This document shows positions 1 to 64,000 of a DNA stretch of 64,000 bases, piece by piece (position 1 is the stretch's first letter; each line of letters begins with the position of its first letter). The position numbers were made by a program, and so were the translations under genes. The DNA is taken from NCBI GenBank assembly GCA_020881915.1, contig JAJFPB010000005.1, positions 1,240,001 to 1,304,000 on the forward strand, in the 5' to 3' direction. This DNA is from Paramyrothecium sp. XJ0827. Its lineage: Eukaryota; Ascomycota; Sordariomycetes; Hypocreales; Stachybotryaceae. The notes under the pieces were generated by a model that worked only from the letters and a program-made list of their open reading frames with translations, had not been told where the DNA came from and made no database searches.

Positions 1-1110
1 GTTCTTCGCATCGTGCGACTCGTCGAATAAGACGACTGGTATCTCACGATTCAATAGATAGTAGGCTCTGTCGTGTAGTGGTGCATGTGGTCGTTTAGAA
101 AATGTCTTGGCACCTTTTTTAACCAGGTCTACAGAGTATAACCTGGAGAGCATGCGGAATTCCTTGTACTGTTGGTGCTCTCCGTAACTCTGAACAAGAC
201 ATCCTGTTGTGCAAAGCACAATGTCATACTTGAGGAGCTCGTGCGGGGAGCAGTCTGCGCTGTCCAAAACAATGAACGAGGGTCGCTTTTCCTGTACAAC
301 ATATCAGTAGTGTCCGTACGGCTGCTGGATACCACCATTTCGAAGAATCTCACCTTCTTGAAGTGCCGTCGGATTTCGTCAACCCATTGCAACAAGCACG
401 ACTTTCGGCACACTACCAAAACGAAGCCGCATTTCGGCAACAGCGACGCCGGAATCTCCATCGCGGCCATTAGGGCTGTCAGGGACTTGCCAAGTCCGAC
501 AGGGTCGCTAAGGAAGCCCCCTCTGAACACGGATCGAGCCAGCAACTTCAGCTTCTCCTGTCCGACGAGCTGCCATTCTTTTGGCACTGTTGCACGGGAA
601 TGGTACCTCTGCCTGGATACCTGTGTCGGCCAGAGAATACTAAAACACGCGTCAGCCTAGTGTCAATGATTCTTATGGCACGACCAATCTTACCGCTTGA
701 GTTTCGAACTCTAGCCCGCCCCGGTAGTCGATGCCATTGCGGCTCTGTGTGTTCCCCTAGGACTCTGGGTGGGCAATGCTGTCCATGTTGTCGGGCTTCT
801 CAAGGTGGCCGCGTTTCGAAGTCGAACCCCCGTCTTCGGCAGAGACTGCTCCGGGACGATGATCAACTACTCGGAGATGAGCCCTTCTTTTTGTGGTTCT
901 CTTCAGCCACTACAGGAGAAAGCAAGCGGTCAATACATTTCAACGTCAGACGGGAAATCTCCATGTACATACGAGAACTTTTGGGAGGTGCTTGGTGCAT
1001 CTCACGTACGACCTCTTGTGGACGGCCAGGCGAGTGCCAAACCAGCAGGCAGACGTGGCGGTCGGTGACGAAGCCGAGGGCTCGAGCCGGAATAAGGAAT
1101 TCTCAATGTG
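1..1110 (-). pseudogene. SNF2-type DNA-dependent ATPase, 5' part, decayed, runs off the window
   Basis: Read on the minus strand, this encodes the front half of an SNF2-family ATPase. A Q-motif-like segment (EWQLVGQEKL) near 585-550 is followed by a Walker A segment (SDPVGLGKSL), motif Ia (VLVVCRKSCLLQWVDEI), a YDIVLCTTG segment, and a Walker B box reading LFDESHDAKN at 1-30, where the window ends. Two introns fit: 292-353 (62 bases, branch ACTGAT) and 640-693 (54 bases, branch GCTGAC). The reading frame is damaged. There is an in-frame TAG at 757-759, and frame changes are needed at A/T runs near 888-892 and near 575. Upstream to about 1110 the sequence still looks coding but with no clear start. 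Family assignment rests on the ordered motifs. Calling it a pseudogene is inference, since sequencing error at homopolymers could explain the frame changes but not the stop. Confidence 0.7.
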
Positions 1111-2104
1111 AAGTTCGGTAACGACAGTGTAGGACTTTGGGCCAGCCAAAGTCCTGGGCCGGGTTTCTGTGCCGCCAGCGGCTGAAGTATCGCCGGCTCA
1201 AGTATCGCCGGCTCAGTAACTCATGATGTGGGAGGAAAAGAAGAAGAAAGTCGGAAGAGAGACGAGCGCTACGAACGATATTAAATAGTAAAAATAACAG
1301 TACACTGTTTACGTCATTTCGGTCGGTGTCATGCCAATACTTGCTCGTTTATCATAGTCCTATCATTTGCCAGGTTTCGTGAATCACTACGTGGCGTGGC
1401 TGTTTGCCAGTTTGATAAGCGGGTTTGTGCAAACTGAAATGATGGGTGCGTGAATCCGTCTCCAGTAGCCCTATTATCCTGATCCAACCGCGGATCCTTG
1501 CCCTTGATTCACTTGATTGCTGGGCCACCAAGCTTGCAGACGGGTGGAAATGTGTTACAACAACGACGCAAATGCTTCCCCGTCGGACAATTGATGGGTT
1601 GATGATCCACCTTTGCTTTGGCTGCCTGGGTTACTGGGCCAAATGTCTATTTTGGGCTTGCTCAAGCAAAGCAGAGCAAAGCACAATGATTGTGTGACAC
1701 TACATCTGCTGCCCTTCCGTTGCAGGTCACATTGCAGGGAATTGTCCGGATAGCGGCTGTGGTGCTATGGAGCCTGCTTGCTTGCTGCATTTTCCACGAG
1801 CCAATCGACAAAGATGAACAACAGATAACATCATTTTACATGTTTATCACAATCGTGGGGAGCCGCAATCTGGCCGGAACACAAACGCGATGTTCCTGTT
1901 GGCGGCTGCGTGCTTTTCTTGTGTCCATCTCGGATTTGCTTTGTGTTGCAGCTTGCGTCCACCATTGTCATAATCGACTGTATCCGGTAATCGAGTGAAC
2001 GCCTTTTCTTGTCATCGTCAAACCGAATGCAGAGCCAGCCCGAATTCGTACATCGCACTGTCTATCGGTGTATGGTGATTCACCCGTCGAGGCCGGCTGA
2101 AGAC
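1111..2104. other. Spacer with no supported gene
   Basis: Normal base composition, no open frame with recognisable protein features. It contains a short tandem duplication at 1186-1215 and ends in an abrupt drop of GC content at about 2105. Confidence 0.6.
1186..1215. repeat. 15-bp tandem duplication
   Basis: The unit AGTATCGCCGGCTCA occurs twice head to tail (1186-1200 and 1201-1215). No function can be assigned. Confidence 0.9.
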
Positions 2105-3621
2105 GTTATACTCAGACTGTGGACTTGATTTAATCTACTTTTATATATAGATCTAATAATATATAAATATATTATTTTATCTTATAGATTTAGTATTATT
2201 AAGATAGAATTTATACTTATTATAGTATAACTAGCTTTAAATAGAAATTAAATTATAATTAATATAATATAAAATATTTTTAAATTTAATAATTCTTTAA
2301 ATAATAATAATATAATAATAAATAATCTTATTAATCTAAAGTTCCTTAAAATAAATATAAAGTTATTTTTATTTAGATTTTTTAATTTTCTAAATTAAAT
2401 CTTCTTTAATACTAATAAAAATAAAATTAATATAATAATAAATAAAAATAATATAGAAATTATAAATAAATATATATTATAATTTAAAAATAATTTATTA
2501 GTATTAAATCTAGTATTATAAAAAATAAAAAAATTAATTTTTTTAATAAATTATATTAATTAAAATATTTTTAATTAAATACTACTAATAAAAAAATAAT
2601 AAGAAGAAATATAATTAAAATATTTTTAGAAATAAATCTAATAAAAATAATTATTTAATAATTAAATTATATTAATTCTTTATTATATATAAAAAATTAA
2701 AAGCTATTAAATATATAAAAATAATAATTTCTTTTTAATAATAATTATTAAAAATAATTTATTACTTTTTATAATAATATTAAATAATTAATTTTTATTA
2801 ATTTTAACTTTAAAATAAAATTATTTAAAAAACTACTAATAAGGCCTTATTTAATAAGAAGATTATTATTACTAATTAAATCTATTTTAAGAATATATTA
2901 ATTAATATATTTAATATTAAATAGAATATTTTTATATTTAAATTATTAATTAATAATTTTAATAAAAATATAATAAATAATATTATATTATATAATATAT
3001 CTAAAATCTATTAAATTATTATAATTATAGTAATTTCTATATATATTTAATTTAAATATATAATTATACTTAAGAAGTAAATTTAATAAAATATTAAAAA
3101 TTAATTTATTAAAATTAATAATAAAGAAATTTTATTTAAAATTACTTTAGTAGTTCTTTATAATAATTTTATTTATAAAAGAAATTAAATAAAAATATAT
3201 AATTAATAATAAAATTAATATAATATTAAGTAAAAATATTTAAGTAAATACTTAGTAATAATATAATTTATAAGTTATTAAAAAATAAAAAGAAATAATA
3301 AAATTAAATATATATATAAATAAATAAGAAAAAAAATTATAAAAAATAATAAATTATTAATAATACTTCTATTACTTTAGCTCTTAAATTTATTAAAAAT
3401 AATTACTTAATTATAGAATTTAATTACTATTAAGAAATTTATTAAAATAATCTAAATTTAAGAATCTTAAATAGGGACCTAAATATAATAAAAATAATTT
3501 AATAGGAAGATCTAATACCTAGAACCTTAGATAGAGTAATAATAAAGTTAATAATAAAGATATTTATAATATAATATACTATAGGTACTTATAAGGCTTA
3601 AGTTATTTATTTTACTATATA
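2105..3621. repeat. AT-rich, RIP-saturated block, left half
   Basis: Composition falls to almost pure A/T within a few bases of 2105. Across long stretches hardly any CpA or TpG dinucleotides remain on either strand, while TpA is everywhere. This is the signature of repeat-induced point mutation (C to T at CpA) taken to saturation in a duplicated element. No coding frame survives, so the original element cannot be identified. Together with 5481-6930 it forms one block split by the later transposon insertion. Confidence 0.85.
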
Positions 3622-3623
3622 TA

Positions 3624-3673
3624 ACGTACACCACAAGCGAAAGTCACAACTAAGCGAAAGTCACAAAAATCTC
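3624..3673 (+). repeat. Left terminal inverted repeat of the pogo/Fot1 element
   Basis: Fifty bases identical to the reverse complement of 5429-5478. Inside the TIR the 15-mer AAGCGAAAGTCACAA occurs twice (3635-3649 and 3652-3666), a likely double binding site for the transposase. Confidence 0.95.
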
Positions 3674-3721
3674 TCAACTTACAACCTACCAATTCAATCA
3701 ACCAATTCTCAACAAATCAAC

Positions 3722-5372
3722 ATGCCACAGCAAAATGATGAAGCTGATATTATTCTTGCCCTTCAAGCCCTTCAAAAAGACCCAAAATTAAAAGTCGGGC
3801 GCGCTGCATCAATCTACCAAGTCTGCAGACAGAAGCTGGGCCGCCGTCACCGAGGCACACTATCTCGACACAATATTATAGCCAATTCCCGTAAACTATC
3901 TGATCTTGAGGAACAGACGATAGTTCAGTATATCCTTGACCTGGATTCACGAGGATTTTCTCCCCGGCTTCGTGGCGTTGAAGATATGGCTAATCGCTTA
4001 CTTGCTGAGCGCGACGCGTCTCCCGTTGGAACACATTGGGCTTCCAACTTCGTCAAACGGCAACCAGAGCTCCGGACGCGTTTCTTTCGCAGATATGACT
4101 ACCAGAGGGCCAAATGCGAAGATCCAATTGCGATAAGCGCGTGGTTCGCGCTCGTGGCGAACACAATCGCGAAGTATGGCATTGGATCAAATGATATCTA
4201 TAACTTTGATGAGACTGGCTTTATGATGGGCGTGATTATGAGCGGTATGGTTGTTACAGGCTCAGAAAGGCGTGCAAACCCTAAAAGGTTCAGCCCGGAA
4301 ACCGTGAATGGGTCACAGTCATTGAATCGATCAATGCTGAAGGGTGGGCGCTGCCGCCATTCATCATCGTTGCAGGCCAATATCACCTCTCTAGTTGGTA
4401 TCGCGAAAATAACCTCCCAGGCGATTGGGCTATTGCAACTACTAAAAATGGCTGGACCGATAACGAGACGGGCCTCGAGTGGCTAAAGCACTTCAATCGG
4501 CATACAATTCAGCGATCAAATGGTGCCTATCGTCTCCTGATCCTTGATGGGCATGAGAGCCACCACTCGGTCGCCTTCGAGGATTTTTGCAAGGAGAATA
4601 AGATCATCACGCTCTGTATGCCGCCTCATTCATCTCACCTGCTCCAGCCTCTTGATGTGGGCTGCTTTGGGCCGCTTAAAAGGCATATGGACGAGAAATA
4701 GAGCATTTGATCAAATGCTCTATCACACACATTTCCAAGACCGAGTTCTTTCCCGCCTTCCACGCCGCACACCAAGCTACTATGACCAAGAAAAATATCG
4801 AGGAGGCTTCCGAGGTGCCGGCCTTGCTCCTCTTGATGCAAACTATGTGATCTCGAAGCTGGATGTGAAGTTAAATACTCCAACGCCTCCTAAGGGAACC
4901 CCTGACCTTCCCGACCCTTGGGTTTCAAAGACCCCAAGACAGTCAGAGAAACTGATTATCAATCCGAATACCTTGAAAAGCGAATTAAAAGACATCAAAG
5001 CAGCTCCCCGGCATCAATTATCCAAGCATTAAGGTCATTGACCAAGGGAACTAAAGCAAACTCGCATCGAATAGCATTATTAGAGTCTGAGGTCAAGGAC
5101 CTTCGAGAGACAAATGTAATACTAAGCCGGCGCCGCAGAGAAAAAGGAAACGCTTACGCGATGGAGGGACAATGACTGTAGAGGAAGGTCAAGCATCAAT
5201 TGATCAGACGGATGTTGATATGCAGATATTGGCGGAAACATCGAGGAGAGGAGGTCCGGGAGGGTCAGCGCGACCGAGGGAAAGGCGCTGTGGTGTATGC
5301 GGCAAGCCCGGGCATAATGCACGAACATGTAAGGCAGACATTCCAGCCTCTGGAGATAAGTATAGAGATTAA
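3722..5372 (+). pseudogene. pogo/Fot1-type transposase, five single-base frame breaks
   Basis: The ATG at 3722 opens a transposase with an N-terminal psq/CENP-B-like helix-turn-helix region (about residues 1-130). The DDE catalytic domain follows, with its three acidic residues visible in NFDETGF (near 4205), LILDGHESHH (near 4540) and LQPLDVGCFGPLKR (near 4650). A C-terminal C-x2-C-x4-H-x4-C zinc knuckle (CGVCGKPGHNARTC) lies near 5290-5330. All parts are present and in order, but the frame must change near 4288, 4683, 4806, 4934 and 5144. Each change fits loss of one base in a run of identical bases. As it stands the longest continuous frame ends at 4486, before the second catalytic residue, so the copy should not make active enzyme. 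Frame breaks confined to homopolymers could also be assembly error. Confidence 0.9.
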
Positions 5373-5428
5373 TTTGACTTGATTTTATGGTCTGCTGTGT
5401 TTTGATTGAAGTTCTTATTGGAAGGGTT

Positions 5429-5478
5429 GAGATTTTTGTGACTTTCGCTTAGTTGTGACTTTCGCTTGTGGTGTACGT
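5429..5478 (-). repeat. Right terminal inverted repeat of the pogo/Fot1 element
   Basis: Exact inverted copy of 3624-3673, including the doubled AAGCGAAAGTCACAA motif, followed by TA at 5479-5480. Confidence 0.95.
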
Positions 5479-5480
5479 TA

Positions 5481-6930
5481 TTTCTAATTATTAATTTAAA
5501 ATATATATAATTAGGAAAAAGCTTATAGACTTATAATTAGCCTATATATATAAGAACTTAATAGAGCTATTAAGATATTATTATATTACTAAGACCTAAA
5601 TAAACCTTATAGCTATAGCTATAGTAATACTAGTAGTAAAGCTAAAGTTAATACTATACTAAGTTCTATAGTAATATATATTATCTGCCTTAATAAAGTT
5701 AAATTAAATTAATAAATAGTAATATAAAAATCTACTTATTCCTACTTATTATAATTAAAATCTCTCTTTATTAAGAATACTAAAATAAGAAGCTATACTT
5801 CTATTAATCCTAATATTTACTAAGATCTCTTAAATTTTTATATTAAATTTAAAGTAAGCCCTAAAAGATAAGATTACTTAAGTAAAGCAAGCCCCACTAG
5901 TAAAGCTAAATACTAATTAATATAGAAGATCTTAAGATAGCTAAAGTAAATATAAAGGTAAGTATAAGCTATAATATAGTTTAAGAGCTATAAAAGAAAA
6001 TTAGTGTTACGCTGAGTATCAGGTCTGTGGTTATATCGAAGCTTGTCTCCTCTAGCTATCTAAGGGAGCCGGATTCCTCCTAGATATAAGGGGATTCAGC
6101 TGACTAAGCTAGGGTCCTAGGGGCCTTACAAGGGTCAAGGCCCAAGGTGCTATATCTAGCATGACAATTAGGTTTAATAAAATAAAGAAGAATTTAGGTA
6201 AATTTAAAAATAAACTATATTTCTTAAAAAATAAAGCTTATAATTTAAAAATTAAAAGAAATATAAAGAAAATGAAGTATTTAGCTAAGGAGATATAATT
6301 TTAATTAGAAGTATTTAAATATTAGCTAGAGTTACTAGAGATCTTTTATTATAAATAGTAGAAATAATAAGACTTACTACTAAGCTCTTGCTATTATAGT
6401 AGATAGTTAAGTAAATCTAACTTATTTAAATTAATAATATCTATTCCCTAAGAACCTTGCTATAAGATTAGTTATTTTACTTAATTCTACTTGTGGCCAT
6501 AAAGATATATAAATAAATTCCTTGTTATATAATAATATATTTTATATATAGGTCTATATATGTTATGGGATTTCCTTGGGAGGGTCCTAGGGGACCCCTA
6601 TAGCTATATATAGGGATGTGGGAGGCAGGGTCAGGCAGCTGCCTGACACTGATAGATCTTTTGGCCTAGCGGCCTAGGATTATTGCCGGAGACTGAACCT
6701 TCCCTTTTTCCGTAATAACTGAGGAGGAAGTTAAAGATAGCTACCCTAGACCAAGGGTCTTTAATTAAATAGTCTTAGTATTTAAAGCTATTTATAAAAA
6801 TAAATTAAATAGTAGATATTATTAATCTTTAAGTATCTTTAAGCTATAGAATATAAATTTTAGCTTTATTTCTATATATATCTAAAAAGATCAAATAATC
6901 TATAATCTTTACCAAGATCAATTAACCTCT
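5481..6930. repeat. AT-rich, RIP-mutated block, right half, with two GC islands
   Basis: This continues the block interrupted by the transposon. RIP is less complete here: two islands at about 6001-6180 and 6555-6735 keep normal composition. Both contain GGGTCCTAGGGG, and the second has an 18-base perfect palindrome, GTCAGGCAGCTGCCTGAC, at 6630-6647. The islands may be remnants of a retrotransposon's terminal repeats, but no paired long repeat or coding domain could be confirmed. Confidence 0.7.
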
Positions 6931-7343
6931 CTATAGTAGTAGCCATAGTGGCCGCCACTCCGGCTACGTCAAAATGGCTCAATGAGACGAAATTGACGAA
7001 GCTATTACAAACCTATTGGGGGTGGTATTGTTGAACCGGTCGAATACACCAGGTGGGTTATTTTCACGATATAGAATACTACGTGGCTTTTAGTATATTA
7101 CATAGCAAATGGATTAGATTTAGACTAGTGACTCGGGCGTCTACGCCTACTTTATCCCAAGAGCATCTGTGCTTGGTCGCCAACCAGTCCTTTTCAGGCT
7201 TACCAACATGCTACACCGTCCGTTCCCATCTAAGCTTCGATAGACGCGTAACATCACAAGTCGAGCCGCCAATGGGCTTCGTATCGTCCAGACTGACCAG
7301 CCCATCCTAAAATAATGTGGGAAATAGAGGGGCCGTGATCCAC
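6931..7343. other. Spacer between AT-rich block and gene island, no supported gene
   Basis: Composition returns to normal at about 6935. Open frames here lack any protein features and are short. This is the left edge of the island that carries the CTATAG palindromes. Confidence 0.5.
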
Positions 7344-8215
7344 TCAAGCGTCCTCTTGAACAGTGAGGTCAATCAGGGGGGCCTAAAGCGATTGTGACAT
7401 TAGCTAAAAATCCATGAAAACAACTGGGTTGCAGAAACTGTAGTTCCTCGACAACTATAGTTTCTATATCTTGCTTGAGCAACACTTACCTTAGGTTCAA
7501 TACCGCCGAGAATGGTGGACGGCTTCAACGGCCTCCAATTTTCCATTCTTTTGTTAGACTCGTCTTTGTCGTCAATAAGACTAGTATTACTGCCGCTTCC
7601 CACGGCGTCGGTGTCCTCCCGTTCCCCAAGCTGCAAATTGACTGCGAGCCGACAGGGCCCACCGTCAGTCGGCCAAAGGGCGTCAGTTTCTTCATCACTG
7701 TCATCTTCGGGGTCGCTGCTGAATACGTCGAGCATGTCGTGGTCGGACGAGTGCTCGTCATCAGACTCATCAGAAGAACCCTGCACCAATTGATCGCCGT
7801 CCTCAAGGTCCAACTGGTGAACAGCCCTTTTCACATCTGCAAGGGCGAGCTTTGTGGCTATCAATGTCTAATTCGATCACGAGGCCAAAGATTCAGCAAA
7901 GGACTTACTGATACTTTATTGACGTCCATGACAGCCGCATTGAGATTTCGCTCAACATCTTTCGTTGTTCTCTGGACGGTTTTATTGGCTGCATCAATGG
8001 TCTCAACTGCAAGCTTGACCTTTTTTGCGAGACCTTCGAGATGCTGCAAGGCCAGATGACCTCTGTCGACCCGTTTTTGCTGAGCCTCGAGAATGATCTC
8101 GAGCCTAGTCACGGCGTCTTTTGTGTCGTTAGTGCTTCGGCTCAATGCAAAAGGGGATGTTCGAGCTTGTGAACACTAACTGCGAATCTCAGTGGCGGTT
8201 GCTTGAACTGACATT
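7344..8215 (-). CDS. Unrecognised coiled-coil/acidic protein, four exons, about 218 aa
   Basis: I do not recognise this family. The start is the ATG at 8215-8213. A 34-base first exon is followed by an intron at 8118-8181 (GTTAGT donor, CTAAC branch). A short intron lies at about 7868-7914 (a donor six bases later is also possible), and a 107-base intron at 7383-7489. The stop is at 7346-7344. Residues 13-80 form a heptad-like helical segment (NAVTRLEIILEAQQKR onward). The middle is rich in Asp, Glu and Ser (SSDESDDEHSSDHD), so the protein may bind basic partners or chromatin. The third intron contains an inverted pair of the island motif (7426-7470), and another pair lies 80-300 bases upstream of the start. 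A similar layout of helical N-terminus and Ser/Asp-rich tail is seen at 16865-17377. Exon joins are predictions, but each preserves frame. Confidence 0.6.
7426..7470. promoter_or_regulatory. Intronic inverted pair of the CTATAG palindrome
   Basis: AGAAACTGTAGTT and AACTATAGTTTCT face each other about 6 bases apart inside the last intron of the minus-strand gene. The transcript could form a hairpin. Confidence 0.7.
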
Positions 8216-8296
8216 GTCGAGAAATAATAGCAATGAAGACGGGAAAGCTCTGCTACTATAAAGGTACGTTTTAAATGACTGAAATGTGGTTGAGGG

Positions 8297-8518
8297 ATGT
8301 AGAAACTATAGCTAATGAGCTTTGGATATAGAATAAATAGAGGTTTAAGATCTTGATAGCACAGAAAGAGTATCGCAATTTTATAGGCCATTGACCGGAT
8401 CAACGGCACTACCCCCAATAATATCGTGGCGTCGTCGTCCGAGATAACTTCTAACTTCATCTGAACTCCTTTTCCCACCGCCTACTAACGAACTATAGAT
8501 ATTATAACCTACCCTACC
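8297..8518. promoter_or_regulatory. Promoter inverted pair of the CTATAG palindrome
   Basis: GTAGAAACTATAGC (8299-8312) lies about 85 bases upstream of the minus-strand start codon at 8215. AACTATAGATATTATAACC (8491-8509) lies about 280 bases upstream. The two are in opposite orientation. Confidence 0.65.
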
Positions 8519-8907
8519 CAAGTCCAAGGGGAGAAGTCTTCTTGAGGACGGATGTCCACCCGATCAGAACATAGTAGGAAATACGCCATTCATGTCGAAC
8601 TGGGTTTTTCATCGAGTCCTGGAGAAGGATGTAAAATCCTCATAAAGTCGCCTTGCATTGTGGTTGCGACACTGCGCGTGCCCTACGTATGGAGAGACCG
8701 GTAATGAATGTGAATTCTTTGGTTTATGTCGTCTTAAAGTCTTCTGGCTTCATAAGTTCATCTCGACGCATCATGCCGAGCGTGACATCTAAGACCCCTT
8801 GTACAGAATCACTTGATGCTGTTTCTTGCCCCACTTACAAAGCACTCAAGGGTACCCAGCATGACAGCCGACAAGCACACTGACCTTTCGACAACCGCCC
8901 GTATGGG

Positions 8908-9117
8908 CTTATAATAACTATAGCCCGTGACGTCATAGCAATTCGAGCACATCTAGACGTAACTCGCTTCCTTAGAGGCCAAGGATCACGTGAACATTTC
9001 CCCCAGCTGCCCAGGTAGCTATTTACCACCCGTTCCTTCCCTCCCTCGATCATCTTCTTTCTTCCTTCCTCACATCTCGATTTGCAGCCGCGCCAGCAAC
9101 TATAGTTTCTACAGCCC
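8908..9117. promoter_or_regulatory. Promoter inverted pair of the CTATAG palindrome
   Basis: ATAATAACTATAGCCCGTGA (8911-8930) is the distal copy. CAACTATAGTTTCTACAGCC (9097-9116) is the proximal copy, about 80 bases before the ATG at 9197 of the SNF2-like gene. Confidence 0.7.
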
Positions 9118-9196
9118 CTCTTTAGCACCCCTCACGTACCTTCTTTGCTCCCGTGTATTGCTCTAGAACTCTCACACACAAACCTCAGGCGGCTCA

Positions 9197-12100
9197 ATGC
9201 CTCGTGGCCGTGGGGGTAAGAAGCGGACCGCTTCTGGTAACAATGAAGGCCGTGCCAGTAAACGCCAGAAACCGCCAAAGAAGGATCCTCGAAATGAAAA
9301 TGACGACACAGATCTAGCCAATCAAGACGACGAGGACAAGAACTCAGAAAATGATGACCTTGGTGAAGCAGAAGACACGGCAGAGATTCAATTTCCACAT
9401 GATACGCCCACATTTGTCAAAACAACCGTCAAGTTCTTCCGACAAAGCAATGAAGAACAAGATGCCCAGGTCGCCCAGTTCCAGGACGAAGAACTCCTCA
9501 CGTTCTGCCAAAAGGTCCAAGATACCATTAGCCACGCATCGATCATCGACAAAGGAATATCCTCCATCCTTACTACAGAGCGTTTTCAGCGTATGATGGA
9601 ATACGCTGCGGATCTTAACCATATGAAGAACACCCTTGTCGCCACCAAAGCTGCCCAGGACAAGGCAGACAGGAAGAAAAAGAGGAAAAACAAAGAAGGA
9701 GACATACGCGACATGTCGCCTGGAGCAGTAGCTGAAGTGTCGTCTGCAGCTCCAGACCCACCACTCCCATCCGCCCCGGTCGCATTATCCCAGCAGCCAA
9801 ATCCAGAAGCGGGTCCAAGCGGCCATCAACAAAGCGAACAAGCTTCAGACTCAGCGAATCAGGATCAGGCCCTCTACAAACCACTGCAACCGCTTCCTGT
9901 TGCCACAGAAGCCGTCGGTAATGATAGCAAGCCTGGTGACTGGAAGGCTGGCAGACCATTTCTCGCGTACAGGAACTTCTACGTCAACGATGACTCCTTT
10001 GTTGACCACCCGCCAAACTTTGCCAAGAAGTCCTTTGATAAACTCTACGCCGCGTATCAGAAGGATTACGATAAAAGGCCCACTGGGTCCAAGGTGCTCG
10101 GTGCAGGGGCCCAACCACCGGACACCTGGGTGGCAGCCTACCTCGGATTCGCAAGCATAGCTGCATACCTCACGTTTCTCGACAGGGAATGTAAGTTGCC
10201 TTATTACTCTTCTTCCTCCATAAGCATCTCATCTTGGTATTCCCAAGTGGGTTGAAATAACTATCGTTTCTGCAAGCCAGGCAGCAACTACAGTTTCTAC
10301 ATCTCCCATTTTCTGTCATTACAAGACCAGCCTCACTGACATTTACTCCGCTACAGTACCTCGAGCTATCGACGAGTATGCTGGCATTGTCCTCAAGAGA
10401 AAGGATGTGGCTGAGGAGCTCGACCACCAAAAGCTTTCCGCTTACAATTGTAAGACGGTGCTACCCCAGAGCAATAAGATTTGGGGAATGTTCCGAACCA
10501 TTGACGAAACTCATGGATGGCTGTGTCGAGCACTGATGGAGTCAGATGCGACGGTGGTCTAGAGTACCCCGCCGTATCTGAGAGAGTCAAGGGCGGGCAA
10601 CACCATCCCTGGATGGACCGATAAGAAGATCGACCAGAAGCTGTCGACTATTGCAGCTATGTTCTCACTGATGAGGCATTTCCCTACTAGGTTTCGATCT
10701 GGGAGCCACCCCCCCCCTTCGGCTGACTTGGCAAATTACACTTGGGGATTCAATCATGAGGACTGGAATCGCGCCCTTACTGTCATCAATGCGTTCAAAA
10801 ATCGACGAGCCAGGACGAGCGGGCCGGCAGACAATTGCTCCCAATTCTCACCAATTTTCTACGGGTATGTTACTCCCGAGAACATGGAAGCCCAATCGGT
10901 GGCAGAAATGGAAAAGCACCAAAAGGGTGTACTTGCGGAGATTGAGCTCTTGCACGAAGGAATGGCTGAAGTTTTCGCTGCTGAGATGGAGGAGGACCTT
11001 GACCAGGAACCGACGACAAGTCAGCTTATCTTAGGCTTTCGAAACATCAAGGGTGGTGTTAAGCTTACTGACGAGCAAGGGGAAATCCCAGACTCAACTC
11101 GAGACGGGTTGCTCGCGGTGGAGTTAGAGTCCCGTTTCGTCGCAGCTGTAGAGGGCGATAAACCGAAAGGCGACCTTGGCGAAACACTGAAGGGTAGACG
11201 TCAAGCCGGTATGGAGGAGCTCGCACCTTTCACCGATCAAGAGAGAAGGCATCTCATTCGCGCGCTCAAGCAGCGTGCCAATGAACAACCCAGAGTGCAG
11301 TCAACGGAAGACACACCGGTCGGTCTACTCAACGAGGATGGCCAAGATACCCGGCCAGCTCTGATCGCCGAAGCTGAAGCACATGTGGAGACTGAGACCC
11401 TCAAAGAGTTGGGACATCTAGCCCCGGTATACGATGACTTTCCACCTGAAGAGCTGGACCTTGAGAAAATCGCAAAAGAGGTCGGATTTGAAAGTTGGGA
11501 GACACTGCGTACGAATCCAGACCCCGAAGTGAACCCCAACGCTACGGCCATGCCTTTTCAACTTGTGGACGCCTTTGATATCGCAAACAAAATGGACAGC
11601 CCGCTACGCGCCGCTATCATAGCCAATGAATGTGGCACAGGGAAAACAGTTACCTACCTTCTCTCCCTAAGGATATCCATCGAGCGACGCCAAAAGAGGA
11701 TCGAGTCTGGCGAGATTACAGTGGGCGAGGACGATCTGATGCATAAGCCGTCTGCTGTTTTCATGCCTTCTAACACCATTGATCAATTCTTCCGCTGCAT
11801 TGAAAACTTTTTTCAAGGCTACTACAAAGCATGGTCGGTATACCAAACCCAAAGCAGTTGTACGGCACCCAGTCGCGCTCAGTTCACTTTGGGTAACGCA
11901 GACGAAGTCCAAAAAGTGGTCAACAAGCTTAGACTCAAGCACACTGATCCAGAGGTAAGTGCAGACGGTTTCATTGTCCAGACTCGGTCTACCAACCTAC
12001 CTTAGAATTACTTCGTGGATATGGTTCAAGGATCGAGTAACTATAGTTGCTTCACAATAACAAAAGAACTATAGTTATTTGATGCCCGATTTGTCCTGCA

Positions 12101-14737
12101 TTTCGGAACACACAGTGGCTAATCCTTGTATAGACAGCGCGAAATATCTTTGTCATGCCTTACTCTACCGCCGTGAAGAGGATTGTTGAGAAGGGAAGAG
12201 CCAAACGAGTCAGCCGCGGGACACTGGATTCTCTCGAATCGGGTGAGATACGCGACGAAAGCACCGTTATATATGATGATGGTGCAGACGAAAGCGACGA
12301 TGCAGCCTACCGCCCTGATCTCGAGGTTGATGCTACTGCTGAACAGGCCCCTATCAAAATGCGGGTTGAGAACATGGAACTGAATTGGGTTATATGTGAT
12401 GAGGCTCACTTCGCTAAAACCAGGACATCACACACGCATCAGATGCTTCGTGCTCTTTCTCGAGAGGCAATTATGTTTGTGTCTGCGACACTAATGTCGA
12501 ATCACGTGCTTGATATCCTTGGGTTCACCAACCTGATATGGAACCCCGCGTGGCCCTTTGTGTTCCGAAGTTCTGGCGGAGAGGAGGCGGATTCCTTCTA
12601 TAAGGATGGTGAACTATGGGAGAAGGTGAAGAAGGGTGAGAGCTATCTCGGGATAGGTCTTCCCCGCCTTCTGGGCGATGCAGGAGATATGGATCCTCGA
12701 GACGAGTTCGGAATGACGGAGCGCGAGCTCCAGCATCGTGACGAGTACATTACAGCTGTCAGTCAGGGGCAACTCCCAATGTTCATGATGAATCCTGGCT
12801 TGATCGCAAGCATGGCCAGAAAGACGAATCACGACACCGACTTCTCAATGCACGTCGTTCGACCTCTTCTTCGAATGCTTGCCATTAGGCGAAGCATGCT
12901 CACGAAGTTGACACTCCCAGACGGCACCTTTGCTTGGGCTGGCAAGGGCTTAAAACCAATGAAGATCACGACAGTCGAGTTGCGTCCTGATGCGAGCAAT
13001 AGGCGCACCATCCTTCGCCAGTTCACAGGTCTGAAAGAACTGCTCTATACTCAAACCCCACCAAATAAGCAGCAGCATGTTGGAAATGGACAGGTGGCGA
13101 CTAAGGGGGCCGTCATGATGAACGGCAATATACTGAGACGCCTCGCGTTAGGCTCTACGGACATGCATAATCTCACGCTCACCTCGATGACCATAAGAAA
13201 ACTCAAACTTCTTGGTGATCGTGTCTTTCAAGAGGAACACGAAGAAATAGGCTCTTGTACGCAATCTAGAGTTCAGCCGGACCCAATCGGCCAAGACGAG
13301 GCTGGGGTTGCGCCCGATCGTCACCCCGACGCACCCAGCAAGCTGTCACGGACCATTAACCCAAAGGTCAAGCCTGTCGCCGCCGGGTCATCTGAAGTTA
13401 ACTCGATCAGCATGCAGTCGAGTGACGGCGGATTGGTCTGGAGATTCATGCTGGTAAGAGCAAGCTCTATGTACAAATGGCCAACAGAGCGAATCCAGCA
13501 GATTTTGTGCACCTGCCATGACTCCCCGAAATACGCGTGGGTTGTGGCCAAGGTCCTCGAGATGCAGGAACAGGGGAAACGAATACTCGTATACACGAAC
13601 AACCCACTGACCACCTTGTAAGTCTACTCTCAAATTTCCGACTGGCTCGACACAATCAACCCAGGTCTTCTTTTGGAAGTATGGGTTGTACAATCTATAG
13701 TTGGCTTGTCAAGACAGCACCAACTATAGATTGTACAACCCAGGTTGCGTGACCGAAGGATTGAATGAAAGAATATTGTGTACTGACAGGTGGATTCTAG
13801 AATCATCACCGCGTTGCTTACTATTGCTGGTGTGCGCACACTCTCTATTGCTAGTCGCCATTCTCCGGAGGAACGTGAAACGAGCGTCCGCCATTTTAAC
13901 CATCCCGGATCAGGATACACCGCTCTTGTGACCTCTATGCAACTATCTGCTTTCGGAGTTGACTTCCATCACGCCTGCTACACCGGTATTATCATGGAGC
14001 CTGCGAAAAGCTTGCAGGTTGAACTTCAAACCTGTGGTCGTACCCACCGTGTAGGACAAATGCACCCAGTCGAGTGGTTTCGGCTGATTTGTCGAGACAC
14101 CTACGACAGCTACCTCGAGGCGCGCAACCTCGAGAAGTACGCGACAACAATGGCTGCTGAGGGTCCCATCAACGATAACATAAAAGGCCAAGCAAGAATT
14201 ATGGTTTGTTATGAGTTGTTGCGTGAGTTTTTAGGGCAGGATGTCAGTCGATACCCTCGCATCGCGGTTGACTGGCATCGGATGGATTCCGACGAGCTCC
14301 GCGCAGAAGGCCTCTTTTACAGCGCTCTCGCCCGAGCCATAAATAAGGAGCCAGAATTATCGCGCGGTCTAGACACGTCCACAGCAGCGGACATCGCAGC
14401 GCGATGGACACCCTCTACAGAGATCACCAAGGATCACTTCCACGGGTCTGTGGAGATCGTCCCTGAGAACATGAGGGTCAAGTTGGGGAATTTTCGTCTT
14501 GGTGACAAAGAGGCGGAGGCACAGCGGGACGCCGAGATAAGTGTGGACGCTGTTCCAAGGAACCGTAGACCCGAATCCAAAGGCGTATGGCGGCGTGGGT
14601 CAGAGGACGACGCTTCTGATTTTAATGAAGACAACACACTAGCCGACCCTCGCACACCAGAAAATAGGACTGTCGTCGATTCCAAGCTTGATGGCGGTCA
14701 AATGCGGGAGGGTCCCAAAAAACCCGACAGAATCTAG
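9197..14737 (+). CDS. Large SNF2-like ATPase with one in-frame stop, four exons, about 1670 codons
   Basis: Exons 9197-10190, 10357-11954, 12134-13617 and 13801-14737 join in frame to 1671 codons. The N-terminal 130 residues are Lys/Arg then Asp/Glu rich, with a likely nuclear signal (KRQKPPKK). The ATPase core shows Walker A (IANECGTGKTVTYLL, near 11620-11665), motif Ia (AVFMPSNTIDQF), Walker B (WVICDEAHFAKT, near 12385), motif III (FVSATLMSN), and the C-terminal lobe with HSPEERETSVRHF, QLSAFGVDF and GRTHRVGQ (near 13860-14060). These define an SNF2-type remodeller/translocase. A TAG at 10560-10562 interrupts exon 2. CAG or TGG to TAG would each be a single C:G to T:A change, as RIP produces. 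No plausible intron removes it, so the gene is either broken, or read as two proteins with the second starting at 10659. All three introns are long (166, 179 and 183 bases) and each holds an inverted pair of the island motif. Confidence 0.75.
10250..10306. promoter_or_regulatory. Inverted motif pair in intron 1 of the SNF2-like gene
   Basis: TAACTATCGTTTCTGC (10257-10272) and CAACTACAGTTTCTAC (10285-10300) lie close together within the 166-base intron, flanked by GGG on the left and CCC on the right as in other copies. They are more diverged than the other pairs. Confidence 0.55.
10560..10562 (+). other. In-frame TAG stop inside the SNF2-like gene
   Basis: The frame is open for about 32 codons on either side and reads protein-like (AGNTIPGWTDKKIDQKL follows). 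The stop separates the basic/acidic N-terminal region from the ATPase core. Confidence 0.85.
12037..12080. promoter_or_regulatory. Inverted motif pair in intron 2 of the SNF2-like gene
   Basis: TAACTATAGTT and AACTATAGTTA are exact reverse complements (and near-palindromes), separated by 18 bases. Confidence 0.7.
13681..13742. repeat. Perfect inverted repeat (23-base arms) in intron 3 of the SNF2-like gene
   Basis: The left arm begins TGGGTTGTACAATCTATAGT and the right arm ends ACTATAGATTGTACAACCCA. The 23-base arms match exactly around a loop of about 16 bases. It carries the island's CTATAG core and would form a very stable hairpin in the pre-mRNA. Confidence 0.9.
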
Positions 14738-15054
14738 CCACTCATATTAGGCACATCCTCACACACGGCCCTCTTTGACATGTTTGAATAAGGGATTTCG
14801 AATCTGGCCGGGCAATAGCAGTCTCCATAAGACTGTGAAAGACATCGAGAATTGCTCACGCTGGAAGGATTGGAGGCTCAGGGTAAGAGTCGGTAATGAC
14901 GACGACCTCTAGGTTTACTAAACAGGTAGCTCAAGGATCTTATTTAGCTTTAGATCTGCCAGATATGGAGAAAGTTATTGCTTCGGCTCCTGGACATCCT
15001 GCAACGTTCGTGTATACCATCGCCATCACTAAAACGGGCTTTCGGTTTGACTTG
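14738..15054. other. Spacer, no supported gene
   Basis: About 320 bases after the SNF2-like stop with no coding signal. The promoter of the next gene begins at its end. Confidence 0.5.
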
Positions 15055-15228
15055 TAATAACTTTAGTTCGTGACTGAGAGATGGGTGGAGCTGCAAAAGG
15101 TGCAGAGGCTTCATCTAAAAGGGCTACCCCATGAGATGGTCACTCTGTCCTGCAACTTACACTCCTTCGTATCTAATATGAAGCCGGTGAACCCTTCTCC
15201 CAACACCAACTACAGTTACTACAGCCCA
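15055..15228. promoter_or_regulatory. Promoter inverted pair of the CTATAG palindrome
   Basis: TAATAACTTTAGTTCGTGAC (15056-15075) is the distal copy and CAACTACAGTTACTACAGCC (15207-15226) the proximal copy, about 40 bases before the ATG at 15263. The distal form resembles the one at 8911 (TAATAACTATAG..CGTGAC). Confidence 0.6.
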
Positions 15229-15262
15229 CCTCTGCACCGACGACAACATCGATCATCCTACA

Positions 15263-15926
15263 ATGCCTCCCAATCCTTTCGAAACCACCAGCGCTGCTGA
15301 CTGGGCGGCACTCCAGAAGCCTGAGTACAAGCTGTTTTTCATAACGACCCACGAGTATCTCTCCCAGCGGTGCACAGAATGTCTATTCCACCAAAGAGAG
15401 TGCAAGGGCACACCAGGTGAGAGTCTAACACCACTACCGCGAAAAACATATTGGCCGTATCTGACAATTGGTTTTGATAAAGGTTCAACTTGCGATCACT
15501 GCATTCAAGATGGCACAAGCAAAGCCTGCAAGCCAATTGGCCAAGTCCTCCATCTGACGACCAACGTACCAGTTGCACCCGCTGGTACAAGGATGACAAT
15601 GGCCAGCCGTATCGCTCATGACTACTTGAGCCGATTTGTGAGCACTCTGTTTCCTCTACCGCCGCCTATTGGAACTTCCATTGTCCGGGTTACTGACTTG
15701 GCCATTCAGGAGGGGCGTGATGGCGTGGAAAAGGCAATCTTGACTGTTGAGGTACTCGAGCATCACACAATTACACTCACACCAGTGACATGAAGCTAAC
15801 ACATAGCAGAATTGTCAGCAAGATGACGCATCGCGCATTTTACTCCGAGGTTTCCTCAAGGATATCGAAGACGAGGCCCGCCAAAACAAGCCCGCCGCTA
15901 ATCGCGATGGACAAGAGCGAAATTAA
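15263..15926 (+). CDS. Small protein with a Zn2Cys6-like cysteine array, three exons, 179 aa
   Basis: Exons 15263-15416, 15483-15751 and 15810-15926 join in frame. After splicing, six cysteines at residues 37, 40, 47, 55, 58 and 67 are spaced C-x2-C-x6-C-x7-C-x2-C-x8-C. That matches the binuclear zinc cluster of fungal Gal4-type regulators (C-x2-C-x6-C-x5-12-C-x2-C-x6-9-C), with the usual proline in the central loop (KGTPGST). The residues between cysteines 2 and 3 (LFHQRE) are less basic than in typical family members, and no fungal-TF middle homology region fits in 179 residues, so this is a variant or stand-alone zinc protein. Intron 1 (66 bases) is a multiple of three without stops; retaining it would insert 22 residues into the loop between the two cysteine triplets. 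It is preceded by a motif pair, which makes it a candidate regulator of the island. That role is inference. Confidence 0.6.
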
Positions 15927-16601
15927 GACATTCGAACGTATGATCTAAGGACCTCTACGTATTAGAAATGTTGGTGTTGGGCCAAATCGGCAACGTCTCT
16001 TGATAGAGGATTAACAAACCAAGCCCCGCGGAGAGATTTTATACAATCTTTGAACTTATGTGAGGTTAACAGTAGCTTCCCACCCACAACTCAAACAACA
16101 TACAATACATACCTGAAACGAAGTGCATGATTGATGTTAGGACAAAGGAAAAGATTTTTCTTGTTCAATGTGGGGAGGGTCGTGCATATTGTCTACCTGT
16201 AGGGTAGATCTAGGGCAGTCCGCACCTATTGAGCTTGGCCAAAACCTGATCCGTCCAAAATATCATCCCATACCTGCACGAATTCATACTTCCGCATTAG
16301 TGAGCTCGACCGGTTGAAAGTGAGATATTGTAACTAGGATTGAGGAAGTTATTTTCGCTCGTACAGAATGAAAGGGTGCCGGCCAAGATGTCGAGACGTT
16401 CAACACTCACTCACTGGTGAGCATGTAGTAGAAGAATACGATAATGATCTCATGTGGTGAGTACGACCAAACAAGACCATGGCATGGGTAAGAGGCAACG
16501 CTTCGTACCAAAGGGACTCTTTCACGGGAAGCTCAAAGTTGAGGTACCCTAGCGAAGATGGGGAAATGGTTCGTGAGGCAAAAGCCAGGTCAACAGCGAG
16601 G
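15927..16601. other. Spacer, no supported gene
   Basis: Roughly 670 bases with no convincing coding frame. Short open frames lack protein features. The next promoter pair begins at 16602. Confidence 0.5.
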
Positions 16602-16737
16602 TGTAGAAACTATAGTGCCACTCACCTGTCCGATACTGCCTTATGTAAAGAGATTCACCGCACTTCACTCACAGTCGGAGAACTTAAACCTTTACTTATC
16701 CTCTAGCTTCAGCTTAGCAACTATAGTTTCTACAACT
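16602..16737. promoter_or_regulatory. Promoter inverted pair of the CTATAG palindrome
   Basis: GTAGAAACTATAGTGCC (16603-16619) is distal and CAACTATAGTTTCTACAACT (16718-16737) proximal. The pair is about 130 bases upstream of the ATG at 16865, or 80 upstream of the out-of-frame ATG at 16819. Confidence 0.7.
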
Positions 16738-16864
16738 CCATTTACTCCACGACAAAGTCGATCTACCCAAGCTCTACAACAAAGGTCTCCCCGCCACTCA
16801 CGTGCAGCTTGATCCACCATGCCGTCCCAGGACATTGCTAAAGCTCTTCGAGGTTGGTGGTACC

Positions 16865-17377
16865 ATGGGTTTACATGATGCAGTATTTGACGCCAGTACT
16901 GACGTGCCAAAAGAAGCTGTTGAGAGGCTTGAGAGCATATCGGATTTTGCTCTTACCATGGATCATCACGCATCCGAGGCCGCGTCTGAATGGTCTGACC
17001 GATTCGAGGAAGCCAAAGCAGCCCTTCAGTTGGTTGCTTATCATCACAAGGCCATGATGAAGGCAAACCGAGCTATTCAGGCCTTCATCGAAAGCGCTTT
17101 GGGTAACATGACACGACTCGCGGTATGGAAAATGCTGAGGAACGGAAGAATGGCGGGATTAACCATGTTTTAGGCGAGCAACCGAGAACTGAAGAAAATT
17201 TCCGAAGCTTTGGACAAAGAATGTGTCAGTATTGACGCCAATATCAGCGAATCCTCACCGGATACTGTTTCCGATGGTTCCATCAACCAAGTTTCGTCTG
17301 ATCAAGACATGTCAGACATGTCGTCGGTCGAGGAGCCTGCGGTGTTTCAGCCCGATTCCAAGCCCGCGAACGAATAG
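16865..17377 (+). CDS. Unrecognised helical protein with Ser/Asp-rich tail, two exons, 153 aa
   Basis: I do not recognise the family. The ATG at 16865 is the first in frame. Another ATG at 16819 is in a different frame and would need an intron of only about 31 bases, so I did not use it. Exon 1 (16865-17122) encodes a mostly helical region with evenly spaced Ala/Glu/Lys. An intron at 17123-17173 (51 bases, GTATGG..TTTTAG) leads to exon 2 (17174-17377), which opens with a helix (RELKKISEALDKE) and ends in a Ser/Asp/Glu-rich tail (SSDQDMSDMSSVEEP). Size and layout resemble the protein at 7344-8215. A donor-like GTGAGT directly follows the stop codon, and a full island palindrome lies 20 bases further on, so a 3' UTR intron is possible. 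Confidence 0.55.
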
Positions 17378-17397
17378 GTGAGTTCAGATCTTAACAG

Positions 17398-17422
17398 GTT
17401 ATAGAAACTGTAGTTTCTTCAA
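17398..17422. promoter_or_regulatory. Single full copy of the island palindrome
   Basis: TAGAAACTGTAGTTTCTTCA: both halves abut without a spacer. It lies just downstream of the small helical protein's stop codon. Confidence 0.65.
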
Positions 17423-18206
17423 CCCACTGTCGCTTGGATTTCACTGACAAGAGCTGAAGCTTTGCCCACCCACTTTGAACGGTACTTTAGCGGATGGATA
17501 GCTGGGGGTCTGGTTCACATCATTTCATGGCTGGAGTCGGTAAGGAATCGTTTTGGTTGGGCGACGAGGATGCTAGGAAATATGCCGTTAGATTATAACG
17601 TCGCTGGGCTCTTGGCACGCGGACCTCTTATGTGACTCGGAGACCCAGCCCGAGTAGGTCAGGTTGAGAGCAGTCGCTTTCATGTGATGCTGCATAGACA
17701 AGACGCTATTCTCTACTTGGGATTTTGATGTGCTAGATATGTCGAGAGAGTGCGAGTCGCTGTGCTGTGACCTTCATGTTGTACATCGATTAGGCGATTA
17801 GTCAAACGAGCCTGTTTGGTATATACTTAAGAATAAGGCTATAAATAAGTGAACCAGAGAAAATGTAACAGGATGTCTCGAGTCAATTCCCAGATAGCGA
17901 CTGAAGAAGGATTGAGAAGACTCAGATAATTTTCATGAGTCAGAAATATATAGTAGATTCGGATGCCTTGGATATTACGCCGACAGAAAGGGCCAAGGAA
18001 TACATGTAGACCATGTTAATTTAGCATATAATGCAGAGTTGTAAGAAGCCAATCGAGTCCTATGAGCAACGAAGTTATGAAATCTACCTGAATGACATGA
18101 CCTGCTATTCCATCTCAAACGAGATTCTCCCTGATGAATAAACCCTCTCACGAATCGCATGGTACGGCCGCGGGCTTTGTGAAACACCTGTCCATCCCAA
18201 GCTTTA
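17423..18206. other. Spacer, no supported gene
   Basis: About 780 bases between the ends of the plus-strand gene and the minus-strand gene. No coding frame or repeat was recognised. Confidence 0.5.
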
Positions 18207-20305
18207 TCAGTTAAAACCTGAGTGTTCTAAAGTACCATCCTCATCGCTGTTCTCTTCTTCGCGCTTTCGTTTTTTGGCTCTCCACCTCGCTGCCCTTGCA
18301 TTATTCTGTGCCTTGATGGCTGCAATATCAGCTTCCACTTCTTCCGGGGTCATCTTGGCTCTTCTCTTTTCTAGTGCCTTTTGCCGTCCTCCATTACGAC
18401 GGTACTTGTCTTGCCTTCTCTTCATGGACTCCTTCCCCTTCTCGGTGTGACGGTGTTTCGCATCATACTTTCTGTGATAATCACGACGGGCCTGATCTGC
18501 CGCGTCTCTTTCTTCCCGAGTCATTTTTTCCCTCCTGGCTTTTCTGCCAAGTTGTTGAGAGATGTTGCACTTCTCCTTGTTGTTTGCCCTCCACTCCTTC
18601 ATTTTGTTCTTCCCGTGCTCGGAGACCACGTAGGCTAACTTGTAAGTGCGCTGGGCAGCGCGCTGAGCAGCCTTCTGTTCCTCGGTTCTGTTGGCCCGGG
18701 ACTTAGCAGCGGAAGCCCTCAAGGATGCCTTCCCGTTACTCGAGGTCCTCCATGCCTTCATTTTGTCCTTCCCCTTTACGGAGTTTCGGTACTTGGTGAA
18801 CCTGTGTTTCCCCTTTTGATAATTCTCATTATTGCGGAGGAGACGAGCGTATTCGGTTGTGAAACCCCCCTTCAGCCAATGAAGAGAGGGAGGGAGGAAC
18901 GAATCTAGCACGGCCCAGGCATTGGAATCCTGATAAGCCTCAAATATGTGCATAGTGATAATGTTGAGATGCTGGTCAAGAGTGGCTTCTGTGAATGAAG
19001 ATGGGACCTTGCATATAATCGCTTGTATGAGTTCAGCATTCGCCATACCGGATGACGTGTTCGGATCACCATATTGAATAGCAGCCTTGCTGGAGTTGCT
19101 AGCACACGAAAACGCAGTGTTTGTGTGGCGCCAGTCTATTGCGATGTGGGATTCTTTCAAGTCCAGATAATCCATTATCCTTATCATCTGGACTTTGGAG
19201 GATCTTGAACTGGCAGGGGGGTCCTGATCTTGGACCAACGAATGAAGCTGAGGCACACCTGATCGGCGCAAGACATTGGCAAAAGCGTGGAGGTGGTCAT
19301 GCTTTTGGAATGTGTATGAGGGCGCGATTGTGCGTCCAATGTCATCGAGGGCTGGCATTAACTGGTCTTCAAACAGCCGTAGCACGACACGACTCCACCC
19401 AGTGAATTGGTTTTCAAGTAGAATGATTGGATGCCATGGAATCCGATGAAAACTTCTAGTAAATCGTCGGTCGTCCAAGATGTTGAATCCACGTGCATAT
19501 GCTGTGACTGATCGGGAGAATCCCAAGGTACTGTGGACTTGAATATTAAACACATTCTTGGCGATTAGAACCTCTGTCATTGTAGCAAGAGAGAGGATGA
19601 GCTCTTCTCTGGCACTTTGTATCCCGGGACACCTGCGATCTTCCGAGTCTCTCCGACATTGTTTTCGGTAGTTGAGAGCGAGTATACCGACTGCCATTGT
19701 GTTCTCGATATCTGAAAGCGTAAGTGAAACCGAATAAGGTGGCGGGGTTAGAGAAAATACATACATTTGGCGAGCGTTTTTATAAATAGGTAGGTGAACC
19801 GTGGTTCAGCTTCAGCATCACCTACGCGCGTGTCATGATGTGGGCAATGCAAAGCAATCAATACAACCTTTCTCCCCCTATTTCTTTCGAACTGTTCCAT
19901 CAACGGCCAAACCCATCCACTTGATGGTGGAAACCGAGTTTTGAATCCATTCAGAAAGATTCGCAGGTCACCTTCGGAACGGTTTTCGCTGAAGTAGCGT
20001 AGAATAACCAGGAGCTCGTTCAGCGAGGCATCGGTCGCAAATTCTTCCTCTAGGATTGTTGGGTCTGACCAGGAACGCGATTTCCGGGATGACATGGGCC
20101 ACCGTCTTATCCCACTAAGCTCGATAGGCACTGGGCCATGGAATAGAGATAGTAGAGAGCCATCTAACTCGGAAGGGGAGGACGTGTCAGTCTGATGTTT
20201 TAGTGGGTGTTCGTTGTGGTTTAGAACATCAGGTGGTACACAGGAGTGGGACTTTGTTGGGTAGTCCAAGCGCTGCTTATCGTCACATTCAGGAAGAGGC
20301 TCCAT
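18207..20305 (-). CDS. Island paralogue A: unrecognised protein with a long basic C-terminal tail, about 681 aa
   Basis: Two exons (19765-20305 and 18207-19711) join through a 53-base phase-1 intron. Residues from about 85 on (LLVILRYFSENRSEGDLRIF ... ERNRGRKVVLIALHCP ... YRKQCRRDSEDRRCP ... FHRIPWHP) align along their length with the plus-strand gene at 21098-22510. The intron falls at the same place and phase in both, so the two are paralogues. The last 190 residues are unique to this copy. They are strongly basic, with repeated segments of the type KGKDKMKAWR / HGKNKMKEWR / KGKESMKRR ending in RWRAKKRKREEE, which looks like a nucleic-acid-binding and nuclear-targeting tail. The 5' end is uncertain. 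The frame stays open to about 20,440, where a GCTAAC..AACAG acceptor suggests a further upstream exon; an alternative ~41-base intron is also possible. No known domain is recognised. Confidence 0.6.
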
Positions 20306-20599
20306 AAATGTTGGATGTATGGTTGGTGTAAATGGTTTACAAGGTGAGGGAGTGAGTCGCGATCTCCTTTTGCGTCGCCGACGATGTCCTGGAATGACGA
20401 CGAGTAAGGTAGATGAGGGGTGCTGTTCATGTTAGCATCTGACGATATGGCCATGGAAACCTCAATCACCTACTTGTGCATGTGAACACTGAGGGATAGA
20501 ACACGACACAAAGAATGACTCTGGGGTGGTAATCGCCTGGGAAATGGAACAGAATGGATGATCTAGACGGCGACACACAAGGAATGGTAACGGGAAGAT

Positions 20600-20740
20600 G
20601 GGTTGTAGAAACTATAGTTGATTGGCTTCTGTCGAGGAGGTATGAAGATATTTAAGTTTTCTTTATTCCTTCCTTTATAGCCTCCTTCCTTTTATACATC
20701 GAGCAGAGATGGAAGGAGCTATAGTTACTATAACTCACCC
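20600..20740. promoter_or_regulatory. Shared inverted motif pair between the divergent paralogues
   Basis: GGGTTGTAGAAACTATAGTT (20600-20619) faces the minus-strand gene. GAGCTATAGTTACTATAACT (20716-20735) faces the plus-strand gene. Each is the proximal copy for its own gene, so one pair serves both directions. Confidence 0.7.
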
Positions 20741-21097
20741 AACGCAGGGTACCCAGGCGCACGGTGAGGGCATCTAGCATACCATGCCATGGATATGTGT
20801 GCGTCAAGTTTTAGCATACGGTATAAGACTTGAGTAAGGTAGTCGCAGTAGAGATTTGGTCAAAGCTGTCGAGCCCTGGCACCATTTACGAAAATGGAGG
20901 CAATAGGGAAGCAAATCGTAGCGCTATCTACCTCTGTAGAGTACACGAGATTGCCGATTACAAAAGGGTTTAGTGTCATTCTAGCAAAAAAAGTCCACTA
21001 TCACGCTGGACACGGTGATTGAACCATCCTTGGCAGACAGACAACATACCAACCCCGATTTTAGCACCACATAAGAGAACAGCATACAGCCCCGAGA
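20741..21097. other. Leader/promoter region of the plus-strand paralogue
   Basis: About 360 bases with no coding frame joined to the gene. Several short upstream ATGs are present. A 5' UTR intron cannot be excluded. Confidence 0.4.
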
Positions 21098-22510
21098 ATG
21101 CGTCCAAAACGTGTAGCAGCGGGTGTGGCGAATGAGCGCATCCGACAGGTTAGTGTAGTAATGTAGCTGATAATAACAATGCTAAAAAGTAATAGCATGC
21201 TAGTGCCGAAGCTGAGATCAAAGTCGACGAAGAAAGTGATGCAGAGTCCATCAACGATATTAACCAATCATCGATAAGTATCCGAAGACCATCTCCTCCA
21301 GGGTCAAATGACGATGATGATGCAGTAGCACCATCGGACTCTGATGACTCTGATTGGGAAGATGATGAAAGCATATACTCAAGTGCTGGTTGCGAAGCCC
21401 AAGAGGGTGAATGTCTTGCCCTGGAAGATAACTACGCTCTCGAAGAAGATCCCATCTTACATGTAGGAGGAGATCAAAGTCGGAAGTGGTGTGACCCAAT
21501 TCAATTGGTGTCAGAATATGGCCAAGATCCGAAGAGGTTCAATGCTATTGTTGATGAAATTGCTACATTGCGCGACGAGTCAGACCTCTTGTTGTTTCTT
21601 TCTGAAATATCTCGCTCCTGGGGAACAGGCTGGTTCACCCCCTTATTAGACCAATTCCGCGCAAACCGCAACCAGGCTGTGGTCCTGGTTATCTTACACT
21701 GCCCTAAGGAAGACCGAGCAGTAAATATTGAAGAACCTCAACTTCTGACAGAGTGGTTCACCAAGGGCATCACGGGCTGTAAGTACAGCTGTATTGGAGT
21801 CAAATCCTAAGCTAATATGTGTGTTTTCAGATATGGAACAGATGGGAGTAAGCTGCATAGCTATGGATCTCCGAAAAGAATGCCGTCGAACCCGTAATGG
21901 GAAGCGGTGTCCAAGCCTAACCCGTACGGAGATAATTTTATCTACCATGGCAACGTACTGCGAATTACTAGTCGCGAACAATGTTTTTGGCATTCGAATC
22001 GAAGCCACAATTGCCGTATCAGCTAGTACTTCGCAGGGAGTCAAGATCTTGGCAGAACACCCTACTGCAAAAAGTCTAATGGGAAGTGTCTTCTATGTCC
22101 CATGGCACCCTGCCTTCGTCTCCGAGATTTTAGTCGACATTGGGCAGGCCAGTGCTCAAGCACTAGTACGACATATGATAATGGCATGCTACGCTCCAAT
22201 CATACAACAAATCCTCGAAATGTTCGATGAAAAACATATGTTCGACGAGGGCGAATTTTGGGACCATTTTTGGTTCACGTGTATATCAAGCGGTAACCCT
22301 GTTCTATTCAAGCTCATGGTTCCAAGGCGAGCCATCCAAAGCAACCACAGGAGCCTAATGGAAGTCCTCGAAGTAGACGCAGAAATTACGCCAAAAGCAC
22401 TGAAATCGATGCAAAACAAAAGGAAAGTGACAGACAGAGAGGAGAGGGCCATCTATTCAATGAGGATCCAGGGTTTACTCGATCTGATGGCTAGGGTGAG
22501 GATCACCTAA
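21098..22510 (+). CDS. Island paralogue B: unrecognised acidic protein, three exons, 437 aa
   Basis: The ATG at 21098 opens a 17-codon exon (21098-21148) with basic residues (MRPKRV). A 47-base intron (21149-21195, branch GCTGATAATAAC) leads to exon 2 (21196-21778), and a 52-base phase-1 intron to exon 3 (21831-22510). Residues 20-125 are acidic and low-complexity (SDSDDSDWEDDES). The remainder matches paralogue A: FRANRNQAVVLVILHCP, LRKECRRTRNGKRCP, LLVANNVFGIRIEAT, SVFYVPWHPAF. It lacks A's basic C-terminal tail and has an acidic N-terminus instead, so the pair may have diverged to complementary roles (inference). No known domain is recognised. Confidence 0.65.
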
Positions 22511-22639
22511 TTCAATGGATGTGGTATATTCGAGGTTTATTGTGGAGAACACATTCTCACATTGCTCTCGCTGGCATTTCATTTGCCATCAGTGTCTCAC
22601 CATGCGACGGGAAGGTATTCGGCATCGCATTTTGGGCCT

Positions 22640-22656
22640 TTAATAACTATAGTTCT
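22640..22656. promoter_or_regulatory. Isolated island motif
   Basis: TAATAACTATAGTTCTTCAA, downstream of paralogue B with no obvious gene attached. Confidence 0.5.
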
Positions 22657-22877
22657 TCAAGCAATGATCAATTGAGGTCCTAAGAGACCATGGTTCATTT
22701 ACACGGTAGTAGCAGTGATAGAGATAGCAGAGTGTGAATGCGATCATAAGTTCCAAGGTCTAGGTTCTGCCCATCCTCCAAATCAGTGAGCCATGACTCT
22801 AACATATCTTAGAAACGCCCACAACTTCACCCTGTAGCATGCAATCATGAGTGTTACAGTATATTGGATGAAGGACG

Positions 22878-22900
22878 AGTTGTACAAACTATAGTTCATC
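22878..22900. promoter_or_regulatory. Isolated island motif, last copy
   Basis: GTTGTACAAACTATAGTTCA. It is the rightmost copy I found and marks the end of the island just before the core genome begins. Confidence 0.55.
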
Positions 22901-23065
22901 ACTTCCTCTTAAGTTCAAATACCCGATGCATGAATACTGATGTGATTATCATTAAGCCTTATTTACAATTTAGTATGCCCCCTTGGCGTATCGGTATACT
23001 TGTACCGTCTGCACTAATAGGCTTTCAAGAATAAGTAATGTTCGGAAGCAAGTGAAGGTTCCAGT

Positions 23066-24354
23066 TTAGAAGAGGGCAAGAGCGCCAACGACGCCAGCCA
23101 TGAGAGCAGCGACGGGAGCCTGCATGGCGTTGGCAGCGCCAGTGGGCACAGGAGCTGGAGTAGTGACAATGGGGGCTTGGGTGACCGTGGTTTCCACAGG
23201 GGGGGGCTGTTGAACGACGGTGGTAGGCCGAGGAATGGCCTGCACTGAGGTGCTGGTCTGGTGGACAGTGACAACAACTACGTCTCCCCCTTGAGTGACG
23301 GTCTCAACCACGTCATATATACTGGTGGCAGTCTCATAGACAACTTCGGAATGGTACTCGGTCTGGTCCGGCTGAGTGACGGTGGCCACAATAGTTTGGG
23401 GGACCTTGGTGACGATGACAGACGTGGATGTGTATGTCACAACCACCTCTTCACCATTGATTGTCTTGGTCTCTGTAACAGGGCAGAGGCTGGTCACGGT
23501 CTCGTAGTCGACGTCAACGGCAGTTTTGGTCACATCTTCTCCCCTGATCGTCTCGTAGATGGTGGTGAGAACCTTGGTGACGATAGTGCTTGTCTCCTGA
23601 ATGACAGTAACGTGCGTCTCATCCGGACCCTTGACAGTGGATGTGACAGGGCAGACCGAGGTGTACGTGACGTCAACCTCCTCGGTCTTGGTGGCTGTGA
23701 TTGTTTCACCGGGGTGGCTCACAACAACGGTGCTAGGAACCTGGGTAACAACGACAGAAGTGGTCGTCTTGGTGATGTATTCGGTGGTTGAAGGTCCAAT
23801 GACTGTTTCAGTGACAGGGCAGACGGTTGTGTAAGTAACCTCAACCAGTTCCTCCTTGGTGTGAGTAGCTGTTGGTCCAGGAATGTGCTCGACAACAGTG
23901 CTGGGCACTTTGGTGACAATCGTCGACTCGACGGTCTTTGTGATATACTCCGTTTTACCCTCACCAGTGACGGTTTCAGTGACAGGGCAGAGCGAAGTGT
24001 AAGTGACCTCGACGAGTTCTTCCTTTGTTTTTGTGACGTCAGGGCCAGGAACGGTGGTAACGCAGCCCTTGCACTCAGTGACGACAATGGTCGAGGTGGT
24101 GAGCTCAGTCACATACTTGGTCCTGTTGGCGGTTAGCAATGCGTGTTAAGAGAGGAAAGTACGTCTGGGTCGGGGCTGCCTTACGTTCCCTTGTCGGTGT
24201 AAGTGGAGGTGACGGGGCAGGTAGTCACCGTGGTGTAAGTGACGAGAGTGGTAGTAGGGTGCTGGGGAGGAGTGTCGTGGTGCTCTCCACGAGCCTGGAT
24301 CTCCTGGCCCATGGCCGAGGTGGCGAGAGCCAACAAGACAGCGGTGAACTTCAT
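23066..24354 (-). CDS. GPI-anchored, threonine-rich repeat cell-wall protein, 408 aa
   Basis: The exons at 24185-24354 and 23066-24122 join through an intron at 24123-24184. The product starts with a secretion signal (MKFTAVLLALATSAMGQ) and ends with a small-residue site followed by a hydrophobic tail (APVAALMAGVVGALALF), the signature of a GPI anchor. Between them are repeats of about 45-50 residues, each centred on VTYTSxCPVTETV, with five CPVT copies counted. They are full of Thr/Val suited to O-mannosylation, and the paired cysteines may crosslink. A Pro-rich stretch (QQPPPVETTVTQAP) precedes the anchor. It is probably a structural or adhesive wall mannoprotein; similarity to named adhesins was not tested. 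It is the first gene of the conventional region to the right of the island. Confidence 0.85.
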
Positions 24355-27300
24355 TGTGCTTTGCTTGGAGAGAGTGAATCCCGTTGAGCGAAGGTTGTAA
24401 GGATGTTTTCCTTGAATGCAGGAAGAGCGAAGGTATTAAGTAACCTGAACGAAGTGGTTACTCTGAGAGAGAGTGAGCCGAAGCAAGGAGGTTGGGGAGG
24501 CAACGAAAGACCGGATGAGAGACAGATGAGGAACTGGCAGTCTGGATGATTCGAGGAGGTTGGACTGCGACTTATACCTGTGGCCGGCGAGCACGGGTGG
24601 TGTGGGCCTTGGGCTTGGGCTACTGTTGTATGACATCCTCGGACCACATAGCCAGGAGCGGTGCTGATGGAGGGTTGGTTCTACGTAGTAATACGATGCT
24701 CCAAGTTTAGAGGCACCCTAGGCGCATGTGGCTGGAGCTCACTGGAGCGACCATGTGGGAGTGCATGGGGCATCGGATGTGGTAGCTCGAACGGAATACG
24801 TCCAATGTTGGCAATGTCTGTGTCCCTAGTCCGGGGCCGAGCCGACGGACCATCCCCATATCCTAGAGACTTGACAGATCGTATAGCCTGGGCGAAACCA
24901 CCACCCCTGTCAGTATCAAAGCACTGACGGCATGAAGCGAACAATCCCAGTTGGTATGATCTTCCCGACGCATGACGATGGGCTGCCAACATCCAATGAC
25001 GCGAAGTATCGCGGGAATCAAGAGAAACTACATGCCGAGGGAAGCTTTCCCATCGAGAGCAGGAAAACCGGATGGAGCCGGCCATGAGGCACTAGCCAGA
25101 TCACGCAAGAGCCGTGTAGTTCGGCGAACCTCTAGGCCAGCGGCGCAACCGTGGTTTGGCAAAAGAAGTTCGCGGCTTGTGCCACGATGTGGGTTGGGCG
25201 ACTCCGAGCACAGACTAGGTGATGCCGGATGCTAGGACTAGGCGCATGGTAGCGGGAAAGCGGGCATAACAGTCCTGGTTAACGAGTTGAGGGCACATGC
25301 AACGAGGGAGAAAAAAGAACCTCATGGGTCGGATGGGGCTGGACGTTGATCTCCGTGCCCCAGGATGCCGCGGGTCGAGGCCCAGATGTGACACCCTGCC
25401 CAGGGCGATGCAAAGGAACCAAACCTCTCGGATTAGACTACCAAGCCGCCCAGTCAGCCAGCACCGACCCTCATCCGGTCGGTGATCCCAAGGCTCAGTC
25501 AGAGAAACAGGCGGGGGGAAGGGAGGCTGGGCATGCTCGTCCTGATGCTGTGGCACTGGGCAATCTGCTTCAGTTCAGGGACATCTGGTGGCATACCGCA
25601 AATACGACTGTATCATGCCTCTTCAGGCAGTGCCGCGGGGTCGTGGACCAACGAGCAGGCTCCAACGAAGCCACCAGGGAACACGAAAAACTTGCTTATT
25701 GCATGCATGCTGTGCCGTTTCATGAGTGGTCCAACCTTGCTTGTTGTTGCTTCGCACCTCGTTGGTCGGGCCGTGACTTGCTATCCGAGTAGCGTTATGA
25801 CGGCGTCATCGGGCAAGGAATGAGAAGAGTCAACTCCGTCTTAGCACACTTATCACACGCAATCGGCCGATGCCAGAGGAGCAAAAGAGCCCCTCCCCCG
25901 GGTGGATAGGATATGGAGACTTGGCCTTGCCAGGAACAAGCGAGCAGAGTGATCGTCGCTGGGACAGGAGTGTTGTGATGTGGTTGGCCAATGGAGCAGC
26001 AGCATGCAGGGAGGGATGACAGCAGCGAAGGGATCGGCCGGCCGGTCGGCTCTGGCAAGGCTCTGGCCTGCCTCTGCGTCTGCGTCTCTGTGAAGAAGCA
26101 ACGAGTTGGCTGGGCGATGGGTGCTGCTCTCGAAACGAGCCACAGCACGCCACGGGGCTAACCATGCAGTCCTTTCGTGCTTCAGGTGCCGTGGAAAGAA
26201 AGGTGATGGTGTACGGCAGACACAAGGGAACGGGCCACCCCATGAGCGCGTTCAGGCTGTGCGGTTCATCGAATGGAGTCAGCAACTGTAGGCCAAGCAA
26301 AGCAACGGTATTTTCGGCCTGGCATTCTGTTTCTCGCCGTTGGTGACAATTTTTTTCATCCTTTTTTTTCCGTCTTTATTCCACCCGCTAAGGAACCGAG
26401 TGTCGCACCTTTTTGGGCGAGCTGCTGCCTCGATCTATGCACCCACTTGGGCCGAACGGCGTGGTGCGGAGAGTAACGTAGCGGGTTGAACGGCCCAAAG
26501 CCCAAGACCAAGACCAAGGCCAAGGGCAAGGCCTAGCCCGAGCAGGTGTGTAGCCGGCAGGAGGTGCGAGGAATTACGAGACGGACTGCAGCTCGCGGCA
26601 ACGTCGAGACCCCTCCCCTCCCCCTCCCCTCCCCCCCGGAGCCAGGTTTGGGGTCGGGAAAAGCAAAGCAGAGCAGAGCAAAGCAGGGCAAAGCAAAGTA
26701 GAGCAAAGCAAAAGTGCGCTGGCGATGGGCATGTTTGCAAGTGCGGTTGTGAGGTGTGAGTGGGTGCTGCGCCCGGCGGGAAACGAGGCATCCATGTGCT
26801 GAGCTTCAGGTTAGTGCGCCTTGGCCAGTCTTGTCCCTATTCTCCACGCTCGGGACAACTGGCTGAGCTTGGCTGGCTGGGGCCAACTCGAGAGACGACC
26901 AGATAGGCCAAGGGAAAAGCTTCTGGCCATCGCGATCGCGTGTTACAGAACAGAAGTGCCAAAGTTTAGAGCGAGCTGTGGTCGATCAAAGTTTTCTCCT
27001 CTCCACTCTCCATCTTTCTCTCTGTGCACCCTTGTCTCTCCTCAGCCTCCAGATTTATGCAGCTTTATGCACATCTATAAGGCACGGCATGCGGAACACA
27101 GATAGGACTTCCATGCTAGATACAAACAGCGTCTCACCTTACAAACAAAGCTTTTTTTAAACTCTTGCCCTGGCCTGTGCCTTACCTTACAGCTCTCTGT
27201 GCGCGTTCTGTCTCTTTCAACTCAATGAAACACAACTGCCTGGACACCCCAGTCGTTGGTTGAACAGACTGACATCAATACCAGCAGTAAGATCATCTCA

Positions 27301-28685
27301 CCTCAGCCTATCGCCCATCGCATCAGATCTTATTGTTGTGACCTCCCTCGGCCGCCGTAGCCGTGGGATTCTTTGCGTTGTCACCCCATCCGCGGCTTAC
27401 CTCGGGGTGGTGCACGGCCATGGTCGCACTCTGACGTATCTCGCAACCAACCACGGCGAGTCATCGACTCTCCCCCTGGCTACTAGAGCGCCAAGTCTCC
27501 AGGTCCAAGACCCGGATATGCATGTTGCCTGACTTGAGAGCTCTAGGCTAGCCCACGCCCATAGGTACATCAATGACAGCTCAGGATTTCTTGTTAGCTC
27601 AGAAAGTTTCTTCTCTCTTGGCTTACACGGGCCTAGTCTGAGCCCTAAGGTTTTTCTTCTTCTCGTTTCTTCTCTGCCTACTCGTTTGTTTCTTCGCTTG
27701 CCCATTCAGGGCAAAGAGCCGCATGCAAGTCTTACTGCTACCTCTGCTCCCGGAAAATGTCTCGGTTCCATCAGCTATAGCTCTGTAGCCGCAGCTTCAG
27801 GTGGAGAAGGAGTTCCCAAGCAGCGCACCGGCCGGAAGATGCCCCCGTCTATCCTCATCCACTTGGCTTTCCGTACAAAGTAAAACCCAACCAGTCCGGC
27901 GCCCCGGCGCCCCGGCTCCCCTGGTTGACCCAATGAATATCCTCCAACCCCTTGACTAGATGCCGCTTGCGGGCCAGGCGGGTCTGCCGGACTAGAACCA
28001 TGTGCTGCTGCTAATCGCGGGCCAGAACCCCATCGGTATAGCTTGGGCACGCCATAGAATCGCTTGCCAGATGTCCGCGGCAGAGACATCTGCTCTAGGT
28101 TTTGGTTTGGCGCCCACTTGCTTCCCCTTAGTCAAACCTTCTTCTGCTATGCGAGAATTCTTTTTAAGTGTTTTTTGCGACTATTGTCTATCTTAGGCTC
28201 GCCCAAGCCCATCGGCCTCGTATAGCATCGTGTTGGTGTGCCGGCCTTGTCGCTCATTCGCTCATCGGCATCTCCCTTGCAGTCGCGCACCCAACCTTGG
28301 AAGCTTAATAGCCTCGATTATCACCTGCATCAACCTCGTGCCGTGAGATAATTGCTCCATATTGCGGTGAGAGGGAGTAGACAACTGCTCGCATTTTTGA
28401 GCTTGGTGATAGGCGCGGGGATCTGCTCAACTTGCATATAATGACATCATCTGCGTTGCGGCCTGGTGGCACCAAGAACAGCACCAAGGCCAGCTCCAAG
28501 CAGCAAACCGTTATCTAATTCCTTGTAGCGCCAAGTGGCTAGGGCTTAAAAGCTCGTATAACGCAGGATTCCGCTTCCCGCAGGCTCACGGTGCTCCGGC
28601 AGATGGGCAATGTCACAAACCATGGACCTCAAGGCGTGACCATCCTGAACATCATGAGCTCGTCATTATGCCAATAATCTCGATT
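24355..28685. other. 4.3 kb region without a recognisable gene
   Basis: Many short open frames occur on both strands, but none shows a protein family, sustained codon structure or convincing splice sites. Low-complexity patches stand out: a CCAAGA/CCAAGG-rich run at about 26495-26540, a C-rich run near 26612-26640, an AAAGCAGAGC-rich run at about 26660-26715, and pyrimidine-rich tracts at about 26990-27050 and 27640-27700. The left end must hold the promoter of the wall-protein gene. The rest may be a long regulatory region or a non-coding transcript. Confidence 0.5.
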
Positions 28686-30537
28686 CTAGTCTGTGCTAGT
28701 AAACGCCTGAGCAGCATCCATCAGCAGGCTGGCTACCAGCAATATGGCGTTGAAGATTGCCATCATGTAGAACGGCGCACTGCGCGATAGGCTATCGAAC
28801 AAGTAGCCACCGAGCTTGGTGAGCAGCAGAATTGCCGCACCCCCACATAACGAATACACGCCGGCAATGGAGCCTTTGAGCCGCACTCTCGAGACATCCT
28901 CCAAGTCTGTGGAGACCCGGAGAAGCGGCTCTCTCTCGGTCGTTTCCTCCTGGCTGGGTGCGATTGTGGGCTCATGCGGAGCGTTTCGGGGCGCATCGAC
29001 CGCCAACACTCCGCGGCCGAGTGAGCCCAGGCTGCACACAATGGCCGCAATCTGGCTGATGCCGATGAGCGATACCACCAGAAAGACGGCGGGTGTTCCG
29101 CCCCTTCCGTCCACGTCCTTGATCTCCGGGCTAGAGAGCTGCGGCAGAATGATGTAGCCGATTATGCCGAGAACAGCGCCAGTGACCACTGGGTAGTTTA
29201 CACGGCCAGTCCGGCTAGAGAGATACCCAAACAGCGGCGCACAGATCAAGCCCATGAGTTGCGCCACGCCCGTAAGGATGGATGACAAAACGTATGCCGC
29301 CCGACACTCCTTCTTCAGTTCGGGAGATGGATCGTTCGGAGACCCTTGACAAAACCCATTACTAATGTAAAATGTGTTGATATAGAGGGGGATGAAGAGC
29401 GAGATGGCAACAGTTGAAGCTCTTGCAACAAACCCTCCGAGGTAACCAAGGGCGATTCGTGAATCGGTAAATCCAAGGAGCACCGAATCCTTGAGCAGAT
29501 GGAGGTACGGGACCAGTTTCTACCACTGTCAGACCCATTGCCGCACAGAACAAAACGGGAAGCCGCTTCACTTACCTGTCGTGCTGGCCCATCTTGCCCC
29601 TCTTCACCCGCACCGTTTACCTCGTCGTGCTGGTCCGGCGACGCCAGAAGAGTTCTCCAGCCTTTGCCCTCCTCGCCCTTGAGGTTACGCAAACCGAGGG
29701 AAACAAAGACGGCCACCAAGAATGCGACACCACCGACTACATAGAAACTGTACGACACTGCTTCTGCAGGGGTGACTCCATCAATCGTACCAAACTGTGC
29801 CGGCAGGGGCAGGAATAGTGATAAGGCCACGAGCGCGCCGCACCCTGTGAAGAGGCCGACGTACCCAGCCAGCGTAGAGGGTTTCCCCGACTGAGTCTTT
29901 GGGTCGGGACCAGAACGTGATGCGCTGTCGTTTGAGTGTGTCCGCGTGTACCGCTCCGGCGTAATCGTGAGCTCCGACGATACCGAGAATGCCTCACTAA
30001 GGCGCGAACCCCGTATCTGTTTGCGTCTCGTAGAAGCCGGGGTTTTCGTGTCGTCCTCATTGTCGTCCGTCAGGGAAGGCAGTATCGCAGTAACCATTGT
30101 AGCCCTATGCACGTCAGCAGCAGATCTAATCAAAGTCTTCCGGTCGCAACTTACGCTGCTGAAGCTCCAATGGCAAATAATATCCGCGCGAGAACCAGCT
30201 CCGGATAGATGTTGCGCGCTTGAACAAACAAGCAGAGCGATAGTCCGATGATGCCGTAGCCTATGACGGCGACCCAACGAACACCCAAGCGATCAGAGAT
30301 GAGGCCCCAGGCCGGGCATGCGATCAGCGCCACAATCTCATCCACGAATCCGAGCGTGCCGACGACATCGCCGACGTTCTTTTTCTGCCCTATCAGATCT
30401 GTGACCACGAACGAAACGGAGCTGTTTAGGAAGACCAGGAAAGAGATCGAAAACAGCGAGATGCCGAGCAAGTACGTGACGGCCTGTAACGGCGTCGTGG
30501 ACGCGGAGAACGGAAGAAAACGAGTAAGCGACGGCAT
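28686..30537 (-). CDS. Major facilitator superfamily transporter, three exons, 581 aa
   Basis: Exons 30155-30537, 29576-30104 and 28686-29519 join in frame through introns at 30105-30154 and 29520-29575. Twelve hydrophobic segments can be placed. Helix 1 is near YLLGISLFSISFLVFL, and the loop after helix 2 carries the MFS signature form (GLISDRLGVRWVAVIGYGII). A long cytoplasmic loop of about 70 residues (DDNEDDTKTPASTRRKQ onward) splits the first half. A second polar loop near residues 280-300 separates the halves, and a third (APSQEETTEREPLL) lies before the last helices. Substrate cannot be told from sequence. It faces away from Med10, with a 1.04 kb shared upstream region. Confidence 0.85.
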
Positions 30538-31577
30538 GGCGACGGATTTCTCTTCGACCTGGACTCAACTAGGTTGACTGATGGAATGACGGCATGGCGA
30601 GGTGCTCTTGTGTTGTTTGTTTACGTCCTTGGATTCGGCATTGACTCGTGATGGAGCTGTAATAGATGACCCGCTTGGTCCCGGAAACTAATCCCCGTTC
30701 CCGAGATGTGGGGAACGAACCTTACCTAAGCTCAGCTCCAAATGCATGGAATACGTTGGACTGAATACCTTGCATTCTTGCAGGTTAAATTGAACAATCT
30801 TCAAAATGACTTGTGACTGGCATTCAAAGACTCGGCTTCCTTTACTGGGCCATATTTTGACTAGTTCCATTGTTGCGGTTAGGCATCAGATACAGCAGCC
30901 ATAACTTCGTTTTGCGCTTCTGTGGCGTACAACGTATATTTTGATTGTAGATGGCACTTATCTCTGCCGAACCATGTTATGCGTGATAAAGAGGTCTGAC
31001 TGGCTGAAGTAGTTCCATGCATTAGTTTGATGTCTCAAAATTGACAATCCTCCTCATGTTTGAGGCCTTCCAGCGAGCCAGGCTTATCCCCTGGACTGCG
31101 CAAACTAGGTACGCGGTAGTCAGATATGTGGCAGCCCCACAACATCTTAGTCATTATGTCGGTAATACTGAAGCTATTCCCAAGGAACCCAGACGAAGGT
31201 CTCCATCTGCCAGAGGCTCAATGGCCAAAGACGGCTCTCGATTCTTAAATGATGATAGACTAGGTACATGTATCATCGGCCAATTTGCTAGCATTCTTAT
31301 GTCTTTAGGATTATGATTTTCCGATTGGCCAAGATCCAGATCTACTACATGAAGGTTAGTGCTTCGTCCAGTCAGATGGCCAGGTACACCAGCCACACCC
31401 GAACCGGTGGAGAGCGATGCCGCACCACAACGCCACAGGCTAGTCCGGCATTAGGAACCTTTTTTCAGCCTCGTTCATCACCACCCCTGTGCCTTTGGAT
31501 CCATCACACTTCAACATTATCCTGCTCTCTTCTGCCCGTACTTCTCACTGCGCTCCGTGAGCCGTCCTTTCGAAATC
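30538..31577. other. Divergent promoter region, MFS transporter / Med10
   Basis: There is no coding signal. Facing CCAAT-type elements (GGCCAAT near 31279 and ATTGGCC near 31325) lie about 250-300 bases before Med10. Confidence 0.5.
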
Positions 31578-32221
31578 ATGGCGCCTGTCGATAGAGTTGA
31601 TCATAATGCCCTCGAGCGTGTGTCCGCCTACAATCACACCACGGCTCGCAATGTTGCTGACGGGGTTTTCAGAGCAGCTCAAGGACATCATTCAAGACCT
31701 GTATCAGATCATGGTGCAGGTCTCTACATACGATTCCATGGGTCGTCCCAGCCGAGATGTGCTCTCTAATGGAGTGTACGGATCCCCTTTCCGATCCCCG
31801 TTCCGCCACAAAGCGCCGTCTCCGCTGACACAGCGTCCCTCGCAGCAAAACTCTCTCTCAATCCATCCAGACTCTACATAACTCTGCCTCGCCACCCAAC
31901 CATTTACCCTCCGTCCCACCCGAGCTCCTAGAGTACGTGGAGAACGGCCGTAACCCGGATATCTACACGCGCGAGTTTGTTGAGCTCGTCCGGCGGGGAA
32001 ACCAGCTGATGCGCGGCAAGATGCACGCCTTCGGTTCTTTCCGTGACATACTTGCCGATCACATCCACGCTGCCATGCCCGAGCTGCGCGACGACGTCGA
32101 GCGCGTATGCGAGGCGACTGGCGGGAAGCCACCGGCGGCGCGCAACGGAGTTGCCGAGGGCGACGTAGCTCCTGGAGGCGCTGCTGGAAGCAGCTCTACT
32201 GCCGCAGCTTCGGGGCCGTAA
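31578..32221 (+). CDS. MED10: Mediator complex subunit 10
   Basis: Exons 31578-31617, 31673-31775 and 31846-32221 give 172 residues. The conserved Med10/Nut2 core is plain: EQLKDIIQDLYQIMVQV, YDSMGRPSRDVL, SIQTLHNSASPP, LPSVPPELLEYVENGRNPD, IYTREFVELVRRGNQLMRGK and MHAFGSFRDILADHI. Med10 is an essential subunit of the Mediator middle module, linking activators to RNA polymerase II. The tail after residue 140 is Ala/Gly/Ser-rich and not conserved. The second splice donor was chosen as GT at 31776 because it alone keeps frame into KTLSQSIQ; reading straight through instead gives a stop at 31881. Family assignment is firm. Confidence 0.92.
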
Positions 32222-32686
32222 GGTAGAGTCCCCGGCCAAGGGAGGTGCGCCATGTTGCTGCAACAAGCTCAGCGGCGGTAAGACTACTTTCAAAATTGGT
32301 TGGTTGAGCCATGTGCTCCCGTCCAAAGAGGCGTTCCGGTACATATATATGGTTGATAGGAAGATACCCATGCGCACTGATGCGCTCTGTATGTGATGTT
32401 TACAAACAGTTCGTGATGATACATGACAGTGAAGACGCCGTTTTGGAAGGACACAAATGCTTCAAGTGAAACTCGAAACAGTCAATGAAATCTTTATCTC
32501 TTAGCAGCTTTTCTTGCTGCGCATTTTCACATGTCCCGAGCCGTCTAATCGGTTGCGCATGAAGAACAATTCCAAGACCATGGTTCCTCCAAGTGCAGGC
32601 CCTACCGTCCTCCTACTCTGTCTAGATTCCCAAAAACGCCTTGAAAATGAGGTCGCGCGCGCGTTGAACTATGCTCTCCAACATAT

Positions 32687-33028
32687 CTATCCGGCCGACC
32701 TATTGTCCGTAGAACGCTTCCATGCGCCGTGAGTCATACACATGTATGCAAATGCCATGCCTAGCAGTCCGAGAGCAACCAGCTGGGGGGGTAGCAAAAC
32801 AGCCGCAGCCAGGAGCACCATCCCATACCGCCGTACACTGTCCACGAGCTTTTCGCGCGCCTCGCGCCGCTTCGACGCCATGCCCTGTAGCTTGCTGGCC
32901 CAGATCGGCTCAGCATCACTATCGCCAGGGCGGCTGCAGTCATCTTCTTCATCTACGGCATCTCCTTCATTCTCGTACTTGTCTGCATCGCTGTCTTCAT
33001 CGGCCGTCACATCGTTTTCGTCGGATGG
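32687..33028 (-). other. Open frame directly downstream of and in phase with the J-protein stop; acidic region plus membrane segment
   Basis: After the TGA at 33031-33029 the same frame stays open for 113 codons. It encodes an acidic stretch (ENEGDAVDEEDD), a basic linker (SKRREAREK), and a 28-residue hydrophobic segment (GMVLLAAAVLLPPQLVALGL onward), stopping at 32687. The first ATG in it, at 32881, would give a 64-residue membrane protein. It is either a small separate gene, a stop-codon readthrough extension (the stop is followed by C, the leakiest context), or chance. Confidence 0.35.
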
Positions 33029-35186
33029 TCACGAAAAGTTGAAGTTTGCACCACCGCCGCCGAACCCGCCTCGTTGTCGGCCACCAGCGCCGCCAAAGTT
33101 GAAGTTCGCACCTCCAGGGAAACCTCCAGCACCGCCGGGGAAGCCGCCGCCGCCGCCGCGGAAGCCACCGCCACCACCAAAGCCGCCCTGCTGCCCCATC
33201 ATGCTGAAGAGGATCTCGGGGTCGATTCCGCCCATGCCACCCATGCCGCCACCGCCGCCAAACATATCGGCAGGATCAATGAGATCATCGCCGTTGTCGT
33301 AACGGGCCTTCTTCCTGTATCGGTTGTCAGCAAGTAGTAAAAACAGTAACATGACTGGATGGCTTACTCAGGGTCACTCAGGGTTTCGTAGGCCTCCTGG
33401 AGGTCCTTGAACTTGGCTTCAGCTTCAAGATTGCCAGGGTTCTTATCGGGATGCAGCTTCACAGCCATCTTTCGGTAGGCCTTCTTGATATCCTCTGGCG
33501 AAGCATCCTTTTCAACTCCGAGAATCTTGTAATAGTCCTTCCTCTGGCTCTTCTTGAGCTCCAACTCGGCCTTTCGGATCTCCTTTCGGATCCCGGTATC
33601 TTCCGGCTCGAGCTCTTGCAGCGCCTTCCACTCGCGGACCGAGTCTTCCCACTTACCAGCCTGACCAAAAGCATTGGCCTTTGTGCGTCTGGCTTTGTTA
33701 TATCCAGGGTCAAGACTGACGGCTCGCTCGCAGTCGGCAATGGCCTCGTCGTATTGCTTAAGCTTGATCTTGCACTGTGCACGGTTCTGCAGCAGCTTCG
33801 CGCTCATGCTCTTGTTTGAGGGATCAACATCCAATGCATCAGTATACTTCTGGATGGCCGCCTGCCAACGGCCAGACTTGAAGTCGGCGTTACCTTCCTC
33901 CTTCATCCGATCTAGCCTTTGGACGATGCGCAGCCACTTGACGGCATCCCGGAAGTCTGGGTCACAGCTGCAAGCCATGCGGAAAGACTGCACAGCCTTG
34001 TCGTTGTCGCCTTGGTAGTAGAGCACGCGGCCGCGAAGCACAAGGGCCTCCGGGTCCTGGCTGTTGCTCCGCAGGAGAGCCATGGCAATGGTCTGGGCCT
34101 CACCAAGGGCATTCTCGCGACCCATCTTCAAATAGGCCTCTCCGCGCATGAGCTGCCACTTTCGAGGCTTGCTGACGCCGGGGCCAAGTCCGCGCTCGGC
34201 CTGATCCAGGGCGTGGAGGACCATGGACATAGCGGTTCCGTTCTCCAGAGTCTGCTTAGCAGAGCTGATATGGTGAAGCATCTCTTTCGTCGGCGCAGTA
34301 TCCTTTGCGGACGGTGGAGGGTTGATACGACCAAAGGTGGTCATGGCTTCCTCTGGGCGACCCAGACCGGTGTAGATGCGGGCCAACCTCAGCAGCACCT
34401 TGGGATTTTGCGGATCCAGGTCAGCCGCTCGGCTGCAGTCTTCCAGTGCGGCCTCGTATTGGCCGTTGGACATGTACGCGGCGGCACGGTTGCTTAAATA
34501 AGTAGCCGAATCAGGAAACAGGTCAACGGCTGCGGAGATGGTCAGCGACGATGCTCAGGTGACCATTCTGAATCAGTATTCTAGCTAAGCATACCTTTGC
34601 TGTATTGCTCAATGGCCTTCTTGTAGTTCTTCTCCTTGAAGAACCGGTTGCCGGCAGCCTTGTACGACTCGGCGTCATCCTGGGGAGTCAAGATGGGGCT
34701 CGAAGGGTTTGAGCCATGCTGAGGCGGCGCAGGAGGCTCGTCATGGCTGGTCCCGTTGGGAATGGGAACGGAAAAATTAGACTGAGCGGAAGGGTTCTGC
34801 GACTGCGGCGAAGAGGCACCGTTGACGGGCTCCCGGTCGATGTCCATAGAATTCGGGCCACTCATGGCGGCTTTGGAGAGCTCAGAGAGCCGCTTCCGCT
34901 CCTCTGGTGGCAGGTTCAGAGGGTGAGTGTCGAAGTCGATTTTGCTGCGTCGCGACGAAGAAGCCGGATCGGTCGAGTGTCGCAGACCGCGAGAGGGTCG
35001 TTGCGGCTTGGGGTCGGGAATGTAAGATGCAGGACGAGAAGTCTTCTTTGTCGGAGACTTGGTGGGAGACTTTGTGGGCGACGAAGGCTCGGAATGGCTA
35101 GAGTGGGGATCGTCGCGGTCGTCGAGGACCGGGCTAGAGGCGTTCTTTTTGGACGATGGTTTCTTACTTCCGCCGAAGAACTTCAT
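33029..35186 (-). CDS. TPR and J-domain co-chaperone (DNAJC7/Tpr2-like), three exons, 679 aa
   Basis: Exons 34595-35186, 33368-34529 and 33029-33314 join in frame. The first 165 residues are disordered and Ser/Pro/Lys-rich ([13 protein letters not shown]). Tetratricopeptide repeats follow in two blocks ([39 protein letters not shown], and others). The J domain lies at about residues 525-590 ([20 protein letters not shown]), with the HPD tripeptide in KLHPDKNPG that stimulates Hsp70. The C-terminus is a Gly/Phe-rich tail ending NFNFS. In this family the TPRs bind Hsp70/Hsp90 C-termini and the J domain passes clients between them in the cytosol. A heat-shock-element-like site lies 1.17 kb upstream (36353-36365). 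Confidence 0.93.
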
Positions 35187-37407
35187 TTGGTCCGAGCCTG
35201 ATGGAGGGTGGGGGGGTCTCCGTTTGTCGAGGTGAATGACTGTCCCGAAACAAGGTTATGCTGGATAACGAGCCAAGCTGGATGCCCTAAAACGGGCATT
35301 CGAGACCTAAAGGAGGGAGGCTTGTGTACCGCAAGGCAGGTATTTTTTCTTAGTCGCCGCTTCTGCTAGGTAGGTAGACAGACGGTACCCGGAGGACTGA
35401 GCGAGAGATATCAGGGAGCAACAAAAGCAGAGGCGGCGGAGCAAGTATGATGACGAGGAAGAGAAAGAGGAGTCGCCGCAAGAAAGAAACCCCAGAAGGC
35501 AAGGGAAAAAGCGATCAAGCCATGACTGGTCAAGAGCAAGGCCCAGGTACGGTTGACGAGCCAGCCCAGCCTGCGATTTATCAGCCTGCACAAAATGCCT
35601 TGTCCGTTGGGTCCCCTAGGCGCGAAGAAATTTGCGACAGACTGGGTCGCCCAGTATTATGCGAGTACAGCGGAGTTTACAGCGAGCTACAGGCAGTTCC
35701 AGCGCGCCTTCCAGGACCCTACCTGCGGTCCCGGGGGCGGGTGGGTTTGTGGCTACAAAAATTTGTGAATCAGAAAAAAAAATTATGGTAGCATCCGCCG
35801 CTGGCGTGGTAGTGCCACCCCTTGTATCCGCTACCCGAACCGCGGGCCGCACTTCGCTGCAACCACAAGTGACGGCGACCAGCCGCCGGCATTTTGCATC
35901 CAACCCCCACTAGTCCGTCCCGCCGTCATTCACCATTACTGCACCACAGCGCAAACGACTGGACAGTGCTGAGCCAATGGAACAGGGGACTTTGGGCCAT
36001 TGTTTATCAAGACGTGACCAGGCTCAGCTGTTACTGGGCGGCTCGCCGTGCACAGGAGCGGAGACGAGAGCGATCTTTGGCCCTGGTGCATCCAATGTTC
36101 GTGCCGCAAATCCAAAAAGCATGACGGGCTGAGGCTGCTGTTACGACAACAATCCGTCCCACCCCTCGAGTCACCACCTCCCGACTCGGATCTGGCCCGT
36201 GGCTGCAACAAAGGGTGAGTCCAGAGGTACTTGCCAGGTACCTGCGGGAGCTCCTTTACCACGGACCTTGGCGGAGGCTAAGCATTACGGGCGTCTTAGG
36301 ATCAGCGAAACAGCTGCGACGTAGCGGGGACTTGCACTTAAGCGAGTGCGGATTCTAGAAGGTTCAGTGGGGCCCGGAGCCGAACGCCAGGGTCCATCGT
36401 AACGGGCTGGGAAATTCTGTGTCCAGTTCCGATTCCCCGGAGCAATTACGAATTTACGTTCCACTAAGCCATGCTGATGCGGTAAAGCCTCCGAAACAGG
36501 CGCTTGATTGAGTTTGTTGGCGCAGTCCTACAACGTCTTTTGTGCATGCCCACGAGAGCTGGGTAATCGTTATTTATTTACCACATCCGCTGCGCTTGTT
36601 CGTGTTATCTCTGTAATATGTCCTTTGCTGCCATGGCCAACAAAAATAGCATTTGGCCATGAATGTCCGCCCCAAGTGCAGAAGGTTTAGCTAAAGAGAG
36701 GCCACTTCACGTGCTGTTTGTGTATGACTTGTCGTCCAGGCTGGTGACATTCAACCTCCATAATACTGGCTAAGAGCCTCAACCTAATATGCACGGTAAT
36801 TGACCTAGTTCTTTCTATTTTACTGGGAACAAGAGCATTGATTGGGTTTCATGTCTGTCAACTTCATCGTGGGTTAACGTTGTCCGGGATTGAACATGAA
36901 CCTGGTACAATTCCCCGCTCATACCGTGAATAGTGGAGGTGGTAGAAACGTGCGACTTGAAGCTAGGGACCCTTGTGAATAATATCTTATTTTGGTGATA
37001 CTTCATCATCTCGTAAAATAGGCCCTTAGTTGATGGCGCCATTTGTTCTAAATTCTACCAACACGTACTCCTGAATGCTACGATACTCTAGAGTATAAAC
37101 GTTAGAGCCTAAGCAAGTTCGTTCCCAGACTTTTAGCATTGATATCAGACCAAAGCGACGTGCTGTGATCAACTTTCCTCTACACAGGGTGTGTGACAAC
37201 TCTCTCCGTTCAAGTAGGCTGCGGCGAGAATAAACCAGGCGACCCCCTCCGGCTATGACATGCCAGAGTATATAGCTACAAGTGTCATGAAATATACAAC
37301 CTGCCGATGCCCACTAAAACACCCAAACACCAACAAAAAATACAACAACCATGAGCCTGCCAATGTTTGATCGACGCCTCCGTACAATGCCTTCTAGTCC
37401 AGGTTCA
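35187..37407. other. 2.2 kb intergenic region upstream of the J-protein
   Basis: No coding frame could be supported. It holds an HSE-like array at 36353-36365. The left third must contain the J-protein promoter, the right end the 3' flank of the EF-hand gene. Confidence 0.5.
36353..36365. promoter_or_regulatory. Heat-shock-element-like triplet
   Basis: TTCTAGAAGGTTC is a perfect TTCnnGAAnnTTC array, the consensus site of heat-shock factor. The nearest downstream chaperone gene (minus strand) starts at 35186, 1.17 kb away, which is far for a fungal promoter. Confidence 0.4.
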
Positions 37408-38399
37408 TCAATCTTCCGAGTTCTCGTTTGAATGGCCTTCGGGTCCGCCATTGGATCCCATGATAGAACCAACAAACTCCTGATACTTGAAGACCTCCCC
37501 TCGTTTGGCGCCCAGGTGTGCATTCATATTTCGATTGAAGGCTCGCCGACCAGTGAAGCCATTAACAACCTTTTCAACTTCTGCTGCGGTAAGTGCTCGC
37601 TCTCCAGCCTCCGGTGGTGTGTTCAGCAGGGCATCTCTGAGCATGGCCAGGTCAATTTGACCGCTATCGTCATCGTCGAATGCTGAAAAAGCTGATAGGA
37701 GTTCGGCACTAGGCGATAATGCAGACAACGCGTCGGCAAGAGAATTAAGGAAGGCAGCGAGTGCTATGGTTTGAGGGGCGGAAGGTGGGAAAAAGGGCGA
37801 CACGTCCGAGTGACCAGAAGGCAAGCCTAGTAACAGAGTTAGATCCTAGATGATGAGGGTCTCCCAGAAGCACTCACCGAGCTGATTGAGCATATCTGCA
37901 ACATCCTCACGATTGACCACTCCATCACAGTCTCGATCCAGTATCTGGAAGCCATCCCTTAACGTTCGCACTTGAGCAGGCTGCAATCTGGAAAGAGCAT
38001 TGCCATGGCCTAGAGACTTAGATGTAGGTGTTCGAGAGGCGGTTGGCCTTTGCGATGGTGATGCCAATGGGTCCATCATCGTCTGGCCACGGGGCGTCCA
38101 GCTTTCTGAAGTATCTGTTGGAGTCGTAGGCCTGCCAAATCTTGTGCTGCCAGACAAGCCAACGGTTTTCGTGGGTGATCCGGTCGGGGTGGTGTGACGT
38201 AGGGGAGAGGGAGACACGGGAGACTCAGGTCTTCGGAAGGGCGAGCTGCGAACAGGTGATGAGCCGTATCCCAGAGGGGATGGTTTGTAGGAAGCCGGAA
38301 CAGACTGCCAAAGGTTAATGAGGGACAATTCATGCGAATGGGACTCGGTGTTGTGTGGAGGCGTGGCCCCAGCTTCACCCACTTACCATGACGTCTGTT
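37408..38399 (-). CDS. EF-hand protein, myosin regulatory light chain-like, 282 aa
   Basis: Exon 1 contributes only the ATG (38399-38397) and is followed at once by a 92-base intron (38305-38396). Exons 37878-38304 and 37408-37826 complete the frame. The first 115 residues are disordered and Ser/Pro/Arg-rich (RSSPFRRPESPVSPSP), a likely phosphorylation region. EF-hand 1 is DRDCDGVVNREDV within LRDGFQILDRDCDG; a degenerate hand DDDDSGQIDLAML follows in the C-terminal half. The ending (KYQEFVGSIMG) is that of calmodulin-like light chains. The combination fits the fungal Rlc1-type myosin II regulatory light chain, which tunes the actomyosin ring at septation. A generic calmodulin-like protein is the alternative. 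Confidence 0.78.
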
Positions 38400-39631
38400 T
38401 TGGTCTTGAAAGGGTGGAGAGGGAGAGATTTGACAAGAAATTGAGCTGTATTCCAGGACAGTACAGAGATGTTATGTCGAGTAGGCCAGATGTTTCGCAG
38501 AGAAAATCCAAGGGTTTACTTAATCAAAGGCTTTGTTGGGGGAAACGATGTTTGTTCATTCCTCAAATGCAAGACGTGTGTGCGCATTGTGGTTGTACTG
38601 ATGATACTACTACTTGAAAGTAAACATTGTGTAGGTTAGCATGGCAACGTTCAGCCTTGCAGCCTGTGGCTGATGCAACGGCGGCGAGGCTGAGGACCCG
38701 CACAGCCACATGTATAGAAGGGTCCTCATTCCTCAATCAGGGTGGGTACAGAAATAGACGCTAATCAGGGAGCTACTCTGGTAAGCTCCAACACAAGACG
38801 AATAGCACGCCCTCATGTGATAAGTGCAACAGGCTGGCGGTCTCTGATTGAGCTTGAACGGCGCTTGGCTTGAGCTTCCAGCCCACCTAAAGGAGAGGAA
38901 CAATTTCCCCATCACGATTGCTGGCGGCTAGTGGTAATGATAGGCATCCCTGAGATTCCGTCAGGGGCTGGATGAGTAGTGGAAGCGCAGAAGGAAGGAT
39001 ATTTATCGCAGACGCTAAGACATAGGCGGCTAGAGCGTAGCACGGAATTCCTATCTGGGGATATGATTGCCGGGTGGCCCCTGGAATTGGCATTCAGGAG
39101 AAGCAAGAACCTAACGTTACCCCTCCACCATCACTCGCATCCTCCACACCTCCAAGAAGCCTGTCCGCCGTCGCAGGCGGAGCATCATGTCTCAGTGCAG
39201 ATTCCCGCCCATTGACACATCCTCCCGCCACTGCCGTGTCTTTGACAGTTACATACATATTATTCATTGCGGATATCAACGTCGCTGATCGTTAGAAGCT
39301 TCCAAATTGTGCTTGGTTTCAACCGTTTGCTGCTGATACTGCTGCTGCCTCCTGCTTCTGCTACTCCTGCTCCCCCCGTCCGTGCGTAACCGGGGGCCGT
39401 TCTGGTTCTGGACGAAGCGGCCGGTTCTGCTTCCTCCTAGATTTGCGCGGCGTGGCCAAAAGAGCGGACTTTGTCGAAAACACGGCTTCCGTGAGCGAGC
39501 CGGTAAACTGTCAGTTCCGTTGCCGTATTCTCAGAACAGTGTCTGCAAGATAGAGACTTTGCGCGGCTCCGGATCTGCAGTCTTGGGCCTCCGGCGCCAT
39601 TAATCCGCAGCCGAAGCTGCAGCCCGCTGCC
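38400..39631. other. Divergent promoter region, EF-hand gene / Afi1
   Basis: About 1.2 kb without coding signal. It is the upstream region of both flanking genes. Confidence 0.5.
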
Positions 39632-42266
39632 ATGGCTGCTGCACTCCCATTCCTGTCTCGAACCTTCAGCAATAACAACACAACTGTTCCCAATGGGATA
39701 GTCCCGAACCGCCGAACCTCTCTCTCGTCGTTTCCTTCTTCCTCGCGCTCTGCGTCACAGGTTTCGCATGCTTCTCGGCCCTCCAAATCGCCGCAACCGC
39801 CCATGGCGCCGGACACGAACCGTACCTCCGACCCGAGCTCCTCGAAGTCGAAGACGCCCTCACTCGACCCTTCCTCCCAACATTCCTCCCTCTCAGCGCC
39901 TCGGCGACCTATCGCCAATGGGTTCCCACGAAAGAACCCACGCTCACAGTACCCCCGTGGCGATACTGAGAACCATGTTGAATACATCCTGGTCGCATCC
40001 TTCGACATTGATCGTGGCCCTATCATGGAACACCAATACCCCGTCGCGATAACGGGGGACGAGAATATGCTAGCTGAGCTCATGCTTCCAGACAAGGCGC
40101 ATGACCGTAATCAGGACTGGACCATGTTTTTCCTCCACAAGGACACGAGCCCTGAGGAGGAGGACGAGGAGCGTTTAGCTAAAGAGCAACGCAGAAGGCG
40201 GCGACGGCGACAGAGGGACAGGGCTGCCGGGCTCCTAGATGAGGCAGACCTAGACGAAGATGATGATTTCGAGTCCGAAGACGACGAATACGAGGACGAC
40301 GAGGACGACGAGTCCGTGGGCAGTGAACCTGAGGGCGGAGAGGGCCCTCCTCTGATATATGTCCTGAACCTTGTGAATACGAAGCACGATAAGTCGGTGA
40401 AGCGAGGTGCTATTGTCAAGGCAATGGCTATCTGCACAAGGCATCCCTTCCTGCATATTTACAAGGTGAGAACTCGCCGCATTTGTCGAATCTGCACTAT
40501 TTCGAAGTACATACTGACCAACTAAACTCTTCTTAGCCTCTCTTGCTGCTAGCCCTAGAAGAATACTTCAAAAGTCCCGTGCCCGAAACTCTAGCACTAT
40601 TGTATGATGCAGTTAATGCCATGGATCTCTCCCTTATGCCACGACTCAGCCTGCTGGAGCGGCACCTTTTGTTGGCCAGCGACAACAAGGACTTGTTTGT
40701 AGACAAGTTTGAGCGCATGATTGAGATGCGAATCGCCGAAGACCAGCGTGAGAACAAGACGGATGAAGCATACGATCCTACACAAAGCCCAGCAAGACCG
40801 ACTGGCATATCTCGCAGGGGCACCAAAGCACACATTGAGGGAGCCAAATCCATTTACGCTGTGCCCCGAGACACCCACGAGTTCGAAAGCAAGGTCATGT
40901 ACAAGGGTATCCCGATCCCCATCAAAGTACCAACCGCCATCATGCCGGAGACGGTAGGCGACTTCTCGTTGATAAAACTCATACAGAAGTTCTCAGAGAT
41001 ACACTCCAAGTCGCCGCAACCCTTCCAACTACACGCTCACTTGACGACTAACGGTTCAAGCACACATCCCATGATTATCTTAGTCAATGCTCTGTTGACG
41101 CAGAAGAGGATCATATTCCTGGGACACAATATGCCTTCTGGAGAAGTGGCAGAAGCAGTGCTTGCTGCTTGCTCCCTCGCATCAGGCGGACTGCTGCGTG
41201 GTTTTACGCGCCACGCATTCCCGTACACTGATCTCAGCAAAATCGACGATCTTTTGAAAGTTCCCGGGTTCATCGCTGGTGTAACGAATCCTACTTTCGA
41301 GCTCCATCCTGAGTGGTGGGATGTCCTCTGCGACCTGTCCAGTGGACGAGTGAAGATTAGCAACAAGATTGAGACAGCGGCCGCAACCGAGGGCCTTGTA
41401 TACTTCCAACAACAAAATCCTTCGCTCGCCACTATTGCTAGCGGAATGACCAACAACACGCAGGACCTTACTGGTGATGCAGCCTTCATGACGGACATTC
41501 TTCGCAGCATCGCCGCCAGACATGGCGAGAGGGTCATTCGAGCGAAATGGCGTGACTGGATTCTCAAATTCACGAGAATTGCGGCTCAGTTCGAGGAGAG
41601 TGTATACGGGGCGAGCGCCCTGTACATCGGAACGGAGGATCAAGATATGGCGCCGCCTGGTGCTGGCGGTCATGGCTACGTTTGGGCGGACGACAACGCG
41701 AAGCACAAAGAGCTTGCCGGTAATGTGACTAGGATCGAAGGCTGGCGCAATACGCGGAGCTACTACAGCTATATTCAGGTTTGTTCCATCCTTCTCTTTT
41801 ATTCCCGTGGCCATCGTTAAGGACACCGGCTGACATTGCAATCCAGGATTTGGCGCAACTGTACACAATACGTCCGCTCAAGGGCCTTGATCTAGCTCAT
41901 ATGCATGACCGCTTGCGCATGCAACGCTTGACGCCCTCACAGAGCCGGGACGTGTACCTGACACTTTCGAAATACATACACTCATACGATGAGATATGTC
42001 TGTTGTTGAGCGTAGCGCCCGAGTCACACGCTGGTCTTTTCTACGTTGCTCTTGGTCTCCTGCATAAAGATCGAGAGGTTCGAATCAAGACAGCTGAGCT
42101 GTTGGAGCGCATTAGTGAACATGAAGCAGGCCAGCACTGGTGGAAAAGCCTCAGCCGCTTTGAAAAGCTGGCGTACGCTCGCATTCGCCGGGAGACGGAC
42201 GCTGAAGTGCGTGCACAGCTGGAGGGCATCGCGTTGAGCCCCCGCAGGGACAGGAGAGTCAGTTAG
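39632..42266 (+). CDS. AFI1: Afi1-type DENN-related polarity protein (Arf3-interacting protein 1), 831 aa
   Basis: Exons 39632-40465, 40537-41778 and 41847-42266 join in frame. After a 110-residue Ser/Pro-rich leader comes the Afi1 docking region ([20 protein letters not shown] ... [10 protein letters not shown]). It is interrupted by a basic stretch ([11 protein letters not shown]) and an Asp/Glu-rich stretch, then resumes at [20 protein letters not shown]. The following SPA/DENN-like part is recognisable from [10 protein letters not shown] to [15 protein letters not shown], including [20 protein letters not shown]. In yeast Afi1 is the polarised binding partner of the GTPase Arf3 and helps mark the growth axis. 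The same role at hyphal tips is inference. The family assignment is strong. Confidence 0.9.
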
Positions 42267-42760
42267 CGACAATCTTCTTTTCATCTATTTTGGGAAACTC
42301 GACGGCAGTTGGCGAGTTGTTACGGTTTGCATGGTTATTGGTTGGGCATTTTGTGGAGCGTGAGCACGGAACTGTCGTTTGTCATTCGTTATGCCATATG
42401 GGGATATCATCATCCGATCATCAGAACGGCGTTCACCAAGCAAATCCACGGGAAGTTTGAAGCTAGAGTGAGCGAGACTTTCCCCCTCTCTCATGAGCAA
42501 ATAAGGGCACTGCCTTGCGCAGTATGATTGTCCTTTCCACGCTCTTCTCACCACGGCTCTCTCGGACTTGAGCGGAAATGGCATATTGCGCTATTATTAC
42601 AAGGCGCGGATCAAGACTTTATTTGGAGGGTTAACAGCCAGGGACAGGCCGAGAGCTTAGCATATTCATACCCTTCTTGGGCATATGAATAGTATATATG
42701 TACAAGGAGATTACTGCGTGCTACATGTCACAATCTCATGAGCCCATTCCGCAACTCCCA
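42267..42760. other. Convergent 3' flanks of Afi1 and S-formylglutathione hydrolase
   Basis: About 490 bases without coding signal, separating two genes that run towards each other. Confidence 0.5.
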
Positions 42761-43765
42761 TTAAGCTAGTCCCAGCGCCTTTGCAGCGTGCTTAACGTGA
42801 TCAGCACCGAAGGTCGAAATGAAGAAATACGAGTGGTCGTAGCCCTAGTGCAGGTTTCAAAGTTAGAGCTGTATTTCACGATCACGCAAGCAGTGGATAG
42901 ACAGTTTATGGTGATAGGGAGAACGTACCTCTTGGAAACGAAGCTCCAAGCCATCAATGCCAGCATCCTTGACGGCCTTGGCGAAGTTTTCCGGCAGAAG
43001 TTGGTTCTGCTTGTAGAAGTTGTCGCCAGTTCCCTGCAGAAGCATGATGGTCAGAGAGGCAAGATACACGAGGCGGGTTCGGTGTTGTTATCAACGCACC
43101 ACATCAATCAAGGCGTTCAGAGGGCCCTTCCAGCCCTTCACCAGCTCAGTGGCGTCGTGCTTCTTCCACTCCTCGCGGTCGTCGCCGAGGTAACCCCCGA
43201 AGGCCTTCTCGCCCCACGGGCACTGGGATGGGTTCGTGATGGGGGCCCAGGCGCTGACGCTCTTGTAGGCGCCCGGGTACTTGAGGTAGAGGGTGAGGGC
43301 GCCGTGGCCGCCCATGGAGTGTCCCGAGATGGACACGCGGGACGAGTCAAGCTCCTTGAACTGGCCGAAGACGAGCTCGGGCAGCTCCTTGGCAAGGTAC
43401 GTCTCCATGCGGTAGTTCTGGGACCAGGGATCGCGCTTGGCGTCGATGTAGAAGGAGGCGGAGCTGCCAAAGTCCCACGAGTCGTGCTCGCCCGGGAGGT
43501 CGGTGCCGCGGGGGGAGGTGTCCGGGAAGAGTAGGGCGAGGCCGAGGGGCGCGGCGTGGGCGTGCAGGAAGCCCTTCTCGGAGACGTTGGCGGGCGTGCA
43601 GGTGAGGCCGGAGAGGTAGATCAGCAGGGGCGCGGGCGAGGAGGAGGAGGCGCCGGGGGGGATGAAGAGGTTGAAGTTCATGTCGGTGCCGGTCGAGGTG
43701 GACTTGTGGGTGAGCTTGAGGAGGCGGCCCCCGAAGGTGGTAATGGTAGCGTCTACGGATGCCAT
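42761..43765 (-). CDS. S-formylglutathione hydrolase (esterase D family), three exons, 284 aa
   Basis: Exons 43100-43765, 42929-43033 and 42761-42844 join in frame. The protein is an alpha/beta hydrolase of normal family length. It has the oxyanion/strand segment PLLIYLSGLTCTPANVSEKG, the nucleophile elbow GHSMGGHGAL (Ser), the family motif PWGEKAFGGYLG, and the catalytic His in GYDHSYFFISTF in the last exon. It hydrolyses S-formylglutathione to formate and glutathione in cytosolic formaldehyde detoxification. The C-terminus (AAKALGLA) carries no targeting tripeptide. The Gly/Ser/Pro insert GASSSSPAP near residue 40 is unusual but lies in a surface loop. Confidence 0.93.
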
Positions 43766-45039
43766 GGTGGAACGGAGTGATGGATTGCGTCTTTTCCGGT
43801 CGAATGTGAATATGTTTTCAGTTGCAGAATTGAAAATAAAAAAGGGGATCTAGAGATTGGAGGTTGCGAGCACGACAAAGCTGGACGTTATCTCGAAGAT
43901 GTGTGTTAGGCTCCATTACGTAGCTCTTGAGGAGGGGCTTAAGCTTAACAGGCCCCACCATCCCGCGAGAACCCCGAGCTATCTCCAACGACGATGCCTG
44001 CCAGGCCTTTCTTTTCTGCCCACTTCGTCCCAATTACAACGCTGCCCCTTCTTTGAGCCAAGTTCCCCGTTTTACCTTTCATGACCGCGCTGCCCTAGCA
44101 TTGGAACTCCACATGGTGCTTGGCGAAGCTGCGGCATTGAGCCAGCACGTCTGATGATCTCCGAAGCCGCGCCCTGACTTGGTACCGAGCCTGCGTGAGG
44201 GGCTGTCCAGTCTGCGGGCTGAGACAGATCGGAGCTAGTTTGCTGCTTTGCAGCGGTCGGTAGTTGTGAGACATGCCCCGAGCAGATGAAGCCGAAGTAT
44301 TACAAGCACAAACATGCAGCATTCAACAGGGGCAGTGGAACGCCATATGGCAGCAGAAGCATCAATTCACAACTAATACCCCAGGATCCTACACTTCCCG
44401 TCTGCGAACCATCTCGAATCCAGATGCTTCCGGCACCGCAATGGCAGCCATTGGTTGACGTTGCAGTTGAAGCAGCAATTGGTGGATTTCAGAATCCCCA
44501 TGAGCTGTGGAAGTCTGCATTTCGCTGAAGCCCAGGCCGCCCAGTGATCAGAAGTTCGCTTCGGTGGGCGTGAGTAGCGCCATGGAATGAACGACTCTTC
44601 GTGGCGTCTGGACCTTCACTATGGTCGTCGTGTGGATACAGGGATCCTTTGCACGACTAGCTATTCGTATCCTCTGAAGCTGGTCGTACAAGGCGAACGA
44701 TTTTTGGATAAAGTGATTCGGCCGTGGGAACCCACCACGGTGGTTGAACAGGGCATATCCAAAACACTGATGGACATCCTAATCCCACCCCAAGGATGTG
44801 CTTTTTGAGATTGACACCGCCAAGTAATCAAAATAACCCTTTGTTTTTGTTTTGTCTAAATCATGTTATACCATTCTTGAACGCCTCGCTTATGCACAAT
44901 CAATGACCCTGGAGATGCTGTCATACAAGGGGCAGCGCGAAGAGTATCAACCCGTGGCGCTTCTCCGGACCATGTGCTGGACACCCAGCAAGAGCCGCAG
45001 ATCCAATGGCGTCGACGCCAAGTTTGCGTGCTCTCTCGC
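43766..45039. other. Spacer, no supported gene
   Basis: About 1.27 kb between the esterase start and the Rpb6 3' end. Short open frames only, none recognisable. Confidence 0.5.
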
Positions 45040-45684
45040 CTACTGAAGTAGCTCCTCGCACGTCCAGTCCTCGTAGCTAGAGTTGCCCGGTCAGCGTTTC
45101 GCGCTCGTCGATAGTCTTTGCGCTCCAGATGAAAACTTACTGGCCGTCGGGGAGGTATCTTCGGACGATCAAAGGGATCTTCTTCTCGCGCAGCTCCTTG
45201 ATAGCGATCTGCAACGGATCCGTCTCGCCCTCGAGGTCGACCAACACAGGCGCGTTCATGCTGCAGCCCCAGTTAGCGCATTGTCGCATACACACCCGCG
45301 TCCGGCTAATGGAGCGGCACAAACCTGATTTGCAGCGCGCGGGTGCCCAGGATACGCGCCCTCTCGTACTTGGTCATGTAGGGCGTGGTTGTGCGCTCGT
45401 CGTCGGGAATCTTCAAGTCTCTCAGAGACTTGTCGGCGCCCTTGAGGACATTGGCGGCCGCCGAAGGATCCCCGGAGATGACAACGTTATCCTGATCCTC
45501 GCGTGCAGCACCGGCGGCGTCATCCTCCTGGACCTCTGGTTCGTAGTACTCGTTGACATCCTCGTCCTCGTACATGGGCTCATCGCTGCATGGAAGAATC
45601 TGTTAGCGCGTGCTCCTGAGAAGCTTGAGACAATTAGTAAACGCACCCGCCCATGCCAACATCGTCGTCGCCAAAGTCAGACAT
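45040..45684 (-). CDS. RPB6: RNA polymerases I, II and III shared subunit Rpb6 (RPABC2), four exons, 151 aa
   Basis: Exons 45647-45684, 45325-45585, 45141-45260 and 45040-45076 join in frame through short introns of 61-64 bases. The acidic N-terminus ([16 protein letters not shown]) is followed by the highly conserved core [57 protein letters not shown] and the terminal [10 protein letters not shown]. Rpb6 sits at the base of the clamp in all three nuclear RNA polymerases. The gene is head to head with TFIIIA, with 323 bases between start codons. Confidence 0.96.
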
Positions 45685-46007
45685 CTTGAAAGGACCGTGT
45701 GAATGCGCCCGAAGCTCTTATGCAGGGATCGTGAATGTTGCGAAATGCTTCACAAAAATTGTTGCTGGCGGGACGAAAGAAATCAATGTGGCAGTTTTGC
45801 CGATGCTTCTCCGGGACCTTCCCCCACGGCTGCTTCGAGGTGCATTGTGCAGAGGAAGGTACGTACCTTCCACTTTGATGTGCCCACTCGTCACCGACCA
45901 GGAAATTTCGGGCTCACCGCTCAAAAGTTCACCGTTTCTGCCGCCTTGGTTTCCAACGACATGCCGGAACACAACAACCCAAGATCGCCGCAAGGGCCAG
46001 GTCAATC
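45685..46007. promoter_or_regulatory. Bidirectional promoter, RPB6 / TFIIIA
   Basis: The 323 bases between the two divergent start codons must serve both a shared polymerase subunit and the 5S rRNA transcription factor. No specific binding site is claimed. Confidence 0.6.
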
Positions 46008-47609
46008 ATGAGCAAGCGTGGCGCGGACGGGGAGGCCCTTGGGGCGTCCTTGACCAAGAGGATGAACCTTGGATCTAACGAAGCTGACATGACATGTACG
46101 AGCTCTTACATCCACCGTCAACTGTTATCTGGTCCAGCTGCTGATAAACAATTAGACCCAGACCCAGACCCTGATCCTGAACCGGATCGTGACGACGGCG
46201 ACGACGACTTTACCACCGCGCAGACTCCCAGTTCCATGGCGGATGCGGAATCCACCGTCACCGCTGCCACCACACCCCGGCCCAAATTCCCCTCCGACCT
46301 TAAAACCTTGGCTTGCACATGGCCTGGTTGCCCCAAGACCTTCAACAGACCCGCTCGTTTGCGAGATCACCTAAACTCCCACACAAACTCTCGTCCGTTC
46401 AAGTGCCCTTACGACGATTGCGACAAGGACTACATTGAGGACAAGCACCTGAAGCAGCACATCAAGGCCGTGCACACCCACGAGCGCAAACATGTCTGCC
46501 AGCGGGAAGGCTGCGGCAAGAGCTTCGTGACCGGCACCCGACTAAAGCGACATCAAGCTGTCCACGAAGGCGCGGACAGGTTCCGGTGTCAGGATTGCGG
46601 CCAGAGCTTCCGAAAGAGGGAAACGCTCAACAAGCACGTACGGAAAGACCACCAAGGCCTGCGGGCACACCCGTGCACGGAGCCGGATTGCGGCGCCGCC
46701 TTTGACTCCAAGGCAGCGTTGAAACGGCACAAAGAGAGGGAGCATGGGGAATTACGGTTCTGGTGCATCGAGTGCGCTTCCCGGACAGCCCCTGACGGGA
46801 TGCCACTCCGCGTGGGCTTTACAACCGAGGTGTTGCTGCAGGCACACATGAAACTAGAGCATCAGACTTGCATGTTCTGCGACTTCAAGTCCCCATCGAA
46901 GTGGGAGCTGGACCGGCATGTGGAATGGAACCATTCTGGCAAGACAGTCGAGGATCGCAAGACGATTGAATGTCCCTACGAGACCTGCGACAAGAAGTTT
47001 ACGACGAAGTCGAACCTTACAACGCATATACGATCAGCGCATGAAGGTATCAGATTCATCTGTGGCGAATTCACGCTGACGGGCCCTCTGTTCCAAAGCT
47101 GGTCCGATGCGCAAGGCTGTGGCGACAAGTTCGTCACCAAAGCCAGGCTGGAGGAACACGTTCGCTTCATCCACCTTGGGCACGAGCGTCCCAAGCTCTC
47201 CAAACCAATAACCACGCGGCCCGACAATATCATCGACGACATATCCGGTGTTGCCAACGAGGCCAAGCAGACCATTGTCTGCCCACACTGCGGTGAGACA
47301 TTTTTCCGCTGGTCAGACCTGAACCTCCACGCCAGTGCGGTTCACGGCGACACTCACACCATGAGCGCCGACCCAGGTCTTCTCCTTGGGGAAGCACAGC
47401 TAGGCCAAGAACAGAACATGTTTGGCCACGAGGAGGCGCCCGGCTCGGGCTGGCAAGACTCTCAACCCGAAGAGGAGATTTTTGCCTCCTCCATGAACTA
47501 CGGTATGCCAGAGGACGAGTGGCTACAGGACGAGGCCAATATTCTCCTGCTTGCCCGAGAAGATCACCAGCCGGACCAAACCATCGACCCTGCCCTGGAA
47601 GGCCTATGA
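46008..47609 (+). CDS. Transcription factor IIIA, C2H2 zinc-finger protein, 533 aa
   Basis: Ten consecutive C2H2-type fingers run from about residue 100 to 450: CTWPGCPKTFNRPARLRDH, CPYDDCDKDYIEDKHLKQH, CQREGCGKSFVTGTRLKRH, CQDCGQSFRKRETLNKH and six more. Finger 6 has an enlarged Cys-His spacer, and finger 9 has a 17-residue insert between its cysteines (GPLFQSWSDAQ region). This is the layout of fungal TFIIIA, which binds the internal control region of 5S rRNA genes for RNA polymerase III. The N-terminus carries a DPDPDPDPEPD repeat. A possible 60-base in-frame intron at about 46096-46155 (GTACGA donor, CTGATAA branch) would shorten the N-terminus by 20 residues; I left it unspliced. The C-terminal 80 residues are acidic. 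Confidence 0.9.
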   Translation: MSKRGADGEALGASLTKRMNLGSNEADMTCTSSYIHRQLLSGPAADKQLDPDPDPDPEPDRDDGDDDFTTAQTPSSMADAESTVTAATTPRPKFPSDLKTLACTWPGCPKTFNRPARLRDHLNSHTNSRPFKCPYDDCDKDYIEDKHLKQHIKAVHTHERKHVCQREGCGKSFVTGTRLKRHQAVHEGADRFRCQDCGQSFRKRETLNKHVRKDHQGLRAHPCTEPDCGAAFDSKAALKRHKEREHGELRFWCIECASRTAPDGMPLRVGFTTEVLLQAHMKLEHQTCMFCDFKSPSKWELDRHVEWNHSGKTVEDRKTIECPYETCDKKFTTKSNLTTHIRSAHEGIRFICGEFTLTGPLFQSWSDAQGCGDKFVTKARLEEHVRFIHLGHERPKLSKPITTRPDNIIDDISGVANEAKQTIVCPHCGETFFRWSDLNLHASAVHGDTHTMSADPGLLLGEAQLGQEQNMFGHEEAPGSGWQDSQPEEEIFASSMNYGMPEDEWLQDEANILLLAREDHQPDQTIDPALEGL

Positions 47610-48000
47610 TATAGAAGTGCTCAACCTGTACACCATTCACGTTTTACAATAATCACGAAATAATGAAGATCTGGCGTTTATGAAAAGGGATGGGCGGTAA
47701 TTTAAAAGCGGTCCGGACGAAAATAATCTTTATGCAAGCGATGCTATCATTTGTCTGATAAACTCCTGTGAACCAATGCAACCGTGCGAGTATCCTGATG
47801 TTCTCCGAGTGGCCCTTGCAACTAAAGTACACAACCAAGCCTTCTTCATATCCGCATCGTCCTATTGAGACTCGGAAACTCCATTCCTCTCTAGTATCAA
47901 TTGATGAAGGCAACATTAAGGAATCGAAAAGTGATTAGGAACGTGTCATTGCCATATCGTCAGGGTGCAAAGTTTGCGAAGCTGAATTCAAAAATTCGTC
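47610..48000. other. Convergent 3' flanks, no gene
   Basis: About 390 bases between the TFIIIA and zinc-transporter stop codons, without coding signal. Confidence 0.5.
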
Positions 48001-49822
48001 TCAATGTTCTGCAACAAGGGCATTGCTGAGCCCTAATAAGGCCATGCCGAGGAAGCCGCAGAAAATGCACAGATTTCGGTTATGGTTGAGGCTGAGGCTT
48101 TCGACGAAAAGCTGAAGGGCAACGCTAACCATGATGCCCGCGGTCACAGCAAAGAGGCAAGCGTACGCCACGGCATTTGGCTTCATGTGCGTTTTCCGCG
48201 CGAGCTTGAACCAGAGCACGGCGATGCCGGCGCCAAGTGGCTGAGACAATCCGCCCAGGAGAGCTGACCAAGCCATGGCGCGCCAGCGCGAACCCAGGGC
48301 CATGTACAAGGGGAGGCACATGGCGAAGCCTTCCGTGATGTTGTGAACAAATAATGCCATGAACACGTTGAAACCTAACGAGGGGTTCGCATGGTTGGTA
48401 GCATATGTGATGAATCCTTCCGGGAACTTGTGCAGGGCGATGGCAATGGAGGTCTGAAGACCGATTGACAAAAATGCATTTGTAGGAACGTGGTGATGGT
48501 GCTGCCCTTCAGGGTCCTCGGCCTCATGAAATGACGAGCCTTGGTCGTGGTCATGGTCGTGATCGTGGTTGTGGTCGTGATCGGTGTGATCGGTGTGATA
48601 GCCATACTCGCTCTGAGTATCATCGTGCGCATTACTGTCACCACGCCCCTCCTCTTCGACCTCCTCTTCGGTTGTGTACAGCGGCTCGCGGGATGTTGCT
48701 CGGCTCGTACGGAATTTGGGGCTGACTGGACGATCGTTGGTTTCTGTATTCGACACCTCGGTTGGCCCATGGAACACAGAACCGGAGGTGGGGTAAAACT
48801 GTCCGGTGGTGGTACGAAGAATAGTCGGTTGCCCCGAGCTCTTCGAAGAGCGGCTGGAAAGATGCTTGAAGCACTCTTGGCCGCAGGGATCCGTGAAACC
48901 ATAACATGACCCCGACTCGTCGCAGTTGCATTTTGTATCCCTCACAAACGACAGAACACGTTTTTGGACTTGAAGCATGGAAGGTCTTCGGCTGAGGGTA
49001 CTTGCTGCCCCGGTCGTGGCTCGACTGCGATTTGTCACCTGAGGGCTGAGCGGTTGCTGCAACATTTCACCGCCGGCGGCGGAGGCATGGCGCTTCGACA
49101 CCGGTGGGTGGCTAGGTCTTTCCGCTCCTAGCAACGGCGTCGACTCAACTGCCATGCCGTGTCCGTTCTCGGTGAGCATGGACGTCTTATTCAGAGCCTG
49201 ACGCGAGCTTTTGCGGCGGGAGCGGCTCGGTCGCGAGTGCTGCCGGTCATGTTGATCACAGGAAGCGTCGCGCTTACTTGCGGTCTCGTCGTGTGTATGG
49301 TCGCAGTCGACGACGTGGGAAGGCATGAATTGATGGAGAAGTCGTGAAACGGCCTGGATCCCGATAAAGCCTGCGCCAAAGCAGGATATGACAAAAAGGC
49401 CGGCGGCTTGATCAGACCAATCCGTGCTCTTAAGATATTCTCTCGATTCTGGGAGCATGCTATACAGCGCGGAGAAGAGCTGCATGCATTCAGTCAGGTT
49501 CGGCATCGATACGGGCGGCAATCTTTGGGAAGGGAAGCATACCATGACGCCGAAGCTTAGGCTTAGGGAACATGCTAGGAAGATGTTACTGTCCTGGATG
49601 CGAAAGTTCCGCTTGCCTGGAAGCAGACGTATGATCACGTCGACGCAAACGATGGAGGCGCCAAAGACACAAGCTGTATTGGTGCGAGTCAGCATATGGT
49701 GAATGAACGAAAGCCAGGCGTTGCAGGCTCGGGCTGGCAGGGCAGTACGAACCGATGCCACTGACGATACACATGATCCACCCGCGGGTGTCATTGTGCA
49801 ATTCCCTTGTCGCCAACTCCAT
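48001..49822 (-). CDS. ZIP-family zinc transporter, Zrt3-like (vacuolar), three exons, 559 aa
   Basis: The ATG at 49822 was chosen because exons 49753-49822, 49543-49673 and 48001-49479 then join in frame and restore the membrane helices WIMCIVSGIACVFGASIVCV and FLACSLSLSFGVMLFSALYS. Reading through the introns would break these helices. The long middle loop (residues about 120-370) is Ser/Arg-rich and ends in a histidine array (HTDHTDHDHNHDHDHDHD) of the type that senses or delivers zinc. The ZIP core follows: helix IV SIGLQTSIAIALHKFPEGF with the metal-site His/Pro/Glu, helix V FMALFVHNITEGFAM with His-Asn and Glu, then three more helices. In yeast Zrt3 releases zinc from the vacuole. Location here is inference from similarity. 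Confidence 0.88.
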
Positions 49823-52093
49823 GGCGATGAAGTGCTCCTCCGCAATCGATGGTGGAACGGGTCAGCGATGCGGGCGCGACTACTCGTAAAAGAGAATCGT
49901 CGTTGCTGTGTGTCGCGCTCTGGCGAAAAGAGCAAATGCCGAGAGGTCGAGGGAGGCCTTTTGGTGGGATGGATGGTGGTCCTGCAGGGTCGCTGACGTA
50001 TGAAGACAGGGATACGCCGATCGGCTGGAGTCCGGTGCCCGTGGCCGGCGGGTCTCGTAATGATGCGTCGTTATCCGATAATCATGCGTTTTGGTTGGAG
50101 AAGACGCATAGGGGAGAAGAAAAGATATTTGGGCCGCTCTTGGATGGCAGGGTGCGGAAGGGCGGTGATCGATGATGAGGATAAAAAGTGAGGTAGGTAT
50201 TAGTGCTGTCGCTCCCAGGCGGAAGCCAGCTGGATTCGGCTTAGACACAACCGTCGAGGAGGGCCGTGGCGTTTCAACCTGCGTGCCTGAAGCCCACGAT
50301 TCCAGCAGGAACGAGAGACTTGGCTGCCCCTCCACCAAAAGCGGTAGGTGCTCTGAAATGGAATGGCTAATAGGATACCTTGCCTTGAGATACGCTCTGC
50401 GCCCCTCCGGATGTCGGCAGAAAAAGACGGTCCCGGCCAGCGTATCATGCAGATTTCACTTTACTATATCAAAGCAGATTGCCATGCAAATCGCACGCCG
50501 GGCTCCAAGTGTATTTATTGCTCCCGCGGCGCAGCGGCAGGCAGGAATCACTGCTGACCAACGCCCCTCAAGGTCCTCATTTCTAGCTCTGCCTGACCGC
50601 CTTGGACATTATCGAGCCGGTCTTGAACGCAAGACGGGACTTTGTCCCCATTCCCTCACACTTACGAGGGCGCGCGAGATTGCAGGGTTTGGTGCTGCGC
50701 GCCATCAAGGTTCTCAAAAGTGACACAGCAAACCCCCCGTGAGGATGCCTCGCGGCCAATCAAGGCCCCCCTCTTTAACTCGCGCACTGCAGCTCAGCCC
50801 GGCAATCATAATTCTGGACCAGGCCCGCCCCCGAGGTTTCCAGACACGTTCCGCGAAATAGAGCCCGAGCCAGCGTCGATCTACCGCACTGCACCGGGCT
50901 ACCTTATTGCGGATGTGGAGGCAGCAGTAACAGCGTTGTGCGAGCCTCAACTTAATCACACGAGAACACGAGCAAGGGGAGCTCACGATGGGTCACTTAA
51001 GGTCCAACCGTGCAACTGACTTCGCTCACTGTCCACTGACGGAATCAGACCGAGGAAAGTTGCGCTTACGTATGCTCACTCGAACTACCTAGTAGAATGA
51101 GATTCCTTTATGCGTGTACCAGCGAACGGAAAACGCAGTGAAGTCGCCTCAGTCGTGCACCTCGCCTTGTTCAGCGCTTTGACGTCATGTCCCAGACTGT
51201 CACCAGCTCACAATAAATCTCGGAGTTCCTTTGCTTCAGACCATCAGACTCAATAAGCCACCAGCAGATCAGCTATATCCACACAATGGCCTCGTTGCTG
51301 CATCACACCCTTCCCCTCCCCCATCCCGTGCCTCCTAGGTGTGGATTCCGCCGATAATCATGCGGCTCCCCTCGGCGCCCTGACCCAAATCGCTGGGCCC
51401 CACCACCCCTGCCTGCCTTACCCTCCACCTTAGCCCCAGCCCCAGGGACCGTTAGGTTACAGGGTAGCTTAAGGCTCCGAAGGGTGACAAAAAAGCCAGA
51501 CGGCCAAAAGGATAGGTTACCACCTTAGGCAGCTAGCGTACCTTTTCTAAGGCATCTTGTAAATAGGTCAGTAAGAAGTACCTGTTGGCTTTATTTATCA
51601 CCTTTTGAAGCACTGATCTTGTTCTACAATAGATTTGTCCTAAATAGTTATATCTTAATGGTAAAATACTGATTACAGTGACAATGCTATTAGAAGAAGG
51701 ATGTTTCAAGTATGAATTAGAAGTACAGTAGGGCAGGAGGCTCACCGTCGCGCTTTTTCTGTCACCCCCTTGTGGCTGCTAAAAAAAAATCCTGGACATC
51801 CTCTGCCATGTGCTCTCCCACCACCCTCAACCTCCCCCAGGCGAGACATCACATCCACGTTGTAACCCAGCACATGCGCCTCTTCACACCATCCTCGTGA
51901 GCAAAGCTTGGGAGCTTCGCGTTGTCTTCTTTCGCCCTGTACGACACGAATACAGCGACCTGCCTCCATCGCCGCCTGACACGAGTCTCGAATCCAGAGT
52001 CCGAGCTCCTTCGTCGTCCTCCCACGTATAAAACCCGATTCCAGCATCCCGCCCACCCCCTCCGTCTGACGGAACGCTCCTTTCTCGCCCACC
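49823..52093. other. 2.3 kb divergent intergenic region, zinc transporter / Nuc1
   Basis: No coding frame supported. It includes an AT-richer patch at about 51,530-51,740. It must hold the promoters of both flanking genes. Confidence 0.5.
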
Positions 52094-53155
52094 ATGTCGA
52101 AGTCTAGTCTGGCTATGATTGCTGCCCTCAGTGCAGGAGGCGGAGCCGCGATCACAGCTGCCATGTATTCACTACGTTCCGACAAGAAGCTCGCGAGCAG
52201 CGTCCCTGCCGCCAACACCACCGCCGTCACCGCGCCCATTCCCACCGCCACCCCGAATGCTCCCCTCGCTATCCCTCCAACGCAAGTCTTCGCCGCGCCG
52301 CCGCCACTGCCCGCGACGGCGGCCGTTGTCGGCCCCGTCAACCCAGCCGGCTTGTTCGAGTACGGCTTCCCAGGCCCTGTTGCCGACGTCGCCGCACGCT
52401 CCGCCCTGATCTCGAGCTACGACCGACGCACGCGCAACCCCCACTGGGTTGTTGAGCACATCACGCCTGCCTCTTTGGCCGTGCGCAATGGCGACCGCAA
52501 GAACAGTGCCTTCCTCGAGGACGACAGCGTCCCGCCCAAGTTCCGCGCCTTGTTGAAGGATTACTACCGCAGTGGATACGACCGCGGCCACCAAGTCCCT
52601 GCTGCCGACGCAAAGTGGTCGCAGAAAGCCATGGACGAGACCTTCTACCTCTCAAACATGTGCCCCCAGGTTGGCGAGGGCTTCAACCGCGACTACTGGG
52701 CGCATTTCGAGGACTTCTGCCGCCGCTTGACCGTCCAGTACCCTTCCGTCCGCATCGTCACTGGGCCGCTTTACCTGCCCCGTAAGGATCCCGTCGACAA
52801 CAAGTGGTACGTCAAGTACGAGATGATCGGGAGTCCGCCATCTGTGGCTGTTCCCACCCACTTCTACAAGGTCATCTTTGCCGAGGACGGCAAGGTCAAC
52901 GGCAACGTCGCCGTCGGTGCCTTCGTCTTGCCCAACGCCCCCATCGCCAACACCAAGCCCATCACCGACTTCGAGGTTCCCATCGAGGCGGTGGAGCGCG
53001 CCAGCGGCCTCGAGTTCGCCACCAAACTGCCCATCCAGCGGCGGAAGAGGCTTTGCACCGATACGGTGTGCGCCTTGATCATCAAGGACTACAACGATCG
53101 GCAAAAGTCCTTCGCCAAGGGCGACAAGCGTGCAATTACTCCGCCCAGCCAATGA
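52094..53155 (+). CDS. NUC1: Mitochondrial DNA/RNA nuclease, endonuclease G family (Nuc1), 353 aa
   Basis: A single exon. The N-terminus has an uncleaved-signal/matrix-type segment (MSKSSLAMIAALSAGGGAAI) and an Ala/Pro-rich linker. The nuclease domain starts near residue 85: EYGFPG, then RRTRNPHWVVEHIT, the catalytic DRGHQVPAAD (His is the general base), the metal-binding Asn in FYLSNMCPQVGEGFNRDYW, and the ending VPTHFYKVIF..FVLPN. In fungi Nuc1 degrades nucleic acids at the mitochondrial inner membrane and acts in programmed cell death and recombination. Length and motif order match the family. Confidence 0.94.
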   Translation: MSKSSLAMIAALSAGGGAAITAAMYSLRSDKKLASSVPAANTTAVTAPIPTATPNAPLAIPPTQVFAAPPPLPATAAVVGPVNPAGLFEYGFPGPVADVAARSALISSYDRRTRNPHWVVEHITPASLAVRNGDRKNSAFLEDDSVPPKFRALLKDYYRSGYDRGHQVPAADAKWSQKAMDETFYLSNMCPQVGEGFNRDYWAHFEDFCRRLTVQYPSVRIVTGPLYLPRKDPVDNKWYVKYEMIGSPPSVAVPTHFYKVIFAEDGKVNGNVAVGAFVLPNAPIANTKPITDFEVPIEAVERASGLEFATKLPIQRRKRLCTDTVCALIIKDYNDRQKSFAKGDKRAITPPSQ

Positions 53156-53597
53156 AGTTAGCTGGGGCAGGCTATGATATGACTGGGTCCCGACTGAATT
53201 GAGCATACGGAAGTTGATCTTTTCTAAGGCATTAGAGCTTGGAGCTATGTTTGTATTATTTGGCTGGGTAGATTAGCATATTCCCATAGAATAGCTCCTC
53301 TTGCGGTATCTTGCTTTTTCGGATTTTTAGATAGAGAGGGTAGAGATCTCCCGGATGTTGGTCGCTGAACGCAACATCATCATGTACACTAGCAACACTG
53401 CATAATACAAATCCGCCATACCGCAATTCCCACACATATGTACAGCTGGCCCAGTGTGTTAATCCGTGGTTATAAAATTGACTCTGGTGGAACACGGCTG
53501 TTGGAAAGATTCTCTTCCTGCCAGCTCGGATTTTTCTTACCTGTAACCGCCAGAAACGCCAAATAAGGGTATCAACCTCCTGATTTCATACATCCCT
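53156..53597. other. Convergent 3' flanks, no gene
   Basis: About 440 bases between the Nuc1 and Pfs2 stop codons, without coding signal. Confidence 0.5.
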
Positions 53598-55997
53598 TCA
53601 CCTTATGCGGGTGTACTTGCCCTGCCGCTGTTCATGTCGAAGGCTCTCCTCCTGACTAGGGAGTGGCGCCCTCCGGCCCCTGGGGTCGTGCTTGTCGACA
53701 TCGGACTGGAGCAGCGGCGGTGGGGGAACGTGTAAGGGGAGGTTGCCAGGCGGCAATGGAACTCCGCCAGGAGGTGGGAGCAGGCCAGGCGGGAGCGATC
53801 CTGGAGGGGGAATGGGAACGCCCGCCCGCTTCATCATCTCGATCAGCTGAGCGGGATCGGGAGGATTGTTGGGGTCAATGCCCGGGAAGGGCGGCGGTGG
53901 CTGGCCGTTCAGTGGAGGAGGAGGGAACAGAGGGGGCGGCAGTGGTGCACCGGAGCCGGCGCCTACGCCAGGAATCATAGGCGGAGGCACGCCAGTGTTG
54001 AGGCCAGGGAGGGACGCGCCACCCAGAGGAAGGCCAGGAATCCCAGGAAGTCCGGGAAGACCAGGGACGGGCGCCTTCAGGGCATCTTGATCAACAAGAG
54101 CGTCCATCTCGTCTTCCAGCTCCTGCTGCTCCTCTTCCTGCCGCTGGCGACGATTGCCTCTCCGATCCCAAGTCCCCTGGGCCTCGGCTGCGGCTTCGCC
54201 GATGTGGTACCGATCCTGAAAGACCTCGGTGTCTCCTGGCCGAGCCCGCGTCCAGAAGCGCGTGATACGGTCGTTGGAGCCGGAGGCGAGAACATGGCCC
54301 AGCGGGTGCCAATCGAGAGACCATATAACGTTATCATGAGCGAAGGGAACCTTGTGTGTAGGCCATACTGATTGTGCCGGGGTCGAGCTCGGATCCAAAC
54401 TGTCATACGGCGCAACGGTCAACAACTGACCGGCTGGAGTATTTGGCGAATCCAATAGATAGTGGAACATGGAACCATCTGTTCCACCAGTAGTGAGCAA
54501 ATTTGAATGAACAGGGTGCCAGACAAGCGTGGAGATGTCCCTTTCATGTCCTTTGAGCAGGCAAATGTCCCTCATCATCCTGAGATCGAAAACTCGAGCT
54601 GTTTGATCTCTGGCAGAGGTTGCTAAGCAAGCGCCTTTGACCTTTTCAAACGATACTTTAGTGATGGTGCTCTTGTGCCCGTGAAGGGTTGTGAGACAGC
54701 GACTGGTTCGAGGATCCCAGAGCTTCACTAAGTGGTCCTTGGAGCCAGACACAAGAAGACCTTTGGCTGGATGCCAATCCACCGTCTTCGCATCCCAACC
54801 GTGCCCTTCTAGCTTTGACTCCATGGTTCCCAGTGCAAAGTCGAAAATCTTTAGTGTCGAGTCATCAGACGCCGTGACAAACTTGGTATCGTTTGGGCTG
54901 AAAGCAAGATCCCTGATTGGATCGGAGTGGGCGTTTATGCTCTGGACATTGTTGAAGTTGGGCTGCCAGTACTTGACCAAGCCATCGTGATCGCCAGATA
55001 TCAGCCAATCATCGCTATGGGAGTACTGAAGAGCTCGAATAGCCGAGTCGTGGGCTTGCATGATGGTCTCAAAGTTGAAGCCTGTGCCATTCCACAGAGT
55101 GAACTCGCCCATGGTCGAAGCCGTCAGAAGTCTTCGGCCTTCAGGTGTCCATCGGACGACATTGATGGGATGCTTAATTTTGTTGAGAGAGGAATGAAGA
55201 TGCTTAATTGGGATTGTGTCTGCCGGGAGAGTTGGCCGAGCAGCAGGCGGCAACATCTACACGTCGTTAGCCGTACATCGTTGGAGGCATGAAGACGGAA
55301 CACTCACGTCGACAATGTAGCTGACACTTGGGCGCTCCATTTCGCCAACATAAGAGCCCTTGTAATTAGGAATACGACTCCGTTGCCAATGCGTTACGGT
55401 AGCACTATAATCGGTGACAGGGCCTTTGTAACAAGTTAGTATTTTTTAGAATCATTCTGCTGAATGTGATTGTTTTATGGGTTTGGAGGACGAGAAACGA
55501 CCACGACGCCTTATAACAGAATTTGTTACATGTGATGCCAGCTTATCCAGAGAAGTGGAGTGCAGAAGCCTGTGAATGTTGCCGCAAGAGGCTAAAATCC
55601 GAGCAACCCAACGATGGCAAGTCAAGGCGGACAATTCCAGGCAAGGACTCCCCGTGGCAGCCCGTTAGCAAGAAGAGATAATCGACGACGAGTCAAGGCA
55701 GTGACTGTACTAATCGTCCTTCTGCATGAGGAGAACAACAAGGGTCTTGTAAGGCAATGTCGCCGGACACTGGCCTAGGCCATGGTTGCTGGCTGGCGAA
55801 AACATGACGATACTGGTCCCATTCTGTAGCGCTTACAGACAACACGGGACTCCCGTCGAACAATTGAAGATGGCTAGCTACGAAAGCCCATAAAACAATC
55901 AAGAAAGAGACTTACGCCTGCCCCGAACCTTGACGAAAGCACCATCTTGGCCTCCAGCGCCTCCACGGTCGCCTTCACCACGAGGCTCATAAGCCAT
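53598..55997 (-). CDS. PFS2: Polyadenylation factor subunit 2 (Pfs2/WDR33), three exons, 618 aa
   Basis: Exons 55916-55997, 55308-55423 and 53598-55256 join in frame. The N-terminal signature [20 protein letters not shown] ... [16 protein letters not shown] is that of Pfs2. Seven WD40 repeats follow (for example [72 protein letters not shown]). The C-terminal 170 residues are Pro/Gly/Leu-rich ([20 protein letters not shown]), as in fungal and animal orthologues. Pfs2 scaffolds the cleavage and polyadenylation complex and helps recognise the poly(A) signal. The first intron (55424-55915) is 492 bases, long for this genome, and ends with a perfect TACTAAC branch site 18 bases before the acceptor. 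Confidence 0.94.
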
Positions 55998-57694
55998 CGC
56001 TGCGGGTTGTGTCGAATGAGATGAGCATCAATAAAGGGGAGATGCAATTCAGAGCTGAAGGGGAATTCGGCAGTGGTGACCGGGTAGGCTTGATTCGCAG
56101 GAGACGTGGGTTGTCAGAAGACCGTAGCGTTTCGCAATTGATGTATTCGGTTCAAGGTTGATTTTAGGCGCGTGATTGCTTCTTTGAGTGATGAGGTCTG
56201 GTGGTGAGGTTGGATCACCTATCAAAAACGGACAAGGGTAAGGTAGCAGTGTGAATTTAAGCGGCGATCTGCCGAAGGAAGAAAGATTAGATAGGTAACG
56301 GTAGGGATCCGTAGACAGCTCCAGCTCCAGCTCCAGCTCTGAGGCTAGCTCTCGAGCTGTCATGTGATGGACGTTCTGCTTAGTCACGCATGCCATGGTT
56401 GATGTTAACCATTTGAAGGGAGTTTTATGAGGAATTGGCCTGTGCTTGAAGAATGGTGTTCGAGGGATCATTGCTATGGATTGTCTTAAGATGAAAGATT
56501 CAATAAACTGGAACTGTGACCGCTGTGAGCCAAAATGGTGTGGCTTGGACACTGTGTCGTGGACAGCAACAAGTCGCATAAATGGCCTTGAGCTTATTCC
56601 CACCAATAAGCCTATTGGGCATGGCAAGATATCAGCAGATTTAGACCTTCTCTTTGCATTTGAATTGTAACGAGGGGCCGCAGCCTGTGGGAAATGAATG
56701 AAAAGTAAGTATGGAACATTGGATGCGAGAACAATCCCCTGAACATCTCGAGGCTCGTATGGGAGTGAATGCCATGACCAGGCAGATCACGAGAACGCCC
56801 GATGCTGCATGCAAGGACCAGAATCACATGCTTGAGACGACGGCTGAGGCGTTGATAAATCATTTGTTCCCCTTGCCAAAGGGAAGGGAAAAAAACGGCA
56901 CCTGCAGTAGCCGCTCCACTTGGCATCAGCACCTGAAGGGTCGGGAAACAGAAACACCCTGCTAGCTTGATGCATTCCCGAGCTGCAGCCTGCTTGGAGG
57001 TAGGTGTGCGTGAGTGCCCTTGGGCAATGAAACATGATTGATGGTTTGGAAGCTTATAGCACAGCCCAACTTGGCCCTTTTATCGCCCGCTCCACCCCTT
57101 GCACACACGGGCCACGGCGTGTTTCTGCAGCTGGGTGCCCACGGATGCCGTAGAGATACCTGTCTAGTGGTCTAAACATGCCACGCCCCGCCATCGTTGC
57201 ATACCACTTGCGAAGCCGAGCCGGATGTGATGCTTGCTCGGGCTTGGCCGAAGGGGATCCTTGGCTCGATAATTCGTCACCAGCGAAAAAATGACAACCG
57301 GCTGCTCCTCTTTTTCGTATAATCTCAATCCGTAGAAAGTCGAGTCAGGTACGCTGCACGGCACGGCACTGCACTGCACCGCATTGGCATCAACACACGA
57401 CTGCACCGTGTCGATCCCGGCGACGTAGATCCGTCACCCTCCGTTGCGACCCTTGGTGCACACTGCAGAGGGCGCCAACCACTCCGCCTATACCAGCGGA
57501 CAACCTTGATAGCTTGATCTCTCCCGACCTCCAGCCGCGCTATTCCCAGCGGAACAGCACCTCTGCCCGCAAACGCAGCTTGTCGCTACTCAACCACGTC
57601 GTCTGCCGACGGGCAGCATTGGCGCCTCTCGGAAAATATCTCAGCAACGTCAATCATCAAACGTCATCAACCAACCTCGCGAGGAGCATTGACG
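55998..57694. other. 1.7 kb divergent intergenic region, Pfs2 / DGAT1
   Basis: No coding frame supported. It contains an AGCTCC hexamer run at about 56315-56340. Confidence 0.5.
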
Positions 57695-59357
57695 ATGAAT
57701 GCGGCCACTTCGACGAGCGTCGAGTCCACCAATGGCTCGGCGACGAGGCGCGCAGCTCCCGACCTGACCGAGACGGAGCCCGTGCCGGCCAGCGCCGCCG
57801 AGAAGCCACGGGACGCACCCGCACGCAAGTATCGCCACGTCGCTGCCGTCCACACCAAGGTGCGCGCATCGTGTCTCAGCCAGGACTCCGACGCTGCCAC
57901 GAGTTTTATCGGCTTCCGCAACCTCATGGTCATCGTGCTTGGTGAGCACATTCTCGTTCCAATCGCCTCGGGAGGGGGATTTCGTCATTAATGCTTGGCA
58001 GTCGTTGGCAACTTTCGGTTGATGATTGAAAATCTGCAAAAGGTCAGCAATTGTGACAACGTATCGCAAGCGACTAAATCCTAATTTGATGTCTAGTATG
58101 GTGTCTTGATTTGCCTCCGGTGTCACGACTTCCGTCGTCAAGACATTTGGCTGGGCGTGCTGCTCTACTTTCTCATACCCTGCCACCTCTTCGCGGCCTA
58201 TCTTATTGAGTTGGCAGCAGCACAGCAGGCACGGGGCTCCCGAAAACGCATCAAGGATGGCTCTTCGGGCCCGTCCGAGAAGGACAAGAAGGCCTTCCAT
58301 TCCACCTGGGTCTTGGTCGCCTGGTGCCATGCCATCAACATCAGCCTGGCTCTGACCATTACCACTGTCGTTGTTTACTTTTATATTCATCACCCTCTCA
58401 TCGGCACCCTTACGGAACTTCACGCCATCATCGTATGGCTCAAGACAGCTTCATACGCCTTGACCAACCGTGATCTGCGCCATGCGTATCTGCACCCGGT
58501 CAAGGGAGAGCTTGTACCGGAGCTATACAAGGATTGCCAGTATCCGCAGAATGTTACCATGAATAACCTGTGCTATTTCTGGCTCGCTCCTACTCTAGTT
58601 TATCAGCCCGTGTACCCTCGAACCGACAGCATCCGTTGGCTCTTTGTGTTCAAGAGGGTGGTGGAGATCTGCGGCTTGAGCGCTTTCATCTGGGTCGCAA
58701 GTGCGCAATACGCCACGCCCGTATTGGTCAACTCATTGGATAAAATCGCCTCATTAGATCTAACCTCGATTCTTGAACGTCTCTTGAAACTCTCGACAAT
58801 CTCGCTTGTCATCTGGTTGGCCGGGTTTTTCGCGCTGTTCCAATCCTTCTTGAACGCGCTGGCTGAAGTCCTACGGTTCGGTGATCGCACCTTCTACGAG
58901 GAGTGGTGGAACAGCGAGAGCCTGGGAGCCTACTGGCGGACATGGAACAGGCCAGTCTACACCTACTTCAAGCGACACGTCTACATGCCAATGCTAGGCC
59001 GAGGGTGGAGCCCAAATGCCGCCAGCTTTGCTGTCTTTTTTGCCTCCGCCGTCCTCCATGAGCTTGCTGTTGGCGTGCCCACACATAATATCATCGGTAA
59101 GGTCCCTGCTCCGGCTGCTGATACGTATAATAACTGTGCCAGGCGTGGCCTTCTTTGGGATGTTTCTTCAGCTTCCCCTGATCGCCATCACTGCACCCAT
59201 GGAGAAGATGAAATGGGGCCACACGGGAAAAGTGCTTGGAAACTGCATTTTCTGGGTGTCTTTCACAATATTTGGACAGCCCTTTGCTGCCCTGATGTAC
59301 TTCTATGCTTGGCAAGCCAAGTATGGGAGCGTGAGCAAGACCAGGGTTACGCTCTGA
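57695..59357 (+). CDS. Diacylglycerol/sterol O-acyltransferase, DGAT1 (MBOAT) type, four exons, 500 aa
   Basis: Exons 57695-57941, 58002-58042, 58097-59096 and 59143-59357 join in frame. A disordered 60-residue N-terminus leads to MBOAT helices. Family signatures are the FYxxWWN motif (TFYEEWWNSESLGAYWRTWN), the neighbouring PVYTYFKRHVYMPML, and the catalytic His in SAVLHELAVGVPTHNI, followed by helices to the C-terminus. QYPQNVTMNNLCYFWLAPTL is typical of DGAT1. The enzyme transfers fatty acyl-CoA to diacylglycerol in the ER for storage lipid. The sterol acyltransferase branch is the alternative, but the FYEEWWN context favours DGAT1. Its stop lies 111 bases from that of the convergent Ste14 gene. 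Confidence 0.9.
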
Positions 59358-59468
59358 GTTGAAGGTTGAGATTGACCGACTGTGGAATGCATGTTTCTCT
59401 CGGCAGTTTTCATTCAAGCTTAGATAATAATTAATATACGCTGAGAATTGGTTCTTGTCTTGCGTGCT

Positions 59469-60344
59469 CTATCGTATGAATGGCATGCGGGTTCCCACCC
59501 TATCCCTGTACTGGACGTACTCGGCCTGGAAGAATTCCACCAACTTCGCCTCCTCGACCCTGATCCTGTTGCTGAAGAAGGTCCAAAGCACCCAAGCATA
59601 GGCGAAGAAGCACACAACGTTGCCCATGACCAGTTGCGTCCCCAGTCCCCAGTAGAAAAAGCCAAAATAGCTGGGGTGCCGGCACCACCCGTAGATACCC
59701 GAGGTCACCAGCACGTGCGAAGCGGCCTTGCGAGTTTGTACGTGATGATTGAAGCTCGCTCCCGCTTCGAGCATGGCCATGGACCGAACCAGTTGTCCGG
59801 CCGCGACCATGGCCAGACCAGCCGCCAAGAGAACAGGGCCAAGATGGAATGGCGCCCAGGTCCGGTTGGGAAAGAAGATGCTGACGGCGAGGCACTCGAG
59901 AAACGCGCTGCTATGCGCGATAGCATAGGCTGGCCAGTTGGCGGTCAGAAGGAAGCTGTCGACGCTGGCCACAACGGTGTTCCGCTCCGCAGTGGTCCAG
60001 AATTCCAGAAAATGAAAGACGGACAACGCAGTGAGGAAAAAGGCCAACCGCCAACCCGGACTATTTGTGAAGTAGAGAATGACTACCATGGAGATGAGGC
60101 CAACGGCGAGAGCGACACCTAGGCAAAATGCCCTCATCGCAATGCCGGCCAGCGATTTGGGCTGTCCAGGGAAGAAGGGCTTCAGAGTAGCGAAGCTGGG
60201 GACGGCTGGGGTTTGATCGTGGTCATCTGAACCATCGCTATAATCGTCGCCGCGATTCAGCCCCTGAGTAGGCAGCCTGGTGGTGTTTTGCATCGACGGC
60301 GAGGCACTGTTCCGACTAGGTTGCCATCCTGCTCTTGCAGACAT
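59469..60344 (-). CDS. STE14: Protein-S-isoprenylcysteine O-methyltransferase (Ste14/ICMT), 291 aa
   Basis: A single exon. After a polar N-terminus of 55 residues there are several hydrophobic helices, including the long pair around MVVILYFTNSPGWRLAFFLT. The conserved catalytic C-terminal segment is SGIYGWCRHPSYFGFFYW, then FFSNRIRVEEAKLVEFF and EYVQYRDRVGTRMPFI. These are the SAM- and substrate-binding signatures of ICMT. The enzyme methylates the farnesylated cysteine of CaaX proteins (Ras, Rho, a-type pheromone) in the ER membrane. Length is slightly above the yeast protein because of the N-terminal extension. Confidence 0.95.
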   Translation of the reverse strand: MSARAGWQPSRNSASPSMQNTTRLPTQGLNRGDDYSDGSDDHDQTPAVPSFATLKPFFPGQPKSLAGIAMRAFCLGVALAVGLISMVVILYFTNSPGWRLAFFLTALSVFHFLEFWTTAERNTVVASVDSFLLTANWPAYAIAHSSAFLECLAVSIFFPNRTWAPFHLGPVLLAAGLAMVAAGQLVRSMAMLEAGASFNHHVQTRKAASHVLVTSGIYGWCRHPSYFGFFYWGLGTQLVMGNVVCFFAYAWVLWTFFSNRIRVEEAKLVEFFQAEYVQYRDRVGTRMPFIR

Positions 60345-60861
60345 TGTGAATATCAGTGGAGGATAAGCGCCGCAGCTTGGTGGGCCACTGCGCTCCTTCT
60401 TGTACGTTTTGCTTGATCTTTACGTCCTCCAGGTGAACCAGTAATCGCAAGGTCCGTCAGAGGTCCGCGGTCGTTTCCAGTGGAAATGCAGAACTGGGGA
60501 AAACGAGGGAGTAAATAGAGTGCGCACGAGGGCTGAAATAGGATTCAAGTAATACAGGGGGGACAATACTATGAGCGATGGCCGGCCAGAGACGTGCGAG
60601 CAGAGCTTACACTGGTATTGTGGTTGAAGAACAATGCTGAAAATAAAGTGGGCAGATGGACTGGGTCGAGACCAAGGCCGAAGTACTAACCGAATTTTGC
60701 CGCCTGCGTGCCCCCCCCCCAAAACCCACGCCGAACGCCGTAGCCTTCCCAGATCCCACGTCAAGGCCATGATAGAACAAATGAGACAATGCTTCCGTTG
60801 ACGATCCTATTTTGAAATGAAAGCGCCTCTTTATGCACAATGGTTTCGCGCAGTGGTGGCT
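60345..60861. other. Ste14 upstream region with a poly-C run
   Basis: About 520 bases without coding signal. A run of about 12 C residues lies near 60710-60722, a spot prone to length error. Confidence 0.5.
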
Positions 60862-61354
60862 TTACAGACCGCCCTGGATCGAAAACGAGGATATGATCAA
60901 GACCAGCACACTAACGAACGCCCATACGCATGGGATCCACGTATTCATCTCGTAGTATCCTGCCCTGTAGACTGCACCCAGCCTGCGAGATGCCGTCCGT
61001 AAGCACGCGAACGCCGTGGCAAGGTATATGTATCCAAGCGAGAACTTACACGAGGCCGATCAAGCTCCCTGCGAACAAGCCCTCGAGCGCAGCAGCAAGA
61101 AGATAGACCAGCGGCACCGCCCACAGCAGCTTCCATGACTTGTTCCAATTGTGAACCGCCAAGGCGATGAGGACGGCGCCGAGGTGGAATGCGCCGTAGA
61201 CGATAAGAGTCCATTGTATCGTGAAGCGCACCACGTCGGATATGGCGTAGAGTGTGTATCGCTTGTCGGGCGTGTTGTCGGAGAGCGTTACGATGCTGAG
61301 CGACGGGAACCCAGGGGCCGTGTAGCCCGGCGGCGGTCCGCGAGAGCGCGACAT
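60862..61354 (-). CDS. TMEM170-like integral membrane protein, two exons, 141 aa
   Basis: Exons 61050-61354 and 60862-60982 join in frame through a 67-base intron. The ATG at 61354 (MSRSRGPPPGY) is preferred; an in-frame extension upstream lacks an ATG. Three hydrophobic helices are visible: WTLIVYGAFHLGAVLIALAV, LLWAVPLVYLLAAALEGLFA and AFVSVLVLIISSFSI, with GLVLGAVYRAGYYEM between the second and third. This is the layout of the TMEM170 family, whose animal members shape ER and nuclear-envelope membranes. Role in fungi is little known. Confidence 0.78.
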
Positions 61355-61807
61355 CTGGACAGCCCTGATCAGTGCCGGGATTGCATGGTATCTGAGAACG
61401 CAGAGCTCCCGAAGAGCAAGGTGCGCCCGCTGCACTTGGTGGACTGGTGGTGCAATCGGCCGAAGGAGACGGGATATCGAGATGTTGGACTGCTGGACGT
61501 GGACGGGTTTCGAGATCGCTTGAAGCCGCTACGGTACCGGCACCCAAGGTAAGTACCTAAGGTAACCTTACCTCCATGAACTTAGCGCGCTATAGTGGAC
61601 ACAGGCGATGCGCTAAGCGCCATCACAGCAGCGCCGGCCACCCAGACCCTTGAGCTTCTGAGAGACGTCATGTGTACCTCGGCAAACACACCCTCGCCCT
61701 TCCGCGACTCGGCCGGTCAACCAACGTTCCATCCCCAGTCCACGAACTTGGCCTTACAGCGTCCAATGCACGTCTCTGCTGCATGCGAGACCTGAACCAG
61801 ACCAGCC
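61355..61807. other. Divergent promoter region, TMEM170-like / Pex8
   Basis: About 450 bases between start codons without coding signal. Confidence 0.5.
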
Positions 61808-63865
61808 ATGCCGGCAGACAGACTCCTCAACACCGTCCTGCAGTATTTCCAGGACGTCCACGATGATGCCAAGACGGATCAGATCATCGGCACCACGACC
61901 CATCTCCTGACCCAGCTCTCCAACCCGCTCAACCTCGGCGTCCTCACCTCGCAGCTTCTGACGGCCCCCGCGATCTGGCAGAGGAGCGATGGCCTCCGCA
62001 CGGCGACCCGCGTCCTGAGCATCTACAACACCGCCGCAGTCCGTGTGCACGAGTTCGCGAACGCGGGTGCGGCCGAGAAGGGCCAGCGCGAGGGCGGCGG
62101 CCTGCGCTGCGATGACTGGGCGCGCGCGGTGGTCAAGGGCGCCGACGAGCGATCGAGCCGATGGCAGCACCTCCTGGTCTTGACCGGCGTGCTGATGGGC
62201 CTGGAGGGCAACGAAATGAGAGCCCTGTCCGGCAGCCTCCGTGGCACGCTCGAGCAGGCCGTCGTTGCCGCGGCGAATCTCGCGATGAGCGACAGCCAGC
62301 AGCAAGGGCCGCTGGCCCGCGGCTCCATCGTTCTGGCGCTTACATTCGCGATGCCGTTGCTCTCCGATTTCCGCAAGGCCGAGGTCAACTGCAATGCGCT
62401 GCTGCCGATAGCCACCTGGGCCGTTACCGGTCCGGAGGGATTCAGCGACGGACAGTTCGTAGCCGCCATCAGCCGCGATATCCAAAGGACACCAGAGAAC
62501 CTGTTGATATGGAGCGCCCAGTCGCCCTCGTACCGCCAGCTTCAGCGGATGGAGAGCCTGACCCTGGTGAGCAACATGGGTCCGGTCTCGAAGCTGGTCG
62601 CCTTTGCGGTTCAGTCGGCGACCGATTCTCGGGCGGTGTTCGACTGCCAGGACGCTCTTCTCGCACTCACCCACAAGATCATCAATGCTTGGTCAACCAC
62701 ACACTTCAGCAGCCTGGACCCCGCCGACGAGGCCACCCAGCTCCATCTCGAAACGATACAAACCACGTGGCCGTTCCTCTGGCAAACGCTGCGCAAGATG
62801 ATGTTTGCGACGGTGGTCATGCTCCAGGCTGTCGTGTCACGGAGCTTGCTGGACCCCAACATGTTCACCGACGCAATGGCGCCGAGAGTTGCCACGAAGT
62901 CATTGCAGATTCTGCGGAACTTGTTTTTCGTGTCCTCGCGCAACGGCAACAATGCCTTTCAAGCCTACGACTTCGCGTACCTCGCGTCCCTCGACGTCCT
63001 CTCCCGGAGTCCCTCGGCGTCGGAGAATTTCTTGCGAGAAGCGCGAGACTCAGGGGCCGCGGCGCTACGGCCTCATCTGCAGAGGACGCTCAATTTGTTC
63101 TACCTGAATGTCGCGGAGCATCTTCCCTTGGCGCTGTCGACGGATGCCTGCGACGCACTTATCATCAAGCCAGGAACAGCCTACCTAGCTCATGATGGGC
63201 CAATGTCACCGTCCATGGTTGAGCTGTTTGAATCTGCACACAGCGCCGTACTCTCCGTGCTCTCGTGCCCTCAGCATAGCCCACTGACGATTCGAATGGC
63301 GCCCTTCTACATTGTCAAACTCTTCCAATCATTCCCTCGCCTTATATCGGCGCGCCAATTCCGCATAGCATTCAAGACTGTCATGCAAATGGTATCACCA
63401 CCCTTTCCCATTGCCGCAATCGAGCCTCACCTGTCAGAGACACTGCTGGAAATGCTTTGCGCCCAGCTAAGCAACGCTGGGACGGCACCTCTCCCACCAA
63501 GCCCAGACGCCACCTCCAGCGGTGTTGCCGCTGACGAGCTCCAAGAAATGCTCTCGGAGCAGAGCTCGTTGGCCATGGCTCTTGTTGATTCACTGCCCTA
63601 CCTACCACTCCCGCTGGTCGAGGAATGGTTCACCATTGCGGCACAGCAACTGAACAAGATAGAGGACCCTGTGCTCAAGGAGCCTGTCAAGAGACGGTTC
63701 TTGGACATTCTGGTGAACGGAGACTTGGACGTAGAAAGGGCTGCAATAGGAGTGGCATGGTGGGGTACGAAAGGCGGGCGGGAGCTCGTCCTGTCGGGCG
63801 GAGTGCCGGAACCGATTGTGATGAGTGGCGCCATCATGAATGAAGAGCCTTTAAGCAGGCTATAG
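61808..63865 (+). CDS. PEX8: Peroxin 8 (peroxisomal import machinery), 685 aa
   Basis: A single exon of 685 residues. The body is alpha-helical and Leu/Ala-rich without other domains, as in Pex8 of filamentous fungi. The last three residues are SRL, a peroxisomal targeting signal type 1, and an imperfect PTS2-like nonapeptide RLLNTVLQY sits at residues 5-13. Pex8 is the intraperisomal (lumen-side) peroxin that joins the docking and RING subcomplexes of the import machinery and helps release cargo from Pex5. Recognisable segments include VEEWFTIAAQQLNKIEDPVL and KRRFLDILVNGDLDVERA near the C-terminus. Confidence 0.85.
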   Translation: MPADRLLNTVLQYFQDVHDDAKTDQIIGTTTHLLTQLSNPLNLGVLTSQLLTAPAIWQRSDGLRTATRVLSIYNTAAVRVHEFANAGAAEKGQREGGGLRCDDWARAVVKGADERSSRWQHLLVLTGVLMGLEGNEMRALSGSLRGTLEQAVVAAANLAMSDSQQQGPLARGSIVLALTFAMPLLSDFRKAEVNCNALLPIATWAVTGPEGFSDGQFVAAISRDIQRTPENLLIWSAQSPSYRQLQRMESLTLVSNMGPVSKLVAFAVQSATDSRAVFDCQDALLALTHKIINAWSTTHFSSLDPADEATQLHLETIQTTWPFLWQTLRKMMFATVVMLQAVVSRSLLDPNMFTDAMAPRVATKSLQILRNLFFVSSRNGNNAFQAYDFAYLASLDVLSRSPSASENFLREARDSGAAALRPHLQRTLNLFYLNVAEHLPLALSTDACDALIIKPGTAYLAHDGPMSPSMVELFESAHSAVLSVLSCPQHSPLTIRMAPFYIVKLFQSFPRLISARQFRIAFKTVMQMVSPPFPIAAIEPHLSETLLEMLCAQLSNAGTAPLPPSPDATSSGVAADELQEMLSEQSSLAMALVDSLPYLPLPLVEEWFTIAAQQLNKIEDPVLKEPVKRRFLDILVNGDLDVERAAIGVAWWGTKGGRELVLSGGVPEPIVMSGAIMNEEPLSRL

Positions 63866-64000
63866 TCGAAGCTACTCTTGTATAATGTCACGCAGTCATG
63901 AATGAAGTCATCTTAGTGCTTCGTGTTCAAACCAGGGCAAACAAGCTGGTCGGAATCACGCGATCAGTTTCTGTGCAAGGTCTCATCGTCACATTGTTTG

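Follow-up and report, generated by a model that had tools for sequence, protein, structure and literature searches.

A 23-bp site confined to a 15.5 kb gene island in Paramyrothecium sp. and its possible role as a private operator

We analyzed a 64,000-nucleotide stretch of the Paramyrothecium sp. XJ0827 genome (hereafter the window), which contains a 15.5 kb island of six genes. The largest of these encodes an SNF2-like ATPase (9197..14737, forward strand) with four exons and 1670 codons. A single in-frame TAG interrupts the gene at 10560-10562, so the island may be decaying. The helicase core of the protein matched Helicase_C at 29.6 bits (cut-off 23.5) and SNF2-rel_dom at 22.6 bits, slightly under the cut-off of 24.9, and profile matches to ISWI and SNF2 structure chains reached 6.6e-14. 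This core is common to the island protein and the SNF2-family ATPases, of which the island protein is a divergent branch. Searches that scored the ~8,000 candidates with the most words in common identified three relatives, 32-34% identical over local alignments, in Fusarium fujikuroi, Dactylonectria macrodidyma and Fusarium culmorum. In viral contigs, no relative of the SNF2-like alignment was detected.

The other five genes are smaller. Gene A (7344..8214, reverse strand; 219 aa from a splice model) and gene D (16819..17377, forward strand; 148 aa) are weak paralogs of each other (23% identity, E 0.01 in a single comparison). A matched no Pfam family above cut-off. By eye, the N-terminal half of A is coiled-coil-like, and its tail is acidic. 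Gene C (15263..15926, forward strand) encodes an orphan protein of 179-180 aa with the cysteine spacing CX2CX6CX6CX2CX8C. The consensus for Zn2Cys6 (GAL4-type) proteins is CX2CX6CX5-12CX2CX6-8C, and the spliced gene C fits it. Gene C matched no Pfam family at E ≤10, and there was no relative at E ≤1 among 33 candidates. Against solved structures it had weak NifE matches (E 0.08-0.09), which were dismissed as chance. Gene E (18207..20305, reverse strand; 681 aa, start codon uncertain) has a basic, repetitive C-terminus, and gene F (21098..22510, forward strand; 439 aa) is its paralog. Structure prediction without an alignment returned long helices with no clear fold for the E C-terminus (pLDDT 75, pTM 0.24) and a mean pLDDT of 34 for part of F. 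No DNA-binding Pfam family scored above cut-off in the scanned island proteins, a scan that covered SNF2-like exon 2 from the in-frame stop onward, past its initial 68 codons, and no biosynthetic enzyme domain passed the Pfam cut-off in the six proteins.

The unit repeated through the island is a directional, asymmetric 23-bp site, GGGNTGTAGAAACTATAGTTNNT, whose palindromic core, AACTATAGTT, is 10 bp long. With at most one mismatch, the core occurs 21 times in the window, 20 of them within 7426-22899. Adding the site at 8906-8928, which has two core mismatches, brings the island to 21 cores. At two mismatches the bare core loses specificity (23 in the island versus 21 in the remaining window). 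Scored by leave-one-out with a 23-column matrix, the 21 sites reached 18.7-34.5; the best score among 20 Markov-shuffled versions of the window was 17.1. Under the full matrix, the lowest-scoring island site reached 24.3, and the only score ≥9 in the window outside the island was 12.8. An earlier note, made by eye, had counted about 20 copies at 7.43-22.9 kb and none in the remaining 48 kb; the matrix scan bears out both statements, as all 21 cores exceed the shuffle maximum and no site of equal strength lies elsewhere in the window. The same note had described the repeat as a 20-base palindrome, and the idealized 20-mer, GTAGAAACTATAGTTTCTAC, has 4 matches with ≤3 mismatches in the window versus 0 in 100 shuffles. 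Its account of a dispersed motif stands, whereas full palindromy does not: most copies have a single good outer half, the one bearing GGGTTG. Inward-facing (convergent) pairs, nine in all, take in 18 of the 21 cores.

Five of these pairs are wide (gap 91-171 bp) and occupy five promoter regions, one each, which together serve the six genes. The matrix scan placed them, in position and direction, upstream of gene A (8294-8316 + and 8488-8510 -, with TATAAAA between the sites), the SNF2-like gene (8906-8928 + and 9095-9117 -), gene C (15049-15071 + and 15205-15227 -) and gene D (16598-16620 + and 16716-16738 -), and between the divergent genes E and F (20600-20622 + and 20714-20736 -), where the TATA-like words between the sites point in the E direction. 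The end of the nearer promoter site precedes the ATG by 79 bp in A, 79 bp in the SNF2-like gene, 35 bp in C and 80 bp in D. The orientation of this nearer site toward its gene is constant, but that is a consequence of the convergent pairs and adds no independent support.

The four tight pairs (gap 1-13 bp) lie in introns of 75-183 nt, where the sites are internal and not at the intron ends. One, placed by the matrix scan and the intron model, belongs to gene A (7426-7448 + and 7450-7472 -), whose last intron (7383-7489) contains it. The matrix scan located the others in introns 1 (10249-10271 + and 10283-10305 -), 2 (12029-12051 + and 12064-12086 -) and 3 (13683-13705 + and 13719-13741 -) of the SNF2-like gene. 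Their gaps of 11, 12 and 13 bp are expected of proteins bound at fixed spacing. The left core of the intron 1 pair is almost symmetric, with a score of 20.7 in the opposite direction as well, and the arms of the intron 3 pair agree at 22 of 23 positions and form a strong hairpin. The remaining three cores comprise a full palindrome directly behind the gene D stop (17396..17425; its two directions score 27.7 and 28.1) and two same-direction sites downstream of gene F (22635..22657 and 22877..22899, both +, from the matrix scan). The palindrome probably sits in a 3' UTR intron that can be partly aligned with the last intron of gene A. The weak paralogs A and D carry their sites at corresponding places: in each, one near and one far site in the promoter, plus a site unit in the last intron.

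None of the 22 scored site positions overlaps a coding exon, although coding exons make up 65% of the island (with corrected exon borders). The earlier observation that copies avoid coding exons and sit in promoters, introns and behind genes is therefore upheld. The directions of neighboring sites alternate in 18 of 19 steps (P ~4e-5 under random directions, in a post hoc test), the two sites behind gene F being the only neighbors without alternation. If the near-symmetric core at 10259 is assigned the opposite direction, as a simple flank count gives, alternation falls to 16 of 19 (P 0.002).

We searched the 51.77 Mb genome for these words, scoring the best candidates and skipping very common words. 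At ≤3 mismatches, GGGNTGTAGAAACTATAGTTNNT had 15 matches, 14 of them in the island, and at ≤2 mismatches all 10 were in the island; the reversed control had 6 matches at ≤3 mismatches, against the single match of the site outside the island. The four genome matches of GTAGAAACTATAGTTTCTAC were all in the island. The reversed control word also gave 3, so for the 20-mer it is the location that is telling and not the count. The exact core was found in 28 places, comprising 8 in the island and 20 scattered (reversed control 89). A second site subclass was found only in the island at ≤2 mismatches (5 of 5), and at 3 mismatches it had 8 places outside versus 7 for the reversed control. A 16-mer with 2 mismatches had 15 places outside the island versus 68 for its reversed control. 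Exact matches to the 16-mer in viral contigs (59 stretches, one match apiece) were taken as chance. We also scored seven 10-kb control loci, six picked because they contain bare cores or partial matches, plus the left neighbor (L011). Their best full-matrix score was 18.1 (L006, C9:459664), compared with 24.3 for the weakest island site. Across the 51.8 Mb genome, the site frequency outside the island is at chance level. The earlier note had held that an equal frequency outside such islands would refute its reading, and this was not seen.

A decayed, partial copy of the island lies 9-11 kb to its left and comprises an E/F-like part, an SNF2-like fragment and an eroded site. Apart from itself, the last exon of F matches an F-like copy that is broken and lies to the left of the window (C11:1237378-1238025). 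SNF2-like exon 2 has one match at C11:1238384-1238578 (E 4e-6) and a weak one at C8:3898707-3899066 (E 0.005). In the decayed copy, the counterpart of the site at 20714 is eroded (score 14.4) and the counterpart of the site at 20600 was not found. This erosion fits sites that are kept only where the genes are kept, and neutral decay fits too. At the thresholds used, SNF2-like exon 3, gene C and the tested part of D matched only themselves in the genome, and the second exon of gene E hit itself, F and one further place that is no better than chance (E 0.46).

We propose, with a probability of roughly 0.7, that the island is a private regulon and that the 23-bp sites are putative operators of one dedicated sequence-specific DNA-binding protein. 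The earlier note had raised the idea of one such protein for a linked gene set. Confinement, the lack of exon overlap, the repeated promoter layout and the retention of sites in weak paralogs all support it, and the binder is a predicted component. It would most simply be encoded by the island, with gene C as the first candidate given its zinc-cluster-like cysteines, followed by E and F. The sites would work as inward-facing pairs. Judging from the layout, a bridging protein could loop across the promoter between the sites of a wide pair and switch the whole set together, and the tight intron pairs may serve as additional binding points within the transcribed region, as roadblocks or enhancers. 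The bracketing of promoters, together with sites probably downstream of the transcription start, leans toward autorepression rather than activation. That the SNF2-like ATPase might clear or remodel the sites is conjecture. Fungal activators would not be expected to have sites within introns or behind a gene such as F, and we count this against the regulon reading, together with the absence of a DNA-binding Pfam family above cut-off in the scanned proteins, the lack of gene C relatives among the candidates and the in-frame stop of the SNF2-like gene.

The earlier note had alternatively suggested tiny mobile elements that form a private family. On this view, each pair would be a miniature inverted-repeat element with terminal repeats of ~23 bp that made local hops into promoters and introns. 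Convergent pairs do resemble terminal inverted repeats, insertions would be at non-coding positions only, and a DDE_1/Tc5-type transposase relic is present ~2 kb away. However, no target-site duplication was seen in any of 10 units (flanks judged by eye), and arms within pairs are no more similar than arms between pairs (mean 16.6 versus 16.5 of 23; 9 pairs; P ~0.49), both of which are evidence against mobility. The inner gaps range from 1 to 171 bp, and the genome holds no excess elsewhere, the copies not being dispersed beyond one locus. We consider this explanation unlikely. It is also decidedly improbable that the pairs act post-transcriptionally as stem-loops in introns and UTRs. The SNF2-like intron 2 and 3 units fold at z -4.5 and -7.8, unequaled in 200 shuffles, and the intron 3 unit is a perfect 23-nt inverted repeat. 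The other three tested intron units do somewhat better than most shuffles (8 to 10 of 200 as good), but their folding is weak (z -1.8 to -2.0), and a degree of folding is found in any inverted pair. Moreover, the arms show no overall covariation with wobble allowed (P 0.23 for 9 pairs; P 0.17 for 4 intron pairs), the promoter pairs are 91-171 bp apart, and the distal promoter sites are probably outside the transcript. An Rfam scan of 4000-25000 placed a mir-549 match on the intron 3 hairpin at 29.6 bits, compared with a cut-off of 93, and it was rejected.

Wide pairs that are inverted and bracket promoter regions could also be recombination sites at which a recombinase flips promoters, as in bacterial phase variation. 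We give this very little weight, since the scanned island proteins contain no recombinase domain, the copies are non-identical and only 1-13 bp separate the sites of the tight intron pairs. A host transcription factor of general function that binds these sites, or repetition by chance, could account for the bare cores (20), 16-mer places (15) and second-subclass places (8) outside the island, yet these counts are near or below those of the reversed controls (20 versus 89, 15 versus 68, 8 versus 7, and 1 versus 6 for the 23-bp site). The genome scan already contradicts this reading, which we regard as highly improbable.

Beyond the proposed private regulon, the island may be self-contained and possibly selfish or horizontally acquired, with a private operator code and a dedicated SNF2-like ATPase that would allow self-control independent of host transcription factors. 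We offer this as a tentative and rather doubtful extension. The proposed regulon itself, with a long site that is at chance level beyond one 15.5 kb block and stands in directional pairs around promoters and within introns of an SNF2-like gene set, would constitute an orthogonal control circuit in a eukaryote. The identity of the reading protein, and silencing or switching of the whole island at once, lend themselves to direct testing, and the decayed adjacent copy provides a natural comparison.

We compared the island to known systems. Nothing recognizable as either the motif or the layout was found in the open-access literature searched, and the matches listed for the bare core string were nearly all from malaria genotyping. 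The bacterial gal and lac systems each use a pair of operators, placed around or across a promoter and bridged by a single protein. The island resembles these in its paired sites around promoters; its putative looping is read from the layout, and its host is a fungus with chromatin. Fungal introner-like elements and stwintrons share with the island inverted repeats within introns. Symmetrical stwintrons are themselves the repeated unit and end in inverted repeats of 45-55 nt, and like the island pairs they are without flanking duplications (PMC8469720, PMC9860276). In contrast to these stwintrons, the island pairs are inside introns and in promoters as well, and their sites are intron-internal instead of forming inverted repeats at intron ends. 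Cluster-private motifs are known in fungi. The passages cited from PMC4109984, which also name a Tox-box, describe the Api-box of the apicidin F cluster as an 8-bp motif that occurs in promoters, once per bidirectional promoter. In both cases a single motif is more frequent in the promoters of linked genes than in the genome at large, and a cluster-encoded factor is the presumed reader, for the island a candidate such as gene C. Whereas the Api-box is, in that account, short and promoter-bound, the island site is 23 bp long, is mostly arranged in inward-facing pairs, is present in introns too and is at chance level elsewhere. The island also differs from a biosynthetic cluster of the Api-box type in having no metabolite enzymes above the Pfam cut-off, and its pattern looks like a self-contained gene-control circuit.

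We aligned the copies of the motif on their core, AACTATAGTT. The repeating unit is a directional 23-bp site, GGGNTGTAGAAACTATAGTTNNT, and its information lies on the GGGTTG side and in a T at the third position past the core. The island (7426–22899) contains 21 cores. The leave-one-out matrix scores of these 21 sites range from 18.7 to 34.5, and the maximum in 20 shuffles of the window was 17.1. With the full matrix, the weakest island site scores 24.3 and the window outside the island has a single match scoring ≥ 9 (12.8). An earlier note had described a 20-base palindrome, in about 20 copies, between 7.43 and 22.9 kb. The number agrees with our cores, but the unit has to be redefined: the idealised palindrome occurs only four times in the window at ≤ 3 mismatches (none in 100 shuffles).

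The same note had proposed that the motif is confined to the island, a claim that a genome scan could overturn. We scanned the 51.77-Mb assembly of the source fungus itself, using reversed words as controls; the pattern search scores the best candidates only, and all genome counts are to be read accordingly. The counts concentrate in the island and thus favour confinement. The extended pattern was found in the island in 14 out of 15 cases at ≤ 3 mismatches (reversed control, 6) and in 10 out of 10 at ≤ 2. A second site variant, with AT replacing GA before the core, gave 5 out of 5 in the island at ≤ 2 mismatches; at 3 mismatches, 4 of its matches fall in the island and 8 outside it (control, 7). 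All eight 16-mer matches at ≤ 1 mismatch lie in the island, compared with 16 of 31 at ≤ 2 mismatches (15 elsewhere; control, 68). Of the 28 exact cores in the genome, 8 fall in the island and 20 are scattered (reversed control, 89), and the idealised palindrome has only the same four copies as in the window (reversed control, 3, scattered).

Most of the sites are arranged in convergent pairs. Oriented by their outer GGG ends, adjacent sites point toward each other, and direction alternates in 18 of the 19 steps among 20 sites (P ~4e-5 under random directions). This count omits the full palindrome at 17406, which follows the stop codon of gene D, and assigns the near-symmetric core 10259 the matrix direction that scores better; with this core read the opposite way, as a simple flank count has it, alternation is 16 out of 19 (P 0.002). 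Wide pairs with gaps of 91–171 bp lie upstream of genes A (7344–8214, minus strand), SNF2-like (9197–14737), C (15263–15926) and D (16819–17377), and between the divergent genes E (18207–20305, minus strand) and F (21098–22510). The nearer promoter sites of A, SNF2-like, C, D and E share CTAYAGTTWCTACA in the sense direction. They end 35–80 bp upstream of the ATG in the first four genes and 294 bp in E, whose start codon is uncertain. On the A side and the E side, TATA-like words stand between the two members of the pair; for the remaining four genes, a simple search for such words gave none. Each SNF2-like intron, of which there are three, contains a tight pair (gaps of 11, 12 and 13 bp), as does the last intron of A (1 bp). 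As the earlier note had noticed, copies avoid coding exons: none of the 22 scored site positions overlaps one, and exons make up 65% of the island. The two sites behind gene F (22635–22899) point in the same direction and have no obvious gene; they may mark the promoter of a gene since lost. A 28-nt inverted repeat (82%) at the left edge of the island (7014–7041) and within the gene A promoter (8393–8420) might be what is left of a further promoter copy.

The earlier note had left two readings, a DNA-binding protein controlling a linked gene set or tiny mobile elements. The weak paralogs A and D (23% protein identity, E 0.01 in a single comparison) have promoters that can be aligned across 76 columns. 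Both have retained two promoter sites, a distal one and a proximal one (79 bp before the ATG in A, 80 bp in D), as well as a site unit in a last intron; these introns align in part. Because genes so diverged retain matching sites, we read the sites as regulatory. Mobile elements would predict matching arms within each copy and insertion duplications, and we saw neither. The pairs could instead form RNA hairpins. This idea fits SNF2-like introns 2 and 3 (folding z −4.5 and −7.8, respectively) but barely the remaining three intron units (z −1.8 to −2.0). The intron 3 pair (13682–13742) forms a perfect inverted repeat whose 23-nt arms are separated by 15 nt. Both arms depart from the consensus in the same ways, possibly as a result of local conversion.

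Left of the window (C11:1236166–1238719 on the same contig; L011:6166–8719), part of the island is present a second time in decayed form. This copy comprises broken counterparts of a portion of E (72% identity at the DNA level over 250 columns), of F, with in-frame stops (67% over 897 columns), of the E/F promoter and, in inverted orientation, of a segment of SNF2-like exon 2. In this promoter, the counterpart of site 20714–20736 is eroded yet recognisable (matrix score 14.4, four changes); no counterpart of site 20600–20622 was found, with nothing above −4.7. The gene set thus underwent a local duplication in the past, and the site decayed along with the genes. Such joint decay is compatible with both functional coupling and plain neutral decay. 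Apart from the decayed copy, one matrix match ≥ 11 (11.8) occurs within 30 kb to the left of the window, and none within 10 kb to its right. Also left of the island are a frame-shifted relic of a Tc5-type DDE_1 transposase (3602–5372) and adjoining AT-rich blocks, with a GC minimum of 12% at 2.0–3.0 kb.

We compared the island proteins with known families. The SNF2-like protein matches Pfam Helicase_C above the cut-off and SNF2 slightly under it, and a profile built from four members matches structures of ISWI and SNF2. The relatives found are one each in F. fujikuroi, D. macrodidyma and F. culmorum (32–34% identity). In this genome the SNF2-like reading frame of 1670 codons is open except for one in-frame TAG at codon 400 (10560–10562). 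This stop may mean that the gene was recently inactivated in the sequenced strain; as the assembly was used as is, an assembly error is another possible source. E and F are paralogs (41% identity over 104 residues). Spliced A, D and E matched no Pfam family above the cut-off. The C-terminus of E (18210–18899) contains basic repeats, with DNA copies 159–177 nt apart, and is predicted without an alignment to form long helices (mean pLDDT 75); it is a possible nucleic-acid-binding part. By the searches made here, gene C is an orphan, and it matched no Pfam family. The cysteine spacing of its spliced product agrees with the GAL4-type consensus.

The sites, their pairing, their positions and their confinement are what the data show. 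We infer a dedicated binder, bridging and a direction of control. A single DNA-binding protein would recognise the site and paired sites would be bridged, wide pairs bracketing promoter regions and tight pairs marking introns. On cysteine spacing alone, gene C would be the first candidate for this protein. On a bolder reading, the island may govern itself. Among known kinds, the cluster-specific motif comes closest, for example the Api-box (PMC4109984), from which the island differs in site length, pairing, intron placement and gene content.
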